DNA of 64,000 nt, from NCBI RefSeq assembly GCF_016806835.2, contig NZ_CP086111.1, positions 4,891,471 to 4,955,470 on the forward strand, written 5' to 3'. Numbering within the stretch: position 1 is the stretch's first letter; every line of letters starts with the position of its first letter. Shown piece by piece: positions 1 through 64,000 of this stretch. Source of the stretch: Skermanella rosea. GTDB lineage: Bacteria; Pseudomonadota; Alphaproteobacteria; Azospirillales; Azospirillaceae. Below the pieces are notes generated by a model. The model ran no database searches, was not told where the DNA came from, and saw only the letters and a program-made list of their open reading frames with translations. The position numbers and the translations under genes are program-made.

Positions 1-3000
1 CGGTTCGACGTGCCCGGATTTTCCGACGTGCTGTCATAACGGATGGCGGCGATGGTGTCCTGGATGTTCTGGGCCGTCGCGGTCGCGCCGAAGGTGATGG
101 TCCAGGCGGTGCCGCCGGTCACGCTGCTGGCCGTGACGGTGCCGATGGCGGTGGTGCCCGAGCGCAGGTCGGTGCCGGAGACGTTGATGCCGGTGTCGGT
201 GCCGGTCAGCAGCGACAGCCGGTCCGTGGCTTCCGCGTTGGCGGTGATCTGCACCGCCAGCACTGAGAAGCCGGGCGACCCGGCCTCCGTCACCGTGGCG
301 CTGCCGGCGATGGCGGCGGCGGTGCCGTTCTCGGTGTAGGCGTGGGCCGACGTGTCGGTGATGCCGACCGTCGGGACGGCGGTGTCGAGCGTCATGGTGA
401 GCGAGCCGCCCGCCGTGCCCACGTTGCCGGCCTGGTCGGTCACGCGCGCGGTCAGCGTCTTCGCCACGCTCCCCCCCAGCGCGCCGTCCGCCAGCGTGAA
501 CTCGTAATAGCCGTTGGAGATGTCCGTGCCGGACAGCGTGCGCGTGACCGGCGTGCCGAAGGGGTTCCCGCCCAGCAGCAGCTCCAGCGTGTCGTTCTCG
601 ACCGCGCTGGTGCCGGCCAGCGACACCCGGAAGGTCGGCGTGGTGTCGTTGGTCACGTCGTCGCTGCTCGAACCGCCGGTGTCGCTGCCGGCCGTCAGGT
701 CGATGGTGGTGGTGGGCGCGCCGGGCGCGGTATTGTCGAGGGTGTAGGTCTGGCCGGAGATGAAGCCGCCGACGATGGCGGTGCCCCCGTTCGCGATGCC
801 AGTGCCCGAGGCGTTCAGATCGAGCCGGATCGTCCCGTCCCCGGTGATGTTCGTCACCTGGACGGTCCAGGTCGTGCCGCTGCCGGCCGGCGTGCCGATG
901 GTGCCGGTCGCGTTGCCGGTGGCGGTCAGCGTGAAGTCGGTCGCGTCCACCCCCGTCACCGGCTGGCTGAAGGTGACGGTGAAGGTCACGGCGTCGGCGT
1001 TGGTGAGAGCCCCGGACGGCGTGGTGCGGTTGATCGTAGCCACAGTGGGGGCGTTCACCACCGACACGGTGGTGTCGGTGTTGGGGCTGGCGGCAACGCC
1101 GCCGTTGGCGGTGCCGTCGCCGTCGTTCACCACGAAACGCACCGTGCGGTCGCCCGCGGTGGGCGTGCCGGCGCTGTTCTGGTAGGTGATGTTCTGGATC
1201 AGCGCCGCGATGGCCGCGGGCGTGGCGTTGGCGGTGGTGAAGGTGATGGCCAGGGCCGTGGACCCGGTGCCGCCGGTGTAGGTGCCGATGGCGGCGCCCC
1301 CATAGGTGACGGTGCCGCCCGATGCGCCGATCTGGCCGGTGCCGGTGCCCTGGTTGCGGATCGCCAGCACCTCGCTCGTCCCGTCCTGGAGCCCGGCCGC
1401 GATCGACACGGTCAGGCTGCCGCCGTTGAAGTCGGCGGCACCATCCGGGTCGGTGACGCCGGCCGCCGGGGCCTGGTCGATCACCACGGCCGATCCGCCG
1501 CCCACGAACGTCACCGAGTCGCCCGCGAGCGTGTTGATCGCCGGCTGGTCGTTCACAGCGGTTACGGTGACCGACAGGCTCTGGCTCAGGCTGTTGCTGC
1601 CGCCATTGGCGGTGCCGCCGTTGTCCGCCACGGTGAAGGTGACGTTGCCGGTGCCGCTGGCGTTGGCCACCGTCCGGTACGTCAGGCCCTGGAGGTCGGC
1701 GAGGCTGAGCGTGCCGTTGGCGTTGACCTGCGTTCCACCGTTCCACAGGGTGATGAAGGACGGGATGCCGGTGACGGTGTAGGTCGGCGTCTGCCCGCTC
1801 TCGTCCGCGCCGCCGCCCGGCCCGTACGTCACCGCGCCCAGACCCAGCGTGGTGCCGCTGCTGTTGGAGCTGTCCTCGTTGACGGTGATCGCGCTCAGCG
1901 TGCCGGCCGTCAGGACCGGCGCGTCGTTGACCGGATCGATCGTGACGTTGACGGTGATGGTGTCGGTGCCGCCCTGGCCGTCGGATACCTGGACCGTGAA
2001 GCTGTCGGAGCCGCTGAAGTTGGCGTTCGGCGTGTAGGTGATGGCCTTGGAGGCGCCGGTGCCGGTGGCCCCTGCGGTTCCGTTCGACGCCGCCGAGGAG
2101 ATCGACCACGTCAGTGCCGATCCCGCCTGCTCGTTGTCCGAGGCGTTGAGCGTCAGGCTGAAGGCGGTTGGGCTGCCGTCCTCCGACATGGTGACGGCCT
2201 GGGGACCGGCGCCTTCGGTGATGGTGGGCGGGGTGTTGGGGGCGGCAATGTTGACCGTGAACGTCCCGGCGCTGGCATTGGCGGTCACCGCGTTGCCGGC
2301 GGTGTCGGTCACTTCGCTGCCGACGATGGCAATGGTGTAGGTGCCGTTGTCGGCGGAATCCCAGGACCCGCCCGGCGGGATGACCGTGTAGGTGGCAGTG
2401 CCGGAATTCCAGCTTGCGCCGGTAACGGTCAGCGTGCCGCCGCCGGCCTTGGTGACCGTGACGTCACTGGTGTCGATCGAGGACGAGTTGATGCCGACAT
2501 TATCGGAATAGGCGATGGTGAACTGGTAAGACGTGCCGCCGGATGTCGTGACGCTGGAGGCCGTGACTGTGCCGGCGGTGGGGGCGGTGGAGTCGGCTGC
2601 TCCGAAATTCACTGTCGTCGTCGCGACGGCACTGTCCGAGGCGTCAGATGCATAGATATTGATGGTTCGCGAGGAACCGGTCGGCGTACCAGCAGTATTG
2701 ATGTACGTGACGGCCGCAATGGCCGCCTGCATGTCGGCCACGCTGGCGCCCGACTTGCTGTATAGCCGCAGGGTTCCGGTCGAAGAGTCGTAAAGGACGG
2801 AGTTGATGTTGCTGTGGGTTCCCGTCAGCGACAGGCTTTCCGATGCGCCATCCTGAATGTTCGAGATGGTAATGACCGCACTGCGCACATTGGTGTCGCC
2901 GGAAAGTGACCCGATCGACACGTTGTTGCCGACGACAACGCCGCCCGACACGTAGGTCGTCGCGTAATTGTTGCCGCCCGTGCTGCCATCGAGGTCGAGC

Positions 3001-4922
3001 GTGCGCGCCGCAGCATATTCATAGGCACCGCGATCGACGTTGGTGCTGACCGTGCGCGGATTGAGCAAGGCGTCCAAACTGGCGTTCGGCGAGGGGGAAG
3101 TGGCCGATCCCGCATCGATGGCGGACGCCCCGGAGGCAAGGCGGAGATCGCGGTTGGAACCCGAACCGACATTGACGAAAAGGCCGCTCGTGCTTCCCGT
3201 GGTCACATTGGTCTGATTGATCGTTGCGGAACCGCCACTTGAGACGTAGGTTCCGAGATCCGCACCGCTCGCCGCCGAATTGCCGACAACGATCGAGTCG
3301 TAAAGGTTGATCACCGTAGTATTGGTGGACGCACTAGAGTAGATGCCACCAGCGTTTCCGGTTGCGGTGTTTCCGACGACCGTTAGATTGTAATAATTGT
3401 GAGTCCCGGCGGCAACTCGAAGGGCTCCGCCACCCTGGGCGCCAGCCCCGGTCGACGTATTATTATAGAACACACTGTTGCTTATGGTCCCCCCGACGGT
3501 TGAACTAAATGAGCCCGCACCACCGAAGCCGGCGGAGCTGTTCGAATGGAAGACGCTCCGGTCGATTGAATAGCTGGCGGCACCGGAGATCCCGATCACT
3601 CCTCCCTGGTGATTGGCAGCGGTGGCTGAATTGTTGTAGAAAAGGGAATCCGAAATCGTAACAGAACCGCCTACTGCGGCGGTTACATGCCGAATGACCG
3701 TTGCAGCGGTGACGACGGAACTTGAAAAATTTCTGAACTCAACACTTAAGAGGGTTACGTCGACATTGTTGGTTGAAACGACGTTGATACCCGTTTTGCT
3801 GTTCCCGTTGATGATCACGTCGGGAATGTCGTCGCCGTTGACATCGCCGTCGATTGTAAGGTCGACGGTGAGGTTTGGAAGATTGGCGTTCAGCGTGATC
3901 GTGCGTTCCGCCACGGTCCTCGTCGCCGGGTTGAACAGCGTGGCATCAAAGCCGATCGTCTTGGCCGTCGTCGTGCCGCCGGCGGCGATGGCGTCGGCGT
4001 AGGCCTTTTCGAACGTGCCCGCCCCGGTGCCGCCGACAATACTTGTCACCGTGTAGTCGGCCAGCGAACCCGTGAATGCGTCAAGCGCCGCCGCGGTGAA
4101 CACGGAAGAGTCGGCGACCGAGCCGCTGGTCGCTTCAAGAATCCAGTTGGCCCCCTGGACGGCTAGGCCTGTGACGTCCTTGGAGGCGGCGATGTCAGCG
4201 CCGGTGATGGCGTGCAACCGATTGATGAAAGCCAGCCCTTCGGCGCTCTCCGCGATCTGGCACCCGTAAAACAGGATGTCGCCGTCAGAATTGAGGGAGG
4301 CGCCCAAAGCCTGCAACTCGGCTTCGTACCGATCCAACGAGCCGTCCCAAAGAAAGTCCGTGCCGATGTAGAGCTGGGCGTCCCAACCATGGCTGACGAC
4401 ATGGATGGCGTCGTAACCAGTGTGAGTCCGTGACCATTCCGCCATCTGCGCGAGACCGCTCTTGGTCCCATCCAGCAGCACCACCTCCACGCCCGCGCTT
4501 ACGCCGTCGGCCAACACCTGCCAGTCGGCAACGCTGGTGTCGATGAATGCAACCTCCGTCCGTCCGCCGTTGGTCGTCGCGTCCGCTTCACGAATCACTT
4601 GATAGCCATTCCCGGACGCTTGAGCGGTCGGTATGGGAGTCCCGCCCGACTCGGCCGCCTGCGCCGCCGCGTCTAGAAGCTGCTGGTCCACCGGCTGCTC
4701 GGCGGCATCGAACAGCGGATCGGCGCCTGCATCCTGCGCCGCCGCATCGACCGCCGTCGCCACACCCGCCGCGTCGAACATGAAGCGCGGTTCCAGCGCC
4801 AGGGCCATGCTGGCCGCCGGTTGTCCAGCCCGGAGCGCGCCATCGGCAGTTTCGCTCTTCAACCGGTCGAGCAGCCTGCGGAAACCGGCACGTTCCTGGC
4901 GGCGGATCAGATCGTCGGGCAT
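1..4922 (-). CDS. Giant DUF4347 / beta-helix / cadherin-like surface protein, C-terminus outside window
   Basis: Open frame of at least 1640 residues running off the left edge. It starts at the ATG at 4922 (MPDDLIRRQE); no strong ribosome site is visible. Residues ~40-55 hold the LEPRFMFDAA motif typical of these adhesins. Residues ~95-265 resemble DUF4347 (HVVSHG, then ILFYGCQIAES and TGADIAASKD). Residues ~270-640 are rich in Asn, Ser and Gly in the pattern of a right-handed beta-helix. After that come repeated Ig/cadherin-like blocks with Asp-rich linkers (SDGQGGTDTITVNV, VTDQAGN). The part at about 2640-4470 is clearly more AT-rich than the rest, which suggests a mosaic origin. Proteins of this type are large secreted adhesins, often exported by type I secretion (known for the family); the C-terminal secretion signal is not in view. 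The family assignment is good, the ligand is unknown. Confidence 0.85.
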   Translation of the reverse strand, partial: MPDDLIRRQERAGFRRLLDRLKSETADGALRAGQPAASMALALEPRFMFDAAGVATAVDAAAQDAGADPLFDAAEQPVDQQLLDAAAQAAESGGTPIPTAQASGNGYQVIREADATTNGGRTEVAFIDTSVADWQVLADGVSAGVEVVLLDGTKSGLAQMAEWSRTHTGYDAIHVVSHGWDAQLYIGTDFLWDGSLDRYEAELQALGASLNSDGDILFYGCQIAESAEGLAFINRLHAITGADIAASKDVTGLAVQGANWILEATSGSVADSSVFTAAALDAFTGSLADYTVTSIVGGTGAGTFEKAYADAIAAGGTTTAKTIGFDATLFNPATRTVAERTITLNANLPNLTVDLTIDGDVNGDDIPDVIINGNSKTGINVVSTNNVDVTLLSVEFRNFSSSVVTAATVIRHVTAAVGGSVTISDSLFYNNSATAANHQGGVIGISGAASYSIDRSVFHSNSSAGFGGAGSFSSTVGGTISNSVFYNNTSTGAGAQGGGALRVAAGTHNYYNLTVVGNTATGNAGGIYSSASTNTTVINLYDSIVVGNSAASGADLGTYVSSGGSATINQTNVTTGSTSGLFVNVGSGSNRDLRLASGASAIDAGSATSPSPNASLDALLNPRTVSTNVDRGAYEYAAARTLDLDGSTGGNNYATTYVSGGVVVGNNVSIGSLSGDTNVRSAVITISNIQDGASESLSLTGTHSNINSVLYDSSTGTLRLYSKSGASVADMQAAIAAVTYINTAGTPTGSSRTINIYASDASDSAVATTTVNFGAADSTAPTAGTVTASSVTTSGGTSYQFTIAYSDNVGINSSSIDTSDVTVTKAGGGTLTVTGASWNSGTATYTVIPPGGSWDSADNGTYTIAIVGSEVTDTAGNAVTANASAGTFTVNIAAPNTPPTITEGAGPQAVTMSEDGSPTAFSLTLNASDNEQAGSALTWSISSAASNGTAGATGTGASKAITYTPNANFSGSDSFTVQVSDGQGGTDTITVNVTIDPVNDAPVLTAGTLSAITVNEDSSNSSGTTLGLGAVTYGPGGGADESGQTPTYTVTGIPSFITLWNGGTQVNANGTLSLADLQGLTYRTVANASGTGNVTFTVADNGGTANGGSNSLSQSLSVTVTAVNDQPAINTLAGDSVTFVGGGSAVVIDQAPAAGVTDPDGAADFNGGSLTVSIAAGLQDGTSEVLAIRNQGTGTGQIGASGGTVTYGGAAIGTYTGGTGSTALAITFTTANATPAAIAALIQNITYQNSAGTPTAGDRTVRFVVNDGDGTANGGVAASPNTDTTVSVVNAPTVATINRTTPSGALTNADAVTFTVTFSQPVTGVDATDFTLTATGNATGTIGTPAGSGTTWTVQVTNITGDGTIRLDLNASGTGIANGGTAIVGGFISGQTYTLDNTAPGAPTTTIDLTAGSDTGGSSSDDVTNDTTPTFRVSLAGTSAVENDTLELLLGGNPFGTPVTRTLSGTDISNGYYEFTLADGALGGSVAKTLTARVTDQAGNVGTAGGSLTMTLDTAVPTVGITDTSAHAYTENGTAAAIAGSATVTEAGSPGFSVLAVQITANAEATDRLSLLTGTDTGINVSGTDLRSGTTAIGTVTASSVTGGTAWTITFGATATAQNIQDTIAAIRYDSTSENPGTSN

Positions 4923-5152
4923 GATGGCGGTGTCCCTGGGCAGCACAGATTTGGTTACGTTTCCACCGTGTCGGCGGAAGCGGTACGCTTTTCGCGTTAC
5001 GTCGAAAGCGTATAATGCCCGTTCTTGTGTGTTGAATCAACCAACCTCAGCCCGACGGTTGCATTGGCAACACACATGGGTCGGCCTTGGCCGTAGGGCG
5101 AACCTTGACCTACCGGCAAACCCCGGATTTCGCGTCGGGCGAGTACCGCCCT

Positions 5153-5176
5153 TTTTCCCTATTGCACCAGGGAAAA
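5153..5176. repeat. Inverted repeat upstream of the VapBC-type genes
   Basis: TTTTCCCT and AGGGAAAA form perfect 8-bp arms around an 8-bp spacer. It lies between the divergent adhesin and antitoxin genes and could be an operator or a stem-loop; no function can be assigned. The rest of 4923-5226 holds no gene. Confidence 0.4.
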
Positions 5177-5182
5177 GCACAA

Positions 5183-5200
5183 GCATATGCTGCCATATGC
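5183..5200. promoter_or_regulatory. Palindrome upstream of antitoxin gene, probable autoregulatory operator
   Basis: GCATATG, a 4-base spacer CTGC, then CATATGC: a perfect 7+4+7 palindrome ending 26 bases before the antitoxin ATG at 5227. VapBC-type complexes usually bind such palindromes to repress their own promoter (family knowledge); its use here is inferred. Confidence 0.5.
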
Positions 5201-5226
5201 CATCTCCATGATCATTGAGGTGAAAA

Positions 5227-5466
5227 ATGCAACCCGCTTCGCGGCATGTCCGCCTTTTCCGGAATGGCCGGAATCAGGCGGTCAGAATACCAGTCGAGTT
5301 TGAACTGCCCGGCGACGAGGCCATCATGCACCGTGACGGCAACAGGCTGGTTCTTGAACCAGTGCCGAGGCATGGACTTCTCGCCCTTCTCGCCACATGG
5401 GAACCTTTGGACGAAGAGTTTCCCGAGGTCACCGACGAACCGGTGAAACCCGAGGACGTATTTTGA
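5227..5466 (+). CDS. vapB: AbrB/VapB-type antitoxin
   Basis: 79 residues. The N-terminus (SRHVRLFRNGRNQAVRIP) matches the swapped-hairpin AbrB/SpoVT DNA-binding fold of VapB antitoxins: short strand, NGRNQAVR turn, then EF.LPG.E. The acidic C-terminus (WEPLDEEFPEVTDEPVKPEDVF) is the usual toxin-neutralising tail. A TGAGGTG ribosome site precedes the ATG. The stop TGA overlaps the probable TTG start of the toxin, so the two are translationally coupled. A palindrome just upstream fits autorepression by the complex. Confidence 0.82.
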   Translation: MQPASRHVRLFRNGRNQAVRIPVEFELPGDEAIMHRDGNRLVLEPVPRHGLLALLATWEPLDEEFPEVTDEPVKPEDVF

Positions 5467-5870
5467 CCGCACCCCTGTACATGCTCGACACGAACATCGT
5501 TTCCGACCTGATCAGGAACCCGGCCGGCAAAGCCGCCCATCGCATCATGTCGGTTGGCGACAAGGCCCTCTGCACAAGCATCGTCGTCGCGGGGGAGCTT
5601 CGATACGGTTGTGCAAGAAAGTCTTCGCCCAAGTTGACCCGGAAGGTCGACGAAATCCTGAGCGTGATACCGGTGCTGCCATTCGACGTGCCGGCCGATG
5701 CCGACTACGGCAGAATAAGGTGCGAGTTGGAGCAGGCCGGCCTGTCGATCGGGGGGAACGACCTGCTGATCGCCGCACATGCGATGGTGCTTGGGCTGAC
5801 CCTGGTTACCGCCAATACACGGGAATTCTCGCGGGTATCGGGCCTGCGGGTTGAGAACTGGCTGGAATGA
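5463..5870 (+). CDS. vapC: VapC-type PIN-domain ribonuclease toxin
   Basis: PIN-domain endoribonuclease of about 135 residues, FitB/VapC type. The acidic metal-binding residues are all in place: Asp in MLDTNIVSDL, Glu in VAGELRYG, Asp in GGNDLLIAAHA, and the TANTREF motif near the end. VapC toxins cleave tRNA or rRNA (family knowledge). I take the TTG at 5463 as start because it overlaps the antitoxin stop; the ATG at 5481, giving MLDTNIV, is the alternative. A longer in-frame extension back to 5397 would run through the antitoxin gene and is unlikely. Confidence 0.85.
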   Translation: MTAPLYMLDTNIVSDLIRNPAGKAAHRIMSVGDKALCTSIVVAGELRYGCARKSSPKLTRKVDEILSVIPVLPFDVPADADYGRIRCELEQAGLSIGGNDLLIAAHAMVLGLTLVTANTREFSRVSGLRVENWLE

Positions 5871-5919
5871 TGACGGGAGAGACGCCGACGGTACACCCGC
5901 GATTCCCGCGGACGTGACC

Positions 5920-6009
5920 GTAGTTGCGCCCATGGCGCAACACACCGCATCCACGCCCGCCGGCCGCCGCAGCGCCGGTGCGGCTGTTGCGCCATGGGCG
6001 CAACCTACG
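5920..6009. repeat. BIME-like repeat, copy A (paired REP units)
   Basis: A ~90-bp unit made of two inverted REP-like ends: TTGCGCCCATGGCGCAA near 5923-5940 and GTTGCGCCATGGGCGCAA near 5986-6002, around a ~45-bp GC-rich spacer. Each end is itself an imperfect palindrome. A near-identical unit follows at 6052-6142. Confidence 0.8.
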
Positions 6010-6051
6010 ACGCCAGCGCCGATGCGGCTACGACTCGGGCCGGTATCACCG

Positions 6052-6142
6052 GTAGGTTGCGCCCATGGCGCAACACAGCGCGTCCGCGCCCGCCGGTCGC
6101 CGCAGCGCCGGTGCGGCTGTTGCGCCATGGGCGCAACCTACC
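6052..6142. repeat. BIME-like repeat, copy B, overlapping the RAYT stop codon
   Basis: Second copy of the ~90-bp unit, with GTAGGTTGCGCCCATGGCGC at the left end and its inverted partner at 6118-6142. The spacer is almost identical to copy A. The TAG stop of the RAYT gene (6138-6140) lies within the last REP end. Confidence 0.8.
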
Positions 6143-6605
6143 GGCGGTGGATGCTTGAGTAGGGCCAATCGTTGGGGTCGGATACCAGGCCGTGCTTGAC
6201 CGGGTTCCAATGGATGTATGCCATGCAATGCTCGTGATCGGCATCGTCGCGGATCCGGTGCTCCCAGAAACGGCGCTGCCAAACCGCCTGCTCGTTGCGT
6301 CTCGTCCGGGCACCCGGCGGGTCGGGACGTAGATGCGGGGGAAGCAGAGCGGTAAAGCGGCCCTTGATCGCGCCCCACCGCGTGGAATAGTCCGAATCGC
6401 CCGCCGGCAACGTCCATATCATGTGCAAATGGTCCGGCAGGACGACGCTTGCCTCGATTCGGAACGGACGGTGGCTCTTCACGATGCGGAAAGCCGCGCG
6501 CAGCCAGCCGACCGTCGCCGGATCATCGAACAGCGGTCGCCGCCCATAGGTCACCACGGTGAAGAAGTACGACCCGCCCGGGGTCCGATCGCGCCGGTAT
6601 TCCAT
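6138..6605 (-). CDS. REP-associated tyrosine transposase (RAYT, Y1/IS200-like)
   Basis: About 155 residues from MEYRRDRTPGG. RAYTs are single-strand nucleases that process REP sequences (family knowledge). Visible hallmarks: GGSYFFTVVTYGRRPLF at the start, VLPDHLHMIWTLP carrying the HxH-like metal site, WGAIKGRF, VWQRRFWEHRIRDDADHEHC, and a closing YIHWNPVKHGLV..P.DWPYSS. The catalytic Tyr is most likely within YIHWNPVKHG. An ATG at 6626 would add seven residues. REP ends lie both after the gene (5920-6142) and before it (6664-6689), the layout expected for a RAYT and its own repeats. Confidence 0.88.
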   Translation of the reverse strand: MEYRRDRTPGGSYFFTVVTYGRRPLFDDPATVGWLRAAFRIVKSHRPFRIEASVVLPDHLHMIWTLPAGDSDYSTRWGAIKGRFTALLPPHLRPDPPGARTRRNEQAVWQRRFWEHRIRDDADHEHCMAYIHWNPVKHGLVSDPNDWPYSSIHRR

Positions 6606-6663
6606 GCCGGCGGCATAGCACGCCATCGCATGCCGGCCACCGCGACACCTTCGCCTCGGGTTC

Positions 6664-6689
6664 GTAGGGTGCGCCCATAGTGCAACATC
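6664..6689. repeat. Degenerate REP end upstream of the RAYT gene
   Basis: GTAGGGTGCGCCCATAGTGC, followed by AACAT, is a diverged copy of the REP ends at 5920 and 6052. It sits on the 5' side of the RAYT gene, so REP-type sequence brackets the transposase. Confidence 0.6.
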
Positions 6690-6741
6690 ATGCACCCGCG
6701 GCCGGTCCCGGCGGACGATCACGAGGACCGGCCGTTCCGCG

Positions 6742-7041
6742 TCAGGCGAACTCCGCCAGGTATTGCTGGATCGGCTTGGTGCAGGCGACCGGGATCAGGG
6801 GGACATAGGAAATCTCCCGCCCGTCCTCGCTCGTCAGGTGGTAGATGCCCGGGGAAAGCCGCTCCTCCGACGGATTGGCAAAGGTCAGGGTGAACGGGAT
6901 ATTGGCGGTTTCAAGATCCTCCTCCCCCTCCCTGATGCGGATCAACCGCAATTCCACCGGCCGCGGGATCGCCGCGGCGGTGAAAACATTGCCCACCTGT
7001 TTCTTGAAATAATCGATATCGACCGGATCCCAACCACTCAT
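6742..7041 (-). CDS. DUF6916-like small protein A
   Basis: 99 residues from the ATG at 7041 (MSGWDPVDIDYFKKQVGNVF). This is the same length as the paralogue at 9152-9451 and shares its layout: F..QVGN.F....IPRPVELRLIRI, then IPFTLTFANPSEERLSPGIY and a C-terminal ..PI..YLAEF. It looks like an all-beta cytoplasmic protein without signal peptide or membrane segment. I connect it to DUF6916 from memory; the function is unknown. An upstream TTG at 7080 is in frame but falls in the putative operator, so I prefer the ATG. It belongs with the tail-collar gene at 7504 and the two other DUF6916-like genes. Confidence 0.75.
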   Translation of the reverse strand: MSGWDPVDIDYFKKQVGNVFTAAAIPRPVELRLIRIREGEEDLETANIPFTLTFANPSEERLSPGIYHLTSEDGREISYVPLIPVACTKPIQQYLAEFA

Positions 7042-7062
7042 CGAAGCTACCCAATCGGCGTT

Positions 7063-7080
7063 TTGGTCAAAGCTGACCAA
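7063..7080. promoter_or_regulatory. Palindromic operator candidate before DUF6916-like gene A
   Basis: TTGGTCA, spacer AAGC, TGACCAA: perfect 7-bp arms. It lies just downstream of the promoter proposed at 7085-7114, where a repressor would cover the transcription start. Confidence 0.45.
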
Positions 7081-7084
7081 TGTA

Positions 7085-7114
7085 CCTATATCGAATGGAC
7101 TAATCTTTCGTTAA
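7085..7114 (-). promoter_or_regulatory. Sigma-70-like promoter candidate for DUF6916-like gene A
   Basis: Read on the minus strand: TTAACG (7114-7109), 18 bases, then TATAGG (7090-7085), 44 bases before the ATG at 7041. Element quality is moderate. The rest of 7115-7503, before the tail-collar gene, shows no convincing gene. Confidence 0.4.
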
Positions 7115-7503
7115 GGGCCCGGGCCGCTGCGACCCGGAATGCCGACGGATGCCGCCCGAGCGCTTCCGAGTCGAGGCATCCCCCCTCTCCGGCGGCCACA
7201 CCTCGCCGGTTCCATCTCTCCCGCACCCTGCGGACCGGCATACCACCGTACCTTGGATTGGTCGTAAAGCTCCGCATACCTCTCGAAAAGCGCATAGTGC
7301 GATATCGATTCATCCATCGAGTGTTTTTGTCAATGCAATCCGCGCGGGATTTCGGGTAGCCATGGCTGAGGTCCTAAGCCTTTCGGACGAACCGAAGCAA
7401 ATCCGGTTCTTCGATGGTCCAGGGCCGAGCGGGGGAAACGGCGGCCCCCCGCGGGGGTAGCCCCGGAATGTTTCGCCATCGCACCAGGAAGGAAGAGTCG
7501 AAG

Positions 7504-8133
7504 ATGTCCGATCCGTATTTGGGCACGATCATGCCGGTCGCGTTCCAGTTCGCCCCGCAGGACTGGTCCACGTGTCAGGGGCAGAACTATCAGGTCAGCC
7601 AGTACAGCGCCCTGTATTCGCTGCTCGGCAACACCTTCGGCGGCAACGGCAGCCAGAACTTCAATCTGCCGGACCTGACGGGCCGGACCATCATCGGCCA
7701 GGGCATTCTGAGCCTCAATGGCGTGAACACCCCGTACAACACCGGCGTCAAGGGCGGGTCCGTCACCGCGACGCTGACCACGGCCAACGTTCCGCTGGCG
7801 GCGCATACCCATCCGGTGAGCGGGACGGCCTCCGGTTCGGTGACCATCAACGGGACCCAGGGTCCGGCGACCGAAGCCGGGCCGAGCACCGGCAACGTGC
7901 TGGCGACCGCCAGCTACGAGGACCCCGGCACCTTTGCCGTCAGCCCCGTCAAGATCTACGGCCCGGCCAGCGGCGGTGCCGCAGCCCCCATCGGCACCGG
8001 CACCGTTTCTCTCAGCGGCGTGACGGTTGGCGCCAACACCCCGACCGGCGCGACGCCGTTCAACATCCGGGAGCCCTACCTGCCCCTGTACTACATCATC
8101 GCGATCAACGGTCTCTATCCGACCCGTCCGTGA
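7504..8133 (+). CDS. Phage tail collar-domain (microcystin-dependent/Mdp-like) protein
   Basis: 209 residues from the ATG at 7504, behind AGGAAGGAAGAG. The N-terminus MSDPYLGTIMPVAFQFAPQD followed by W.TC.GQ....QYSALYSLLG is the Tail_Collar/MdpB signature, with NFNLPDLTGR.IIGQG completing the domain. The middle (residues ~85-185) is Gly/Thr/Ser-rich beta structure with HTHPVSG-like sequence, and it ends in EPYLPLYYIIAINGLYP. Such proteins exist in phage tails but also as free-standing bacterial genes of unknown role. No other phage gene is nearby, so this is not a prophage remnant. It sits among three DUF6916-like genes and a GNAT gene. Confidence 0.88.
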   Translation: MSDPYLGTIMPVAFQFAPQDWSTCQGQNYQVSQYSALYSLLGNTFGGNGSQNFNLPDLTGRTIIGQGILSLNGVNTPYNTGVKGGSVTATLTTANVPLAAHTHPVSGTASGSVTINGTQGPATEAGPSTGNVLATASYEDPGTFAVSPVKIYGPASGGAAAPIGTGTVSLSGVTVGANTPTGATPFNIREPYLPLYYIIAINGLYPTRP

Positions 8134-8186
8134 TCCGACGTTGCCGGGCCGCCGCTCTCCGTGGGGACGCGGCGGCCCGGAAGCGC

Positions 8187-8516
8187 TCAGTTGAAGGCCA
8201 CGTGGTAGCCCATGCCGTTCTCCTCCCGGTCGGGCGTCAGGCTCGGGATGATGTGGAAGCCGAGGACTCCCGTGCCCTCCGCCTCGACCTCGTAGAACCC
8301 TTCCACCAGCAGCGGATCGGCCGGCCCGCGGAACTGGAGCGTCAGCGGCTTGCGGAACCTGGGGTGCGACGCCCCCTTGCTGGGATCATAGGCGCCGGTC
8401 AGCCGCAGCTTGAAGTCGGGCGGCACGTCCGGGTGGAGGATCGAGAACTCCTTGCCGATCCACGGCGTGAAAACCTCCAGGGTGAAGATGTCGGGAGCGG
8501 CGGTCGCTTCGGTCAT
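8187..8516 (-). CDS. DUF6916-like small protein B
   Basis: 109 residues from the ATG at 8516 (MTEATAAPDIFTLEVFTPWI). It has the family layout F....F......FKLRL, LTLQFRGPADPLLVEGFYEV and a C-terminal GFHIIPSL....GMGYHVAFN. It is convergent with the tail-collar gene (stops ~53 bp apart) and divergent from the GNAT gene at 8614. The interval to GNAT carries an inverted repeat and an AT-rich TATAAT-like box readable on the minus strand at 8551-8556. It is the most diverged of the three paralogues. Function unknown. Confidence 0.75.
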   Translation of the reverse strand: MTEATAAPDIFTLEVFTPWIGKEFSILHPDVPPDFKLRLTGAYDPSKGASHPRFRKPLTLQFRGPADPLLVEGFYEVEAEGTGVLGFHIIPSLTPDREENGMGYHVAFN

Positions 8517-8529
8517 GTCATGGCTCTTT

Positions 8530-8549
8530 CCGGAAGTGTAACGTTCCGG
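8530..8549. promoter_or_regulatory. Inverted repeat in the DUF6916-like B / GNAT divergent promoter region
   Basis: CCGGAA, 8 bases, TTCCGG, directly beside a TATAAT-like box (8551-8556, minus) and TATACT (8553-8558, plus). It could serve one or both divergent genes. Confidence 0.35.
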
Positions 8550-8613
8550 CATTATACTCCGGACGGCCTATGACTCCAGCTTTCCGACTTACCTCCTCCA
8601 GAAGGCGTTCCGC

Positions 8614-9165
8614 ATGATCCGCGACGGCGACCGCATCCTGACCACCCGGCCCGGGTTGACCCTGCGGCCCGAGCATCCGGACGACGAGGCGCTCCTCTTC
8701 CGCATCTTCGTCGCGTCCAAGGCGCTGGATTTCGACGACATGCCCATGCCGCAGCACCAGAAGGATTTCCTGCTGCGCCAGCTGCATGTCTCGCAGCTCT
8801 ACAATTGGCGGCATCTTTACCCGGACCTGGAGCAGTGGATCATCGAATGCGACGGCGAGCCGGTCGGCCGCCTGATCTTCTCCAACCCGCCGGACCAGAT
8901 CCTGCTCCACGACCTCGCGATGCTGCCGGGGCGCAAGGGCGTGGGCGGCGGCCGGATCGTGATCAGGGACGTGATCTTCGCCGAGGCGGTCCGCTGCGGG
9001 AAGGTCGCGCGGGCCTCCGTGGCGCCCCACAATCCGGCGCGCAGGCTCTATGCCCGGCTGGGCGTGACCGAGCTTCCGATGACGCCCGACTCGCCGATGA
9101 TCCCGCTGGAATGGCTGCCCCCGGCGCTGCGCCGGCCGGCCTCCGCGCCCGTCAGTTGTGGATGA
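8614..9165 (+). CDS. GNAT-family N-acetyltransferase
   Basis: 183 residues. GNAT features: an N-terminal LRPEHPDDEALLFRIF strand-helix; strands around WIIECDGEPVGRLIF and ILLHDLAMLPGRKGVGGGR, where LPGRKGVGGGR corresponds to the acetyl-CoA pyrophosphate loop (Q/RxxGxG/A); and ASVAPHNPARRLYARLG, the usual motif B. GNAT enzymes move an acetyl group to an amine; the substrate here is unknown. The last 14 bases overlap tail-to-tail with DUF6916-like gene C, so the gene belongs physically to the tail-collar module. Confidence 0.85.
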   Translation: MIRDGDRILTTRPGLTLRPEHPDDEALLFRIFVASKALDFDDMPMPQHQKDFLLRQLHVSQLYNWRHLYPDLEQWIIECDGEPVGRLIFSNPPDQILLHDLAMLPGRKGVGGGRIVIRDVIFAEAVRCGKVARASVAPHNPARRLYARLGVTELPMTPDSPMIPLEWLPPALRRPASAPVSCG

Positions 9166-9451
9166 TCTGGTATTCCTGCATCGGTCCGCTGGACTGGATC
9201 GGCGCCATGAAGACCTGCCGGAACTCCCGCCCGCTCTCGCTCTTGAAATCGTAGGTGCCTTCCAGCAGCAGCGTGTCGCGCGGGCTGGCGAAGATCAGCG
9301 AGAAGGGAATGCGGAAATCGCGGAGCGTCGGCACGCCTTCCTTCAGGCGGATCAGCTTGATCCTGACCGGCTTGGGCACGGTATCCACCCAGAACATGTT
9401 GCCGACCTCGCTTCGGAAGGTCTCGACCGTCAGCGACCCGAATACCACCAT
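9152..9451 (-). CDS. DUF6916-like small protein C
   Basis: 99 residues, clearly paralogous to protein A: F.SEVGN.FWVDTVPKPVRIKLIRLKEG, IPFSLIFASPRDTLLLEGTY, and C-terminal APIQSSGPMQEYQIIHN. No signal peptide or membrane segment. Its end overlaps the GNAT stop region by 14 bp in convergent orientation. Upstream, minus-strand TAATACT and a GGAG box precede the ATG. Function unknown. The intergenic stretch 9452-9594 holds no gene. Confidence 0.75.
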   Translation of the reverse strand: MVVFGSLTVETFRSEVGNMFWVDTVPKPVRIKLIRLKEGVPTLRDFRIPFSLIFASPRDTLLLEGTYDFKSESGREFRQVFMAPIQSSGPMQEYQIIHN

Positions 9452-9594
9452 GACCAGCGCACTCCACGTTCTCCATAAGTATTACCACTAACCGCATGGA
9501 GCCGGGCAGTAAAGTGATAAATCTCCGCTGCCGACGACCCGGACCTTCGGGAGCAGCGGCGTCCCGATGATCCGATCGGCGCAGGCAGAGAAAA

Positions 9595-9605
9595 GCCCCT
9601 CTCCC
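9595..9605 (-). terminator. Distal half of the catalase terminator, displaced by the IS element
   Basis: GCCCCTCTCCC, followed on the minus strand by a TTTTCTC tail (9594-9588), is the perfect complement of GGGAGAGGGGC at 11118-11128. Joined without the IS, the two arms make an 11-bp stem with a 7-base loop and a T tract reading from the catalase gene. Confidence 0.75.
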
Positions 9606-9613
9606 GTTTCCGG
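9603..9613. repeat. Left 11-bp target-site duplication of the IS4-family element
   Basis: CCCGTTTCCGG, repeated exactly at 11108-11118. The length agrees with the 9-12 bp duplications typical of the IS4 family. Confidence 0.88.
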
Positions 9614-11107
9614 CTAGTCTATCAACAGATCTTTTGCCGGAGAGCTACGCCCTCGCACATTGTTGCGAAACGGGCGTAGCCTCTGGCAAAAGTGATGGGT
9701 CCAGCCGGCTTGGATTTGGGATAGCCGTCCCAGCCGCCCAAACGGGCGATAAACCATGCGGCCCAAGCCAGCGTGTCGGGCGGATGTGGGTTTTTGCGGG
9801 CGGCGGTGCGGCCTTCCAGACGTGGTTGTAGGGCGATCAGGACGCTGACCTGCTGTGCGGAGAAAGTGTCGTCGATCGGGCGAACCAGGACGCCGTCGCG
9901 AACGCCGAGCAGTTGCAGGATGTGCGTGGCGGCGACCAGGGCGACGAAAGCCAGCCGCTGAAGGGCGTCGGCGCTTTCGACCTGGCTCGACTCGATATCC
10001 AGCCCCTGCGTCTTGAGAGTACGGAAAAGCTGCTCGATGGTCCAGCGCCGCCGGTACCAAAGCACGATTTCCAAGGCTTTTGCGGTGTCCTCGACCTGAT
10101 GTGTCGTCAGCAGCCGCCAATGTACCGGGTCTTCTCCGGCGGGGGCGTCCACTTCGCGAACATCGACCATTCGAAGGGCGAGCGCCGGTGCGGCGCCGGG
10201 GTGTGTCCCGTTCCTGGGCCGTTTCACCGCGACCGCGCCGTAGCGCAGTTCCAGGGTCGCCGTGCGGGCCGAGCGCTTGCCGGGGCGTTCGGGAAGGTCC
10301 AGCGTGAAGCGCTCCGCCACCGCCAGCGCGTCGCTCCAGGCGTATAAGTAGCCGCCTCCGGCCAGCGCCCTGTCGCGGCAGGCCCGCGTCAGAAGATCGA
10401 AACCCGTTTCCGGCAGCCGCTCCCATTCCTCGTAGATGTCGCTTTCGCGGTCGGCGACGACCGTGACGTGCCGGGCCGTATCGAGATAGTGCTTGGCTGT
10501 CTGCGCGCCCTCCAGCCAGCGCATCGATTCCTTGCTCTCGATCGGCAGAGCCCGACGGTGCTTGGCCGCGGTTTCATGACGGGCGTAGACCTGCGCTCCG
10601 ACAAGTCCCAGACAAGCTCCGCTTTCGGCCTCGACCGCCAGCACCGGATGGACGAACAGCCCGGCGTCCCGGCCATTGCCCACGGTGCCCAGGCCCCGCG
10701 TTCGTCCGGCATGGGCCTGATAGTTCAATTCGCTGGTGTCCTGGATGGCCAGAACATGCAGGCCGACGACGCGCGCCCGCATCTGCTCGCCGATCGTGCA
10801 TTCCATTTCCACCAGTCTTACCTTGGCATTGTTCAGCCAACGCCCGAAGCGAGCCTCTTCGATCCGGTCGTTCGACAAACGCCGAATGCGGACGGTCGAG
10901 CGCTCGACCATCCTTTGCAGCAGTTGCCGCCCCCTTTTTTCAGCCGTTCATCGTTGAAACGGCCGACGATATCAACCTGAATGTCCATTCGTGACGCCCT
11001 CCGCCTGAGAACGTCACGAACAGAATCACATCCCCGCCAAACTACGCAACTACAGCGACAAACCCGAGTCAACCTGCCGCACCTAAAAAGATCTGTTGAT
11101 AGATTAG
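9614..11107 (-). mobile_element. IS4-family insertion sequence, 1494 bp
   Basis: The ends are 22-bp inverted repeats with one mismatch: 9614-9635 and 11086-11107, sharing the 17-bp core CTATCAACAGATCTTTT. They are flanked by identical 11-bp duplications. Inside is one transposase gene that needs a -1 frameshift. The element sits in the loop of the terminator downstream of the catalase gene and is oriented like that gene. Intact ends and a perfect duplication point to a recent insertion. Confidence 0.92.
9622..10988 (-). CDS. IS4-family transposase, expressed via -1 frameshift
   Basis: DDE transposase. The main frame (10911-9622, 429 residues) has Asp in LAIQDTSELNY, Asp in VVADRESDIYEEW, and YRRRWTIEQLFRTLK, an exact YREK motif (Y-x2-R-x3-E-x6-K). 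The natural N-terminus lies upstream in another frame: ATG at 10988 behind GGAGGG, giving MDIQVDIVGRFNDERLKK. The frames join by a -1 shift at the A6 run (10940-10935), where AAA AAA is re-read as AGG. The downstream frame has a TGA at 10950-10948, so it cannot be extended upstream without the shift. The shift may be programmed, transcriptional slippage, or a mutation; translation from the ATG at 10911 alone would lose the N-terminus. Confidence 0.85.
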
Positions 11108-11118
11108 CCCGTTTCCGG
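11108..11118. repeat. Right 11-bp target-site duplication of the IS4-family element
   Basis: Exact copy of 9603-9613. It corresponds to the loop and inner stem of the catalase terminator. Confidence 0.88.
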
Positions 11119-11128
11119 GGAGAGGGGC
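11118..11128 (-). terminator. Proximal half of the split catalase terminator
   Basis: First arm of the catalase terminator on the minus strand, 19 bp past the catalase stop; its partner now lies 1.5 kb away at 9595-9605. The T tract is also on the far side, so terminator function should be lost. Confidence 0.75.
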
Positions 11129-11146
11129 CTGGGTCTTGCGGCCGGC

Positions 11147-12868
11147 CTATTCGGCGGCTTGGTCGTGCCGCATTCCCTGCGACGAACCCTTCATCCCGCT
11201 CAGGACCTCCTCGGCCGTGGCCTTGCGGTTCTTCACGGAACTGGTCCACTGGCCCCAAACGTTGGGGTCGATCTTGTCGCCGTTGTTGCCCAGGTTCTGG
11301 AGCCGGCGCTTGTCCTCGTCGGTCAGCACCTGCTTGGGCAGCGGCGGCAGGTTGCGGACATCGTCGGCGGTGATCCCGAGCACTTCGCCGACGCGGCGGC
11401 CATAATCGTCATGGACCAGGAAGAAGTGCCAGATCATCCGTTCCTGGACGTCCCGTTCGCACTGGCCCAGCAGCGTGCCCAGGTTCAGGATCAGGTCGTC
11501 GCGTTCCCAGTCCATCATGGTGTTGAAGCGGCCGCGCGCCTGGACATAGTCGTTGCGGCGCTCCAGCACGGCGCGGGTCAGCGGGCCGCGGATCTCCGGC
11601 GGGTTGTTGGGCTGCTCCTCCGCGGTCTCCTTCAGGCCGTTGTGGATCGACGGCTCGAAATTGACGTGCGGGTTCTGGCCCGGCGCCAGGTCGCGATAGA
11701 AGGACATCTGCCCGCCGGACAGGTTGGTCGCCACCTTCGCGTTCTTGGGCGAATTGACCGGCAGCTGCAGATAGTTGGTGCCGACGCGATAGCGCTGGGT
11801 GTCGGAATAGGAGAAGGTCCGGCCGACCAGCATCTTGTCGTCCGAGAAGTCCAGCCCGTCCACCAGCACGCCGGTGCCCATGGCGATCTGCTCGTTCTCG
11901 TTGAAGAAGTCCTGGACGTTGCGGTTCAGCGTCATGACGCCGACATGGCGGAGCGGGAAGTCCTTCTCCGGCCAGATCTTGGTGTCGTCCAGCGGGTCCC
12001 AGTCCAGTTCGGGGTGCTCATGGTCTTCCATGATCTGGACGAACATATCCCACTTCGGATAGTCGCCGCGCTCGATCGCCTCGAACAGGTCCTTGGTGGC
12101 GGAGCCCAGCTCCTGGCCCTGGACCTTGGCCGCTTCCTCCGCCGTCAGGCTGGCGACGCCCTGGCGCGGGTGGAAGTGGTACTTGACCAGCACGGTCTCG
12201 CCCTGGGCGTTGACCATCTTGTAGGTGTTGACGCCGAAGCCTTCCATGTGCCGGTAGTTGGCCGGAATGCCGCGCGGGCTGAACAGGTGCGTCAGCATGT
12301 GCATGGATTCGGGCGTCTGGCTCATGAAGTCGAAGATCCGGTTCGGCTCCTGGCGGAACGTGACCGGGTCGGGTTTCAGCGAGTGGATGACGTCAGGGAA
12401 CTTGATGGCGTCGCGGATGAAGAACACCGCCAGGTTGTTGCCGACCAGGTCCCAGTTGCCGTCCTCGGTATAGAACTTGACGGCGAAGCCGCGCGGGTCG
12501 CGAGCGGTCTCGGAGGAGTCACGGCCGCCGATCACGGTGGAGAAGCGGATCGCCAGCGGGGTCTTCTTGCCGGCTTCCTGGAACAGCTTGGCGCGGGTGT
12601 ATTTGGAGGCCGGCTCGTCGCCGATCTTGCCGGTGACCTCAAGCTCGCCGTAGCACACGAAGCCGCGGGCGTGGACGACCCGCTCCGGGATGCGCTCGCG
12701 GTCGAAATGGGTGATCTTTTCGAGGAACTGGTAGTTCTCCAGCGTCGCCGGGCCACGGGCGCCGATGGTGCGCGTGGACTGGTTGTTGGCGATCGGATGG
12801 CCCTGCCGGGTGGTCAGGATGCCGTCCGATGCTGCCACCGACGGATTCCCCTGTCTTTGATCAGTCAT
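11147..12868 (-). CDS. Monofunctional haem catalase
   Basis: 573 residues. Breaks hydrogen peroxide down to water and oxygen in the cytoplasm. Active-site His66 lies in RVVHARG and the distal Asn (~144) in [15 protein letters not shown] and [19 protein letters not shown] are textbook catalase sequence, and [12 protein letters not shown] carries the proximal haem Tyr. Length is in the range of typical-subunit catalases with a C-terminal extension ([19 protein letters not shown]) and no flavodoxin-like domain. Start MTDQRQG. The 182-bp gap after nifA contains an AT-rich inverted repeat near 12984-13000, a likely promoter area. The IS4 insertion splits its terminator. Confidence 0.95.
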
Positions 12869-13050
12869 GGCGTTTTCCCCAAGCTGCTTGGTTTTAGCGG
12901 CGGACCGCCTGCCCAGAAGGCTGAGGGGCCCACCGCATTAACCATATGGCCGCCTGAAGGTTACACGCCAAGGTCGGTTTTCTTAGAATCGTTTTATTCT
13001 GACCGCCGGACCGTCGAAGGGCGGGATTTCGGGCGGCGAACCGCCGGCGG

Positions 13051-14922
13051 TCAGAACCGCTTGATCTCGATATTGTATTTCCGCAGGGCGTAGCTGACCT
13101 GCCGTGTGGTCAGGCCGAGCAGCCGGCCGGCCTTGGCCTGGACCCAGCCGGTGCGTTCCATGGCCCACAGCAGGCGGTCGCGCGGGGTGGTGAATTCCGG
13201 CTCGTCGGGGCCGCCGTTGCCGATCCGCATGCCGAGAAGCTCGCCGACCGCGGCGTCGTTCATCGCGTCGGCGGAAGCGTTCGGGTCGGCATAGGCGGGC
13301 GGGCCGCCGGCGGGCAGCTGGGGATGCTGCGGCCGCATGGGCTGGGCCAGCGGCATGGGGTTGCCGGCCGGAATGGCGTTGGGCGGCAATGCCGCGGGTG
13401 CGGCGGCGCAGGTCCCGCCGGTGGCGGCCGAACAGCCCGGCACGCCGCCGGTGCTGCATCCCGCCCGCGCCGGGGCGGCCTGGGGAAGGACCGGGAGCGC
13501 GGCGCCGGGGATGGAGGCGCCGGCGGTCGGCGTGACCGTGCGGTGATGCCACAGGGTCGAGGAGTAGCAGAGGTTCATCTGGCAGGACAGGTCCAGGTCC
13601 CAGATCACCCCGTCGCGGCACAGGGTCGCCGCCCGCTCGATGCAGTTCTCCAGCTCGCGCACGTTGCCGGGCCAGGGACATTTCTTGAGGATGTCCAGCG
13701 CGTCGTCGTGGAGCGCCACGTTGAGCTGGTTCTCGCGGTTGAACTTCTGGACGAAATGGTTGGCCAGCAGCGGGATGTCGTCGCTCCGCTCGCGCAGCGG
13801 CGGCAGGAAGATGGTCACCACGTTGATGCGGTAATAGAGGTCGGCGCGGAACTTGCCCTGGGCGACCGCCTCCTCCAGGTTGACGTTGGTCGCGGTGATG
13901 ATCCGCACGTCGGTCTTGATGGTCCGGGTGCCGCCGACCCGCTCGAACTCCTGCTCTTGCAGCACGCGCAGCAGCTTGGCCTGGAACGAGGGCGAGATGT
14001 CGCCGATCTCGTCCAGGAACAGGGTGCCGCCGGTCGCCAGCTCGAACCGGCCCTTGTGGTCGCGGTTGGCGCCGGTGAAGGCGCCGCGCTCGTGGCCGAA
14101 CAGCTCGGATTCCAGCAGGCTCTCCGGCAGCGCCGCGCAGTTGATCCGGATGAAGGGCTGTTCCTTGCGCGAGCTGAGCATGTGGATCGCGCGGGCGATC
14201 AGCTCCTTGCCGGTGCCGCTCTCGCCGCGGATCAGCACGGTGGAGCGGAACGGCGCCACCCGGTGGACCTGGGCCAGCACCTCCTGCATGCGCTTGCTGC
14301 TGCACACCACGTTGTCGACCTGGTAGTCGACCTTGGACACTTCCTTCTGGAGGCGGAACTTCTCCCGCATCATGAAGCGCCGCTCCTCGGCGACGGTGCG
14401 GTGCAGGCGCACGGTCTGGCCGATCAGGTTGGCGACCATGGTCAGCAGGCGGACGTCGCTGTCGAAGTTGCCGGCATAGCCCTCGTCGCTGATCCGGTCG
14501 ATGGTCAGCACGCCGATGCATTCCCCGGCCGCCTTGATCGGCACGCCGACCAGGCTGATCACCACCTCGGCGATGTCGTTGCGCCCGCCGGTGCGGTTGA
14601 GGAACAGCGGCTCGTCGGCCAGGTTGGGCACCACGGCCGGCATGCCGGTCTTGACGATCCGCCCGACGATGCCCTCCCCGGCGCGGTACTGGCCGCGCTC
14701 CATCTCCTCCTGCGACATGCCGAGCGCCGCGATCAGCCGGAGCGTGCTGTCGTCGGTCAGCAGGCAGATGCGCCCGCGCTGCATTTGCAGATGGTACGAC
14801 AACAGCCTCAGCACCTCGCGCAGCGTCTGCTGCAGGTCGAGTGAGGAACTCAGGATCTTGCTGACTTCATAGATAGCGAAGAGTTCAACGCTCGATTGGT
14901 TGTGGCGTGTCGCTCCGGCCAT
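13051..14922 (-). CDS. nifA: NifA, sigma-54-dependent nitrogen-fixation activator
   Basis: 623 residues. GAF domain ~15-170. AAA+ domain ~200-430 with Walker A GESGTGKE (233-240), GAFTGA (280-285) and Walker [11 protein letters not shown]. Fis-type helix-turn-helix ~580-618 ([20 protein letters not shown]). Cysteines at 415, 427, 447 and 452 give exactly C-x11-C-x19-C-x4-C, the motif that makes alphaproteobacterial NifA oxygen-sensitive (established for Bradyrhizobium and Azospirillum proteins). The linker is unusually long (~120 residues, Pro/Ala-rich) and adds Cys 489, 497 and 505. No nif structural gene is in the window. It would activate -24/-12 promoters elsewhere. Confidence 0.95.
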
Positions 14923-15401
14923 GGGCAGAACCCTTTCCTCAAGGCAATCAGGGACAGATCAAGTCATCCCGCCACCGATGATGGCGGGTTCAACCCCAGT
15001 ATCACCTCAGACCCTTCCCGGTGCGCCGGCCCCCTGCCCTTGTGCGCCGCCCGCTGACGCGGGCCGGCCGGGCTGTTGTGACGGGAACGGCGGCTTCATG
15101 CTGCACTGAGCGGCATGACGAAGGTCGATCGCCTTCGCGCCTGCAGGGGCGTGCCGTGCCCCTTCGCCCTTGGATCGGGTCTATGCCGCAGTGCGAAGTG
15201 TCAAAAATTATCGTGGCCCGCGCAAGCGCCATCTTCCGAACCTCGAACCCGGCCGCCCCCGATCGGGCGGTTTTGCCGCAAGACCCCTATATACTCCTTT
15301 CGATAGATGCCGACTAGGACGATTCGCCGAGCGGATTACAGACTGTCCTGTCCCCATACGGGGGTGTCCGGATGGAGCCGAGAAAGGCGCTTGCCGCAAA
15401 C
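14923..15401. other. Intergenic region between nifA and the GntR-type gene
   Basis: About 480 bp between divergent genes. Several short open frames exist but none has family sequence, a good ribosome site or consistent codon use. It must contain the nifA promoter, yet I see no clear -24/-12 element. An AT-rich stretch near 15288-15305 (CTATATACTCC) could be a -10 region. Confidence 0.4.
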
Positions 15402-15419
15402 TGATATATTAGTATATCA
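15402..15419. promoter_or_regulatory. Palindromic operator candidate for the GntR/FCD regulator
   Basis: TGATATA, spacer TTAG, TATATCA: perfect 7-bp arms in otherwise GC-rich DNA, 63 bases before the regulator ATG. FadR-subfamily regulators bind short palindromes of this kind and often control their own operon; its use here is inferred. Confidence 0.5.
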
Positions 15420-15481
15420 TCTCCGACATCAGAGCAGCCCGCCCCATGGGGGAATAACGGCAGCCGGAGGAAGCGCAGCGG

Positions 15482-16273
15482 ATGACTTCAGGATTGGACG
15501 AGACCGGCGGCGGGACCGCCGAAGCGCCCGCGGCCTCCCCGAAGCCGCGCACCCGGACCGCGCCCAAGCCGGCGCTGCCCAGCGCGGCGCTGCGGGGCGC
15601 CACCGTCTCCGCCGCGATCTACCGCGAGCTGCGGGCCGAGATCGTGTCGATGCGCCGCAAGCCCGGCGAGCCGATCGTCGAGAAGCGGATCGCCCAGGAC
15701 CACGGCGTCAGCCGCACGCCGGTGCGCGAGGCGCTGCTGCGCCTGGCCGACGAGGGGCTGGTGGACATCTTCCCGCAGTCCGGCTCCTTCGTGTCGCGCA
15801 TCCCGGTCGCCGAGCTGCCGGAAGCCATCCTGATCCGCAAGGCGTTGGAGGAGGCGGCGGTGCGCTACGCCGCCGCCCAGGCGACGCGGTCGCAGGTGGC
15901 CAAGCTTCGCGCCAACCTGGAACTTCAGCGGGAGATGAGCGACGGCGCCGACGCCGGCGGCTTCCACGAGGCCGACGAGGCGTTCCACGCGCTGATCGCC
16001 GACGCCGCCGGCTGCCCCGGCTTCTGGACCCTGACCCGGCAGGTCAAGGTCCAGGTGGACCGGTACCGGCTGCTGACCCTTCCCGTTCCCGGCCGCATCC
16101 GGTCGGTGATCATCGAGCACACCGCCATCGTCGACGCGATCGAGGCCCACGACCCGGCCCGCGCGGCCGAGATGATGGCGGCGCACCTGGAGAGCCTGCG
16201 CGCGAGCATCGGCGACATCCGGGAGAACAATCCCTTCTTCTTCTCCGACAGGCCGGAGGGAGCGGGCGGCTGA
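15482..16273 (+). CDS. GntR-family (FCD/FadR subfamily) transcriptional regulator
   Basis: 263 residues. After a Pro/Ala-rich leader of ~45 residues comes the winged helix (IYRELRAEIVSMRRKPGEPI, AQDHGVSRTPVREALLRLADEGLVDI), then the all-helical FCD ligand domain with its metal-binding His/Asp pattern (HEADEAFHALIADAAG, IIEHTAIVDAI, AAEMMAAHL). GGAGGAAG precedes the ATG. It is the first gene of a block with a TRAP transporter and kduI/kduD/kdgF. FCD regulators typically sense the sugar acid handled by the next genes, so a hexuronate-derived ligand is likely (inference). Confidence 0.9.
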   Translation: MTSGLDETGGGTAEAPAASPKPRTRTAPKPALPSAALRGATVSAAIYRELRAEIVSMRRKPGEPIVEKRIAQDHGVSRTPVREALLRLADEGLVDIFPQSGSFVSRIPVAELPEAILIRKALEEAAVRYAAAQATRSQVAKLRANLELQREMSDGADAGGFHEADEAFHALIADAAGCPGFWTLTRQVKVQVDRYRLLTLPVPGRIRSVIIEHTAIVDAIEAHDPARAAEMMAAHLESLRASIGDIRENNPFFFSDRPEGAGG

Positions 16274-16340
16274 CACGGCGGAAGCCGGGCCGGCCAGCGA
16301 AGACACGGACCGATAGAAGCAATCAATCGAGGAAACGACA

Positions 16341-17363
16341 ATGAAGACGACGATCAACGGCCGGACCCTGAAGCGGCGGACCCTGAAGCTGATGGCCTCC
16401 GCGGCCCTCATAGCCCTGGCCGCCGTGGCGGTCCCGACCGGCGGCGCCCAGGCCCAGCAGGTGAAGTTCCGGTCGGCCGACATCCATCCCGACGGCTACC
16501 CGACCGTCGAGGCCGTCAAGTACATGGGCGAGATCCTGGCGCGGGAGACCAACGGCCGGCTCGGCGTCCAGATGTTCAGCTCGGCCCAGCTGGGCGACGA
16601 GAAGGACACGATCCAGCAGACCCAGTTCGGCGTGATCGACATGAACCGGATCAACCTGGCCCCGCTGAACGGCCTGATCCCCGAGACCCGCGTCCCGTCG
16701 ATGCCGTTCCTGTTCCGCTCGGTCGAGCACATGCATGCCGTGGTGGACGGCCCGATCGGCGACGAGATCCTGAAGACCTTCGAGTCCCAGGGGCTGGTCG
16801 GCCTCGCCTTCTACGACAGCGGCGCCCGCAGCTTCTACAACAGCAAGCGCCCGATCAGGACGCTGGACGACATGAAGGGCCTGAAGATCCGCGTGATCCA
16901 GTCCGAGGTCTTCATCGACACCATCAAGGCCCTGGGCGGCAGCGCCACCCCGATGCCGTCGGGCGAGGTCTACAGCGCGATCCAGACCGGCGTGGTCGAC
17001 GGCGCCGAGAACAACTGGCCCACATACCAGAGCCAGCGCCACTTCGAGCAGGCCAAGTTCTACTCGCTGTCCCAGCACTCCATGTCGCCGGAAGTGCTGG
17101 TGATGTCCAAGCGGGTGTTCGACAAGCAGACCGCCGAGGACCAGGCGCTGATCCGCCGGGCCGCCAAGGAGTCGGTCGCGAAGATGCGCGAGCTGTGGCA
17201 GGCCCGGGAGAAGACCGCCGAGGCCGAGGTGCTGGCCGCCGGCGTGCAGGTCAACGAGGTCGACAAGGCCGTCTTCGAGAAGGCGGTGGAGCCGGTCTAC
17301 GCCAAGCACATCACCGACGCCAAGCTGAAGGACCTGGTCGAGCGCATCCGCGCGGTCAAGTAA
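16341..17363 (+). CDS. dctP: TRAP transporter solute-binding protein, DctP family
   Basis: 340 residues. A Sec signal peptide with a basic start (KRRTLK), hydrophobic core and AQA-type cleavage near residue 38. The mature part is a DctP/UehA-like periplasmic binding protein: GRLGVQMFSSAQLGDEKDTI, SMPFLFRS, LDDMKGLKIRVIQSEVFIDT, and PSGEVYSAIQTGVVDGAENNW, which carries the conserved substrate-contact region (the Arg contact is in KIRV). It delivers the ligand to the DctQM membrane part encoded next. With kduI/kduD/kdgF downstream the ligand is most likely a uronate or unsaturated uronate. Confidence 0.92.
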   Translation: MKTTINGRTLKRRTLKLMASAALIALAAVAVPTGGAQAQQVKFRSADIHPDGYPTVEAVKYMGEILARETNGRLGVQMFSSAQLGDEKDTIQQTQFGVIDMNRINLAPLNGLIPETRVPSMPFLFRSVEHMHAVVDGPIGDEILKTFESQGLVGLAFYDSGARSFYNSKRPIRTLDDMKGLKIRVIQSEVFIDTIKALGGSATPMPSGEVYSAIQTGVVDGAENNWPTYQSQRHFEQAKFYSLSQHSMSPEVLVMSKRVFDKQTAEDQALIRRAAKESVAKMRELWQAREKTAEAEVLAAGVQVNEVDKAVFEKAVEPVYAKHITDAKLKDLVERIRAVK

Positions 17364-17379
17364 GGCAGCACCGCCAGGC

Positions 17380-17410
17380 GGGGCCGCGCCCTGATGCGCG
17401 GTCCCCCTTT
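17380..17410 (+). terminator. Intercistronic stem-loop between dctP and dctQ
   Basis: GGGGCCGCGC pairs with GCGCGGTCCCC (one bulge) around a 6-base loop, followed by CTTT. Such hairpins after the binding-protein gene often damp downstream expression so the binding protein is made in excess; this role is inferred. Confidence 0.45.
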
Positions 17411-17476
17411 CCCGCCATGCCGAGCCGCCATGCCGACCCGACCGGGTCCGGCACGGCGGCCCCTGCGGAGGTTCGC

Positions 17477-18031
17477 ATGAAACCCGCGCTTGCCGCGTTC
17501 TCCCGCCTGCTCGACGTGCTGACCCGCCTCGCCCTGTGGGCCGGCGGGTTCGGCCTGGTCGCCATGACCGCCGCCATCGCGTGGCAGGTCTGGGGCCGCT
17601 TCGTGGTCGGCGATACCCCGAGCTGGACCGAGCCGGTGTCGCTGTTCCTGATGCTCTGGTTCATCCTGCTGGTCGCCGCCGTGGGCGTGCGCGAGCGTTT
17701 CCATCTCGGGCTCGACCTGATCCGCGACACGGTGCCGGAGCCGGTCCGGGTCGCCATGGACCTGTTCAGCTACGTCATCGTCGGCCTGTTCGGCGGCGCC
17801 ATGGCCTGGTACGGGCTGGAGCTGGTGCTGGGCACCTGGAGCGCCATCGTCCCCGTGCTGGGCATTCCCGAAGGCATGAACTACCTGGCGCTGGTCGTGT
17901 CCGGCACCCTGATCGTGCTGTTCTCGATCGAGCGCGCGCTGATCCTGCTGGTCGAGCGGAAAGCCATGGGCGGCGCCGAATCCCTTGCCCAGGCGCACGC
18001 GCCGGGCGCCGTGATGCCCACCGCGGACTGA
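17477..18031 (+). CDS. dctQ: TRAP transporter small permease, DctQ family
   Basis: 184 residues from the ATG at 17477 behind a GGAGG box. Four hydrophobic segments: ~22-43, ~57-76 (SLFLMLWFILLVAAVGV), ~95-120 and ~135-155. FHLGLDLIRDTVPEPVR between segments 2 and 3 is a typical DctQ sequence. It pairs with the DctM large permease to form the sodium-driven inner-membrane transporter. Longer open frames upstream run through the dctP tail and are rejected. Confidence 0.9.
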   Translation: MKPALAAFSRLLDVLTRLALWAGGFGLVAMTAAIAWQVWGRFVVGDTPSWTEPVSLFLMLWFILLVAAVGVRERFHLGLDLIRDTVPEPVRVAMDLFSYVIVGLFGGAMAWYGLELVLGTWSAIVPVLGIPEGMNYLALVVSGTLIVLFSIERALILLVERKAMGGAESLAQAHAPGAVMPTAD

Positions 18032-18044
18032 AGGAGACGCCTCC

Positions 18045-19328
18045 ATGGAACTCACCATCCTGTTCGGCACCTTCGCGGTGCTGCTGGTGCTGGGCGTGCC
18101 GATCGCCTTCGTGCTCGCCATCGCGTCTTTCGCGACCATCGTCCATATGGGCCTGCCGCCGCTGATCGTGTTCCAGCGCATGGCGTCGGGCATGAGCGCC
18201 TTCGCCCTGATGGCGATCCCGTTCTTCATCTTCGCCGGCGAGCTGATGGTGCGCGGCGCCATCGCGGAGAAGCTGGTGCGGCTGGCGGCCGGCGTGATCG
18301 GCCACCTGCGCGGCGGGCTGGGTCTGGTCAACGTGATGTCCAGCACCTTCTTCGGCGGCGTGTCGGGGTCGGCGGTGGCCGACGCCTCGGCGGTCGGCGG
18401 GCTGATGATCCCGCAGATGAAGGCGCGCGGCTACGCCGTGGACTATTCGGTCAACATCACCGTCACGGCGGCGATCATCGCGCTGCTGATCCCGCCCAGC
18501 CACAACATGATCATCTACTCGATCTCGGCCGGCGGCATGATCTCGATCGCCGACCTGTTCACCGCCGGCATCCTGCCGGGGCTGCTGCTGGCGGTCCTGC
18601 TGATGGTCGCGGCCTATATCGTGGCCCGCAGGCGGGGATATCCGGCCGAGGCGTTCCCGGGTTTCCCCGCGCTGCTGTCGATCTTCCTGAACGCGGTGCC
18701 GGGGCTGCTGCTGATCCTGGTGATCGTCGGCGGCGTGCGGTCCGGCGTCTTCACGGCGACCGAAAGCTCGATGATCGCGGTGGTCTACGCGCTGCTGATC
18801 ACGCTGCTGGTCTATCGCAGCCTGAGCTGGACCGACTTCGTCGCCGCGACCCTGGCGGCCGCGCGGACCACGGCCATGGTGCTGCTGGTGATCGGGGCCG
18901 CGGCCTCGTTCGGCTGGCTGCTGGCGCTGCTCCAGGTGCCGGCCGCGACGGTGGAGTTCATGCAGTCGCTCAGCGACAATCCGCTGGTGATCTTCCTGCT
19001 GCTCAACATCGTGCTGCTGTTCCTCGGCTGCTTCATGGACATGTCGCCGCTGATCATCATCACCACGCCGATCTTCCTGCCGGTGGTCACCGCGTTCGGC
19101 ATGGACCCGGTCCATTTCGGCGTGATCCTGGTGCTGAACCTGGGCATCGGGCTGTGCACCCCGCCGGTCGGATCGGTGCTGTTCGTCGGCTGCGCCGTCG
19201 GCCGGATCCCGATCATGCAGGCCGTGCGGACGATCTGGCCGTTCTACATCGCCTGCATCGTGACCCTGATGCTGGTGACCTACATCCCCGCGATCTCGCT
19301 CTTCCTGCCGAAGATGTTCGCGAACTGA
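18045..19328 (+). CDS. dctM: TRAP transporter large permease, DctM family
   Basis: 427 residues with about 11-12 membrane segments. Typical DctM sequence: IPFFIFAGELMVRG, STFFGGVSGSAVADASAVG, IPPSHNMIIYSISAGG, and LGIGLCTPPVGSVLFVG near the end. This is the ion-coupled transport subunit. GAAGGAGA lies ahead of the ATG, 13 bp after dctQ, so the genes are one operon. It is followed by the 11-bp tandem repeats before kduI. Confidence 0.94.
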   Translation: MELTILFGTFAVLLVLGVPIAFVLAIASFATIVHMGLPPLIVFQRMASGMSAFALMAIPFFIFAGELMVRGAIAEKLVRLAAGVIGHLRGGLGLVNVMSSTFFGGVSGSAVADASAVGGLMIPQMKARGYAVDYSVNITVTAAIIALLIPPSHNMIIYSISAGGMISIADLFTAGILPGLLLAVLLMVAAYIVARRRGYPAEAFPGFPALLSIFLNAVPGLLLILVIVGGVRSGVFTATESSMIAVVYALLITLLVYRSLSWTDFVAATLAAARTTAMVLLVIGAAASFGWLLALLQVPAATVEFMQSLSDNPLVIFLLLNIVLLFLGCFMDMSPLIIITTPIFLPVVTAFGMDPVHFGVILVLNLGIGLCTPPVGSVLFVGCAVGRIPIMQAVRTIWPFYIACIVTLMLVTYIPAISLFLPKMFAN

Positions 19329-19330
19329 AC

Positions 19331-19378
19331 CGACCCCGATCCGACCCCGATCCGACCCCGATCCGACCCCAATCCGAC
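19331..19378. repeat. 11-bp tandem repeat between dctM and kduI
   Basis: About four copies of CGACCCCGATC (the fourth with one change) and a partial fifth. They fill most of the 74-bp gap between the dctM stop and the kduI start. Confidence 0.85.
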
Positions 19379-19402
19379 TACGACAGAGACAGGACCCCCG
19401 TG

Positions 19403-20239
19403 ATGAAGATTTCCGTCAGGCAGGTATCCCACCCGGATGCCGTCCGCACCTTCGACACCGAGACCCTGCGCGAGCAGTTCCTGATCCCGTCGCTGTTCGA
19501 GGCCGACGAGATCGCCCTGACCTACAGCCACATCGACCGGCTGGTGGTCGGCGGCGCCACCCCGGTGGCCGGCCCGCTGACGCTGGAGTCCTCCAAGGAG
19601 ATCGGCTCCGACACCTTCCTGAAGCGCCGCGAGCTGGGCGTCGTCAACGTGGGCGGCGCCGGGCGGGTCGTGGTGGACGGCACGGCCTTCGAGCTGGCCC
19701 CGCGCGACGGGCTCTACGTCGCCATGGGCAGCGCGGACGTGCGGTTCGAGAGCGCCGACGCCGCCAACCCCGCCAAGTTCTACCTGGTCAGCGCGCCGGC
19801 CCACGCCCGGCACGAGACCATGAAGATCTCGCTGGAGCAGGCCCGCAAGGTGACCCTGGGCGACATCGCCCAGTCCAACGACCGGACCATCTACCAGATG
19901 ATCCACCCCGAGGTCTGCCGGTCCTGCCAGCTGGTGCTGGGCATGACGGTGCTGAAGCCGAACAACATGTGGAACACCATGCCGTGCCACACCCACGACC
20001 GGCGGTCCGAGGTCTATCTGTATTTCGACCTGCCGCAGGACGGGCGCGTCTTCCACTTCATGGGCGAGCCGACCGAGACCCGGCACATGGTGATCGCCAA
20101 CGAGCAGGCCGTGCTGTCGCCGGGCTGGTCGATCCACAGCGGCGTCGGCACCAGCAACTACACCTTCATCTGGGCCATGGCCGGCGACAACCAGGACTTC
20201 ACCGACATGGACATGGTGCCCATGGCCGAGCTGCGCTGA
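19403..20239 (+). CDS. kduI: 5-dehydro-4-deoxy-D-glucuronate isomerase (4-deoxy-L-threo-5-hexosulose uronate ketol-isomerase)
   Basis: 278 residues, the standard KduI length. Converts 5-keto-4-deoxyuronate (DKI) to 2,5-diketo-3-deoxygluconate (DKII) in the breakdown of unsaturated uronates from pectin or other polyuronates. Metal-binding HTHDRRSEVYLYF and GWSIHSGVGTSNYTFIW are present, as are MIHPEVCRSCQLVLGMT and FHFMGEP. The ATG at 19403 follows an AGGA box; a GTG one codon earlier is possible. It is followed 13 bp later by kduD, which takes its product. Confidence 0.95.
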   Translation: MKISVRQVSHPDAVRTFDTETLREQFLIPSLFEADEIALTYSHIDRLVVGGATPVAGPLTLESSKEIGSDTFLKRRELGVVNVGGAGRVVVDGTAFELAPRDGLYVAMGSADVRFESADAANPAKFYLVSAPAHARHETMKISLEQARKVTLGDIAQSNDRTIYQMIHPEVCRSCQLVLGMTVLKPNNMWNTMPCHTHDRRSEVYLYFDLPQDGRVFHFMGEPTETRHMVIANEQAVLSPGWSIHSGVGTSNYTFIWAMAGDNQDFTDMDMVPMAELR

Positions 20240-20252
20240 GGGAGGGGACGCC

Positions 20253-21044
20253 ATGACTTCGCTGGGGACTTCGCCCGGAACATCGCCCGGAACCCCGTTC
20301 GACCTTGCCGGGCTGACGGCGATCGTGACCGGGGCGAACACCGGCATCGGCCAGGGGATCGCGGTGGCGCTGGCCCGGGCCGGCGCCGGCATCGCCGCGG
20401 TCGGCCGCTCGTCCATGGACGAAACGGCCGGCCTGGTCGCCGAAACCGGCGCGCCGTTCCTGGAGATCCGGGCCGACCTGGGCTCCACCGAGCCGCTGGC
20501 CGGCATCGTGGAGCAAACCGTGGGCTGGAGCGGCCGGGCCGACATCCTGGTCAACAATGCCGGGATCATCCGCAGGGCCGACGCGATCGACTTCACCGAG
20601 GAGGACTGGGACGCCGTCATGGACGTCAACTTGAAGTCCGCCTTCTTCCTGTCCCAGGCCTTCGCCCGCCGGCTGCTGGAGGCCGGGCGGCCGGGGAAGA
20701 TCATCAACATCGCGTCGATGCTGTCCTTCCAGGGCGGCATCCGGATCCCGTCCTACACGGCATCCAAGAGCGGGCTGGCCGGCCTGACCCGGCTGCTGGC
20801 CTGCGAATGGGCGGCGCGCGGGATCAACGTGAACGCGCTGGCGCCGGGCTATTTCGTCACCAACAACACCCAGGCGCTCCGCGAGGACCCCAAGCGCAGC
20901 GCCGACATCCTGGGCCGCATCCCCGCCGGCCGCTGGGGCAAGCCGGAGGACCTGGGCGGCGCCGCGGTCTTCCTGGCCTCCGCGGCGTCGGACTATGTCC
21001 ACGGCGTGGTGCTGCCGGTGGACGGCGGCTGGCTCGTCCGGTGA
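20253..21044 (+). CDS. kduD: 2-dehydro-3-deoxy-D-gluconate 5-dehydrogenase (SDR family)
   Basis: 263 residues. Classical short-chain dehydrogenase: TGANTGIGQGIA (NAD binding), VNNAGIIRRADAIDF, catalytic Ser in NIASMLSFQGG, YTASKSG, and PGYFVTNNTQALR, the last characteristic of KduD. Reduces 2,5-diketo-3-deoxygluconate to KDG. The N-terminus has an extra Ser/Gly/Thr-rich stretch (TSLGTSPGTSPGTP) of ~15 residues. GGAGGGG precedes the ATG. Confidence 0.93.
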   Translation: MTSLGTSPGTSPGTPFDLAGLTAIVTGANTGIGQGIAVALARAGAGIAAVGRSSMDETAGLVAETGAPFLEIRADLGSTEPLAGIVEQTVGWSGRADILVNNAGIIRRADAIDFTEEDWDAVMDVNLKSAFFLSQAFARRLLEAGRPGKIINIASMLSFQGGIRIPSYTASKSGLAGLTRLLACEWAARGINVNALAPGYFVTNNTQALREDPKRSADILGRIPAGRWGKPEDLGGAAVFLASAASDYVHGVVLPVDGGWLVR

Positions 21045-21076
21045 GGTCTTAGATCGACAAGAGAGGAGCGAGGGAC

Positions 21077-21448
21077 ATGGAAACCGGATCAAACCAGGAC
21101 GCGAAGCGCGGCAGCGACATCTTCCTGAAGGACGCCGAGGTCGGCTGGGAGAGTGTCGGCGAAGGGCTGCGCCGCAAGATCCTGTGCTACGACGAGACGA
21201 TCATGATGGCGCGGGTCGCCTTCGAGGCCGGCGCCGTCGGCACCCCGCACCGCCACCCGCATACCCAGTGCAGCCTGGTGGAAAGCGGCGTCTTCGACAT
21301 CACCATCGCCGGCCGCACCGAGCGCCTGTCGGCCGGCGACAGCTTCGTCGTGCCCTCCGACGCCCTGCACGGCGCCGTCAACGTCGAGCCCGGCATCCTG
21401 CTGGACGTCTTCACCCCGCTGCGCGAGGACTTCCTGCCGCCGGCCTGA
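21077..21448 (+). CDS. kdgF: KdgF-like cupin, unsaturated uronate linearisation
   Basis: 123-residue single cupin. Motif 1 is GTPHRHPHTQCSLVESGVFD, motif 2 GDSFVVPSDALHGAVNVEPG, with the His metal ligands present. KdgF proteins speed conversion of 4,5-unsaturated monouronates to the linear keto form, the step just before KduI. The position as last gene of the kdu block supports this. AGAGGAGCGAGG precedes the ATG. A generic cupin role cannot be excluded. Confidence 0.82.
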   Translation: METGSNQDAKRGSDIFLKDAEVGWESVGEGLRRKILCYDETIMMARVAFEAGAVGTPHRHPHTQCSLVESGVFDITIAGRTERLSAGDSFVVPSDALHGAVNVEPGILLDVFTPLREDFLPPA

Positions 21449-21507
21449 GCGGAAAAATACCATGGAGAGGTTATGGTTAACGAATTTGAAAGGATTCTAA
21501 CCTAGAA

Positions 21508-21583
21508 CTGGGATCACGCACATGGTTGCGTTTCCTCCCTAAGACTTGGGCCCCGCGCGTCACCCGCTGCGGGGCCTTTTTTT
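21508..21583 (+). ncRNA. Candidate small RNA with exposed anti-Shine-Dalgarno segment
   Basis: No open frame here, but a compact array: stem ACGCA/TGCGT around CATGGT (about 21513-21528), an unpaired TTTCCTCCCTAAGACTT containing CCTCC, then a strong terminator. This resembles alphaproteobacterial trans-acting small RNAs that use CCUCC loops to block ribosome sites. The 5' end is a guess and no clear promoter was found. It could instead be just the 3' untranslated region of the kdu operon. Confidence 0.35.
21549..21583 (+). terminator. Rho-independent terminator after kdgF / candidate small RNA
   Basis: GGCCCCGC pairs with GCGGGGCC (21569-21576), followed by seven T residues. Ends either the kdu operon or the candidate small RNA. 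Confidence 0.9.
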
Positions 21584-21661
21584 GCGGGAGTGTTCGCCCG
21601 AGTGGCCGCCCCGCAAGCCGCACTTGAACCCGCCCGCCACCTGGGCTACTCAACCCCTGCC

Positions 21662-21751
21662 GGATGGGTGGCCGAGCGGTTTAAGGCAGCGGTCTTGAAA
21701 ACCGCCGTGGGTGCAAGCTCACCGTGGGTTCGAATCCCACCCCATCCGCCA
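21662..21751 (+). tRNA. tRNA-Ser (anticodon UGA)
   Basis: Acceptor stem GGATGGG pairs with CCCATCC, discriminator G, encoded CCA at 21749-21751. D-arm GTGGCCGAGCGGTTTAAGGC; anticodon stem GCGGT/ACCGC around CTTGAAA gives UGA. The extended variable arm (GTGGGTGCAAGCTCAC) is as in Ser tRNAs, and the T-arm has GTTCGAATC. An accessory stretch follows it. Confidence 0.96.
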
Positions 21752-21935
21752 TTCGCATTGGGTAAGCCGCTGTTCCGAAACGAGTTTTTGAGCGGATCAG
21801 GTTTCATCCCCTCATTTAGCCCCACATCACAACGCGGCTGTGGGCGATTTGACACGGACAACGGCGAACGATTGACGGGCGGAGCGGATATCGCGCCATA
21901 ATCCCGGAAACTGTTCGTTGAGAGGTTCTCCCGCC

Positions 21936-22211
21936 GTGTCAGACAACGATCCCTCTCTCGCGATGCAGTCACAGCCCGCGCCCGTCAACTCCGCAGCGGC
22001 GGAAAGCTCGCCGATATCGTCCGCGGCACCATCGGCGACATCCGACAGATTGTCGGTGGCAACGATGCGGCGCCTGATGAGCGAAGGCTTGATCCTGGCG
22101 GCCGAGGAAATGCGGAACCGGGAGAAGCGGCTATCCCGGCTTCCGACAGACGAGCAGCACCGCTTGCGGGCGATCCTGAAGGTGCAGGAACGGCCGATCC
22201 CGGAGGACTGA
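21936..22211 (+). CDS. Hypothetical protein, 91 residues
   Basis: Not recognised. GTG start at 21936 behind GAGAGG. The first half is Ser/Ala/Pro-rich and probably disordered. The second half (SVATMRRLMSEGLILAAEEMRNREKRLSRLPTDEQ) is charged and helical. No signal peptide or membrane segment. Overlapping minus-strand frames look less protein-like. It is the first gene after the tRNA and is possibly part of an accessory insertion. Confidence 0.5.
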   Translation: MSDNDPSLAMQSQPAPVNSAAAESSPISSAAPSATSDRLSVATMRRLMSEGLILAAEEMRNREKRLSRLPTDEQHRLRAILKVQERPIPED

Positions 22212-22258
22212 TCCCGGCGACCGAGCGCACCGACCAACTCATGCAGATGCTGAATTGA

Positions 22259-22501
22259 TCATGCGCCGCCGGCTAACCCGATGACATAGACGAGCCCGGA
22301 CACGACGGCCCAGCCGGCCAACCTAGAACCATCACTCTTGCGACGGTCCACGGCATACCAGAACAGCGTGACGACGCCGCCGATCAGCCAGCAAAGGAGG
22401 CCGGACCCAATCGCAACCACACCCGGCGCCGAACTGTTGTACAGCATATCCGCGAACGTGATAGCGGTGAAGATGATCAGGCTTTTTAGAACGGTTTTCA
22501 T
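22259..22501 (-). CDS. Small membrane protein, 80 residues
   Basis: Not recognised. Three hydrophobic stretches (~5-22, ~28-50 with GSGLLCWLIGGVVTLFWYAV, ~60-79) separated by a basic DRRKSDGSR loop suggest a small integral membrane protein. Upstream DNA (22502-22560) is AT-rich, with TGCTA and TAGCA arms around AAAAA at 22536-22550, a plausible promoter or operator region. Confidence 0.6.
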   Translation of the reverse strand: MKTVLKSLIIFTAITFADMLYNSSAPGVVAIGSGLLCWLIGGVVTLFWYAVDRRKSDGSRLAGWAVVSGLVYVIGLAGGA

Positions 22502-22630
22502 TTTCGCGTCTGAACCTATATCGATACGAAAATACTGCTAAAAAATAGCATATCATGAATTGTTATATCGTCAAAGTGGCAATGCCATCGGTCCCCGGAT
22601 CGTGTCCCACGGCGTGGTGTAGGAGCGCCA

Positions 22631-22687
22631 GTTCCGGGTCAGGCCCGTAGGGAAGGGCGCAGCCGACCGGAGGACCTGACCCGGAAC
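22631..22687. repeat. 13-bp perfect inverted repeat
   Basis: GTTCCGGGTCAGG (22631-22643) and CCTGACCCGGAAC (22675-22687) with a 31-base spacer. It overlaps the start of the DUF3883-like fragment. Could be a stem-loop or an old mobile-element end. Confidence 0.6.
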
Positions 22688-22837
22688 GAACTGGCTGTCG
22701 CTGACGAGCGTCGTTTGGAATGGTGCCTATTCCGGCTCTGGAACTTCTCGCGCGAGCCGAGTGCGTTCGAACTGTATCCGCCGCTTGATGCCCACGTGAC
22801 GCTTACAGCTACAACCTTCCAGGCCGGCTTCTCCTGA
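22673..22837 (+). pseudogene. C-terminal remnant resembling DUF3883 (NO VEIN C-terminal) proteins
   Basis: An open stretch ending at TGA 22835-22837 reads DLTRNELAVADERRLEWCLF, then RLWNFSREPSAFELYPPLDA and HVTLTATTFQAGFS. This has the family ending pattern: T.NE...A......W.LFR...FSR.P..F.L..PL.....L....F.A. There is no usable start or upstream domain, so it is a decayed fragment. The match is from memory of the family. The DNA from 22838 to 22973 has no supported gene. Confidence 0.45.
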
Positions 22838-22973
22838 GTCAGGCCGGCGCTCATCGTGAAGTCGTCGTTCAGCACCGCCGCCGCGTCGGCCAGCTTCAGC
22901 CATTCACCCGATGATCAAGCTCAAATTATTGAAGTTGCAAGCTGCAAGGGTCAACTTCCCGACAAGGATCGGT

Positions 22974-23411
22974 TCAGGTTGAACGCGCGATGACGGTCAG
23001 GCGCCGTGAACGGTGGACTTCGACGATCCTGCGGCGCAGCGTCTCGAATACGTCCTCCGGCAGGAATCCGTATTCGAAGCGGTCGGGACGGGCCGGGGAG
23101 ACTGGACGCAGGTCCGGTCCTGGCCAGACGAAACGGTTCACTTCGTCGGCGATGATCCATGACGCCTCGGCATCGAGACCAAGGTGCCGCTTGACCTTCA
23201 TTGGCAGAAGCACGGCGGTGGCAGGATCGGTTGGCGGCCGATGCGTGACCGGGACCACGGTCACCACCAAGTCGCCATCCTGTTGCCGCGCCGTCAGCAC
23301 AATGGCGCAGGGGCGGTTCTTCACTCCTTCCTCCTGACCGCGATAGTGCTCGTGCCGCCAAAGATAGTCGTAGCGGATGACGAGACCGGGCGCAGGAGTC
23401 GGCAGCGGCAT
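22974..23411 (-). CDS. PemK/MazF-like toxin
   Basis: 145 residues. GLVIRYDYLWRHE near the start, then NRPCAIVLTARQQDGDLVVT, VVPVTHRPP, and SWIIADEVNRFVWPGPDLRP. This fits the SH3-like PemK/MazF endoribonuclease group, in which an early R-x-Y/W strand, RPC.IV and a V.P.TH strand are conserved. It lies 22 bp after a Phd/YefM-type antitoxin gene, which supports a toxin role. The start ATG at 23411 has only a weak ribosome site. The RNA target is unknown. Confidence 0.72.
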   Translation of the reverse strand: MPLPTPAPGLVIRYDYLWRHEHYRGQEEGVKNRPCAIVLTARQQDGDLVVTVVPVTHRPPTDPATAVLLPMKVKRHLGLDAEASWIIADEVNRFVWPGPDLRPVSPARPDRFEYGFLPEDVFETLRRRIVEVHRSRRLTVIARST

Positions 23412-23433
23412 CTATGCGTTCACGGACGGGAGA

Positions 23434-23691
23434 TCACGGCAGGTCGTCGCTGCGGTACCGGTGCTCGTCCGGAATGCGCGCCGTTTCGATCGCCGCGATA
23501 TCGTCTTCACTGAGTTCGGTGACCGCCAGTGCCTGTCGGTCGAGCCGCCTCAGGCGCTCGTATTCGCCGGCCGACAGGATCACCACGCTAGGACGGCCGT
23601 ACTTGGTCACGATAACCGGTTCGACCAGCGCCTGATCCTGATAACGGCCGAAGTTCTTCTGGACATCGCCCGCCGTGACGGAGTGGGACAT
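23434..23691 (-). CDS. Phd/YefM-type antitoxin
   Basis: 85 residues. SVTAGDVQKNFGRYQDQAL, then EPVIVTKYGRPSVVILSAGEYERL, is classic Phd/YefM sequence. The acidic tail (ELSEDDIAAIETARIPDEH) is the neutralising region. AGGAGAT lies ahead of the ATG. Just upstream the minus strand reads TTCCGTATC TTCCGTAAG (23708-23725), a short direct repeat that may be its operator. Confidence 0.85.
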   Translation of the reverse strand: MSHSVTAGDVQKNFGRYQDQALVEPVIVTKYGRPSVVILSAGEYERLRRLDRQALAVTELSEDDIAAIETARIPDEHRYRSDDLP

Positions 23692-23725
23692 AAGCTATCT
23701 CCTAAATCTTACGGAAGATACGGAA

Positions 23726-24310
23726 CATTGGCGGGTACGTCAACGAGGAAGACCAGGGGCAGGCCGCGGAGACTCGCCTTGCCAAGCGGCGAAGGCTCGA
23801 AGCCGGTTCCCGCCTCTCCACCTCTGCTCGGATACCCGGTGCACCGCGCTGCCGATGCGCGGGAGAACAGGAGAACCTGGAGTGGCCTCGACGGTGTCTT
23901 CGAAGACGTGTTCCATCAGACCAAAAGCCGCCGATCCGGTAAACGGCGCTCCGGACCCGATCCGGCGATACCAAGGCAGGAACAGGAATGGCACCACGGA
24001 GGGGCAAGGCGCCGCCGCAGGCCGTACTGAACGCGATGCCGGGCATCGTCTCCGGGAAAGAACGGCAGGTCAAGCGCTTGCATGTGAAGTGGTGCCATAT
24101 CCAGGTGTCGTATACAGTGCGCGTCAGGCCGCCCGTTGTGGCCGCAGCCTTGAACGTCGGGAAAGTGTATTCTCCGGGTGCGAGTTTCGCCTTGGGTGCC
24201 GAGATGGGAACTCTTCGGATGAGTCAGTCCTCCCATGTCCACCGAGCAGCGGAAGCCGGGCTTGGTCGCCAAGGGGGCTATGGGTCACCGGGCGGATTGC
24301 CCCGGGAAAG
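23726..24310. other. About 600 bp without a supported gene
   Basis: Between the Phd-type antitoxin and mntA. Open frames exist in several phases on both strands but none shows a family motif, ribosome site or consistent coding signal. It may be decayed DNA of the toxin-antitoxin patch. Confidence 0.5.
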
Positions 24311-24323
24311 AGGAGGAGATGCT

Positions 24324-24632
24324 GTGCCGGGCCGCCTGTTTTCCGACCGCGCCGCCCTTGAGGCGCTGTGCCGACGCTTCCATGTCCGCCGGCTGTCCCT
24401 GTTCGGCTCCACCCTGAAAGGGACGGCGCGGCCGGACAGCGACATCGACCTGCTGGTGGAATTCGCGCCGGGGCGGGAACCGGGCTATCTGGCGCTGGGC
24501 GAACTCCAGGCCCGGCTTTCCGCCCTGGCGGACGGGCGGCCCGTGGATCTCCGCACCCCTGAGGAGCTGAGCCACCATTTCCGCAACGCCGTGGTGCAGG
24601 CGGCCGAGGTGCAGTATGCCGCCGGAGGATAG
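24324..24632 (+). CDS. mntA: MntA-like minimal nucleotidyltransferase antitoxin
   Basis: 102 residues from a GTG with AGGAGGAG six bases upstream, which decides the start over longer frames. The catalytic motif is GS-x10-D-x-D (GST...DSDIDLLVEF). LCRRFHVRRLSLFGST and FRNAVVQAAEVQYA complete the fold. MntA neutralises HepT by adding AMP groups to a Tyr in the toxin (family knowledge). Overlaps hepT by 17 bp. Confidence 0.85.
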   Translation: MPGRLFSDRAALEALCRRFHVRRLSLFGSTLKGTARPDSDIDLLVEFAPGREPGYLALGELQARLSALADGRPVDLRTPEELSHHFRNAVVQAAEVQYAAGG

Positions 24633-24954
24633 GATCCGCGTCCTGCACATGATCGAGGCGGCGAACACGGCCTTGCGCTTCGTCACCGGGCGCCGGCGCG
24701 AGGATCTCGACAACAACGAGATGCTATTGTTCGCCTTGCTCCGCGCCGTCGAGGTTGTCGGGGAGGCCGCCTCGCGGGTCTCCCCTGAAACACGCGCCGC
24801 AGCTCCCGCCGTACCATGGGCATCGATCGTCGCCATGCGGAACCGATTGGTCCACGCGTATTTCGACGTCGACCGTAACATCGTCTGGAGAACTGTGACC
24901 GAGGAGCTTCCGCCGCTGATCTCACTCCTGGATTCCCTGACGGAAAATGAATGA
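24616..24954 (+). CDS. hepT: HepT-like HEPN ribonuclease toxin
   Basis: 112 residues. All-helical HEPN domain with the active motif R-x4-H-x-Y in MRNRLVHAYFDVD, whose Tyr is the expected AMPylation target. NNEMLLFALLRAVEVVGEAA and VPWASIVAMRNRLVH are typical of HepT. It overlaps mntA, and its end is tail-to-tail with the AAC(3)-like gene, 28 bp apart. Confidence 0.88.
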   Translation: MPPEDRIRVLHMIEAANTALRFVTGRRREDLDNNEMLLFALLRAVEVVGEAASRVSPETRAAAPAVPWASIVAMRNRLVHAYFDVDRNIVWRTVTEELPPLISLLDSLTENE

Positions 24955-24982
24955 TGAGCGCCCGCGACATTCGCCGCCCCCC

Positions 24983-25804
24983 TCAGCCGACCCTTCGCTC
25001 CAGCCACCCGACCGCGAAATCCGTGATCTCCGCCGCATCCACCAGCGTCGCGGGCGCGTCCCCGACCAGCCCCCGGGCACCCCGGCCGGCCGCCAGGAAC
25101 TCCTCCACGATGGTGGCGAAATAGTCCTCCTCAAGGCCGGGGACGACCGGATCGGCGGTTTCGAACTCCTCGACCATGCGCCACACGGTCCCGGCCGGCG
25201 TGGCGAACGGGACCTCGTGGCGGCGGACGCGCTTGCCCGGGATGCGCGCCAGGTGCTCGGCATGGTGCAGCAGGGTCATGGTGTCCAGCGGCGCGCCGAC
25301 CATCAGCACCTTGCCGCGCGCGGCGACCAGTTTCGCCAGGGGCGATCCCTCGCCGTAGCCGTAGTCGAGCGGATGGTCGGCGGTGAACCACGCCGCGTCA
25401 GCGCCGATCGCGGCGACGGATGCCCCCGGGTTGCCGCTCCGCCGGCTGCCGGGATAGGTCTGGACGAACTCCGCCAGGATTCCGTTGTCCCGGGCCGCCC
25501 GCGAGGCCAGGGGGTCGAAGGGAGGCACGTGGGCGCGCCACGCCTCGGGAACGCGTCCGTCCCGATCCAGGAGTTCGTCGTACCGGGCGTCCCAGTCGGT
25601 ATAGGCGAGGATGGTTCCACCCGGGCCGCCCATGCCGCCGACCGCGTCGAGCAGCGCGCCGATCAGCGCGTCGGGGCCGTTCAGCAGCCGCCCGACGCGG
25701 CTCATGGCGGCGTGGACCATGACGTCGTCGCCGGGGCGGATGCCCAGACGCTCGATGTCGTCGCGCAATGAAAACCTTGTCCGGAAAGGCAATTCCAGGG
25801 TCAT
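24983..25804 (-). CDS. AAC(3)-family aminoglycoside N-acetyltransferase-like protein
   Basis: 273 residues. Antibiotic_NAT fold: DIERLGIRPGDDVMVHAAMSRVG, GGTILAYTDWDARYDE, FDPLASRAARDNGILAEFVQ, RSGNPGASVAAIGADAAWF, then HPLDYGYGEGSPLAKLVAARGKVLMVGAPLDTMTLLHHAEHLA with the conserved His-rich region. Family members acetylate the 3-amino group of aminoglycosides, but many chromosomal homologues have no proven resistance role. No integron or cassette signature is present; its position in the post-tRNA patch is suggestive of transfer. Confidence 0.85.
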   Translation of the reverse strand: MTLELPFRTRFSLRDDIERLGIRPGDDVMVHAAMSRVGRLLNGPDALIGALLDAVGGMGGPGGTILAYTDWDARYDELLDRDGRVPEAWRAHVPPFDPLASRAARDNGILAEFVQTYPGSRRSGNPGASVAAIGADAAWFTADHPLDYGYGEGSPLAKLVAARGKVLMVGAPLDTMTLLHHAEHLARIPGKRVRRHEVPFATPAGTVWRMVEEFETADPVVPGLEEDYFATIVEEFLAAGRGARGLVGDAPATLVDAAEITDFAVGWLERRVG

Positions 25805-25936
25805 GCTGTTCCCGCCCGGGGCGGCCCTATTTTGTCCTATCCGGGACGAAACTTGTAATAGCGAAATGATCCATTAATGCTCCACAAAACTGCTTAGAAC
25901 CCGGGCACCGCTGATCGAGGGTGCAGGCGTTATTCC

Positions 25937-27310
25937 ATGAAAACCAGATCCCGTCTTACGCTGCTTGTCGCCGCCGCGTCGATGACCTGCGCAGTCCAGG
26001 TCGCCAGTCCCGCACAGGCCCAGACACAGGCGCAAACACAGGCCAACACCGTGGACCCAGCCTGGTTCCGGACGCCGGAACCCCAGGGCACCGGGGCCAG
26101 GACCATCCCGGTCCACAACGGGCAGTCGCTCCAGGATGCGCTGAACCGGGCCAAGCCTGGCGACGTGGTCGAGATCCACGAGGGAGTCTACAAGGCTTCG
26201 AGGGGCTTCGTCATCCTCAACTCCGGCACGCCGGCGCAGTGGATCACCGTGCGCGCGGCGGCGGGGGCGACGCCGACGCTCGACCTGAACAACACCGGGT
26301 CGTTCCAGATCACCGCGTCCAACGTCGTGGTCGAAGGGCTGGAGATCGTCAACGGCCTGGGGGACAACATCCATATCTCCCCGTGGCAGGGATCGATCCG
26401 CAACATCATCGTGCGCGGCATGAAGATCCATTCGCTGAAGACGGGTGCCGGGGCGGCGATCAAGATCAACCGGAACAACCAGATCAAGGCCGACGTCGAG
26501 AACGTCTATATCGAGGACTCCGACCTTCAGCAGCCGATCAACAATGCCGTCGTGGACGGCGTCGGCGTGCGTACCGCCGTGGTCAGGAACAACTGGATCC
26601 ACAACCCGACCCAGGGCAACTCCGGCATCTTCTTCAAGGGCGGCTCCTCCCAGGTCCTGATCGAGGGCAACCTGATCAGCGGCATCCGGGGCAATTCGGC
26701 GCTCATGCTGGGCGGCAACAGCGGCGGGCAGTATTTCGACCCGGATTTCGCCTCGCAGGAAGGCGTGGACCAGATCGCCCGCAACAACATCATCGCGGAC
26801 TACGACGACTCCGCCATCGAGGTCCGGGGCGTGGTGCGCGGCGCCATCTACCACAACACCATCGTCGGCGCCTCGCCCTACACGGCCTTCCGCCTGACCT
26901 ATGGCAACAACGCCGCCGGCGGTCGGAGCGGCAACCAGCAGATCACGATCAGCGACAATCTGGTCATCCACACGGCACCCACCCCGATGATGTATGCCTG
27001 GAACGACGGCAACGTGGGCAGCTTCAGCGTCGGCCCGCAGCTGTGGGCGGGGCTGTTCAAGCAGTATGAGCGCAACGGCCTGCCGACCTTCCCGCAGAAA
27101 TTCGACGTGCCGGTCAGCCGGTACGACGTCGCGAACATCGTGCGGAACCCGAGCCACGACGGCCTGACCGGCCTGGACGACGCCCGGTCGCGCTATGCCC
27201 TGACCGCCCGCAGCCCGGCGCTGGGCAATGCGAGCGGCTTGACCAGGACGCTGTTCGACGCCGTCGGCGAAGTCCGCTCGAAGGCGCCCTCGCTGGGCGC
27301 GCTGGAGTAA
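25937..27310 (+). CDS. Secreted right-handed parallel beta-helix protein, possible polysaccharide lyase
   Basis: 457 residues. Signal peptide cleaved after AQA near residue 31; the next residues are a Gln/Thr-rich run. The core reads as helix rungs: NGQSLQDALNRAKPGDVVEI, EGVYKASRGFVI, PAQWITVRAAAGATPTLDLN, FQITASNVVVEGLEIVNG, then many N-rich repeats. This resembles PL6/chondroitinase-B-like or Ca-dependent lyase scaffolds, but I cannot point to catalytic Lys/Arg. A lyase would supply the unsaturated uronates used by the kdu block 4.5 kb upstream (inference). The 132 bp before it holds no gene. Confidence 0.7.
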   Translation: MKTRSRLTLLVAAASMTCAVQVASPAQAQTQAQTQANTVDPAWFRTPEPQGTGARTIPVHNGQSLQDALNRAKPGDVVEIHEGVYKASRGFVILNSGTPAQWITVRAAAGATPTLDLNNTGSFQITASNVVVEGLEIVNGLGDNIHISPWQGSIRNIIVRGMKIHSLKTGAGAAIKINRNNQIKADVENVYIEDSDLQQPINNAVVDGVGVRTAVVRNNWIHNPTQGNSGIFFKGGSSQVLIEGNLISGIRGNSALMLGGNSGGQYFDPDFASQEGVDQIARNNIIADYDDSAIEVRGVVRGAIYHNTIVGASPYTAFRLTYGNNAAGGRSGNQQITISDNLVIHTAPTPMMYAWNDGNVGSFSVGPQLWAGLFKQYERNGLPTFPQKFDVPVSRYDVANIVRNPSHDGLTGLDDARSRYALTARSPALGNASGLTRTLFDAVGEVRSKAPSLGALE

Positions 27311-27331
27311 GGGCGGGAGCCGGTCCCGCCC
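27311..27331. terminator. GC-rich hairpin after the beta-helix gene
   Basis: GGGCGGGA and TCCCGCCC around GCCGG, starting right after the stop codon and lying between convergent genes. No T tract, so at best a weak terminator. Confidence 0.4.
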
Positions 27332-27352
27332 ACATGGTCTATCAGCGGCGGC

Positions 27353-27793
27353 CTATCGGCGGCGGCCGTCCGGATCGTCCAGGCGGCGACCGCACAGCAG
27401 GTCCAGGGCCATGACGCCGGCCACCGCGGCGGTGGCCGCGGCGACCCTTTCCGTGTCGGAGCGGTCCGAGGCCCAGGCCCTGCCCAGCAGCGCCAAGTCG
27501 ATCGCGTCGCCGCCGACCCGGGCCCAGACCCAACCGGCGCGGGCCGGCCGGCGGGTGGCCAGGATGCCGAGCCCGCTGGCGATCTCCCGCAGGCCGACCG
27601 CCCGCATCGCGGTTACGTTCTCCTCCTCGTCGGGCACCCCGATCAGCCGCGCCATCCCCGCGGGTGCCGCGACCTGCGCAAGCCCCAGCGCCAGGCTGAA
27701 CCAGCCCAGCCCCCGGGCCAGCCGCTCGCCCGTCCCGTCGGCGTGCCGCCATGGCTCCGGCCGGGTCTCCCGGATCTCCCGATACGCAGTCAT
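27353..27793 (-). CDS. Small membrane protein, 146 residues
   Basis: Not firmly recognised. Three to four hydrophobic stretches (GLGWFSLALGLAQVAAP, AVGLREIASGLGILA, DAIDLALLGRAW, AAATAAVAGVMALDLLCG) separated by charged loops. The pattern RxLGWFSLxLGLxQVxxPxxxxRLIG..D recalls the membrane region found ahead of SRPBCC/cyclase-dehydrase domains, here as a free-standing protein. Function unknown. Confidence 0.6.
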   Translation of the reverse strand: MTAYREIRETRPEPWRHADGTGERLARGLGWFSLALGLAQVAAPAGMARLIGVPDEEENVTAMRAVGLREIASGLGILATRRPARAGWVWARVGGDAIDLALLGRAWASDRSDTERVAAATAAVAGVMALDLLCGRRLDDPDGRRR

Positions 27794-28180
27794 TGAAATC
27801 CCCCTCGGATCTGGCTTCCGCGCTCTGCGTCGGCCAACAGGCGGCGCCCTCCAACCTTGCGCGGTCCGCCCGGATTAACGCTTCTGCCGCGGCCGGCGGC
27901 GGTGCGGGACCACGGACGATAAAGGAACACCGGCCTGCGCCACGGAACATATCCGATATCTTTCGAGAGATGCTCCAGTGTTCGCCGATACAACTGAAAC
28001 ATCATTCCCGGTCACCGGAAATATCCAGGACAAATCCTTGGGCTATCACTTTGGCCGTCCGCAACGCTCCGGATCGAGATTGCGGGAACCGGGATCCTGG
28101 ACCGGCCGGAAGAGGTCCGCGCCAGGCGCCCCAGATTTCAACACCGGCCCCGACGCGGGCCTGTTCCAAGGGGACCACAC
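27794..28180. other. Intergenic region before the RTX gene
   Basis: About 390 bp between divergent genes. No supported coding frame. It must hold the RTX operon promoter; AT-richer patches near 27945-27975 and 27995-28045 are the likely area. Confidence 0.4.
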
Positions 28181-29356
28181 ATGGCCAATCCCACCAACGG
28201 CAACGACATCCTCGACGGCACCAACGGCAACGACGTCATCGTCGGCCTCGACGGCGACGACATCCTGAACGGCAAGGGCGGCAACGACACCCTGATCGGC
28301 AACCGGGGCAGCGACAAGCACAATGGCGGCCACGGCCACGACAAGATCGTCTGGAATAACGGCGATGGCTCCGACTTCAACGACGGCGGCTCGGGCCACG
28401 ACACCCAGATCGTCAACGGCTCGGTCACCGACGGCGACCAGTTCGTAGTGAAAGCCAACGGCTCCGGCTTCGTGTTCGACCGCGTCAACCTCGTGCCGTT
28501 CAAGCTGACCGACAAGAACATCGAGAAGCTGGAAGTCAACGGTGGCGGCGGCCACGACACGTTGAAGATCGGCGACATGACCGGGACCAGCCTGAAGGAG
28601 GTCCTCTTCAACGGCGGGCACGGCGACGACTTCCTGGATGCCAGCGCCACCAACATCCCCGTCAAGGCCAACGGCGGCTCGGGCAACGACACGATGCTCG
28701 GCGGCTCCGCCGACGACGTGCTGAACGGCGACGGCGGCAACGACGTGCTGGTCGGCGGCCGCGGCACCGACAAGCACAATGGCGGCCATGGCAACGATAC
28801 GATCGTCTGGAACAACGGCGACGGGTCGGACTTCAACGACGGCGGCTCGGGCTACGACACCCAGGTGGTCAACGGCGCCAACGCCGCCGGCGACGAGTTC
28901 GTGGTCAAGGCCAACGGCTCCGGCTTCGTGTTCGACCGCGTCAACCTCGTGCCGTTCAAGCTGACCGACAAGAACATCGAGAAGCTGGAGGTCAACGGCG
29001 GCGGCGGCCACGACAAGCTGAAGATCGGCAACATGGCGGGCACCAGCCTGAAGGAAGCCGTCTTCAGCGGCGGCTCGGGCAACGACAAGCTGGACGCCTC
29101 CCATACCAACATCAAGGTCACGGCCTATGGCGGCCACGGCCACGACTGGCTCGCCGGCGGCTCCGCGCACGACATCCTGAAGGGGGACGCGGGCGACGAC
29201 CACATCAGCGGCGGGCATGGCAACGACAAGATCTACGGCGGCGCGGGCAAGGACACGCTGACCGGCGGCAGCGGCGCCGACCATTTCTACGTGGACAAGC
29301 ACGACGTGATCACGGATTTCCAGAAAGGGATCGACACCATCCACTGGATCGCCTGA
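28181..29356 (+). CDS. RTX (hemolysin-type calcium-binding) secreted protein with internal duplication
   Basis: 391 residues. Starts directly with RTX nonapeptides (GNDILDGTNGNDVIVGLDGDD) and ends with GGAGKDTLTGGSGADHFYVD and VITDFQKGIDTIHWIA, a C-terminal type I secretion signal. The body is a duplicated ~152-residue module containing FVVKANGSGFVFDRVNLVPF and KLTDKNIEKLEVNGGGGHD twice. No signal peptide. No protease or lipase domain, so it is probably a structural or calcium-binding matrix protein. The next two genes encode a type I secretion ABC protein and membrane-fusion protein, clearly its exporter. An AAGGGG box precedes the ATG. Confidence 0.9.
   Translation: MANPTNGNDILDGTNGNDVIVGLDGDDILNGKGGNDTLIGNRGSDKHNGGHGHDKIVWNNGDGSDFNDGGSGHDTQIVNGSVTDGDQFVVKANGSGFVFDRVNLVPFKLTDKNIEKLEVNGGGGHDTLKIGDMTGTSLKEVLFNGGHGDDFLDASATNIPVKANGGSGNDTMLGGSADDVLNGDGGNDVLVGGRGTDKHNGGHGNDTIVWNNGDGSDFNDGGSGYDTQVVNGANAAGDEFVVKANGSGFVFDRVNLVPFKLTDKNIEKLEVNGGGGHDKLKIGNMAGTSLKEAVFSGGSGNDKLDASHTNIKVTAYGGHGHDWLAGGSAHDILKGDAGDDHISGGHGNDKIYGGAGKDTLTGGSGADHFYVDKHDVITDFQKGIDTIHWIA
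28313..29224. repeat. 456-bp direct repeat inside the RTX gene (two units)
   Basis: Units begin at 28313 and 28769. The longest shared block (from about 28459 and 28915) is identical for over 70 bases. Encodes the duplicated 152-residue module. Confidence 0.8.
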
Positions 29357-29453
29357 TCTCCGCCGGAAGGCGGTAGGGACGGGGAAGACGGCCGGGTCCG
29401 GAGCGTTTCCGGGCCCGGTCCTGTCCGGGACATGCCCGCTGGAGCACCTGACC

Positions 29454-31145
29454 ATGATACATGACGACCCCCTGGCCGGGGCGCTGGCCGGCGCGCTCGC
29501 GCGGTGCCGCCGGCCCCTGCTGTGGATCGCGGGATTCAGCCTGCTGATCAACATCCTGATGCTGACCTCGTCGCTCTACATGATGCAGGTCTTCGACCGG
29601 GTCCTCGCCTCCGGCAGCCTCGCCACCCTGGTTTTCCTGACGCTCGCCGCGGGCGGGGCGCTGGCCCTGATGAGCGGCCTCGATTATATCCGGTCCCGGG
29701 TCCTGTCCGGCCTGGGCGAGTGGCTGGAGCGGCGGCTCGGCGCCGCGGCGCTGGAACGCTCGATCGACGGCATCCTGGCCGGCCGGAACGAGCGCGCCGA
29801 CGCGCTCCGCGACCTGGAGGCGCTGCGGGGGTTCTTCTCCGGCGGGGTGACCTTCCTGTTCGACGCGCCCTGGGTTCCCGTCTACATCGCCGTGATCTAC
29901 CTGCTGCACCCCGTACTCGGCCACCTGGCGGTGGCGTCGGCGGCGGCGCTGCTGGCCCTGGCGCTCGCCAACAACGGCCTGACCGCGAAGCCGCTGGCGG
30001 CGGCCGGCATCGCGGGCCGCCGGGCGATGCGCACGGCCGACGCCGCCCTGCGCAACGCCGAGGCGGTCGAGGCCATGGACCTGATGCCCGGCATCGTGCG
30101 GCGCTGGGACCGGGACCATGGTGAAGCCCTGGCCAACCAGGCCGCCGCCGCCCGCACCGGCGCCCTGCTGCTCAACGTCACCAAGTTCCTGCGCCAGATG
30201 GTCCAGGTCGGCATCCTGGCGCTGGGGGCCTGGCTGGTCGTCCGTCACGAGTTGACCGGCGGGGCCATGATCGCGGGTTCGATCATCCTGAGCCGCGCGC
30301 TCCAACCGGTCGAGCTGGCGATCGGCGGCTGGAAGCAGGTGTCGAACGCGCGGGCGGCGCGGCGGCGCCTGGACGGTTTCTTCGGCCGGCCCCGGCGCCG
30401 GCCCCGTGGGCTGCCGCTGCCCGCGCCGAAGGGTCATCTGAGCGTCGAGGACCTGGTGTTCCGGCCGCCGGGCGGCGACCGGCCCGTCCTGTCCGGGGTG
30501 AGCTTCGACGCGAGGCCGGGCGAGGCGGTGGCGGTGATCGGCGCCTCCGCCGCCGGCAAGTCCACCCTGGCCCGCCTGCTGGTCGGCCTGCACCCGGCGA
30601 CGGCCGGCAGCGTCCGGCTGGACGGCGCCGAGATCTTCGCTTGGCGGCGCGACGACATCGGGCGCCATGTCGGCTACCTGCCCCAGGACGTCGAGCTGTT
30701 CGCCGGCACCGTGGCCGACAACATCGCCCGCCTGCACACGCCCGACCCGGAAGCGGTGGTGGCCGCCGCCCTGCTCGCCGACTGCCACGACATGATCCTG
30801 AGGCTGCCCAAGGGCTACGACACGGAGATCGGCGACGGCGGCGCGCTGCTGTCGGGCGGCCAGCGCCAGCGGATCGGGCTGGCCCGCGCCCTCTACGGCA
30901 ACCCCAGGCTGGTGGTCCTGGACGAGCCGAACGCCAGCCTGGACGTGGAGGGGGACGAGGCCCTGACCCGCGCGATCGCCGCCCTGAAGCGCGGCGGCGC
31001 CACCGTGGTCGTGATCGGCCACCGGCCCAGCACGCTGGCCCAGACGGAGCGCATCCTCGTGCTCGCCGAGGGACGCCTCCAGCTGTTCGGCCCGCGCGCC
31101 GCGGTGATCGACCACCTGAAGCAGCGGCAGGTCCACGCCGTCTAG
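29454..31145 (+). CDS. Type I secretion ABC transporter (PrtD/HlyB-like)
   Basis: 563 residues. Membrane part with about six helices (residues ~20-300), then the nucleotide-binding domain: Walker A GASAAGKST, Q-loop GYLPQDVELFAGTVADNIA, signature LSGGQRQRIGLARAL, Walker B LVVLDEPNASLD and H-loop VVVIGHRPS. No C39-like N-terminal domain, so it is PrtD-type, as used for RTX and protease export. 97 bp after the RTX gene and followed by its adaptor. No TolC-type outer-membrane gene in the window. Confidence 0.93.
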   Translation: MIHDDPLAGALAGALARCRRPLLWIAGFSLLINILMLTSSLYMMQVFDRVLASGSLATLVFLTLAAGGALALMSGLDYIRSRVLSGLGEWLERRLGAAALERSIDGILAGRNERADALRDLEALRGFFSGGVTFLFDAPWVPVYIAVIYLLHPVLGHLAVASAAALLALALANNGLTAKPLAAAGIAGRRAMRTADAALRNAEAVEAMDLMPGIVRRWDRDHGEALANQAAAARTGALLLNVTKFLRQMVQVGILALGAWLVVRHELTGGAMIAGSIILSRALQPVELAIGGWKQVSNARAARRRLDGFFGRPRRRPRGLPLPAPKGHLSVEDLVFRPPGGDRPVLSGVSFDARPGEAVAVIGASAAGKSTLARLLVGLHPATAGSVRLDGAEIFAWRRDDIGRHVGYLPQDVELFAGTVADNIARLHTPDPEAVVAAALLADCHDMILRLPKGYDTEIGDGGALLSGGQRQRIGLARALYGNPRLVVLDEPNASLDVEGDEALTRAIAALKRGGATVVVIGHRPSTLAQTERILVLAEGRLQLFGPRAAVIDHLKQRQVHAV

Positions 31146-31217
31146 CCGGCCGGCCCCGTCCCGCCCCTCTTAAGACCGGACCCAGGCCGCCCCGTGCGGC
31201 GAACCGAGGACACCATC

Positions 31218-32564
31218 ATGACCGCATCCGTTCCCGCCAACGATCCGTTCCCTCCGGCCGGCTTCCCGGCGATCCCGGACCTTCCGCCGGTCCGACGCGC
31301 CCTTCTGGCCGGCGCCGCGCTGGCCGTCCTCGGGTTCGGCGGCTTCGGGACCTGGGCTTCCCTCGCCCCCCTGTCGAGCGCCGCCGTGGCCGGCGGCATC
31401 GTCGTGGCGGACACCAACCGCAAGACCGTCCAGCATCTGGACGGCGGCATCGTCGCCGAGATCCTGGTGCGCGACGGCGACCGGGTCGAGGCCGGGCAGG
31501 TGCTGATGCGCCTGGACGACCTGGAGACCCGCTCCACCGTGACCCTGCTGGAGGACCAGCGCCGCGCCTATGCCGCCCAGGAGGCCCGCTTGCTGGCCGA
31601 ACGTGACGGCACCGACGCGCTGGTCTTCCCGGAGGACCTCGCGGCCCTGCGCGGCGACGCCGCCGTTGCCGAGATCCTGTCCGGGCAGGAACGCATCTTC
31701 GAGAGCTACCGCGCGTCCCTGGAAGGCCGCACCGAGGTGACCCGCCAGCGGATCGCCCAGTACCGCTCCCAGATCAGCGCCTTCGAGGCCCAGCTGGCGG
31801 CGGGACGGCGGCAGCTCGACCTGATCCAGGAGGAACTGGCCGGGGTGAGGGAGCTGTTCGCGAAGGGACTGGAGCGCAAGCCGCGGCTGCTCGCCCTCCA
31901 GCGGCAGGCGGCCGGCCTGGACGGCGAGCAGGGCGAGTTTTCCAACAGGATCGCCCAGGCCCGCGAAGCGATCGCCCAGGCCGAGATGGAGATCCTGTCC
32001 ATGCGCGCGGACCGGCGGAACGAAGTTACGGCCGAGCTGCGGGAGGTCCAGATGCGACTGGCGGAACTGCGGGAGAAGCTGGCCGCCGCCCGGGTCCGCC
32101 AGGGGCGTCGCGATCTCGTCGCCCCCGAAGCCGGGACCGTGCTCAATCCGCGCTATTTCGCGCCCGGCGCCGTGGTGCCGGCCGGCGGGCCGGTGCTCGA
32201 CCTGGTGCCCCTGGACGACCGGCTGGTGGTGGAGGCCAGGATACGGCCGGGCGACATCGACGTGGTGCATGCCGGGCTGCCGGCGAAGGTGATCCTGTCG
32301 GCCTTCAAGATGCGGACGACGCCGCAGATCGACGCGCGGGTGATCCGCGTCTCCGCCGATGCCCTGAAGGACGAGCGCACAGGGGAATTCTATTATTCGG
32401 CCCGGGTCGCCGCCGCCCCGGACCAGCTGGAGAAACTGGGCGACCTCCGCCTTCAGCCCGGCATGCCGGCCGAGACCCTGATCGTGACCGGCGAGCGGAC
32501 CCTTCTGCAATATCTGCTGCAGCCGGTCCGGGACACGTTCCGCACCGCTTTCCGGGAGGAGTAA
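31218..32564 (+). CDS. Type I secretion membrane-fusion protein (HlyD/PrtE-like)
   Basis: 448 residues from the ATG at 31218 (MTASVPANDPF). One N-terminal membrane helix (~30-52), then the lipoyl half-motif GGIVVADTNRKTVQHLDGGI, a long coiled coil (~95-290, rich in E, R, L and Q), the second lipoyl half and a beta-barrel (PGDIDVVHAGLPAKVILSAF). It bridges the ABC protein to an outer-membrane channel. In operon with the ABC gene. Confidence 0.92.
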   Translation: MTASVPANDPFPPAGFPAIPDLPPVRRALLAGAALAVLGFGGFGTWASLAPLSSAAVAGGIVVADTNRKTVQHLDGGIVAEILVRDGDRVEAGQVLMRLDDLETRSTVTLLEDQRRAYAAQEARLLAERDGTDALVFPEDLAALRGDAAVAEILSGQERIFESYRASLEGRTEVTRQRIAQYRSQISAFEAQLAAGRRQLDLIQEELAGVRELFAKGLERKPRLLALQRQAAGLDGEQGEFSNRIAQAREAIAQAEMEILSMRADRRNEVTAELREVQMRLAELREKLAAARVRQGRRDLVAPEAGTVLNPRYFAPGAVVPAGGPVLDLVPLDDRLVVEARIRPGDIDVVHAGLPAKVILSAFKMRTTPQIDARVIRVSADALKDERTGEFYYSARVAAAPDQLEKLGDLRLQPGMPAETLIVTGERTLLQYLLQPVRDTFRTAFREE

Positions 32565-32583
32565 GGGCGATCGTCCGAGGAGT

Positions 32584-32973
32584 TTACCCGAAGAGGTCCC
32601 GAGGCACCGGCGCGCTGACCCAGCCGGTCGGACAGGGAGGAAGACTGGCGCGAACATCCGCCTCGCGCCGGGAGCAGTCATTGGGCTCCCCCGGGCGCGC
32701 GAACATGACCGCCTGATAGGCGCCACTTTCGCCGCAGAGATGGATCGGCTGGTCCGGGTGAAGTTTCGTCACCATCGCGGCGGCCGGCGACGGGGCGTCG
32801 AGCACATCGACCTTGGCGGAAAGCCTGACCGTATCCTCCAGGCAGGCTTTCCGGTCGACCGCGACTGGCGGGGGCGTGTCCTCCGCCGTATCGGGCAGGT
32901 GGGCCGCACAACCGGCGACGGAAAGCCAAACGCATGCCTGGGCAAGGGCGATGAACCTGTCCGTCGTCGGCAT
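32584..32973 (-). CDS. Small lipoprotein with SH3-like region
   Basis: 129 residues. N-terminal hydrophobic segment ending in SVAGC, a lipobox, so Cys22 is probably lipidated. After a Pro-rich spacer, a ~65-residue segment (VRLSAKVDVLDAPSPAAAMV, TKLHPDQPIHLCGESGAYQA, WVSAPVPRDLFG) looks like an SH3b-type fold; several Cys may form disulphides. Encoded 9 bp after the SH3-DUF2272 protein, so co-transcribed. The pairing could be enzyme plus periplasmic inhibitor (inference); function unproven. Confidence 0.7.
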   Translation of the reverse strand: MPTTDRFIALAQACVWLSVAGCAAHLPDTAEDTPPPVAVDRKACLEDTVRLSAKVDVLDAPSPAAAMVTKLHPDQPIHLCGESGAYQAVMFARPGEPNDCSRREADVRASLPPCPTGWVSAPVPRDLFG

Positions 32974-32982
32974 GGCGGTTCC

Positions 32983-33777
32983 CTAGTCGTCGGTTCTGTT
33001 CCGCAGGATCGCGAAGGTATGCTTGGTTTCGGCCAGGAAATCACCGGGCGCAAGGTCGTAAACGGCGATACCGACCGAATTTCCGACATTGCCTCCGATC
33101 GCAAGCAGGCGCTGCTTGGCGGAGTCGACATGCACGACGATGTCGGTATGGCTCCTGTAGCTGTCCAGGGCCGCCGCGACGTCATAAGTGACGGTCGGGG
33201 CGTAAGAGGGATTGTCGCGCGCCACGATGTCCCCGATCTGGGGCTTGACCTCGTTCAGGCGGTACCCCCAGAACGGCAGGGACTTGTTCTCCTTGATGCG
33301 GCCCTGGATCGCCTGGTGGATGTATTTGGAGTGAGCCGCGGCGAAGCCGAACTTGGCATAGGCATCCCCGGCCCTGCGCACCATGAAGGAAATCGCGGCT
33401 GCGGACCACGGCACGTCCACGTCGGTGCCGTCGAGATGGGGAAGGCCGATCGCTTTCCACATTTCCCCGACATGGTCCGAATAGGGTTTGACGTTCTCCT
33501 TCCCGAGGCCCCGCGAAAAACGCATGTATTCGCGGTGCACGGAGGCGATCAGCGCCTCGCGGTTCTTGGTCAGGGGCGCGCGCAGGAACTTCTTCGATAC
33601 AAAACCTTTCGTCTCTTCGCCCCCGAGACTTGCCGAGCAGCGAACCCAGCCGCCTGCCGCATCCTCCAGCGTTTCCACTGGCTGAGCGAGATAGACGGAA
33701 CCGATCACGTTATTGTCCTGATCAGAGGGAGAACTCCGGAGATTCAGCGATTCCGCAGTGACATACATGGTGGACAT
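32983..33777 (-). CDS. SH3b + DUF2272 protein, putative peptidoglycan-acting enzyme
   Basis: 264 residues. SH3b domain ~1-65 (MYVTAESLNLRSSPSDQDNN, GWVRCSASLGGEETKGFVSK). DUF2272 ~85-250: REYMRFSRG, DVPWSAAAISFMVRRAGDAY, FAAAHSKYIHQAI, PQIGDIVARDN, DIVVHVDSAKQRLLAIGGNV. DUF2272 belongs to the NlpC/P60-CHAP-like peptidase clan as I recall; the S/AxxF and H...IV.H patterns suit it, but a catalytic Cys is not obvious (Ser occupies the WSAAA position). No signal peptide, which is odd for a cell-wall enzyme. GAGGAAG precedes the ATG. Confidence 0.75.
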   Translation of the reverse strand: MSTMYVTAESLNLRSSPSDQDNNVIGSVYLAQPVETLEDAAGGWVRCSASLGGEETKGFVSKKFLRAPLTKNREALIASVHREYMRFSRGLGKENVKPYSDHVGEMWKAIGLPHLDGTDVDVPWSAAAISFMVRRAGDAYAKFGFAAAHSKYIHQAIQGRIKENKSLPFWGYRLNEVKPQIGDIVARDNPSYAPTVTYDVAAALDSYRSHTDIVVHVDSAKQRLLAIGGNVGNSVGIAVYDLAPGDFLAETKHTFAILRNRTDD

Positions 33778-33864
33778 CGGACTTCCTCTTCAAACTGCAT
33801 GAAGTGGCGCGCACCAACGATCGAGGCCTGCCGAATACTGAACAGGTATTACGCCATTCGCAAT

Positions 33865-33880
33865 ATGTCCACTAGGACAT
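33865..33880. promoter_or_regulatory. Short palindrome between divergent genes
   Basis: ATGTCC, spacer ACTA, GGACAT. Located in the 260-bp gap between the SH3-DUF2272 gene and the lipoprotein gene at 34039; possible operator. The rest of the gap holds no gene. Confidence 0.3.
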
Positions 33881-34038
33881 GCCCCAAATGTCATAAGATG
33901 ATTTGCACAGGTATTCCGCTGGAGAGCCGCTGCCCCCTCCCCAGGTCCGGACGGCGGGAAATTTCGCTCGACTCGAGCTTTGGGAGGAAATGCGAAAAGG
34001 CCTGTTGAGCGCCCCGTGTATTAGGGGAGATCCAGGAT

Positions 34039-34350
34039 ATGAGATTTTTCGTCAAGGCCGCTGCGGTGTTGGTCCTTCTCAGCGCCTGCGCGCAGGAGAA
34101 TTCCGTTCAGACCTCCGCGACCCGGAACGCGGAGCCGCCGAGCAGGTTCCAGTCGATCGGGTCCTGCGAGCCGACGGCGTGGGTCGGGCTCGATCAGGAC
34201 GCCCGGAGCCTTCCGCCGGCAGACCGCCAGCAGGTGATGCGTCTGCTCCAGGAGGCCCAGAGCTACCACGCGGAATCGAACCGGGGGCAATGCATCATCA
34301 CCCTCCAGAACGCCGAGAGGATCGTCCGTCAGGGCACCGGACGATCATAG
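34039..34350 (+). CDS. Small lipoprotein, 103 residues
   Basis: Not recognised as a family. MRFFVKAAAVLVLLSAC is a lipoprotein signal peptide (lipobox LLSAC, Cys17). The mature part is polar with a helical C-terminal half (PPADRQQVMRLLQEAQSYHA, NRGQCIITLQNAERIVRQ) that resembles a short TPR-like hairpin. AGGGGAGATCC lies upstream. It stands alone and ends tail-to-tail with the DUF1349 gene. Confidence 0.7.
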   Translation: MRFFVKAAAVLVLLSACAQENSVQTSATRNAEPPSRFQSIGSCEPTAWVGLDQDARSLPPADRQQVMRLLQEAQSYHAESNRGQCIITLQNAERIVRQGTGRS

Positions 34351-34354
34351 GCCG

Positions 34355-34957
34355 TCACCGGCCGGGCGACCTTCCGGCGGCGATGGTCAGCCGCCGGAAG
34401 GTCGCCCGGAAGCCGGCGCCGCGGGGCGAGCAGGCGTAGAGCCCCGCCGCGACCGGCCTCGCGCCGTCGTCCTCCGTCAGGCGGCAGATGCGCAGCTGGG
34501 TCCAGGCGCCGCCGACCAGGGCGTGGACCGTGTAGTCGCCGGATGCCCGCGTGACCCGCAGGGCGATCCCGTCGCCCTGGAAATCCTGGGTCGACCAGTC
34601 GGACCAGCCCTGGTTGGTCACGACGACGCCCAGCCGGGACGGACCGTCCGGCTCGTGCTCCACGGAAGTCTTGAGCCAGCAGCCGGGTGACAGCCGGACC
34701 ATCAGGCCGGCCTGGTCGTACTGGTGGACCGGCCGGAAATCGACTTCCGTCTCCAGGGTGAAGTCGCCGCCGACCGGGGCGAGCAGGCGCGGCCCCCGGT
34801 CCACCCGGAAGCCGTAATGGGTGCCCTGCCAGAAATCCGTGTCCGCGGCGGGAGCGACGACCAGCCCGTCCGGCGTCAGCCGCCAGTCGTCCGGCTCGTC
34901 GGTCCAGGTCAGCGGCGGCGCCAGGCCGGGGCCGCCGAAACATTCGTCGATCAGCAT
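34355..34957 (-). CDS. DUF1349 (concanavalin-like) protein
   Basis: 200 residues from the ATG at 34957 (MLIDECFGGPGL). DUF1349 pattern: WTDEPDDWRLTPDGLVVAPA, TDFWQGTHYGFRVDRGPRLL, VHQYDQAGLMVRLSPGCWLK, TSVEHEPDGPSRLGVVVTNQ and YACSPRGAGFRATFRRLTI. Family members look like a jelly-roll glycan-binding or glycosidase-accessory fold. No signal peptide. It lies 41 bp after the Ldh-family gene, probably in the same transcript; the shared role is unclear. Confidence 0.85.
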   Translation of the reverse strand: MLIDECFGGPGLAPPLTWTDEPDDWRLTPDGLVVAPAADTDFWQGTHYGFRVDRGPRLLAPVGGDFTLETEVDFRPVHQYDQAGLMVRLSPGCWLKTSVEHEPDGPSRLGVVVTNQGWSDWSTQDFQGDGIALRVTRASGDYTVHALVGGAWTQLRICRLTEDDGARPVAAGLYACSPRGAGFRATFRRLTIAAGRSPGR

Positions 34958-34998
34958 GGATGCCTCCCCGTTCCTCCCGCCCCGCGGCGCCCGCGGGG

Positions 34999-36084
34999 TC
35001 AGGAAAGCCCCGCCAGCCGCTCGATGTCCGGGCGCTTCAGCCCGAGTTGGGCGGCGGCGTCGAGGATCTCGCCCCAGGTGGTCGCGTCGATGGGGATGCC
35101 CTCGGCGCCGCGGCGGCGGCGGGAGTCCTGCTCCGGCTCGCCGGCGATCCTGATGCGGTCGACGCCCCGGGCGACCGGGGACTCCTTGACCCACTTGACG
35201 AACTCGGCGGTCTCGGACGAGAGGTTGGCCGCGGTGCCCAGCCGGTTCGGGTCGATGATGATCGACAGCATGTTGTTGATGATGGCCCGGCTCGACGGCT
35301 TGTAGTGGAGCGTGCCGCCGCCGGTCAGCGCCCCGCCCAGCAGTTCGCAGACGACCGCCAGGCCGAAGCCCTTGTGCTCGCCGAAGGGCAGGATGGCGCC
35401 GTGGGGCTCGGCGAACAGCTCGTTGGGATCGGTGGTCGGCTCGCCCCGGTGGTCCAGCAGGGTCTCCGGCTTGACCTGCTCGCCCTTGTTCATGGCCACG
35501 CGCACCTTGCCCATGGCGATCCGGCTGGTCGCGAAGTCCAGCAGCACCGGCTCCCGGCCCGGCAGCGGGATGCCGACGCAGAACGGGTTGGTGACGAAGC
35601 GGGCGTCGCGGCCGCCGAACGGCGCCACCACCGGCTCGCTGATCACGTTGACATAGTGCATGGACACGTAGCCGGCCCGGATGCACTGCTCGGCCCAGTG
35701 GCCGATGCGGCCGATATGGTGGCTGTTGGACAGCCCGACCACGGCGACGCCGTGCCGGGCGGCGCGCTCGATTCCCTGCTCCATGGCCTCGAACGCCATG
35801 ACCTGGCCGAATCCGGCCTTGCCGTCCAGGGTCAGCAGCGCACCGGCGTCGGTGACCGGGGCGACGTGCTGGTTGACCTTGAGGTCGCCGGCCAGGAACA
35901 CCTCGACGTAGCGCGGCAGCATGCCCACGCCGTGGGAGTCGTGGCCGGTCAGGTTGGCCTCGACCAGATGGTCGGCCACCAGCCCGGCCTCGCGCCGGTC
36001 CGATCCGGCGGCGGTCACGATCTCGCGCATCACCGCCTTCAGCGGCTCCGCCGCTATGGTCACGTAGGTCATGGTCCTGGTCAT
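34999..36084 (-). CDS. Ldh-family (malate/L-lactate/ureidoglycolate type) NAD(P)-dependent dehydrogenase
   Basis: 361 residues. Family signature TGHDSHGVGMLPRYVEVFLA contains the catalytic His. NSHHIGRIGHWAEQC, NPFCVGIPLP, LDFATSRIAMGKVRVA and LPFGEHKGFGLAVVCELLGG follow in the expected order. Oxidises a 2-hydroxy acid; the exact substrate (malate, lactate, sulfolactate or sugar acid) cannot be read. Its ATGA start overlaps the stop of the upstream EEP-family gene. Confidence 0.9.
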   Translation of the reverse strand: MTRTMTYVTIAAEPLKAVMREIVTAAGSDRREAGLVADHLVEANLTGHDSHGVGMLPRYVEVFLAGDLKVNQHVAPVTDAGALLTLDGKAGFGQVMAFEAMEQGIERAARHGVAVVGLSNSHHIGRIGHWAEQCIRAGYVSMHYVNVISEPVVAPFGGRDARFVTNPFCVGIPLPGREPVLLDFATSRIAMGKVRVAMNKGEQVKPETLLDHRGEPTTDPNELFAEPHGAILPFGEHKGFGLAVVCELLGGALTGGGTLHYKPSSRAIINNMLSIIIDPNRLGTAANLSSETAEFVKWVKESPVARGVDRIRIAGEPEQDSRRRRGAEGIPIDATTWGEILDAAAQLGLKRPDIERLAGLS

Positions 36085-36950
36085 GGTCGTTCCTCCTCAG
36101 ATGCGCCCGATACACCCTGCGCGCCCGGCAACGCCAGCCGGAAATCGGCGGCGACCGGGTAATGGTCGCTGGCGACGTCGGCCTCCGGCTCGCGCACGAC
36201 CCAGCCCTTGTCCACGGCGATGCCGCCGTTGACCAGGATGAAGTCGATCCGCATGGCGCTGGAGACGTCCGTGCTCAGCATGGGTGTCGGGATGGTGTAG
36301 CCGCGTTCCGCGGCCTTCAGGGCGTCGCGCAGGCCGAAGCGGGGCGCCACGTCGCGGAACAGCACGCGCCCCGCCTCGACGAAGCGTTCGACCTCGCGGC
36401 GCGCCACGTCGGGCGCCCGGAAACGCTCGAAGCCCCGCGCCAGGGCCGCCGCGTCCGGCGCGTCCTCCGGGCTGATGGCGTTCATGTCGCCCGCGAGCAG
36501 CAGGGGACCGGGCAGCAGCGGCAGGAACCCGGCATAATCCTCCAGCCGCTTGCGCGGGCGGCGCTGCGGGTGGGGATGGTAGGTGGCGACCCAGGCCTCC
36601 CCCTCAGGCAGGCACAGCCTCACCGCCAGCAGGCCACGGTCCTGGTTGGCGCCGGCGCGGTGGATGATGGTGGAGACGGTGTCGACAATCGGGTGCCGGC
36701 TCAGGATGGCGTTCCCCCAGGAGCCGTCGTAGAGGCGGCTGGCGGCGTGGGGAAAGCCGAACAGCGCGGCATAGTCCTCCCGCTGGCCGAACGCCTCCTC
36801 GCAGTACAGCGCCTCGTTGAGCACGAGGATGTCGGGCTTCAGCCGGGCGACCAGGTCCACGGCGGCGCGGCGCCGGCTCTCGTCGGGCACGCGGCGGTCC
36901 GCCCCGTCGGCGCGCGGCCGGAACATCCCTTCCAGGATGTTCCAGGCCAC
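36081..36950 (-). CDS. Endonuclease/exonuclease/phosphatase-family protein
   Basis: About 289 residues from a GTG at 36950; the true start may be slightly upstream because WNIL is usually preceded by a short strand. EEP motifs in order: WNILEG, ILVLNEALY, GNAILSRHPI, VATYHPHPQRRPR, LLAGDMNAI (metal site), IDFILVNGG and ASDHYPVAADF (catalytic His). Could act on nucleic acid, phospholipid or an inositol-type phosphate. No signal peptide. Coupled by overlap to the Ldh-family gene. Confidence 0.85.
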   Translation of the reverse strand: MAWNILEGMFRPRADGADRRVPDESRRRAAVDLVARLKPDILVLNEALYCEEAFGQREDYAALFGFPHAASRLYDGSWGNAILSRHPIVDTVSTIIHRAGANQDRGLLAVRLCLPEGEAWVATYHPHPQRRPRKRLEDYAGFLPLLPGPLLLAGDMNAISPEDAPDAAALARGFERFRAPDVARREVERFVEAGRVLFRDVAPRFGLRDALKAAERGYTIPTPMLSTDVSSAMRIDFILVNGGIAVDKGWVVREPEADVASDHYPVAADFRLALPGAQGVSGASEEERP

Positions 36951-37011
36951 CAGCCGGCGGAGCGGCCCGGCGTTTCCGGTTTCGGGGGCGGGTGGCGTCG
37001 GTTCCTCCAGC

Positions 37012-38343
37012 TCAATAGACCAGCACGTCGCCGGCGCCGATCGCCACCGTGCCCAGGATCTCCACCTGGAACTCGGAATAGGCGTCGCCGTCGACGTTGG
37101 CGATCAGGAAAGTCTTGCCGCCATCGTTCCGATAGGCAAGCTCGCCGCGTCCGGGACCGCCGTCCTGCCCGACGAAGCTGAGCTTCTGCCGGCCCGCCAG
37201 GGTCGTGTCGGCGTCGAAGGCGCCGGTGAAGACGAAATCGTCCAACCCCGGCTCGAAGGCGTCGATCCGGTCGAAGCCGTGGCCGCCGTCGACGGTCGAA
37301 CTGTCGCTGGGCCGGCCGAACTGGAAATCGTCCCGGCCCTCGCCGCCGTCCAGGCGGTCGGCGCCGCGCCCGCCGTAGAGCTTGTCGAAGCCGGCGCCGC
37401 CGTCGAGGCTGTCGTTTCCCGTGTTGGAGTAGGACAGGATTTCGTCGGGACCGTCGCCGCCCCGGAGCACGTCGTCGCCTTCCAGGCCGCGGATGTCCCA
37501 GTCCTGAAGGTCGTGCATGACGATCCGGTTGTCGTGCCGGTTGCCCTGGAAGGTGAAGACTTCCTCCCCCCTCATGGGAAAGCCGGACAGCACGGTGAAG
37601 TTCTCCACCTCGGCGTAGAAGCTTCCGTCGCGCCCGATGGCGTCGCCCGTGTACTCGATGGTGTCGATGCCGCCGCCGGGATCCTCCACCACGACGCTGC
37701 CGGCATCGTCGATGACGGTCGAGAGGACTTCATAGAGGTCGTCGCCGGGGCCGCCCTGCAGCAGGTTGAGATACCACCAGCCGCCGTTCAGCACGTCGTT
37801 GCCGGTGCCGCCGTACAGATGGTCGGCATCGCCGCCGCCGTCGAGGACGTCGTCGCCGGCCCCTCCGTCCAGGAAATCCTTGCCGGACCGTCCGATCAGA
37901 GTGTCGTTGCCCGCCCCGCCATACAGGCGGTCGGCCAGGGGATAGTCCAGAGGAAAGGTCTCGTCCCCCTCGTTCCCGGCATCCATCCAGTCGTCGCCGT
38001 CCTGGCCGTAGAGGACGTCGGATCCGGTCCACCCATTCATCCGGTCGGCGCCGGCGCCGCCGTCGAGGCGGTCGTGCCCGGGCCCGCCGTTCAGGAAATC
38101 GTCGCCGCCCTCGCCCCGGAGCCAGTCGTTCCCGTCGCCGGACTCCGGCGGGTCGTAGACCTCCCCGTAGAGGCGGTCGCTGCCGTCGCCCCCGGACAGG
38201 ATGTCCTCGCCGGCCTCGCCGTAAAGGAAATCGTCGCCGCCGAGGCCGGACAGGTCGTCGTCGCCGGAACGGCCCCAGAGACGATCCGCATCGGCGGTGC
38301 CGCGCCGCGCATCCTGGCCGGACGTACCAACCCACGTGACCAT
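37012..38343 (-). CDS. RTX calcium-binding protein, second copy type
   Basis: 443 residues from the ATG at 38343, chosen because GGAGAGGGAG sits at the right distance; an ATG at 38358 is also open. Almost wholly RTX nonapeptides in two blocks (~10-210 and ~280-370; GGDDFLYGEAGEDILSGGDG, GGAGNDTLIG). Between them is a linker starting YEVLSTVIDDAGS. The C-terminal ~70 residues (FDRIDAFEPGLDDFVFTG..., NDGGKTFLIANVDGD) match the serralysin-C-type secretion end. No catalytic domain, no signal peptide. Probably exported by the type I system at 29454-32564 or another. Confidence 0.9.
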   Translation of the reverse strand: MVTWVGTSGQDARRGTADADRLWGRSGDDDLSGLGGDDFLYGEAGEDILSGGDGSDRLYGEVYDPPESGDGNDWLRGEGGDDFLNGGPGHDRLDGGAGADRMNGWTGSDVLYGQDGDDWMDAGNEGDETFPLDYPLADRLYGGAGNDTLIGRSGKDFLDGGAGDDVLDGGGDADHLYGGTGNDVLNGGWWYLNLLQGGPGDDLYEVLSTVIDDAGSVVVEDPGGGIDTIEYTGDAIGRDGSFYAEVENFTVLSGFPMRGEEVFTFQGNRHDNRIVMHDLQDWDIRGLEGDDVLRGGDGPDEILSYSNTGNDSLDGGAGFDKLYGGRGADRLDGGEGRDDFQFGRPSDSSTVDGGHGFDRIDAFEPGLDDFVFTGAFDADTTLAGRQKLSFVGQDGGPGRGELAYRNDGGKTFLIANVDGDAYSEFQVEILGTVAIGAGDVLVY

Positions 38344-38528
38344 TCGCTCCCTCTCCATTCTTGTTTTGCTACCAAACCGCGAGCAGGGATTTCTTCTAGC
38401 AAGGGGCGGGTTGCTACCGGAGAGTGATTTTTAGGACCTGGAAACCCGTGGGGGAGCCCGGGGGCCGAACCGGGGAAGGCGTTACAGGTGGCCCGGCCGG
38501 GCATGATGCCCGGACCGGGGAGTTCCCC

Positions 38529-38741
38529 TCAGGACTTGGTTTCGGGATCGTGGGTGTGGTGCCGGTCCCGCTCGCCCCCGCCCGTGCCGACGCGGCTGCG
38601 GTTGGAGTTGGTGGGCTGGCCGGGTTCCGGCTGCCAGCCGGCCGGCCGGTTCTTCGGATCGTCCACCGGCTTGTCGGCGTTTTGCTGGCTCGACCCCGGA
38701 CCGCCGTGGTGGCGGTTGGTGTCCGCTGTGTTCCTAGACAT
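38529..38741 (-). CDS. Small disordered protein, 70 residues
   Basis: Not recognised. Very hydrophilic (MSRNTADTNRHHGGPGSSQQ, GQPTNSNRSRVGTGGGERDR), no hydrophobic core, likely disordered. The ATG at 38741 or a GTG at 38747 that overlaps the stop of the gene before it. Coupling to another disordered protein suggests stress-type proteins in one transcript. The gap 38359-38528 holds no gene. Confidence 0.65.
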   Translation of the reverse strand: MSRNTADTNRHHGGPGSSQQNADKPVDDPKNRPAGWQPEPGQPTNSNRSRVGTGGGERDRHHTHDPETKS

Positions 38742-38743
38742 CG

Positions 38744-38944
38744 TCACCGATCCTGCTGGTAGCCTTGATGGGTGGTGTTCTGCTTGGTGTTGCCCTGGCG
38801 GTCCTGTTCGCGGAGGTTCGCCGGCGCCCTGCCCGTGCCGTTGATGTCGGCGACGGAGTTGCCTTCGTGGGCCGAGCCGCCCGGGCCCTTGTCGCTACGG
38901 CCGGCGGGAGGTACCGGGGGTGGTTGGTTTGACATGTCGGTCAC
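38744..38944 (-). CDS. Small disordered protein, 66 residues
   Basis: Not recognised. Pro/Gly/Asn/Gln-rich (SNQPPPVPPAGRSDKGPGGS, NLREQDRQGNTKQNTTHQGY), no structure expected. GTG start at 38944 behind CGGAGCG, or the ATG at 38935. An EcfG-like promoter lies 29-53 bp upstream. First of a two-gene transcript divergent from an HWE-type kinase gene. Confidence 0.65.
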   Translation of the reverse strand: MTDMSNQPPPVPPAGRSDKGPGGSAHEGNSVADINGTGRAPANLREQDRQGNTKQNTTHQGYQQDR

Positions 38945-38972
38945 CGCTCCGTTGGTGGGAAGGTGCTGGGAA

Positions 38973-38997
38973 AACAGGCGCGGGCGCGGACGGTTCC
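38973..38997 (-). promoter_or_regulatory. EcfG-type general-stress promoter candidate
   Basis: On the minus strand: GGAAC, 16 bases, TGTT, against the alphaproteobacterial EcfG consensus GGAAC-N16/17-CGTT (one mismatch). It points at the small disordered proteins and sits about 30 bp before them. Confidence 0.4.
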
Positions 38998-39090
38998 GAT
39001 CCGATGGACGGCGGGGAGATTCCCCGGCCCCCGGATTGTTGAAGTCTGCGTGGCCGGTCTTCGGGCCGGATCTGGCTTCGGTAAGGGAAG

Positions 39091-40275
39091 GTGTCGCGAA
39101 CAGTGGACAAGCAGCAGCGGGAATGGGCCGAACAACAGGCAGCGCTCGCCGAATTCGGGCAGTTCGCCCTGTCGAGCCTGGATCTCGACCTCATCCTCGG
39201 GCGGGCCTGCGAGTTGGTCGCGCGCGGCCTTCGGACTCCCATCGCCAAGATCATGCAGATCGTTCCCGGAGGCGACGAACTGCTGACCCGTGCCCAGGTG
39301 GGGCTGCCGCCGGATATCGCCTCGGCGGGGGTCACGACGGTCCCCGGCGGCCACGGGTCGGCTGCGGGCTATGCCCTGGCCGCGGGCGAACCCGTGATCT
39401 CCCACATCCCGACCGAAACGCGGTTCGAAGTGTCCGACGTGGTGCGCCGGTCCCGCGTGGTGGTTTCCGCCAACGTCCTGATCGGCGGATGCGCCGGGGC
39501 GTTCGGGACGCTGGAGGTGGACAGCCTGGAGGAACGCACCTTCACGCCGTCCGACATCAGCTTCCTGCGGAACTATGCCAACCTGCTGGCGGCGGCGGTG
39601 GACCGCCACGCGGCCCATCGCGAACGGGCCGCCGCCGCGGAGGAGCGGGCCGTCCTGCTCCGGGAACTCCAGCACCGTACCCAGAACGACATGGCGATCA
39701 TCACGTCCATGCTGCGGATGGAGGCGCGCAGGGCGAAGCGCAACGAGACGCGCCGCCGCCTGGACAGCGTCGGCCAGCGGGTCGAGGTCCTGTCCCTGGT
39801 CTACCGGCGCCTCTATGCGACCGGGGCGACCGACGCCGTGGATCTGGCGACCTACCTGGAAGAGCTGGTCAAGCGGCGCTTCCTGATGCATGGACTGGAA
39901 AGCGGCGATTCCGTCGGCATGGACCTGCGGCTCGCCCCGATCGAGGTGGATCACGGCCAGGCCGTGGCGGTCGGGCTGATCGTCAACGAGCTGGTGACCA
40001 ACAGCCTGAAATACGCATTCCCCCTGCGCCGCGGGACGGTCAGCCTGTCGCTCGACCGAACCGGGCCGGACCGGGCCAGGCTCACGGTGGCGGACGACGG
40101 CATCGGCATGCCGGACGCCCAGGTCAAGGGGCTCGGGATCGGGCTGGAACTGGTTCCCGTCCTCGCCCGGATGGCCCAGGGCGAATTCGCGCCGGAAGCG
40201 CGGGAGGTCGGGACGGCCGGCATCCTCGACTTCTCGGTGCCGCCGGCCGGGACCAAACGCGGTGGCGGCTGTTGA
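39091..40275 (+). CDS. GAF-domain sensor histidine kinase (HisKA_2/HWE-related)
   Basis: 394 residues, GTG start, soluble. GAF domain ~20-175 (EFGQFALSSLDLDLILGRAC, NVLIGGCAGAFGTLEVDS). Dimerisation/phosphoacceptor helix with LLRELQHRTQNDMAIITSML, the HxxxND pattern of HisKA_2 kinases. ATPase domain: AVAVGLIVNELVTNSLKYAF (N box), VADDGIGMP (G1), GLGIGLELVPVLA (G2). Such kinases usually feed the general stress response or single-domain regulators in Alphaproteobacteria. No partner regulator is adjacent. It is divergent from the two disordered-protein genes. Confidence 0.9.
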   Translation: MSRTVDKQQREWAEQQAALAEFGQFALSSLDLDLILGRACELVARGLRTPIAKIMQIVPGGDELLTRAQVGLPPDIASAGVTTVPGGHGSAAGYALAAGEPVISHIPTETRFEVSDVVRRSRVVVSANVLIGGCAGAFGTLEVDSLEERTFTPSDISFLRNYANLLAAAVDRHAAHRERAAAAEERAVLLRELQHRTQNDMAIITSMLRMEARRAKRNETRRRLDSVGQRVEVLSLVYRRLYATGATDAVDLATYLEELVKRRFLMHGLESGDSVGMDLRLAPIEVDHGQAVAVGLIVNELVTNSLKYAFPLRRGTVSLSLDRTGPDRARLTVADDGIGMPDAQVKGLGIGLELVPVLARMAQGEFAPEAREVGTAGILDFSVPPAGTKRGGGC

Positions 40276-40347
40276 GATGATGCCCGGAGACGGGACGCCC
40301 GATTGCTTTCATCCCCCCTGGAATCCCAGCCCCCTGGAGCCCCAGCG

Positions 40348-40578
40348 ATGGCCAACCTGATCGAGATCCGGAACGGAACCGTCGTCAGCAACGAGGACCC
40401 GGACGACGCCTATCTTCCCGTCAGCACGCCGATCAGCCGGCCCGACGGGCACTATGTCGCGATCGGCATGGACGTGGAGGGGCCGTTCAGCGCGCAGGAG
40501 GCGCGCGACCGGCTCGACCACCTGAAGGAGGCGACCCGCATGGAGCTGGAGGACGACGACCGCCGCGGGCAGACCTGA
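40348..40578 (+). CDS. Hypothetical protein, 76 residues
   Basis: Not recognised. From the ATG at 40348, about 70 bp after the kinase gene on the same strand. Begins ANLIEIRNGTVVSNEDPDDA, acidic, ending in a charged helix (AQEARDRLDHLKEATRMELE). No signal or membrane segment. May be in the kinase transcript. Confidence 0.65.
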   Translation: MANLIEIRNGTVVSNEDPDDAYLPVSTPISRPDGHYVAIGMDVEGPFSAQEARDRLDHLKEATRMELEDDDRRGQT

Positions 40579-40595
40579 CGGCGACCGGGCGGTCG

Positions 40596-41474
40596 TCAGG
40601 CCGGCGGGGTCAGGAAGTCGATCAGCAGCCGGTTGACGCGCTCCGGCTCCTCGTGCTGGACCCAGTGGGTCGCCTCGGGGATGTGGAACACCTCGCACCG
40701 GCCGCACAGGGACGCGCCGGCTTCGGCCAGCCGCGGGTCCAGGGCGGCGTCGCGGTCGCCCCAGATCACGCGCACCGGGATGCCGATCGGCTCCGGCGGT
40801 GAGGGGGACCGGTGCCGCAGGGCGCGGTACCAGTTCAGCATGGCGGTCACCGCGCCCGGTTGCTCCCAGGCGTCGCGGTAGCGGGCCCAGTCCTCCGGCG
40901 CGAACGTGCCGGGCCGGGCGGTCCGCTCCATCAGCCGGCGCATCCCGGCGAAGCCCCGGGCGCGGAGCAGCCTTTCCGGCAGCCACGGCACCTGGAAGAA
41001 CCCGACATACCAGCTCCTCAGGGCCTGGGACGGGTGGGCCAGCGCATGGCCGCGCACCGTCGCCAGGTGCGGCCCGTTGAGAACCGCCGCCCGCTCGACC
41101 CGGCCCGGGAACCGTGCGGCGAGATGCCAGGCGAGGACGGCGCCCCAGTCGTGGCCGACCACCGCGAACCGTCCGATCCCGAGCGCGTCGGCGAGCCCGA
41201 CCACGTCCCCGGCCAGGGTATCGAGCGCATAGTCGCCGATCCGGACCGGCTTGCCGGACCGGCCGTAGCCGCGCTGGTCCGGAACCACGAGCCGCAGCCC
41301 GGCTTCGGCCAGGGGGCCCGTCTGGCGGCGCCAGGCGAGGCGGGATTCCGGGAACCCGTGCAGCAGGATCACCGGCGGGCCGTCGGCCGGACCGGCGGTC
41401 GCGACCTGGAGATCGACGCCGTTGACGTGAACGCGCCGGTCCCGGATCGGCATTCCCGCCGGATCGTCCCTCAC
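40596..41474 (-). CDS. Alpha/beta hydrolase, epoxide hydrolase/dehalogenase-like
   Basis: About 292 residues from a GTG overlapping the upstream stop; the ATG at 41453 (MPIRDRRVHVNGVDLQ) is the alternative start. Oxyanion HGFPESRLAWRRQ, nucleophile elbow VVGHDWGAVLAWH with Asp rather than Ser, cap region ~135-220, acid in WGDRDAALDP, and His in ATHWVQHEEP. Asp nucleophile plus HGFPE points to epoxide hydrolase. Substrate unknown. Confidence 0.88.
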   Translation of the reverse strand: MRDDPAGMPIRDRRVHVNGVDLQVATAGPADGPPVILLHGFPESRLAWRRQTGPLAEAGLRLVVPDQRGYGRSGKPVRIGDYALDTLAGDVVGLADALGIGRFAVVGHDWGAVLAWHLAARFPGRVERAAVLNGPHLATVRGHALAHPSQALRSWYVGFFQVPWLPERLLRARGFAGMRRLMERTARPGTFAPEDWARYRDAWEQPGAVTAMLNWYRALRHRSPSPPEPIGIPVRVIWGDRDAALDPRLAEAGASLCGRCEVFHIPEATHWVQHEEPERVNRLLIDFLTPPA

Positions 41475-42181
41475 GGCGTGTCGTCCAGGAGCCAGCCGAC
41501 GGCTTCGCGCGCGATGTCGGGGGGAACGGTGTGGCCGCCGTCGAACTCGCGGTACAGGACGTCGAAGCCGGCGGCCTGGAGCCTGGGCACCAGCCGCCGG
41601 CTGCAGGAATCGATCGGCAGGACGGTGTCCCCGGTGCCGTGGGAGATGTAGAACCGGGGATGGTCGTCCGTGCCGCTCGGGGCGGCGAACCCCGGCGAGA
41701 AGGCCGCGACGCGCCGGAACAGGCCGCCGTTGATCAGGCCGAGCGACAGGGCATAGGACGCGCCGTCCGAGAACCCGCCGACCGCGACCCGGCCGGAATC
41801 GATCGCGAACCGGCGGAAGACCTCGGCCAGCGCATCGTCGATCCTCTTCACGTCGGGGCCGTAGCCGCCCAGGATCACGTCCCAGGTCGGGCCTTCCGAC
41901 TGCGGCGCCAGCAGGATCAGCCCGGCCTCGTCGGCCACCGGCTGGAGCCAGCCGATCGCCTGCCGGGCCTCTCCGCCGGCGCCGTGGAGCAGCACCAGGA
42001 GCGGTGCCGGACGGTCCGGCCGATATCCGGGAGGGACGGAGATCAGGCCGAACCGCTCGGTGCCGGCGCTCAGCGTCTGGATGCTGGGCGGCGTCTCCGG
42101 CCTGTCGCCCTCCATTCCGGGGCGCGCCGCCAGGCGTCCCCGTCCGGCCGGCGTGTCCTCATGAATGATCCGGCGGCTCAT
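41471..42181 (-). CDS. Alpha/beta hydrolase, carboxylesterase/phospholipase-like
   Basis: 236 residues. [20 protein letters not shown], nucleophile Ser in [14 protein letters not shown], Asp in [11 protein letters not shown], His in [20 protein letters not shown]. No signal peptide. Similar to the YpfH/carboxylesterase group. Overlaps the following epoxide-hydrolase-like gene by four bases, so the two are coupled. Confidence 0.87.
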
Positions 42182-42206
42182 GGCCGTCCTCCTGTCCGTT
42201 AGGATC

Positions 42207-42392
42207 TCAGCGCGAGGCGCCGCCCCGGTCGCGGTCGGCGGCCGACGCCCTGGCGGCCTCCTCCGGGTCGGTCACCTGGCCCATGGCGACGGCCTTTTCG
42301 GCGGCCTTGGTCTTCTCCGCGTCGGGCCCCTTCTCCTGCGGGGCGGGCTCGGTCGTGATCTTGCCCAGATGGTCGATGCTGCGGTCCGGCAT
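42207..42392 (-). CDS. Small acidic/charged protein, 61 residues
   Basis: Not recognised. [20 protein letters not shown] followed by Ala/Glu/Lys-rich sequence ending [10 protein letters not shown]; probably helical or disordered. GGGAG lies 9 bases before the ATG. It is 25 bp upstream of the hydrolase pair on the same strand. Similar in style to the disordered proteins at 38.5-38.9 and 48.2 kb. Confidence 0.6.
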
Positions 42393-42573
42393 GGGGAATC
42401 TCCCGAGTGGGTTTGGGCTCCCATCAACATGCCAGCCCGCGGGATGTCGCGCGCCATGGGAAATCGGCGGACCTTTTCCTTCGGGCACCGGCGCCCGTGC
42501 CATGTCGGCGCCTGCGCTGTTGAGGCCGTCGCTTTCAGCATATCCCCACCCCGTCCGGAAAGAAGCGCCCGAG

Positions 42574-43749
42574 ATGCCGTTCCGCGAACCCCGTGCTCCG
42601 TCGATACTCTCCGGGCCTCCCCTCCGGAAAGCGGTCGCCGCCGCCCTCACCCTGCTGGCCTGCCCGGCTGCCCTGGCGCAGACCGGACCGGCCGGCGGGC
42701 CGCCGCCGGCCGTCACGACGGTCGCGGTGGAGGCGCGCGACGTCGCCCCGACCACCGAGTTCATCGGGCGGACCGAGGCGATCGAGAGCTTCGAGGCCCG
42801 TCCCAGGGTCGAGGGCTTCCTGCGCGAGGTGGCTTTCCGGGACGGGCAGGACGTCACGGCCGGCCAGTTGCTCTACGTGATCGAGCCGGCCCCGTACGAG
42901 GCGGCGCTGACCGCCGCCCGCGCCCAGCTGTCGCGGGCGGAAGCAAACCTGCTCCAGGCCCGGCTGAGCTTCGAGCGGACCGAGGAGCTGCGCGGGCGCG
43001 GCAATGTCAGCCAGGCGCAGCTCGACGAGGCGACGGCCGCGCGCGACATCGCCCAGGCCGAGGTGCTCGCCGCGCAGGCCCAGGTCCAGACCGCGGAGCT
43101 GAACCTGGGCTATACCCGCATCGCCTCGCCGATCGACGGCCGCATCGGCGTGACGGCGGCGACCCAGGGCAACCTGGTCACCCCCGGCACGGGGGCGCTC
43201 GCCACGGTCGTCCGCCTCGATCCGATCCGGGTCGTCTTCTCGGTCAGCGACCGCGACGTGCTGGCGATCCAGGAGCAGTATGCCGGGCTGTCCCCCCAGG
43301 AGGTGGTCGGCCGGTTCGTGCCCAGGCTGCGGCTCGCCGACGGCAGCGAGTATCCGCAGGACGGCCGGGTCGAGTTCGTCGACAACCGGGTCGATCCGGC
43401 GACCGGCACGATCGCGGTCCGGGCGGTCTTTCCCAATCCGCGGCAGATCCTGCTGCCGGGCCAGTTCGTGACCGCCCTGGTCCGGCCCGAGCAGTCGGAG
43501 CGCCGGCCGGTGGTGCCGGTCGCCTCGGTCCAGCAGGACCGCGAGGGCCGGTTCGTCCTGGTGCTCGACGACCAGAACCGGGTCAGCCGGCGCCGGATCG
43601 AGGTGGGGACGCAGATCGAGCAGGCCTTCGCGGTCGAACAGGGGCTCCAGGAAGGCGAGACGGTCATCCTGGGCGGCGTCCAGAAGGTGCAGCCGGGCAT
43701 GACCGTGCAGCCGTCGCAGGCGTCCGACGCCGTGGCGGGGCAGCCATGA
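42574..43749 (+). CDS. RND efflux periplasmic adaptor (membrane-fusion) protein
   Basis: 391 residues from the ATG at 42574 ([10 protein letters not shown]); GAAAGAAG precedes. Signal segment to ~35 ending ALAQ. AcrA/MexA layout: lipoyl half [20 protein letters not shown], helical hairpin (~95-165, [20 protein letters not shown]), second half [20 protein letters not shown], beta-barrel, and membrane-proximal domain ([20 protein letters not shown]). No lipobox Cys. Overlaps the pump gene by four bases. Confidence 0.93.
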
Positions 43750-46700
43750 TCTCCGCCCTGTTCATCCGCCGGCCCAACCTCGCCATCGTCATTTCCCTGG
43801 TGATCGTGCTGGCCGGCCTGCTGGCCATCCGGGTGATCCCGGTCGCCCAGTTCCCGCCGATCACGCCGCCGACGGTGCAGATCACCGCGAGCTATCCCGG
43901 CGCCAACGCCCAGGTGGTGGCCGAGACCATCGCCGCCCCGATCGAGGCGCAGGTCAACGGCGTCGAGAACATGATGTACATGAACTCGACCAGCACCGAC
44001 ACGGGCGCCTATACGCTGACCGTGACCTTCGAGATCGGCACCGACCCCGACATCGCGACGGTCAACGTGCAGAACCGGCTGTCGCTGGCGACCCCCTCCC
44101 TGCCGTCGGAGGTGACCCGCCAGGGCGTCACCGTGCGCCAGCAGTCGCCCAACATGCTGATGGCGGTCAATATCTACTCGCCCGACGCGCGCTACGACCC
44201 GATCTTCATCAGCAACTACGCCAGCATCAACCTGCGCGACGCGGTCGCCCGCATCGAGGGCGTCGGCGAGGCCCAGGTGATGGGCTCGCTGACCTACAGC
44301 ATGCGGATCTGGATGGACCCCGACCGCATGACCGCGCTGGGCGTCACGGCGCCCGAGGTGGTCGAGGCGATCCGGCAGCAGAACGTCCAGGCCTCCGCCG
44401 GGCAGATCGGGGCGCCGCCGGCGCCGACCGGACAGCAGCAGCAGCTGACGATCCTGGCGGAGGGGCGGCTGGACGACGTGGACGCCTTCCGCAACATCAT
44501 CGTCCGGACCAACGCCAACGGCGCCGTCGTCCGGGTCGGCGACATCGGGACGGTCGAGCTGGGCGCCCAGACCTACGGTTCCCGGTCCAAGCTGAACGGC
44601 CAGCCGGCGGCGACGCTGGTGGTCTACCAGGCGGCCGACGCCAACGCGCTCAACGTCGCCCAGTCGGTCGAGGCCGAGCTGGCGCGGCTGGCCGAGCGCT
44701 TCCCCGAGGGGCTGGACTATGCCGTCGTGTTCGACACGACGCGGTTCGTCAACGCCACGATCGAGGAGATCGTGCTGACGCTGGGCATCACCTTCGTGCT
44801 GGTGGTCGGCGTGACGTACCTGTTCCTCCAGGACTGGCGGTCCACCCTGATCCCGACGCTGGCGATCCCGGTGTCGCTGATCGGCGTCTTCGCGGTGCTT
44901 CTCGCCGCGGGCTACAGCGCCAACACGGTGACCCTGTTCGCCCTGATCCTGGCGATCGGGCTGGTGGTGGACGACGCCATCGTGGTGGTCGAGAATGTCC
45001 GCCGGGTGATGGAGGAGGACCCCGGGCTGTCCGCGGCGGAGGCCGCCCGGCGCGCCATGCTCCAGGTGACCGGGCCGATCGTCGCCTCCACCCTGGTGCT
45101 GGCCGCCGTGTTCGTCCCGGTGGCCTTCCTGCCGGGGATCACCGGGCAGCTCTACCGCCAGTTCGCGGTGACCATCTCGGTGTCGTTCCTGATCTCGGGC
45201 ATCAACTCGCTGACCCTGAGCCCGGCGCTGTGCGGGCTGCTGCTGCGCCGGCCGGAGATGTACCGGCGCGGGCCGTTCGCCCTGTTCAACCGGGTGCTGG
45301 ACCGCACCCGCGACGCCTATGGCCGGCTGGTCGGCGCCGGCAGCCGCTGGCTGCTGCTGTCGCTGGCGCTGTTCGCCGGCATCGCCGTGGGCACCGGCCT
45401 GCTGATGCGGACCCTGCCGTCGGCCTTCCTGCCGGCGGAGGACCAGGGATATTTCTTCGTCAATGTCCAGCTGCCCAGCGCCGCCGCCCTGCAGCGGACC
45501 GACGCCGTGCTGGACCAGGTGGAAGGCATGCTGCGGGAAACGCCCGGCGTCGCCGACGTGATCAGCGTGTCGGGCTTCAGCCTGCTGAGCGGCGCCGGCT
45601 CCAACGCCGGCCTGGCGATCGTGGCGCTGGAACCGTGGGAGGAGCGGACCGAGCCGGCCGAGCAGGTCTCCGGCCTGCTGGCGAGCATCCAGCCGCGCCT
45701 CGCCGCCATCCCGCAGGCGACCATCTTCGCCTTCAACCCTCCCAGCATCCCCGGCGTCGGCTCCACCGGGGGATTCGACTTCCGGCTCCAGGCGCTGGGC
45801 GGGCAATCGCCGCAGGAGCTCGCCTCGACGCTCCGCGGGCTGCTGATCGCGGCCAACCAGGACCCCGCGCTGCGGGCGGTGTTCAGCACCTACAGCGCCG
45901 AGGTGCCGCACCTGTTCCTGGAGCTGGACCGGACCAAGGCGGCCCTGCTCGGCATCACGCCGGGCGACGTGTTCTCGACGCTGCAGGCGCACCTGGGCTC
46001 GCTCTACGTCAACGACTTCAACCTGTACGGCCGGGTATTCCGCGTGATGGTGCAGGACCAGGCGCGGTTCCGCGACGGGGCCGACGCGATCGACCGGCTT
46101 CATGTCCGGGCCGCCGGGGGCGAGCTGGTCCCGCTGCGCAGCATCGCCACGGTCCGGACCGTGCTGAGCCCCGACGCCATCGGCCGCTACAACCAGTTCA
46201 CCGCGGTCTCGGTCAACGGCCAGCCCGCGCCCGGCGCCAGCTCCGGCGACGCGCTGGCCGCCATGGCCCGGGTGGCGAACGACACGCTGCCGGCGGGCTA
46301 CGGGTTCGAATGGTCGGGCCTGTCCCTGCAGGAGGTCCAGACCGGCAACCAGACGGCGATCGTGTTCGGGCTGGCGCTGCTGTTCGCCTATCTGTTCCTG
46401 GTCGCCCAGTTCGAAAGCTGGCTGGTGCCCCTGTCGGTGGTCCTGTCGGTCGCGATCGCCGCCGGCGGGGCGGCGGCCGGGCTGTGGCTGGCCGGCATCC
46501 CGGTCGACGTCTATGCCCAGATCGGCTTCGTCCTGCTGATCGGCCTCGCCGCCAAGAACGCCATCCTGATCGTCGAGTTCGCCCGGACCCGCCGCGAGGA
46601 GGGCATGCCGATCGTCGAGGCCGCGGTGGAGGGCGCCCGGACCCGCTTCCGCGCGGTGCTGATGACCGCCATCGCCTTCATCCTGGGCGTCGTCCCGCTG

Positions 46701-46886
46701 CTGGTCGCGGTCGGGGCGGGTGCCGCGAGCCGCCGGTCGATCGGGACCACGGTGTTCAGCGGCATGGTGGCGGCCACCATCGTCGGCATCGTCTTCGTGC
46801 CGATCCTCTTCACCCTGTTCGAGCGGATCTCCGAGCGCCTGACCCGGAGCCGCGGCACACGGCCCCAGGAGGCGCCGGCGGAGTGA
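43746..46886 (+). CDS. RND (HAE1/AcrB-type) multidrug efflux pump
   Basis: 1046 residues, the normal AcrB size, with 12 membrane helices and two large periplasmic loops. Start [40 protein letters not shown] and [20 protein letters not shown] are porter-domain signatures. [20 protein letters not shown]-type helix 4 carries the paired Asp residues for proton relay; [20 protein letters not shown] closes helix 11. Exports lipophilic compounds with the adaptor upstream. No outer-membrane factor gene and no adjacent regulator. Confidence 0.95.
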
Positions 46887-46978
46887 GCCCCGATTGCATC
46901 GGCGGCGATTACCGCTATGGTGGCCCCCTGGATCGATTCTGGCCGCCCGGTGGGGCGGCCGTCAGGGAAGGGGAAGCG

Positions 46979-47218
46979 ATGGGACGGGACTGGCCGAGGG
47001 AATGGCAGAAGGCGGCCACGGCGGAACAGCGCGCCCGCAACGTCTTCCTTCAGGCGCAGGAGCGCGCGCTCCACGTGGTCCGGTTCGAGGAGGGCGAGAG
47101 GGCCGCGGTCCTCAGCGCCGCCGACGGGGCCTACCGCGACTGGACGGCGGCGCGGGCAGCCCTGGACAATTTCGTGGCGGACTGGCGCCAGTCGGTCGGA
47201 GAGACCGCCGCCGGCTGA
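46979..47218 (+). CDS. Hypothetical protein, 79 residues
   Basis: Not recognised. ATG at 46979 behind AGGGAAGGGGAAG. Charged and helical throughout (WPREWQKAATAEQRARNVFL, RFEEGERAAVLSAADGAYRD), no membrane segment. 93 bp after the RND pump. Convergent with the SDR gene. Confidence 0.65.
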   Translation: MGRDWPREWQKAATAEQRARNVFLQAQERALHVVRFEEGERAAVLSAADGAYRDWTAARAALDNFVADWRQSVGETAAG

Positions 47219-47239
47219 GCCGGGAGGCGGCCTCCCCGG

Positions 47240-48217
47240 TCACCGGCCGGGGCGGGCGAGCGCCGCGGCGCCCAGGCCCGCCATTCCCGCCAGCGCCAGG
47301 ACGGCGAGGGTGCGCCGGGCGCGCGCCCGCTCCGGTTCGCCCCAGCCGCCGCGGGTTCGGCGCCCGTCCATCACCGGTTCGAACAGCGAGCCCGGGGAGG
47401 CCGGCGCCCGGGGACCGGAGCGCAGGAGGAAGCGTTCGCCCAGGCGGGCCACCAGCCTTCCCGTCCGGTCCGGAGCCACCGCGTAGGGGACGGCCAGCGC
47501 GTGCTGCGCGCCGATGCGCACCGACCGGCGGGGCCGGAACGCCAGTTCGACCATCACCTCGGCGACCCGCTCGGGCGTGACGACCGGCGGGACCGGGCGA
47601 AGCGCGCGGCCGGTATAGTTGGGCGAATGCAGGTTGGTCGGCGTGTCCACGAAGGGCGGGTAGACCCCGCAGACCCGGATGTCGGAATGGGCCGACAGCT
47701 CGTCGCGCAAGGCCTCGGTGAAGCCGGCGAGGCCGAACTTGGTGGCGGTGTAGGTGGTGGCCCACGGCATCGGGACCTTGCCGCCGATCGAGATGTTGTT
47801 GATCAGGATCCCGCGCCCGCCATGGGCGAAGAAATGGGGCAGGACCGCGTGGGTGCCGTTGATGGCGCCGAGCAGGTTCACCTCCACCAGTCGGGCCTGG
47901 CTTTCCAGCGGGATCTCCTCGAACGGCCCCCACAGGCTCATGCCGGCATTGTTGATCCAGATGTCGATCCGACCGAACGCCTCCGCCGCGGCGCCGGCCA
48001 ACCCGCGCATCTGCGCCGGGTCGGTGACGTCGGCGGTGACGGCAAGCGCCCGGCCGCCCAGGCTTTCGCATTCGCGGGCCGCCAGATCCAGCAGGCCCGT
48101 CCGCCGGGCCGCCAGGACAATGTTGGCGCCCAGGCGGGCGAAGGCGTGCGCGGTCGCCAGCCCCATGCCGCTCGACGCGCCGGTGATCACCACGGTGGTG
48201 TCGCGCAGGCTTGCCAT
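47240..48217 (-). CDS. Short-chain dehydrogenase with C-terminal membrane tail
   Basis: 325 residues. TGASSGMGLATAHAF (cofactor loop), NNAGMSLWGPFEEIP, Ser in LINNISIGGKVPMPWATTYT with YTATK as the catalytic Tyr-x3-Lys, VYPPFVDTP. The extra C-terminal ~100 residues end in a hydrophobic helix (LAVLALAGMAGLGAAALA), which may anchor it to the membrane. Substrate unknown. Confidence 0.88.
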   Translation of the reverse strand: MASLRDTTVVITGASSGMGLATAHAFARLGANIVLAARRTGLLDLAARECESLGGRALAVTADVTDPAQMRGLAGAAAEAFGRIDIWINNAGMSLWGPFEEIPLESQARLVEVNLLGAINGTHAVLPHFFAHGGRGILINNISIGGKVPMPWATTYTATKFGLAGFTEALRDELSAHSDIRVCGVYPPFVDTPTNLHSPNYTGRALRPVPPVVTPERVAEVMVELAFRPRRSVRIGAQHALAVPYAVAPDRTGRLVARLGERFLLRSGPRAPASPGSLFEPVMDGRRTRGGWGEPERARARRTLAVLALAGMAGLGAAALARPGR

Positions 48218-48223
48218 GGCGGG

Positions 48224-48484
48224 TCAGCTCGTGCCGGGCTGGGTCAGGTCGTCGGCACCCTCGGCCCGTTCGAGCAGTTCCTTGACGCTCAACCCCGCAG
48301 GGGTCGAGCCCTGGAGCGACCCGTCGCCCGGCGTCCGGTCCATGTCCAGGCGCTCGTCGCCGGGCTGCGGTCCGGTCCCGGTATTCTCCTCGCGGACCGA
48401 GCCCGAGGGTTGGCCCGAGGGTTGGGACGTCGTCTCCGGCCGGTCGGGCCGGCCCTCCTCCGGCTTGCTCTTGTCCTGGGCCAT
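48224..48484 (-). CDS. Small disordered protein, 86 residues
   Basis: Not recognised. Begins AQDKSKPEEGRPDRPETTSQ; Pro/Gly/Ser/Glu-rich with a short helix at the end (LSVKELLERAEGADDL). AAAGGAGG precedes the ATG. Same strand and 6 bp before the SDR gene, so probably one transcript with it. Confidence 0.65.
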   Translation of the reverse strand: MAQDKSKPEEGRPDRPETTSQPSGQPSGSVREENTGTGPQPGDERLDMDRTPGDGSLQGSTPAGLSVKELLERAEGADDLTQPGTS

Positions 48485-48568
48485 CGTCGAACCTCCTTTG
48501 AAAGACCGGCCGGGCCGCCTCGGGTGAGGCGCCCTCCGGGAAACGGAAAACGGACCGCCACCGCGGCG

Positions 48569-49231
48569 TCAGGAACCGTGCCGGCGGCTTTTGCCGGCGG
48601 CGGCATGGACCGTCCGGCTGGTCGCCCGGGCCGACAGATCCGCGAGCAGCAGCCCCAGCTGGAGCGTGAGATCGACCTGCCTCACCATCAGGTCGGCCTG
48701 CAGGGAGACCATGGTCTGCGGCGAACGGCAATGCGCCAGCTTCCGGGCATGCGCCAGGTTCATCCCGACGGTCCGGCGCGCATAGCCCAGATACTCCCGC
48801 CAGATCTCCGAGCCGCTGCCGGCCAGGATGTCCTGGCAGTCCAGGAGAGTGTCGGCGGCGCGCGACGCCTGCTGGAGCGAAAGGGTCAGGTTGTCCGGCC
48901 CCTGCCGGAGCGCCTGGAGATGCTCGGCGGCCTGCCCGGCAAGGCGGGCCGCCCCGCTGCCCAGCCGTCCCCCGCCGTCTTCCTGGGGTGCTCCGTCGGC
49001 ATGCCCGCTTTGCTCGGCAGCGGGCCCGGCCTCCTCCGCGGGGTCGTCGCGGGGCGGTTCCTTTCGGCCGCCAGCCAGGGCGGCGACCGCGGCGGCGCCC
49101 CCCATGGCCAGCGCCGCGGCGCCTCCGGCGGTGAGAAGCCTGCCGAACCCGCCCGCAGGCCGGGACCCGATGCCGTCTGCCCGCCTGCGTGGCTTGAACT
49201 GGAGTCTGGGAAGGGGGCCTTCGGTGATCAT
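48569..49231 (-). CDS. Phasin-like protein
   Basis: 220 residues from the ATG at 49231. N-terminal basic and Ala/Gly-rich stretch with a hydrophobic run (LTAGGAAALAMGGAAAVAAL, ~33-53). C-terminal helical part contains WREYLGYARRTVGMNLAHAR and LAHCRSPQTMVSLQADLMVR, the phasin_2 pattern (E...Y...........L..A.S..E....Q). Phasins coat polyhydroxyalkanoate granules; the N-terminal hydrophobic stretch is unusual and could mean membrane association. No pha gene nearby. Confidence 0.75.
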   Translation of the reverse strand: MITEGPLPRLQFKPRRRADGIGSRPAGGFGRLLTAGGAAALAMGGAAAVAALAGGRKEPPRDDPAEEAGPAAEQSGHADGAPQEDGGGRLGSGAARLAGQAAEHLQALRQGPDNLTLSLQQASRAADTLLDCQDILAGSGSEIWREYLGYARRTVGMNLAHARKLAHCRSPQTMVSLQADLMVRQVDLTLQLGLLLADLSARATSRTVHAAAGKSRRHGS

Positions 49232-49564
49232 GCTGTGGCTTTCGCCTTCGGGTGGAGTTGCGGCCGACGGCACGTGGTCGACCGGGACCGATGGGGATCC
49301 TGGCCGCCAACAGGACCGACGACCCGCCGTCACGCACGCGGCCCGGCGTTTTTTCACCCCCGGCGAGAAGGTCACCACCTAACGTACAGGTGACGGCGGA
49401 AAGCCGCGGATTTCCGCGCCCGGCCGGGTCCCCGCCGGCGAAAAGCGCCGGGCGGGTTCCCGCAACTCCCGCGCTGCGGACCTGTTGGGCCTCGTCGCTT
49501 AGGCTTTCTGGTGCAATGCACAAGACGGATCGGGGATCCGGTGCGAGAAAGAGGTTGGATTACG
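49232..49564. other. Intergenic region between divergent genes
   Basis: About 330 bp between the phasin-like gene and the 76-residue gene. Open frames here extend from neighbours and carry no family sequence. No clear promoter elements seen. Confidence 0.4.
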
Positions 49565-49795
49565 ATGGCTGCTCAAACCGTGCGGAAGGGCGAGGCTGCC
49601 CTGAGGATCGCCGAACTGGTCGGGTCCGAGGGGATGCCGGTCAGGCCCAGCGACGAGGCGTACCCGCATGTCACGACCGACGATTGGGGCGACGTGCTGG
49701 TGGCCGATTACGAGGCCGTGCAGACCGCCCTCGACGAAGGGGCCGTGGTCCGGGACCCGGAGAGCGGATTCCTGAGGACGAACGCGGCCTCCTGA
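49565..49795 (+). CDS. Hypothetical protein, 76 residues
   Basis: Not recognised. AGAGG precedes the ATG at 49565. Acidic (LVGSEGMPVRPSDEAYPHVT, TDDWGDVLVADYEAVQTALD), compact, no signal. Lies about 130 bp before the UV-repair pair on the same strand; co-transcription possible. Confidence 0.65.
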   Translation: MAAQTVRKGEAALRIAELVGSEGMPVRPSDEAYPHVTTDDWGDVLVADYEAVQTALDEGAVVRDPESGFLRTNAAS

Positions 49796-49922
49796 TGCCG
49801 TCCGGCGCCTCCCCGGTCCGGGGACGGTCCGGGGACGGCACGGGAAGAATGCGTCCCGCCGGTGGCCGGGCGCCGCGCCGGGCACATATGTATGCACCTG
49901 CGCTGCCCCTGGAGACCGGTTC

Positions 49923-50990
49923 TTGACCCATTCCCCACCGACCCCGCCCCAGCCCCGTTTCGGCTGGTGCTGCCAGTTTATCCCGCCCGACGGCGACGCC
50001 GAGACCGCCAAGCGGATGAACCCCGGCACCGTCACCGTGGCGACGCTGAGCCGGCTGGAACCCGCCCGCGCGGCGGAGAAGCTGGAGCACGTGCTGCGCC
50101 GGAACCTGCAGTCGCTGCACCTGCAACTGGCCGAGGTGGCGCGCCACCCCGCTTACCGCCGGCTGCTGCGCATCAACAGCGGCCTGCTGCCGGTCTATAC
50201 CCACGCCATCGGGCTGCCGCTCTACCGGGAGCCGGCGATCCGCGCGCTGGTCGAGAACGCGCTCGACCATGCCGGCCGCAAGTCGCGCGAGGCCGGCATC
50301 CGCATCGGCCTGCACCCCGACCAGTTCTGCGTGCTGAACAGCGCCAACCCGGCGACGCTGAAGAACTCGGTGGACGAGCTGGAATATCATGCCGACATCC
50401 TGCGCATGATGGGCCTGACCGACGGCTGGCACCCGCAGGGCGCCCATGTCAACATCCATGGCGGCGGCCGCGCGGAGGGGATCGCGGGGTTCCGCCGCGG
50501 CCTCGCCCTGCTGTCGGAGGACGCCCGCAACCTGGTGACGGTCGAGAACGACGAGATGTCGTACGGGCTGGACGACCTGCTGCCGCTGGCCGACACGGTG
50601 CCGATCATCCTCGACCTGCACCACCACTGGGTCAAGTCGGAGGGCGAGTATATCCGGGCCGACGATCCCCGGATCGAGACGATCCGCCGGTCCTGGCGCG
50701 GCGTCCGCCCGATCGCCCATATCAGCGTCTCGCGGGAGGACCTGCTGGACGGCTGGCCGGCGGACGAGCTGCCCGATTACGCCGTGCTGGGCGCCCGCGG
50801 GCTGAAGGCCCGGGACCTGCGGGCCCATTCCCAGCGCATGTGGAACCACGCGGTCAACCGGCTGGTCTCGGAGCACTTGGCCTGGGCCGACTTCGAGGTG
50901 GAGGCCAAGGCCAAGAACCTGGCCGTGGACGACCTGGAGCGCGACGCCCTGCGCCTGGGCGCGGTCCCGGCGGGGGTCCCGGCGCAGTGA
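49923..50990 (+). CDS. uvsE: UV damage endonuclease (UVDE/UvsE family)
   Basis: 355 residues. TIM-barrel nuclease that nicks 5' to UV photoproducts. Family sequence: start RFGWCCQFIPPDGD, TVATLSRLEPARAAEKLEHV, RINSGLLPVYTHAIG, GIRIGLHPDQFCVLNSANPA, ELEYHADILRMMGL, VNIHGGGRAEGI, VTVENDEMSYGLDDLL and ILDLHHHWVKSEGEY, with the metal-binding His/Glu residues. TTG start two codons into the GGTTCTTGACC context is possible; I keep 49923. Its stop overlaps the GTG of the next gene. Confidence 0.92.
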   Translation: MTHSPPTPPQPRFGWCCQFIPPDGDAETAKRMNPGTVTVATLSRLEPARAAEKLEHVLRRNLQSLHLQLAEVARHPAYRRLLRINSGLLPVYTHAIGLPLYREPAIRALVENALDHAGRKSREAGIRIGLHPDQFCVLNSANPATLKNSVDELEYHADILRMMGLTDGWHPQGAHVNIHGGGRAEGIAGFRRGLALLSEDARNLVTVENDEMSYGLDDLLPLADTVPIILDLHHHWVKSEGEYIRADDPRIETIRRSWRGVRPIAHISVSREDLLDGWPADELPDYAVLGARGLKARDLRAHSQRMWNHAVNRLVSEHLAWADFEVEAKAKNLAVDDLERDALRLGAVPAGVPAQ

Positions 50991-52048
50991 CCGTCCCGCC
51001 GCTGGACGTCGCCCGCATCCTGGTGGAGCCCGCCGCCGCGGCGCACCCGCGCGGCCGGCAGATCCTGGAGCGGTTCCCCGACGCCGAACGGGTCGAGGTC
51101 GCCTCGCACTGGAACATCCCCGACCTGCACGGCGACAGCGACAAGATCGAGGAGTGGGTCCGCACCAAGCGCAGCGTTCTGGTCCTGGGCGTCAAGAAGT
51201 CGCTGTCGGTGCGGCCCAACGGGCGGAGCGGCGACTTCATCGCGCCGTCGCATTCCAACGGCTGCGCGATGGCCTGCGTCTACTGCTACGTCTCGCGCCG
51301 CAAGGGCTACGCCAACCCGATCACGACCTTCGTCAATATCGAGGGGATATGCGCCACCATCGAGCGCCACGCCGCCCGGACCGGCCCCAAGACGGAGCCG
51401 AATCAGGTGGACGGGCATGCCTGGGTGTACGACGTGGGCGAGAACGGGGACTGCTCGGTCGATGCGCTGATCTGCGACAACCTGCGCGACCTGACCGCGC
51501 TGTTCCGCCGGCTGCCCAACGCCAAGGGCAGCTTCGCGACCAAATACGTGAACCGGGACCTGCTGTCCTACGACCCCGGCGGCGGCATGCGCATCCGCTT
51601 CAGCCTGATGCCGGCCGAGCTGGCGCGCACGCTGGACGTGCGGACCTCCCCCATCCCGGAGCGCATCGCCGCGATCGACGATTTCGTCCGGGCCGGCTGG
51701 GAGGTCCACCTGAACTTCAGCCCGGTGGTCGCCTACGAGGGCTGGACCGCCGACTATACCGAGCTGTTCCGGCAGGTCGACGCGGCGCTGTCGGACCGGG
51801 CGAAGGCGCAGCTCGCGGCCGAGGTGATCTTCCTGACCCACAATGAGGGCCTGCACGAGGTCAACCTGCGCTGGCATCCCAAGGCCGAGGAGAAGCTGTG
51901 GACGCCGCGCTGGCAGGAGAGCAAGGTCTCCGAGAACGGCGCCGTCAACGTCCGCTACCGGGCGCCGCTGAAGGGCAAGATGATCGCCGTCTTCCGCGAG
52001 ATGCTCGCCCGCGAGATGCCCTACTGCCGCATCCGCTACATCTTCTGA
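50987..52048 (+). CDS. Spore photoproduct lyase-family radical SAM protein
   Basis: 353 residues from the GTG that overlaps the uvsE stop (GTGA). Radical SAM motif C-x3-C-x2-C in NGCAMACVYCYVSRRKGYAN. IEEWVRTKRSVLVLGVKKSL, NGDCSVDALICDNLRDLTAL, KGSFATKYVNRDLLSY, VHLNFSPVVAYEGWTADYTE and LTHNEGLHEVNLRWHPKAEE follow. Spore photoproduct lyase repairs the spore-specific thymine dimer; homologues in non-sporulating Alphaproteobacteria have no settled role. Coupling to UVDE argues for UV lesion repair. Confidence 0.9.
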   Translation: MTVPPLDVARILVEPAAAAHPRGRQILERFPDAERVEVASHWNIPDLHGDSDKIEEWVRTKRSVLVLGVKKSLSVRPNGRSGDFIAPSHSNGCAMACVYCYVSRRKGYANPITTFVNIEGICATIERHAARTGPKTEPNQVDGHAWVYDVGENGDCSVDALICDNLRDLTALFRRLPNAKGSFATKYVNRDLLSYDPGGGMRIRFSLMPAELARTLDVRTSPIPERIAAIDDFVRAGWEVHLNFSPVVAYEGWTADYTELFRQVDAALSDRAKAQLAAEVIFLTHNEGLHEVNLRWHPKAEEKLWTPRWQESKVSENGAVNVRYRAPLKGKMIAVFREMLAREMPYCRIRYIF

Positions 52049-52180
52049 GGAGATTTCCGCCGGAACGCTTCCAGATACGGATATGCGAACCTGGTATACG
52101 GGGCCATGGCCGAGTGATCCGCCACCGGGCGGGTCCCGTCGCGGCGCCCGGCCCACGGGTCGCCCCGGATGCCGGGGCCG

Positions 52181-53476
52181 TCAGTCGTCGTCCGCCGAGG
52201 CGGGCAGGATGGCACCGTCCAGCTTCGCCCCGTCCAGCACGGCCCCGGTCAGGTTGGCGTCGATCAGGACCGCGTCGGTCAGGTCGGCGCCGCCGAGGTC
52301 GGCGAAGGCGAGGTTGACGTCCCGGAGGTTGGCGCCGACGAGACTGGCGCCGGCCAGCTTGGCCCCGGTCAGGTTGACCGGCCACCGGCGCCCGGCGGCG
52401 CGGCCGACGCCGCTCTTGATGTCGACCGACCCCAGCTTGGCGCCGTCCAGCCGCGCGCCGCTGAGGTCGCTGCCCCGCAGGTTGGTGCCGTCCAGGGTCG
52501 CCCCGGTGAAGTCCACGTCGCGCAGGACGGCGTCGGACAGGTCCGACATGACGACCAGCGCTTCCCGGAGCGTGGCCCCGGACAGGTCGATCCCGCGGAG
52601 GTTGGCCCCGCTGAGATTCACCCGCGTCAGGTCGATATGGGAGAGATCCTGGCCGGCGAGGTCGGCGCGGGCTCCCTTCGAGCCGCCGCTCCTGACCCAG
52701 GCGTAGTGGCTTTCCAGGCTCTGCTGGATCGTCCGGGGGAACTGGTCGGCGTTCCTCCGGATGTTGGCGCCCGTGCAGTCGACGCCGGTCAGGTCGACGC
52801 CGTCCAGCGTCGCCCCCATCAGGTCCGCGTTCCGCAGGTTGGCGCCCAGCAGGGTCGCCCCGGTCAGGTTCGCGTCCTTCAGGGATGCGCCGGACAGGTT
52901 GGCCCCGCTCAGGTTGGCGCCCTTGAGGTCGGCCGAGCCGAGATCCGCGTCCCGCAGGCTGGCTCCGGATAGATTGACCCCGGCCATCAGGGCGCCCGTG
53001 CAGTCGGCCCCGTTGAGCTTCGCCTCCGACATGTCGGCCCCGGACAGGTTGGCGCGGGCCAGCAGGCCGTCGTCGAAATCGGCGCCGTGCAGGTCCGAGC
53101 GCTGAACGGTCAGGGTGCTGTCGCCCTTGTGGTCGAGCAGCGCGCCGCCCCTGAGGTCCGCGTCGCGAAGGTTGGCGCCGCGCAGCCGCGCGCCGCGGAG
53201 ATGGGCGCCCCGCAGGTCGGCGCGCTGCAGGTTGGCGCCGGTCAGGTCGGCCGCCTTCAGGTCGGCGGCGAACAGGTCGGCTTCCGACAGGTCGCTCCGC
53301 TTGAGGTCGCAGCCGGTGAGGATCGCGCCGGACAGCTTGACCCTCTGCAGGTTGGTGTCGGCCAGATGCATCCCCCGGAGGTCGGCCATGGCAAGGCAGG
53401 CCCGGGCACCGCCGGTGCGCCGGGAGAGCCAGCGGTCGTGCCTGTCGATGATGGCCAGCAGCTCGTGCGGAGTCAT
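52181..53476 (-). CDS. Pentapeptide-repeat protein
   Basis: 431 residues from the ATG at 53476 (AGGAGG just upstream). After ~25 residues (MTPHELLAIIDRHDRWLSRR) nearly everything is A(D/N)LXX repeats, roughly 70 of them, in two right-handed helix blocks (~27-235 and ~265-425). They are split by a ~30-residue linker with NADQFPRTIQQSLESHYAWV. Such proteins can mimic DNA and bind gyrase, or serve as scaffolds; no transport or enzyme domain is fused. It is divergent from the unknown 430-residue protein at 53601. Confidence 0.92.
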   Translation of the reverse strand: MTPHELLAIIDRHDRWLSRRTGGARACLAMADLRGMHLADTNLQRVKLSGAILTGCDLKRSDLSEADLFAADLKAADLTGANLQRADLRGAHLRGARLRGANLRDADLRGGALLDHKGDSTLTVQRSDLHGADFDDGLLARANLSGADMSEAKLNGADCTGALMAGVNLSGASLRDADLGSADLKGANLSGANLSGASLKDANLTGATLLGANLRNADLMGATLDGVDLTGVDCTGANIRRNADQFPRTIQQSLESHYAWVRSGGSKGARADLAGQDLSHIDLTRVNLSGANLRGIDLSGATLREALVVMSDLSDAVLRDVDFTGATLDGTNLRGSDLSGARLDGAKLGSVDIKSGVGRAAGRRWPVNLTGAKLAGASLVGANLRDVNLAFADLGGADLTDAVLIDANLTGAVLDGAKLDGAILPASADDD

Positions 53477-53600
53477 CAAGCCTCCTGCGTTCTAAGATTG
53501 CATCTATTTCTAAGTGCAACAAAAAGTTTAAGATTTCGGTGTAGTCCGATGGGGTTCGACGGCGAATGCGATCCTGGATCGCAGAAGGCCGACGGATTGG

Positions 53601-54893
53601 ATGGAGCGGGCGGAGATGATCAGGGGGCGGATTGTCCACTACGAGATCCTGGTTTCCCGCGAGGGCCGATGGATCATCCAGGGCGTGGTCCGCGAGACCG
53701 GTTCGGGAACCGGCGAGGCCGAGGCGACCGAGGCGGCGCGCCTGCTGCTGGCGGCCGGGGACTGCGAGGAGGCCAAGGTCGTCCGCGTCCGCGGCATGAT
53801 CACCGGCTACTCCACCAAGACGGAGGTCTTCCGCGAGGCGAGGCCGCCGGTCCGGGACAGGCCGATCACCGTGAAGGGCAAGGTCGAGCGGGCCGGCCCC
53901 TGCTCGACGGTGACCGACGTCCGCGGCCTGGAGAGCCGGATGATCCTGGGCCGCCTGTTCAGGATGTTCCTGGACAAGCACCGGATCACCACGACGGAAC
54001 TGCTGCACAACTGGACCTACCTGCGGAAGCTCCAGGACACCGGAACCCTGGTCAACACGGCCACCCACCAGATCGCCGCTGTCCAGGCCAGGGAGCTGGG
54101 CGTGCCCGCCCGGGAGCGGGTCCGCGCCCTCGAGACGCTGATCGGCGAGGGCCTGTCGCAGGCGCGCGACCTGGCGGGCGAGAAGAGGCGCCTGCCGCGC
54201 TTCGACCCGCAGGCCCTGGACCATTTCAGCCGGCGCGTCCGGGCGCGGGAAGGTCCGGAGCGCCATGACTTCGTGTTCACCGCCCTGCTGTGCGACCACC
54301 TCATGGGTTTCCCGTCGATCGGCGGGAAGCTGGAGGCGGTGGTCGGGATGATGGCCGACGATCTGGACCCCCACCTGTCCGGATTGCTGGAGGGTGTCGC
54401 GGCCGACGCGCTGGGCAGCGCCGACATCGTCAAGGAACTGCTGGGACCCCAGCGCCATCTCGCCGCGTCCCTGTGCCGGCTGGCCGACCTTCTGCACGGC
54501 CGGCTGGACCTCGCCGCCGCCGGCACCAACCCCCTGCTGGCCCGGCTGGGCGGGCTGATCGGGGACGGCAGGGCGCCGTCATGCCGCGCGGTGCTGCTGG
54601 AGCGGCTGCTGGCGGAGCTGGGGCGGAACCACCCGCTGGACCACAAGGAACCGGACGCCGAGGGCCGCCTGCTGGAGGAGGTGATCCGCCGCCTGCGCCG
54701 GGACGGCACCGACGACATGCTGGGCGGCGTGCTGGCTGAAAAGGCCGTGTCGACCCGCCTGCTGCGCCACCGCCAGGCGATCCTCCGCCAGGGCGGCATG
54801 ATCGAGGCGGCGGACGCCCTGGCCCGGACCTGGAACCCGGACATCCGCCTGCTGGGCCGGCGCCCGCGGGAGGGTGCCGACGTCAATCCCTGA
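53601..54893 (+). CDS. Hypothetical protein, 430 residues, unrecognised
   Basis: I cannot place this protein. N-terminal ~75 residues are beta-rich (GRIVHYEILVSREGRWIIQG, ATEAARLLLAAGDCEEAKVV). The remaining ~350 are helical (MILGRLFRMFLDKHRITTTE, GFPSIGGKLEAVVGMMADDL, SADIVKELLGPQRHLAASLC), ending in TWNPDIRLLGRRP. HRQAILRQGGMIEAADALAR is a charged helix pair. No signal, membrane segment or nucleotide motif. ATG at 53601 or 53616. It shares a ~125-bp divergent, AT-rich promoter region with the pentapeptide-repeat gene. Confidence 0.85.
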   Translation: MERAEMIRGRIVHYEILVSREGRWIIQGVVRETGSGTGEAEATEAARLLLAAGDCEEAKVVRVRGMITGYSTKTEVFREARPPVRDRPITVKGKVERAGPCSTVTDVRGLESRMILGRLFRMFLDKHRITTTELLHNWTYLRKLQDTGTLVNTATHQIAAVQARELGVPARERVRALETLIGEGLSQARDLAGEKRRLPRFDPQALDHFSRRVRAREGPERHDFVFTALLCDHLMGFPSIGGKLEAVVGMMADDLDPHLSGLLEGVAADALGSADIVKELLGPQRHLAASLCRLADLLHGRLDLAAAGTNPLLARLGGLIGDGRAPSCRAVLLERLLAELGRNHPLDHKEPDAEGRLLEEVIRRLRRDGTDDMLGGVLAEKAVSTRLLRHRQAILRQGGMIEAADALARTWNPDIRLLGRRPREGADVNP

Positions 54894-54920
54894 TCGCGCC
54901 GGCCCCGATCGCCGCCCGCA

Positions 54921-55769
54921 TCACTCCTTCGGGAAATCGGCGCCGAGGCTGGTTTCCTTCCAGGCGTCGATCTCCTCGATCACGCCGGCCAGCTTGCCGC
55001 GCACGGCCTCCACGCCGAAGGCTCCCAGGACGAGATGGCGCGGCGGGTTATCCGCCTCCACGGCCTTGATGATGGCGGCGCAGGCGCGCACCGGGTCGCC
55101 GGGCTGCTTGCCGCTGATGCCGGCGGTCGCCTGCATGCGCGCCGCGGCGGTTTCGGCATAATCGGCGATCCGGCTCGGCGTCTGCTTCAGGGAACGCCCG
55201 GCCCAGTCGGTGCGGAAGGGGCCGGGCTCGACGCACAGCACCTTGATGCCCAGCGGCTCCACCTCCCGGGCGAGGGAGTCGGAGAGCCCCTCGACCGCGT
55301 GCTTGGTCGCCGCGTAGTAGCCGGAGCCGGGGAATCCGACGAAGCCGGCGACCGAGGAGAGGTTGACGACGTGCCCTTTCCCGCGGGCGCGCATGCCCGG
55401 CAGCACCGCGCGGATCATGGCCGCCAGCCCGAACACATTGGCCTCGAACATGGCGCGGATCTCGGCGTCGTCGCCTTCCTCGACCGGGGCCTGATAGCCG
55501 TAGCCGGCGTTGTTCACCAGCACGTCGATGGCGCCGAAGCGGTCCTCCGCCGCCTTGACCGACGCCGCGACCTGTCCGGCGTCGGTCACGTCCAGCGCCA
55601 GCGCCAGCGCGCGGTCCTCGTGGCCCCGGGTCAGGTCCTGCACGCGGCCGGCGTCGCGGGCCGTCACCACGGCACGCCACCCGCGGTCGAGCACCATCCT
55701 GGCGAGTTCCCTGCCGAAGCCGGTGGAGCAGCCGGTGATGAACCAGACTGGGGAGCTGGGGGACGTCAT
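54921..55769 (-). CDS. Short-chain dehydrogenase/reductase
   Basis: 282 residues. FITGCSTGFGRELARMVLDR, DVTDAGQVAASVKAAEDRFG, NNAGYGYQAPVEEGDDAEIR, Ser in NLSSVAGFVGFPGSGYYAAT with YYAATK, VEPGPFRTDWAGRS. This is the large SDR group annotated as oxidoreductases with unknown substrate. Transcribed away from the alpha/beta hydrolase gene; convergent with the 430-residue gene, 27 bp apart. Confidence 0.9.
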   Translation of the reverse strand: MTSPSSPVWFITGCSTGFGRELARMVLDRGWRAVVTARDAGRVQDLTRGHEDRALALALDVTDAGQVAASVKAAEDRFGAIDVLVNNAGYGYQAPVEEGDDAEIRAMFEANVFGLAAMIRAVLPGMRARGKGHVVNLSSVAGFVGFPGSGYYAATKHAVEGLSDSLAREVEPLGIKVLCVEPGPFRTDWAGRSLKQTPSRIADYAETAAARMQATAGISGKQPGDPVRACAAIIKAVEADNPPRHLVLGAFGVEAVRGKLAGVIEEIDAWKETSLGADFPKE

Positions 55770-55904
55770 GCGTGTCTTCCTTCTTGACCGATGGTTTTAT
55801 TCCAAACCAACAGGCGGGCGCGCCGGAGGGTTGCGTCGGCCCTTCCGACGGCGCAGATCATGCCGGCGGTGCGGGCGGGTGTTCTTTTCGGGAAAGGGCC
55901 GGAG

Positions 55905-56717
55905 ATGTGGTCGGGCAAGCTTCTATCCATCGTGCTTCCGCTGGTCGGGTTCTACTTGGTGGTGGTCGGCGCGCTCTACGCCCTGCAGCGGCCGATGATC
56001 TTCCGGGCGGACATGTCGCCGGCTCCCCCCGACCTCCATGCCGTCCCCGGCTTCCGGGAGGTCTCCTACCGCACGGAGGACGGCCTGGGCCTGCGGGCGC
56101 TCCACCGGCCGGCCGCGGCCGGCCGGCCGACCCTGGTCTATTTCCACGGCAATGCCGACGGGCTGTCCGGCTCGCTCCGGGTCACCGCCGGCCTCGCCGC
56201 GGAGGGCTACGGCCTGCTGCTGGCCGGGTACCGGGGCTATGACGGCAATCCCGGAAGCCCAAGCGAGGCCGGGCTCTACGCCGACGGCCGGGCCGCCCTG
56301 GGATGGCTCGCCGCGAACGGCGTGCCCGCTCCGGACACCGTCCTCGTGGGCAATTCGCTCGGGTCGGGGCCGGCGACCGAGCTGGCCGCCTCCTTCCCGG
56401 TGGCCGGGCTGGTGCTGATCTCCGGCTACACGTCGCTGCCCGACGTGGCGGCGCCCGTCTATCCCTTCGTCCCGGTGCGGCTGCTGATGCGCGACCGTTT
56501 CGACAATGCCGGCAAGATCGGGCGGGTAGCCGCCCCGGTCCTGATCCTCCACGGCACGGCGGACAGGACCATACCCTATGGCCACGCGACGGCGCTCGCC
56601 TCGGCGGCCGGGGACCGCGCGCGGCTGGTGCCGTTCGAAGGCGCCGGGCACGAGCTGGTCGGCAGCCCCGCGCTGTTCCCGGTCATCGACCGCTGGCTCG
56701 ACGGGCTGCGGCGCTGA
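55905..56717 (+). CDS. Membrane-anchored alpha/beta hydrolase (BEM46/ABHD-like)
   Basis: 270 residues from the ATG at 55905 (MWSGKLLSIVLPLVGFYLVV). One N-terminal membrane helix, then the hydrolase fold: LVYFHGNADGLSGSLRVTAG, YRGYDGNPGSPSEAGLYADG, nucleophile VLVGNSLGSGPATELA, acid in LILHGTADRTIPYG, His in FEGAGHELVGS. Substrate unknown. Longer upstream frames lack ribosome sites. Confidence 0.88.
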   Translation: MWSGKLLSIVLPLVGFYLVVVGALYALQRPMIFRADMSPAPPDLHAVPGFREVSYRTEDGLGLRALHRPAAAGRPTLVYFHGNADGLSGSLRVTAGLAAEGYGLLLAGYRGYDGNPGSPSEAGLYADGRAALGWLAANGVPAPDTVLVGNSLGSGPATELAASFPVAGLVLISGYTSLPDVAAPVYPFVPVRLLMRDRFDNAGKIGRVAAPVLILHGTADRTIPYGHATALASAAGDRARLVPFEGAGHELVGSPALFPVIDRWLDGLRR

Positions 56718-56730
56718 GGGCACGGCAACC

Positions 56731-57531
56731 TCAGTTGAACCACGGGACCTCGGCGGACCGCCGGTCCTCCGGGACGGGCTGCGGCTTCAGCCTCGTATAG
56801 CGGGCCAGGATGGCGTCGTAGGTGCCGTCGGCGCGCACCTGCTCGAAACCCTCCTGCCAGCGTCTGGCCTCCTGGTCCGACACGTCCTTCGAGGCGGCGA
56901 GCCAGATCTCGCTCCGGCGGACGACATGGCCGATGTTGAGTTCCGAGACGTCGCCGCCGACCTCGCGATAGGCGTAGAGCACCATCAGGCGGGGGGCCAG
57001 CCAGGCGTCGATCAGCCGGTCCTTCATCCGCTGGGCGTTGATCCACTCCTCGCTCGCCGTCTGGATCCGGTTGAACCCGTGCTCGTGCAGGAGCGATTCC
57101 GCCCCGCTGCGCCGGAGCACGCCGATGGGCCGGTCCCTGACCGACCAGAGGTCGCGGACATCGACTCCCGCTCCCCCGACCAGGACGAGGTCGTCCGTGA
57201 CTACGTTGAACAGCCAGCGATACTGGTCCTCCCGCTCCGGCGAGCGGGTCAGGGCCAGGATGCCGGTGTTCGGCTGGGTCGAGGCCAGCTCCTGGGCATG
57301 GACCCAGGGCCAGAACTCGACCGTGCCCGAATGCCCGATCCGCCAGGCGACCTCCCGGACGACCTCATAGACGAGGCCCATCGGCTCGCCCGCCTCCGCC
57401 ACGGTCGGCGGCGGCACGTGGAAGGCGTAGGGCGGCAGCTCGCCGGTGACCAGCCGAAGCTCGGCGGAGACCGCCGGCGCCGCGGTGAGCGGGAAAGCGA
57501 GCAGGACGGCGGCCAGCAGGCGGCGGATCAT
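56731..57531 (-). CDS. Periplasmic solute-binding protein, family 3
   Basis: 266 residues. Signal peptide (RRLLAAVLLAFPLTAAPAVS, cleaved near AVSA). SBP_bac_3 layout: LRLVTGELPPYAF, GLVYEVVREVAWRIG, TGILALTRSPEREDQYRWLF, IGVLRRSGAESLLHEHGFNR, then RRWQEGFEQVRADGTYDAIL. Could serve an ABC importer or act as a stand-alone sensor; no permease or ATPase gene is adjacent. Convergent with the hydrolase gene. 57532-57696 has no supported gene. Confidence 0.88.
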   Translation of the reverse strand: MIRRLLAAVLLAFPLTAAPAVSAELRLVTGELPPYAFHVPPPTVAEAGEPMGLVYEVVREVAWRIGHSGTVEFWPWVHAQELASTQPNTGILALTRSPEREDQYRWLFNVVTDDLVLVGGAGVDVRDLWSVRDRPIGVLRRSGAESLLHEHGFNRIQTASEEWINAQRMKDRLIDAWLAPRLMVLYAYREVGGDVSELNIGHVVRRSEIWLAASKDVSDQEARRWQEGFEQVRADGTYDAILARYTRLKPQPVPEDRRSAEVPWFN

Positions 57532-57696
57532 GAGTCCCCCTCCCCTACATCAGAAGGTGCCGGCGGCGGAGCCGGTGACGATCGCGGCCACCGGGGCCGC
57601 GGCCGGCCGTCGATACCCTCGGGAGATTCGGGAAACAGGCGCCATCCCGGCCCATGCCGCGACTCCGACGGACTATGCCGCCGGAAGGATGCGGCA

Positions 57697-58683
57697 TCAT
57701 TCCCGTGGCTCGACCGCCGCCGGATGGTTGTTCAGGAACCAGTCGTAGGTGGATGCGATGCCGTCCCGCAGCCCGATCGAGGCTTTCCAGCCCAGGCCGG
57801 ACAGGCGCGAGATATCGAGCGCCTTGCGGGGCGGGCCGTCGGGCTTGGCCGCATCGAAGACGAAACCGCCCTCGAACCCGACGATGTCCGCGATCAGCCC
57901 GGCGAGGCCGCGGATGGAGATGTCCTTGCCGAAGCCGACATTCAGGGGCCCGTGGTCCGAGTAGTGCTTCATCATGAACAGGCAGGCGTCGGCCAGATCG
58001 TCCACGTGCAGGAATTCCCGGCGGGGCGAGCCGGTCCCCCAGATCACGACCCGGTCCCGCCCGTCACGCCGGGCGGCGTGGATCCTGCGCAGCAGGGCGG
58101 GCAGCACGTGGCTGCCCATCAGGTCGAAATTGTCGTTGATGCCGTACAGGTTGGTGGGCATGGCGGAAATGAAGTCGCGGCCATGCTGCCGGCGGTAGGC
58201 CTGGCACAGCCTGACGCCGGCGATCTTGGCTATGGCGTACCACTGGTTCGTCTCCTCCAGCGGCCCGGTCAGCAGCGCGTCCTCGCCCATGGGCTGGGGC
58301 GCCAGCTTCGGATAGATGCAGGAGGATCCCAGGAACAGCAGCTTCGAAACGCCGGCGAGATGGGCGGCGTGGATCACGTTCGCCCCGATCAGCAGGTTGT
58401 CGTGGATGAAGTCCGCCGGCCGGGTGCTGTTGGCATGGATGCCGCCGACCGTGGCCGCGGCGAGGAAGACGGCGTCGGGCCGGCGGGACCGCACCCAGTC
58501 CTCGACCTCGGCCTGGCAGCGGAGGTCCAAGGCGCCGCGGTCGACCGTCAGGACCTCGCAATCCTCGGCGGCCAGCCGCCGGACGATGGCCGAGCCGACC
58601 ATGCCCCGGTGACCGGCCACCCAGACCCTCTTTCCCGCCAGGGGGAAGATCGGCGCCATGCCGTCCTGTTCCGTTGCGCTCAT
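57697..58683 (-). CDS. fcl: GDP-L-fucose synthase
   Basis: 328 residues from the ATG at 58683 (MSATEQDGMAPIF). Extended SDR: VWVAGHRGMVGSAIVRRL, AATVGGIHANSTRPADFIHD, Ser in FLGSSCIYPKLAPQPMGEDA, Tyr in QWYAIAKIAG, NLYGINDNFD, WGTGSPRREFLHVDDLADAC. Converts GDP-4-keto-6-deoxymannose to GDP-L-fucose for surface polysaccharide. Stand-alone here; no gmd or glycosyltransferase gene in the window. Confidence 0.94.
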   Translation of the reverse strand: MSATEQDGMAPIFPLAGKRVWVAGHRGMVGSAIVRRLAAEDCEVLTVDRGALDLRCQAEVEDWVRSRRPDAVFLAAATVGGIHANSTRPADFIHDNLLIGANVIHAAHLAGVSKLLFLGSSCIYPKLAPQPMGEDALLTGPLEETNQWYAIAKIAGVRLCQAYRRQHGRDFISAMPTNLYGINDNFDLMGSHVLPALLRRIHAARRDGRDRVVIWGTGSPRREFLHVDDLADACLFMMKHYSDHGPLNVGFGKDISIRGLAGLIADIVGFEGGFVFDAAKPDGPPRKALDISRLSGLGWKASIGLRDGIASTYDWFLNNHPAAVEPRE

Positions 58684-58827
58684 GCCGTCAGGCTCCGGGA
58701 AGATGCTCGGCTCCGCCGTCCCCGGCTGTCCAGGGGCGGCGCTTTCGATCAAGGCGGGATCGTAGCGGCGCTTTTGCTAAAACATTCCCTACCTGCGTCC
58801 GTATGCCCGCTCGCCCACGCGGAGGGA

Positions 58828-60254
58828 TCAGGACCGGGCGCCCAGCGGCAGCCGGATCTCGATCCGGCTGCCGCCGTCCACGGGCAGGAAGCGGGCGTCG
58901 CCGCCGTGGGCACGGACGACATGGCGGACGATCGCGAGTCCGAGCCCCGCGCCGGGGCTGGCGGCCCGGCCCTTGCGGAAGCGGTCGAAGAACTCCTCTC
59001 GCAGGTGTTCCGGCACGCCGGGTCCCTCGTCCGCCACTTCCAGGACCGCCTCCGCGCCGGCCGTCAGGCGGACCGTGACGGCGCCGCCGCCGTGGGCCAG
59101 CGCATTGTCGAGCAGGTTGCGGACGGCGTCGCGCAGGTCGTCGGCCCGGCCCCGCACCGGGACCGCGTGAGGCGGCGCATCGACCTCGATCGCCCTGCCG
59201 GCGGTCTCGGCCACCGGCAGGACCGCGGCGGCGGCTTCGCGGACCGTCCGGCCGAGATCGACCGGGGGCAGCGTCCGGGGGTCCTCGGCCCGGCTCGCGG
59301 CCTCCTTGCGCGCCAGGTCGAGCAGCTGATTGACCAGCCTGGTCAGGTCCGACAGGTCGCGGCGGATCGCCGGCCAGTCGGCGGTGCCGCCGATCTCCGC
59401 CCGCTGGAGCCGGACGCTGAGGACGGCCAGCGGCGTGCGCAGCTCATGCGCGGCGTCGGCGGTGAAGCGGCCCTCGGCCTCGTAGGCTCCGGCCAGCCGG
59501 TCGAGGGCGCCGTTGACCGCCCCGACCAGCGGCTGGATCTCGGCCGGCAGGCCGGCCGGCGACAAGCGGGCCGTGGGAGCGCCGGGAACGATGGCGGCAG
59601 CCTCCCGCGCGGCGCGGCCCAGCGGGCGGAGGCTCCAGCCGGCGACGAACCAGACCAGGACAAGCGCCGCCGCGACCGACAGGGCGAGCACCGCGAAGGG
59701 TTCGCCGTTTTCCTCCATCAGGGTCTCGGCCAGCGCTTCCAGCTCGGGGTCGATCCGTCCGGCGGCACGGACCAGGGCGCCGAGGAGATCCGATTCGCGG
59801 CGGGTCAGCTCGACCACCCGGCCGGCGACGGAGGCTTCCCGCCTGCTGGTGTCGAATTCCAGGCTGCCGCACCGGAGCACCGTGCAGGGGCGCGTTCCCG
59901 GCCGGCGCAGGACGGCGCGGATGCGCGCCTCCAGCTCGATCAGGTCGAAGGGCTTGACGATGTAGTCGTCCGCACCGCCGTCGAGCCCGCCGACCCTGTC
60001 GCCCAGGGCGTCGCGCGCCGTCACGATCAGCGTGGGGATCGGACCGGCGGGGCGGGACTGGACCTCCCGCAGGATCGCCATGCCGTCGCCGTCCGGCAGG
60101 CCGAGTCCAGGACCAGCGCGTCGTAGGCCGCCTCCGGCGCGCCGCGCGCCGCGTCGGCGGTCGCGACGGCATCCACGGCGAAGCCGCGCTGGCCCAGATG
60201 ACCGGCCACCATCTCGCGGAGCGCGGGATGATCCTCGACCACCAGTATCCTCAT
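58828..60254 (-). pseudogene. Wrecked two-component locus: OmpR-type regulator frameshifted and fused to a sensor kinase
   Basis: Reading from the ATG at 60254: a receiver start MRILVVEDHPALREMVAGHL to YDALVLD, then the frame is lost. In the next frame the receiver resumes (GLPDGDGMAIL, TLIVTARDALGDRVGGLDGG, ADDYIVKPF), so one base is missing right after the phosphoacceptor Asp (near 60100-60105). The regulator's winged helix breaks off after LTRRESDLLGALVRAAGR and runs straight into a kinase lacking its first helix and sensor: ELEALAETLMEENGEPFAVL, a membrane helix, HAMP, HisKA with FTADAAHELRTPLAVL, and ATPase with NLLDNALAHGGG and GAGLGLAIVRHVVRAHGGDA. Two separate lesions suggest a dead or drastically rebuilt system; a sequencing error could explain the single base only. 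Confidence 0.8.
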
Positions 60255-60423
60255 GATGCGCCTTCGACGGGGGAAAACGGTGCCCATGGCATGGGCGGCA
60301 CCGGGGGCGATCCTACACGTCCGTCAGGTTGATGTCAGCCCGATGGTGTCCTCTGCAACCGCCGGAGGGGCCGACCAGGGAACCGCCGTCCCCGATCCGG
60401 CCCGGGGCATCATCGGGAGAATC

Positions 60424-61035
60424 ATGGAAAAGCTTTTCACAGGCCTCGTGGCATCGCTGTCGTCGTCGGGCTTCAAGGCGGCCTTGGCCGGGCTGCTGGG
60501 CTTCCTGTCGGCCAGCCTCGGCATCGCGACGCTTCACATGGCGACCGTCTTCCTCGGCGACAATTTCCATGCCGTGGTGGCGGGCGAGGTTTACCGCTCG
60601 GCCCAGCCCACCCCTGAACGCATCGCCCGGTACCGGAAGGAGTACGGGATCAGGACGATCATCAACCTGCGCGGCGACAATACCGGGAGCGGCTGGTACG
60701 ACGCCGAGGTGGAGGCGTCGCGCAGGCTCGGCATCGGCCACGTGGATTTCCGCATGTCCGCCCGCCGCGAACTGACCATGGCCCAGTTCGGCGACCTGAT
60801 GGCGCTCCTCCGGACCGTGGAGAAGCCGGTTCTGATCCACTGCCAGTCCGGCGCGGACCGCAGCGGGCTGGTCTCCGCCCTCTATGTCGCCGGCATCGCG
60901 GGCCTGGGCGAGGAGGCGGCGGAAAGCCAGATCTCGTTCGTCTACGGCCATATCCCCCTGTGGCTCGGCTCCACCTACGCGATGAACCGGAGCTTCGAGG
61001 CGCTGGAGCCGGCGCTGGGCTTCCCGGGCTCATGA
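60424..61035 (+). CDS. Membrane-anchored tyrosine/dual-specificity phosphatase
   Basis: 203 residues from the ATG at 60424 (MEKLFTGLVASLSS). Hydrophobic helix ~17-45. Catalytic loop C-x5-R in VLIHCQSGADRSGLVSALYV, preceded by GEVYRSAQPTPERIARYRKE and IRTIINLRGDN as in bacterial DSP-like phosphatases; general acid probably in DFRMSARRELT. Similar proteins act near polysaccharide synthesis. An upstream in-frame extension to 60253 is unlikely. Confidence 0.88.
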   Translation: MEKLFTGLVASLSSSGFKAALAGLLGFLSASLGIATLHMATVFLGDNFHAVVAGEVYRSAQPTPERIARYRKEYGIRTIINLRGDNTGSGWYDAEVEASRRLGIGHVDFRMSARRELTMAQFGDLMALLRTVEKPVLIHCQSGADRSGLVSALYVAGIAGLGEEAAESQISFVYGHIPLWLGSTYAMNRSFEALEPALGFPGS

Positions 61036-61117
61036 CCGTCCCGGCGGCGCGGGGCGGGATTTGTGGTCGGTGCGGGAAGCGGCTATCATCGGGGCCTCAG
61101 TTGATCACGAGGCCTTG

Positions 61118-63151
61118 ATGTCCGCCGACAACCCGTTCTTCACGCCGTGGACCGCCGAGTTCGGCTTTCCCCCCTTCGACCGGATCCAGCCAGAGCATTT
61201 CCCAGCCGCCCTGGACCGCGGCATGGAGGAAGGCCTGACCGAGTTCGACGCCATCGCCACGTCGGCCGAGGCGCCGACCTTCGCCAACACGATCGAGGCC
61301 ATGGAGGCGGCCGGGCGGCTGCTGAACCGGGTGTGCTCGGTGTTCTTCAACCTCAACTCCAGCCACACCAACGAGCACCTGGAGGCGATCGCCCGCGACT
61401 ACAGCCCGAAGTTGGCGCAGTACAACGCCCGGATCTCGCTCAATCCGGCGCTGTTCGAGCGGGTCGCCGACCTTTACGCCCGGCGCGAGGGTCTGGGGCT
61501 GGAGCCGGACCAGATGCGCCTGCTGGAGCGCAGCCACCTGGGCTTCGTGCGGAGCGGCGCCGCCCTGGAGCCGGAGGCCAAGGTCCGCATGGCGGAGATC
61601 TCCGAGCGGCTGGCGACCCTGACGACGCTGTTCGGCCAGCATGTCCAGGCCGACGAGCAGGCCTGGCAGCTGGTCCTGGAGGAGGCGGACCTGGACGGCC
61701 TGCCCGGCTATGTGCGGGAGGCGGCGGCCCAGGCTGCGGCCGAGCGCGGGCTGGAGGGCAAATACGTCATCACCCTGCTGCGCTCCTCGGTGGAGCCGTT
61801 CCTGACCTTCTCGACCCGGCGCGACCTGCGCGAGAAGGCGCACCGCGCCTGGATCAACCGGGGCGCCAATGGGGGCGGGACCGACAACCGCGACCTGATC
61901 CGCGAGATCGTGGCGCTTCGGACCGAGCAGGCCCGGCTGCTGGGCTATCCGACATATGCCGACTACAAGCTCGACGACACCATGGCGAAGCAGCCGACGG
62001 CGGTCATGACCCTGCTGAACCAGGTGTGGGAGCCGGCCCGCGCCCAGGCGATCGCCGAGCGCGGCCTGATCCAGGCGGAGGCGGAGCAGGCCGGCTTCGA
62101 CGGCGCCATCGAGGCGTGGGACTGGCGCTTCTACGCCGAGCGGGTGCGGAAGGCCCGCTACGACCTGGACGATGGCGAGATCAAGCCGTACTTCCTGCTC
62201 GACAACATGGTCCGCGCGGCGTTCGACACGGCGACCCGGCTGTTCGGCATCACCTTCGCCGAGCGGACGGACCTGCCGCTCTACCATCCCGACGCCCGCC
62301 TCTACGAGGTCAGGGACAAGGAGACCGGCCGGCATGTCGGCCTGTTCATCCAGGACAATTTCGCCCGCGCCTCCAAGCGGTCGGGCGCCTGGATGAGCAG
62401 CTACCGCGACTCCGAATCCTACGAGGAGGAGGTCACGCCGATCATCGTCAACAACAGCAACTTCGCGAAGAGCCGGCCATCGCTGCTGACCTTCAACGAC
62501 GCGGAGACGCTGTTCCACGAGTTCGGCCACGCGCTGCACGGCCTGCTGAGCAAGGCGCGCTACCCGTCGCAGTCGGGCACTTCCGTCCGCCGCGACTTCG
62601 TGGAGTTCCCGTCCCAGGTCTACGAGCACTGGCTGTCGGCGCCCGAGACGCTCCGTGCCTACGCGGTGCACCACGAGACCGGCGAACCGATCCCGGAGGA
62701 GCTGCTGGGCCGCCTGCTGGAGGCGCGCAAGTTCGGCCAGGGCTTCGACACGGTGGCCTATACCGGCTCGGCGCTGATGGACATGGAGATCCATTCCCAG
62801 GCCAACCCGGACAACCTGGACCCGGAAGCCTTCGAGCGCGACGTGCTGGACCGGCTGGGCATGCCGAAGGAAGTGGGACTGATGCACCGGCTGCCCCACT
62901 TCAAGCACCTGTTCTCCGGCGGCTACGCCGCGGGCTATTACTCGTACATGTGGTCGGAGGTGCTGGACGCCGACGGCTTCGACGCCTTCAAGGAGGCGGG
63001 CGACCTGTTCGACCCCCGCCTCGCCGCCCGCTTGAAGGACATCTACGAGGCCGGCGACACCCGCGACCCGATGGAACTCTACGTCGCGTTCCGGGGCCGC
63101 GAGCCGCAGACCGACGCGCTGTTGCGGAACCGGGGCCTGCCGGTGGGCTGA
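61118..63151 (+). CDS. dcp: M3-family metallopeptidase, peptidyl-dipeptidase Dcp type
   Basis: 677 residues from the ATG at 61118 (MSADNPFFTPWTAEFGFPPF). Zinc motif HEFGHALHGLL, then SVRRDFVEFPSQVYEHWLSA, FDTVAYTGSALMDMEIH and FSGGYAAGYYSYMWSEVLDA near the C-terminus, all M3A hallmarks. Length and the N-terminal IQPEHFPAALDRGMEEG fit Dcp better than thimet-type PrlC. Cytoplasmic or periplasmic; no clear signal peptide. Cleaves dipeptides from peptide C-termini. Confidence 0.92.
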   Translation: MSADNPFFTPWTAEFGFPPFDRIQPEHFPAALDRGMEEGLTEFDAIATSAEAPTFANTIEAMEAAGRLLNRVCSVFFNLNSSHTNEHLEAIARDYSPKLAQYNARISLNPALFERVADLYARREGLGLEPDQMRLLERSHLGFVRSGAALEPEAKVRMAEISERLATLTTLFGQHVQADEQAWQLVLEEADLDGLPGYVREAAAQAAAERGLEGKYVITLLRSSVEPFLTFSTRRDLREKAHRAWINRGANGGGTDNRDLIREIVALRTEQARLLGYPTYADYKLDDTMAKQPTAVMTLLNQVWEPARAQAIAERGLIQAEAEQAGFDGAIEAWDWRFYAERVRKARYDLDDGEIKPYFLLDNMVRAAFDTATRLFGITFAERTDLPLYHPDARLYEVRDKETGRHVGLFIQDNFARASKRSGAWMSSYRDSESYEEEVTPIIVNNSNFAKSRPSLLTFNDAETLFHEFGHALHGLLSKARYPSQSGTSVRRDFVEFPSQVYEHWLSAPETLRAYAVHHETGEPIPEELLGRLLEARKFGQGFDTVAYTGSALMDMEIHSQANPDNLDPEAFERDVLDRLGMPKEVGLMHRLPHFKHLFSGGYAAGYYSYMWSEVLDADGFDAFKEAGDLFDPRLAARLKDIYEAGDTRDPMELYVAFRGREPQTDALLRNRGLPVG

Positions 63152-63154
63152 GGA

Positions 63155-64000
63155 TCAGGCCGGCGCGGCCTCCCGCCGTTCCAGGCTGCCGGACAGCAGG
63201 GTGGTGCCGAGCGCCAGCAGGGCAAGCGCGGCGCCGACCCAGGGAATCGCGGCGTAGGACACTCCCGCCGAGATCGCGATGCCGCCGAACCAGGCGCCGG
63301 CGGCGTTGCCCAGGTTGAAGGCGCCCTGGTTGAGGATGGAGGCGAGGTTCGGGGCATCGCGCGCCTCGTCCACCACCCGCATCTGGAGCGGGGCGACCAG
63401 GGCGAAGACGACGATGCCCCAGACGAAGATCGTGGCGACGGCGGGCACGAACCAGGCGCTGGTGACGCTGAACGCCGCCAGCACCGGCACCAGGACGCAG
63501 AAGATGCCGACCAGCGCCGGCATCAGCTTCCAGTCGGCCAACCTTCCGCCCAGCAGGTTGCCCAGCGTCAGGCCGACTCCGAACAGCAGCAGGACCATGG
63601 TGACGCCGTGGGGCGAGACGCCCGTCACCTCCCGCAGGATCGGCGTGATGTAGGTGAAGACGCTGAACAGGCTGGCCGACGCCAGCACGCTGATGCCCAT
63701 GGCGAGCAGCACCTGCGGGCGGCGGACCACCCGGAACTCGCCCAGCAGGTTCGACGGCTCCTCCCGTCCGCCCCGGGGCACCCAGAGGATGATCGCCAGT
63801 TCCGCCAGGACGCTGATCGCCACCACGCCCCAGAAGGTCGAGCGCCAGCCCGCATACTGGCCGAGCGCGGTGCCGAGCGGCACGCCCAGAACGTTGGCCA
63901 GCGTCAGTCCGGCGAACATCAGCGCGATCGCGCGGGCCCGCTGGCCGGGCGGGACCAGGTTGGCCGCCACCACCGACCCGATGCCGAAGAAAGTGCCGTG
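63155..64000 (-). CDS. MFS transporter (DHA1/AraJ type), N-terminus outside window
   Basis: C-terminal ~281 residues; the frame continues past the right edge (HGTFFGIGSVVAANLVPPGQ), so starts seen inside the window are internal. About eight membrane helices remain. RARAIALMFAGLTLANVLGV, PLGTALGQYAGWRSTFWGVV and ASILNQGAFNLGNAAGAWFG are typical of the arabinose-efflux/DHA1 group. Probably a drug or sugar exporter. Convergent with dcp. Confidence 0.88.
   Translation of the reverse strand, partial: HGTFFGIGSVVAANLVPPGQRARAIALMFAGLTLANVLGVPLGTALGQYAGWRSTFWGVVAISVLAELAIILWVPRGGREEPSNLLGEFRVVRRPQVLLAMGISVLASASLFSVFTYITPILREVTGVSPHGVTMVLLLFGVGLTLGNLLGGRLADWKLMPALVGIFCVLVPVLAAFSVTSAWFVPAVATIFVWGIVVFALVAPLQMRVVDEARDAPNLASILNQGAFNLGNAAGAWFGGIAISAGVSYAAIPWVGAALALLALGTTLLSGSLERREAAPA

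Follow-up and report, generated by a model that had tools for sequence, protein, structure and literature searches.

A tail-collar, GNAT acetyltransferase and DUF6916 gene set in Skermanella rosea and its recurrence across bacteria

Gene content of the locus

Here we analysed a stretch of 64,000 nucleotides of the Skermanella rosea genome (hereafter the window), in which the following features were delimited:

1..4946, minus strand: N-terminal part of a giant DUF4347/Ig/cadherin-repeat protein (domain scans)
6742..7041, minus strand: gene A, DUF6916 protein of 99 aa with ATG at 7041, or 6742-7080 and 112 aa with TTG at 7080 (Pfam; orthologues in genus genomes G377, G378 and G379)
7504..8133, plus strand: free-standing tail-collar protein of 209 aa (Pfam PF07484; Foldseek)
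8187..8516, minus strand: gene B, DUF6916 protein of 109 aa (Pfam; groups with locus L108)
8517..8613, no strand: divergent B/GNAT intergenic region (alignment of genus genomes)
8614..9165, plus strand: GNAT acetyltransferase of 183 aa, from a subfamily tied to the cassette (Pfam Acetyltransf_1; profile search of 299 genomes)
9152..9451, minus strand: gene C, DUF6916 protein of 99 aa (Pfam; AlphaFold model with pLDDT 91.5)

The original prediction had placed a tail-collar protein, three DUF6916-like paralogues and a GNAT gene here, and HMM searches upheld these assignments: the frames are open and all five proteins match their Pfam families above the curated cut-offs, namely PF07484 for the collar (E = 7.9e-25; 87 bits against 24), DUF6916 (PF21880) for A, B and C (E = 1.3e-11, 5.4e-13 and 5.7e-16; 44.9, 49.3 and 58.8 bits against 27) and PF00583 (Acetyltransf_1) for the GNAT (E = 2.9e-8; 34.4 bits against 20.7). 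For gene A, relatives favour the ATG at 7041 over the TTG at 7080. The three DUF6916 proteins are indeed related, with 18 invariant columns, and the 3' ends of the GNAT gene and gene C do overlap, sharing 14 bp (9152-9165). The tree of these proteins places B in a different clade from the sister pair A and C (99/88), the tree being built on few columns and its bootstrap unsettled; B groups with L108 (same family), whose DUF6916 gene likewise stands between collar and GNAT. The whole 7.76-Mb genome holds one collar, three DUF6916 and one DUF4347 match, every one of them at this site.

The palindromes that had been proposed at the promoters stood only in part. CCGGAA-N8-TTCCGG is present at 8530-8549 (0.48 expected per 64 kb, allowing up to one mismatch) and its TTCCGGAA half is conserved in five of the five aligned genus genomes, whereas the other half is not, and GGCCCGGGCC, upstream of gene A, showed no conservation in the two relatives aligned. 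In the B/GNAT intergenic region ATTATA is kept in four of the five aligned genomes, and AGGAAGGAAG precedes the collar ATG. As regulatory elements the palindromes would be weak candidates.

The adhesin-like DUF4347 giant begins 2.6 kb to the left of the collar gene. Its frame of 1891 aa extends to window position -729, where it overlaps a frame of 8580 aa with PATR repeats in the 4464 aa scanned, and behind the giant lie outer-membrane-efflux (OEP) and HlyD-type (HlyD_3) genes. The setting of a surface appendage that had been suggested for the module finds its counterpart in an adjoining giant adhesin-like gene and export-type genes. The best score of the adaptor behind the giant was to an RND-type adaptor, and the frames scanned included neither an ABC ATPase nor an inner-membrane pump, so that any part of the efflux-type genes in export of the giant would be putative. 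The first reading of the locus included neither the giant, which runs leftwards from 4946, nor the wide recurrence of the set.

Recurrence of the gene set

The original prediction had made its case depend on repeated co-occurrence of these families in other genomes, and gene-neighbourhood counts revealed it. A collar, one GNAT subfamily and DUF6916 are co-located in 31 of the 37 DUF6916 loci of the phylum set and in 55 of the 60 of the order set (the latter rich in one large genus, g156, and with two loci each from four genomes), compared with none of 20 control regions, and the same co-location was found in other phyla too. The HMMs were first seeded from annotated loci and the window and later iterated; the counts exclude the DUF6916 genomes G300 and G304 as well as a further match in G332, and the set with a collar and without DUF6916 comprised 20 of the 37 such genomes. 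Among 299 genomes, those with DUF6916 also carried a collar in 35 of 36 cases (Fisher P = 2.5e-24) and the GNAT in 33 of 36 (P = 6.8e-33), kinship being ignored in these as in all our Fisher and binomial tests. The three families also show mutually correlated distances across 68 loci (Mantel 0.42-0.61; null maximum 0.21). The GNAT profile (A3), which includes rows from this genome and from G197, G170 and G223 (three of the 299 genomes), gave 42 matches at E ≤ 1.3e-22, a cut-off chosen after the list had been seen, and 38 of the 42 lay within about 3.2 kb of a collar, distances being taken by eye. At that cut-off the GNAT was missing from 34 of 72 collar-bearing genomes, and neither GNAT nor DUF6916 was present at 44 of the 80 named collar loci, which are the best 80 of at least 581 confirmed.

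Two forms of the set are typical, one with three tandem collars and one DUF6916 and the other with one or two longer collars, often adjoining a giant. The former is the most frequent arrangement among the loci of the phylum set (20 of 37), and DUF6916 is therefore more likely to be an accessory than the main subunit. The earlier reading had argued from a single collar surrounded by three versions of a small fold, an arrangement that turned out to be peculiar to this genus. The order of the collar trio is kept, 239 of 282 best matches being to the collar of equal position; between other phyla and Pseudomonadota the figure was 27 of 30, for ten hand-picked loci with phyla assigned by hand and with another 13 loci that have trios, presumed to be from Bacteroidota, excluded. 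Where GNAT loci have one or two collars, a DUF4347-type giant lies within 5 kb in 46 of 65 cases, versus 4 of 73 where they have three or more, and DUF4347 was found in 27 of 33 scanned giants adjoining collar loci. The giant is adjacent only in some loci, and DUF4347 is common elsewhere (85 of the 299 genomes). The portions of the literature searched hold no description of the collar/GNAT/DUF6916 set, alone or in giant-adhesin loci.

The collar protein

Residues 101-103 of the collar form an HxH motif, the motif of metal-binding fibre tips. Collars from GNAT loci have it in 311 of 314 cases, those from formyltransferase loci in 35 of 35 and the remainder in 86 of 91. Foldseek and profile searches matched the collar to T4 gp12, the gp37 tip and the fibre of cyanophage A-1(L), the single-chain model being a moderate one (pTM 0.52), and in both motif and fold this protein thus resembles a tail-fibre tip. 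After residue 65 its dN/dS is about 0.55-0.64 against four genus relatives (G377, G378, G379 and G376, some genes being compared in fewer than all four) and exceeds that of A, B, GNAT and C there; the C-terminal part has undergone relaxed or diversifying change. Raw identities to the window's genes of 49-79% for A and 65-87% for B indicate that the collar is not alone in varying strongly. Inspection of the collar by eye revealed no signal peptide. The exoproteome of Ruegeria pomeroyi DSS-3 includes a protein that shares the collar family with ours (PMC4949626). Many bacteria have stand-alone 'microcystin-dependent' or collar proteins, which turned up in surveys of a soil metaproteome and of a marine exoproteome, and the parts of the literature searched gave no worked-out function for them.

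DUF6916 and the GNAT

Comparisons of the DUF6916 fold gave the T1 stopper-tail terminator as best PDB match, at an E-value (0.095) above significance, and several head-tail joining proteins in BFVD, none at E ≤ 0.001; sequence searches of PDB gave nothing credible (best 0.58). A likeness to the phage tail-tube fold would be only suggestive. The name DUF6916 had no mention in the literature searched.

In the GNAT, G111, G113 and Y146 are invariant (16 rows). The first motif place of the acetyl-CoA site, usually R or Q in GNAT enzymes, is G in this genus. Acetylation of subunits was part of the original prediction, and we considered which amine might be its target. Lysine acetylation of collars was rejected: the best lysine column reaches 21% of letters (56 rows), and 73 of the 314 collars from GNAT loci lack lysine altogether. 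Because neither the collar nor the DUF6916 alignments hold a conserved lysine, the likeliest site, if the collar is the substrate, would be its N-terminus. Residues that allow Met excision (Ser, Ala, Gly or Thr) occupy position 2 in 157 of the 239 GNAT-locus collars versus 37 of 94 others (Fisher P = 1.4e-5, ignoring kinship), the latter made up of 23 of 62 collars from loci that lack both enzymes and 14 of 32 from formyltransferase loci; judged from sequence, the evidence leans towards N-terminal acetylation of collars. Among the best 80 of at least 581 loci, 34 had the GNAT only, 13 a formyltransferase only, one both and 32 neither (Fisher P = 0.0024, confounded by phylogeny), and in the sole double locus, L248, the formyltransferase frame lies 5.3 kb off.

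Discussion

What the set is for can be read in several ways. That it is a decayed prophage or tailocin scrap retaining one fibre gene would fit the membership of the collar in a phage tail-fibre family, its matches to 245 phage records, the transposase adjoining the set and the RAYT gene between set and giant. However, DUF6916 and GNAT queries had no match in phage records, none of 36 DUF6916 members had a match in PHROGs, the family was not found in confirmed viral contigs either, and the window's GNAT had a single weak PHROG match (0.0011). In line with the claim that no other phage gene is present, genome-wide searches for Phage_sheath_1 and Baseplate_J were empty at E ≤ 0.001 while positive controls were detected; a search for the tail tube gave no signal in any control. 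The frames are moreover open, C and GNAT have a dN far lower than their dS, and conserved cassettes occur in many lineages without tail genes, all of which makes the scrap the least credible reading of those considered. Hardly more credible is a toxin-antitoxin-like pair of GNAT and DUF6916 riding beside the collars: GNAT toxins are known, and the pair often stands side by side in convergent orientation (at 59 of 131 loci, with less than 100 bp between the genes at 43 of these), but only 42 of the 131 pairs are in tandem, as a single operon needs, the anti-phage defence models of PADLOC matched none of six proteins, and at 6 of the best 80 of at least 581 loci the GNAT accompanies collars with DUF6916 undetected.

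A place for the collars in a lasso-like RiPP peptide-modification pathway, with the GNAT as tailoring enzyme, is improbable, if less so than the two former readings. An asparagine-synthase-like gene lies within 5 kb of 24 of 205 collar loci (22 with GNAT, 23 with three collars) and of no control region, with PqqD-like genes at 20 of the 205 and B2-like genes at 5, the synthase being joined by one of these at 19; yet 181 of the 205, the window's included, have no synthase, and no precursor peptide was identified. A more serious competitor, though still an unlikely one, holds that a glycan or small molecule is the substrate of the GNAT and that the cassette builds a decorated surface layer. Formyltransferase-family enzymes can act on sugars, such a gene lies within 5 kb of 16 collar loci, none of which has the GNAT, and collars have few lysines; a weak point on the other side is that the annotated neighbour families (a minority of 30 clusters) include no glycosyltransferase.

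The best explanation of the whole, which we hold tentatively and at somewhat under an even chance, is a host-owned cassette for a surface or secreted oligomer of tail-fibre-tip type with a dedicated acyltransferase. The five genes would be one form of a widespread cassette of one to three collars, a dedicated GNAT and DUF6916, in which the collars, whose fold resembles that of a phage short-tail-fibre tip, most likely assemble into a trimer that binds metal and would reach the cell surface or the medium and stick to something there. Three-collar loci would encode three non-interchangeable subunits, probably of one ordered or heteromeric assembly, whereas the single longer collar of the window probably forms a homotrimer working with the neighbouring DUF4347 giant adhesin, which the efflux-type genes behind it may export. 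The GNAT would acylate an amine of the assembly, the collar N-terminus being the likeliest, and DUF6916 may be a small beta-barrel helper, either assembly chaperone or adaptor. A bolder version, which we consider unlikely, proposes an undescribed class of surface machine: a phage-descended, shaftless fibre tip, in many lineages an ordered hetero-oligomer of three collars, whose N-terminal amines would be capped by the dedicated acyltransferase (acetyl by the GNAT, formyl where a formyltransferase stands instead) and which a DUF6916 beta-barrel of tail-tube descent would join to a giant exported adhesin. The cassette recurs in many unrelated bacteria, often adjoining a giant surface protein, and defined partners (an acyltransferase subfamily and DUF6916), an ordered trio and the link to giant adhesins make of an orphan collar family a testable system, for which laboratory strains exist among plant-associated and marine bacteria.

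The phage short tail fibre gp12 and the PF07484 family (COG4675, 'microcystin-dependent protein') share with the window's collar the Collar domain, HxH and matches of fold and profile; the latter differs in being free-standing and shaftless, in a genome where no sheath or baseplate genes were found, and in its dedicated partners, the GNAT and DUF6916. RhiB of Rhizobium leguminosarum, from the quorum-sensing-regulated rhiABC operon tied to the rhizosphere and nodulation, is also a bacterial collar-domain/COG4675 protein; passages on the operon name rhiI and rhiR beside rhiABC(D), with neither GNAT nor DUF6916 among the genes given (PMC13133039, PMC6969944, PMC4149787). Tailocins, extracellular contractile injection systems and T6SS resemble the cassette as host-owned phage-tail parts, but this genome is without the sheath and Baseplate_J matches of such systems. 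Giant repeat adhesins with an N-terminal DUF4347 adjoin the window's collar and those of many loci that have no more than two collars, with OEP/HlyD-type genes standing behind the window's giant.

Conservation of the collar, GNAT and DUF6916 genes

Here we examined the five genes that the original prediction had described as a compact module, with the acetyltransferase gene (GNAT) overlapping gene C tail to tail. All five are present and pass curated cut-offs in a Pfam search (DUF6916 for A, B and C, Collar, PF07484, for the collar, and Acetyltransf_1 for GNAT), and the 3' ends of GNAT and C do overlap, by 14 bp. The locus and its flanks are arranged as follows:

4946, minus strand: start of an adhesin-like giant repeat protein, left of the cassette
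5227-5870: VapBC-like toxin-antitoxin pair between giant and cassette, next to the giant's start
5923-6141: repeats accompanying the tyrosine transposase
6138-6722: REP-associated tyrosine transposase, between giant and cassette
6742-9451: A (minus), collar (plus), B (minus), GNAT (plus) and C (minus), in that order
9622-10911: DDE transposase, right of the cassette

None of the five proteins reached an NCBIfam cut-off, PADLOC gave no match for the cassette, and in PHROGs only the collar among the five matched tail families, GNAT having a single weak acetyltransferase match (0.0011). Genome-wide (7.76 Mb, seven contigs) there are one collar, three DUF6916 genes and one DUF4347 domain, all inside approximately 5.4 kb.

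The cassette is real and conserved. Regions of 14 kb, where the contig allowed, were fetched and their frames searched with HMMs of the three families, which were found together in 31/37 loci of the phylum set (37 DUF6916 matches in 35 other genomes, out of a 299-genome phylum sample) and in 55 of the 60 DUF6916 matches of the order set, with 0/20 in control regions from set-carrying genomes; repeated co-occurrence, for which the original prediction had proposed HMM searches and neighbourhood counts, was thus borne out. Across the 299 genomes, the collar was present in 35/36 genomes with DUF6916 versus 37/263 others, and a GNAT match (E <= 1.3e-22) in 33/36 versus 8/263. The GNAT profile search showed a steep drop-off, with 42 matches in 41 genomes at that threshold, and a collar adjoins 38 of these 42 as read by eye, the exceptions being in genomes G186, G071, G121 and G111. 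In G071, which has DUF6916 and no collar match, a cassette-subfamily GNAT is spread over two frames (G071:C1:4977708-4978180), perhaps a decayed cassette.

In 37 collar genomes Pfam gave no DUF6916 match, and of 20 collar loci, from 20 of these genomes, 15 held the collar alone, two collar and GNAT, and three all three families, showing that collars exist outside the cassette too. Among the named collar loci (the best 80 of 581 confirmed), 29 contained all three families, six collar and GNAT, one collar and DUF6916, and 44 the collar alone. The complete set is carried, among other named members, by Sphingomonas, Pseudomonas, Stenotrophomonas, Caulobacter, Paraburkholderia, Nocardioides, Chloroflexi, Pirellulaceae, Verrucomicrobiales and one Flavobacterium.

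Evolution of the collar proteins

In structure comparison, the model of the window's collar (pLDDT 77, pTM 0.52) matches a cyanophage fibre, T4 gp12 and the tip of gp37; two of these, gp12 and the cyanophage fibre, are also matched by the collar profile. Across a 56-row alignment, H101 never varies and H103 only rarely, and the HxH motif occurs in 311/314 collars from GNAT loci. In phage fibre tips such histidines bind metal on the trimer axis, and the title of a T4 paper contains 'knitted trimeric metal-binding fold'.

Within the genus, identity to the window's protein is 66-69% for the collar (59-64% beyond residue 65), 75-95% for GNAT and 81-98% for C, while A (49-79%) and B (65-87%) are as variable as the collar. 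Beyond residue 65 the collar has dN values of 0.28-0.31 and dS values of 0.47-0.52, a ratio higher than that of the other cassette genes in the same comparisons, so that the collar is set apart by dN/dS and not by raw identity. Between the window and its genus relative G377, dS was 0.46-0.75 for A, collar and B versus 0.16-0.18 for GNAT and C, a contrast suggesting that the collar side may have been exchanged by recombination.

The most frequent collar number in the phylum set was three in tandem (20/37 loci). The best match of a trio collar was at the same position in 239/282 cases (94 expected; own locus excluded, below 70% identity), and in 27/30 when ten loci of other phyla (Actinomycetota, Chloroflexota, Acidobacteriota, Deinococcota and one of Bacteroidota, with 13 more trio loci taken as Bacteroidota left out) were compared with 71 taken as Pseudomonadota. 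The signal is weaker without GNAT, the identity permutation accounting for 62/252 pairs versus 1575/2455 with it. From these position-matched best hits we infer that the three trio collars are probably non-interchangeable subunits. Median collar length is 212 aa in one-collar and 223 aa in two-collar loci versus 179 aa in trios. A trio with GNAT and a small convergent gene lies on named plasmids of Aminobacter, Ruegeria TM1040, Pontibrevibacter and Rhizobium bangladeshense, the small gene testing as DUF6916 in the first three. In Deinococcus ficus (L137 7081-8241) the trio is separated from GNAT by a periplasmic-binding-protein gene.

Possible roles of GNAT and DUF6916

The closest solved relatives in the GNAT profile comparison are general GNATs and N-terminal acetyltransferases, two relatives have sub-threshold RimI matches, and the key motif residues are conserved. 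No conserved lysine appears in the alignment columns of collar or DUF6916. Position 2 of the collar is S, A, G or T in 157/239 cases in GNAT loci versus 37/94 elsewhere (kinship ignored), an excess that leans towards an N-terminal substrate. A formyltransferase-family gene lies within 5 kb of 16 collar loci, with GNAT in 0/16, which hints that capping an amine may be the shared need of both kinds of loci, a comparison confounded by phylogeny. GNAT-less loci of this kind include L142, L221, L224, L253 and L258, and a Peripla_BP_6-type gene also occurs in many loci taken as Bacteroidota.

The model of C (pLDDT 91.5, pTM 0.82) has an N-terminal helix and six strands. Foldseek returned no significant match for it, its weak, non-significant ones including a phage tail terminator, lambda gpV, VgrS and head-tail joining proteins. 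In a DUF6916 tree of 101 columns, with bootstrap not settled, A and C are sisters in the genus, within a clade with two gammaproteobacterial proteins, and B groups with L108, a locus of the same family.

No description of the cassette was found in the literature that could be searched. A collar protein of R. pomeroyi is reported from the exoproteome of this bacterium with Synechococcus (PMC4949626), a soil metaproteome includes COG4675 proteins (PMC5579227), and RhiB of R. leguminosarum contains a collar domain (PMC6969944, PMC13133039). RhiA, the operon neighbour of RhiB, served as a cytoplasmic marker and was not detected in the supernatant (PMC2275737), which counsels caution, as products of such loci need not all be secreted. 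Taken together, the components resemble a tail-fibre tip owned by the host, along with a dedicated acyltransferase and a helper, the mechanism being a reasoned proposal.

Genomic neighbourhood

The first frame of the giant (1891 aa) carries DUF4347, Ig-like and cadherin-like domains and is overlapped, as assembled, by an 8580-aa frame with PATR repeats in the 4464 aa scanned; the two frames correspond to window 1-4946 and fetched loci L144/L325 (G000:C1:4865122-4896416, the window's own genome). Behind it on the same strand are an OEP outer-membrane efflux gene (TolC-family match below cut-off) and a HlyD_3/RND-type adaptor gene, with no ABC ATPase among the frames scanned nearby. DUF4347-type giants accompany 28/41 one-collar and 18/24 two-collar GNAT loci versus 4/73 with three or more collars, and trios are sometimes near other large repeat proteins (PKD, choice-of-anchor D, Ig or YDG). 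The domain was found in 27/33 giants scanned from a cluster of 60, and because it occurs in 85/299 genomes the giant is a frequent neighbour and not a fixed part of the cassette. At 5923-6722 the near-identical 86-bp repeat pair with the REP-associated transposase gene could form long hairpins, and a catalase gene lies beyond the DDE transposase on the right.

An asparagine-synthase-like gene lies within 5 kb of 24/205 collar loci; GNAT is present in 22 of these 24, and the collar number is three in 23. PqqD-like or B2-like genes accompany the synthase in 19 of the 24, the same combination as in lasso-peptide clusters; none of the three gene types was found near the window's cassette. On an Azospirillum oryzae plasmid (L136 56-10470), and at similar loci, the trio and GNAT sit amid genes of the lasso-peptide type, namely those for B2, PqqD, asparagine synthase, an HPr-kinase-like protein and JmjC/2OG oxygenases.
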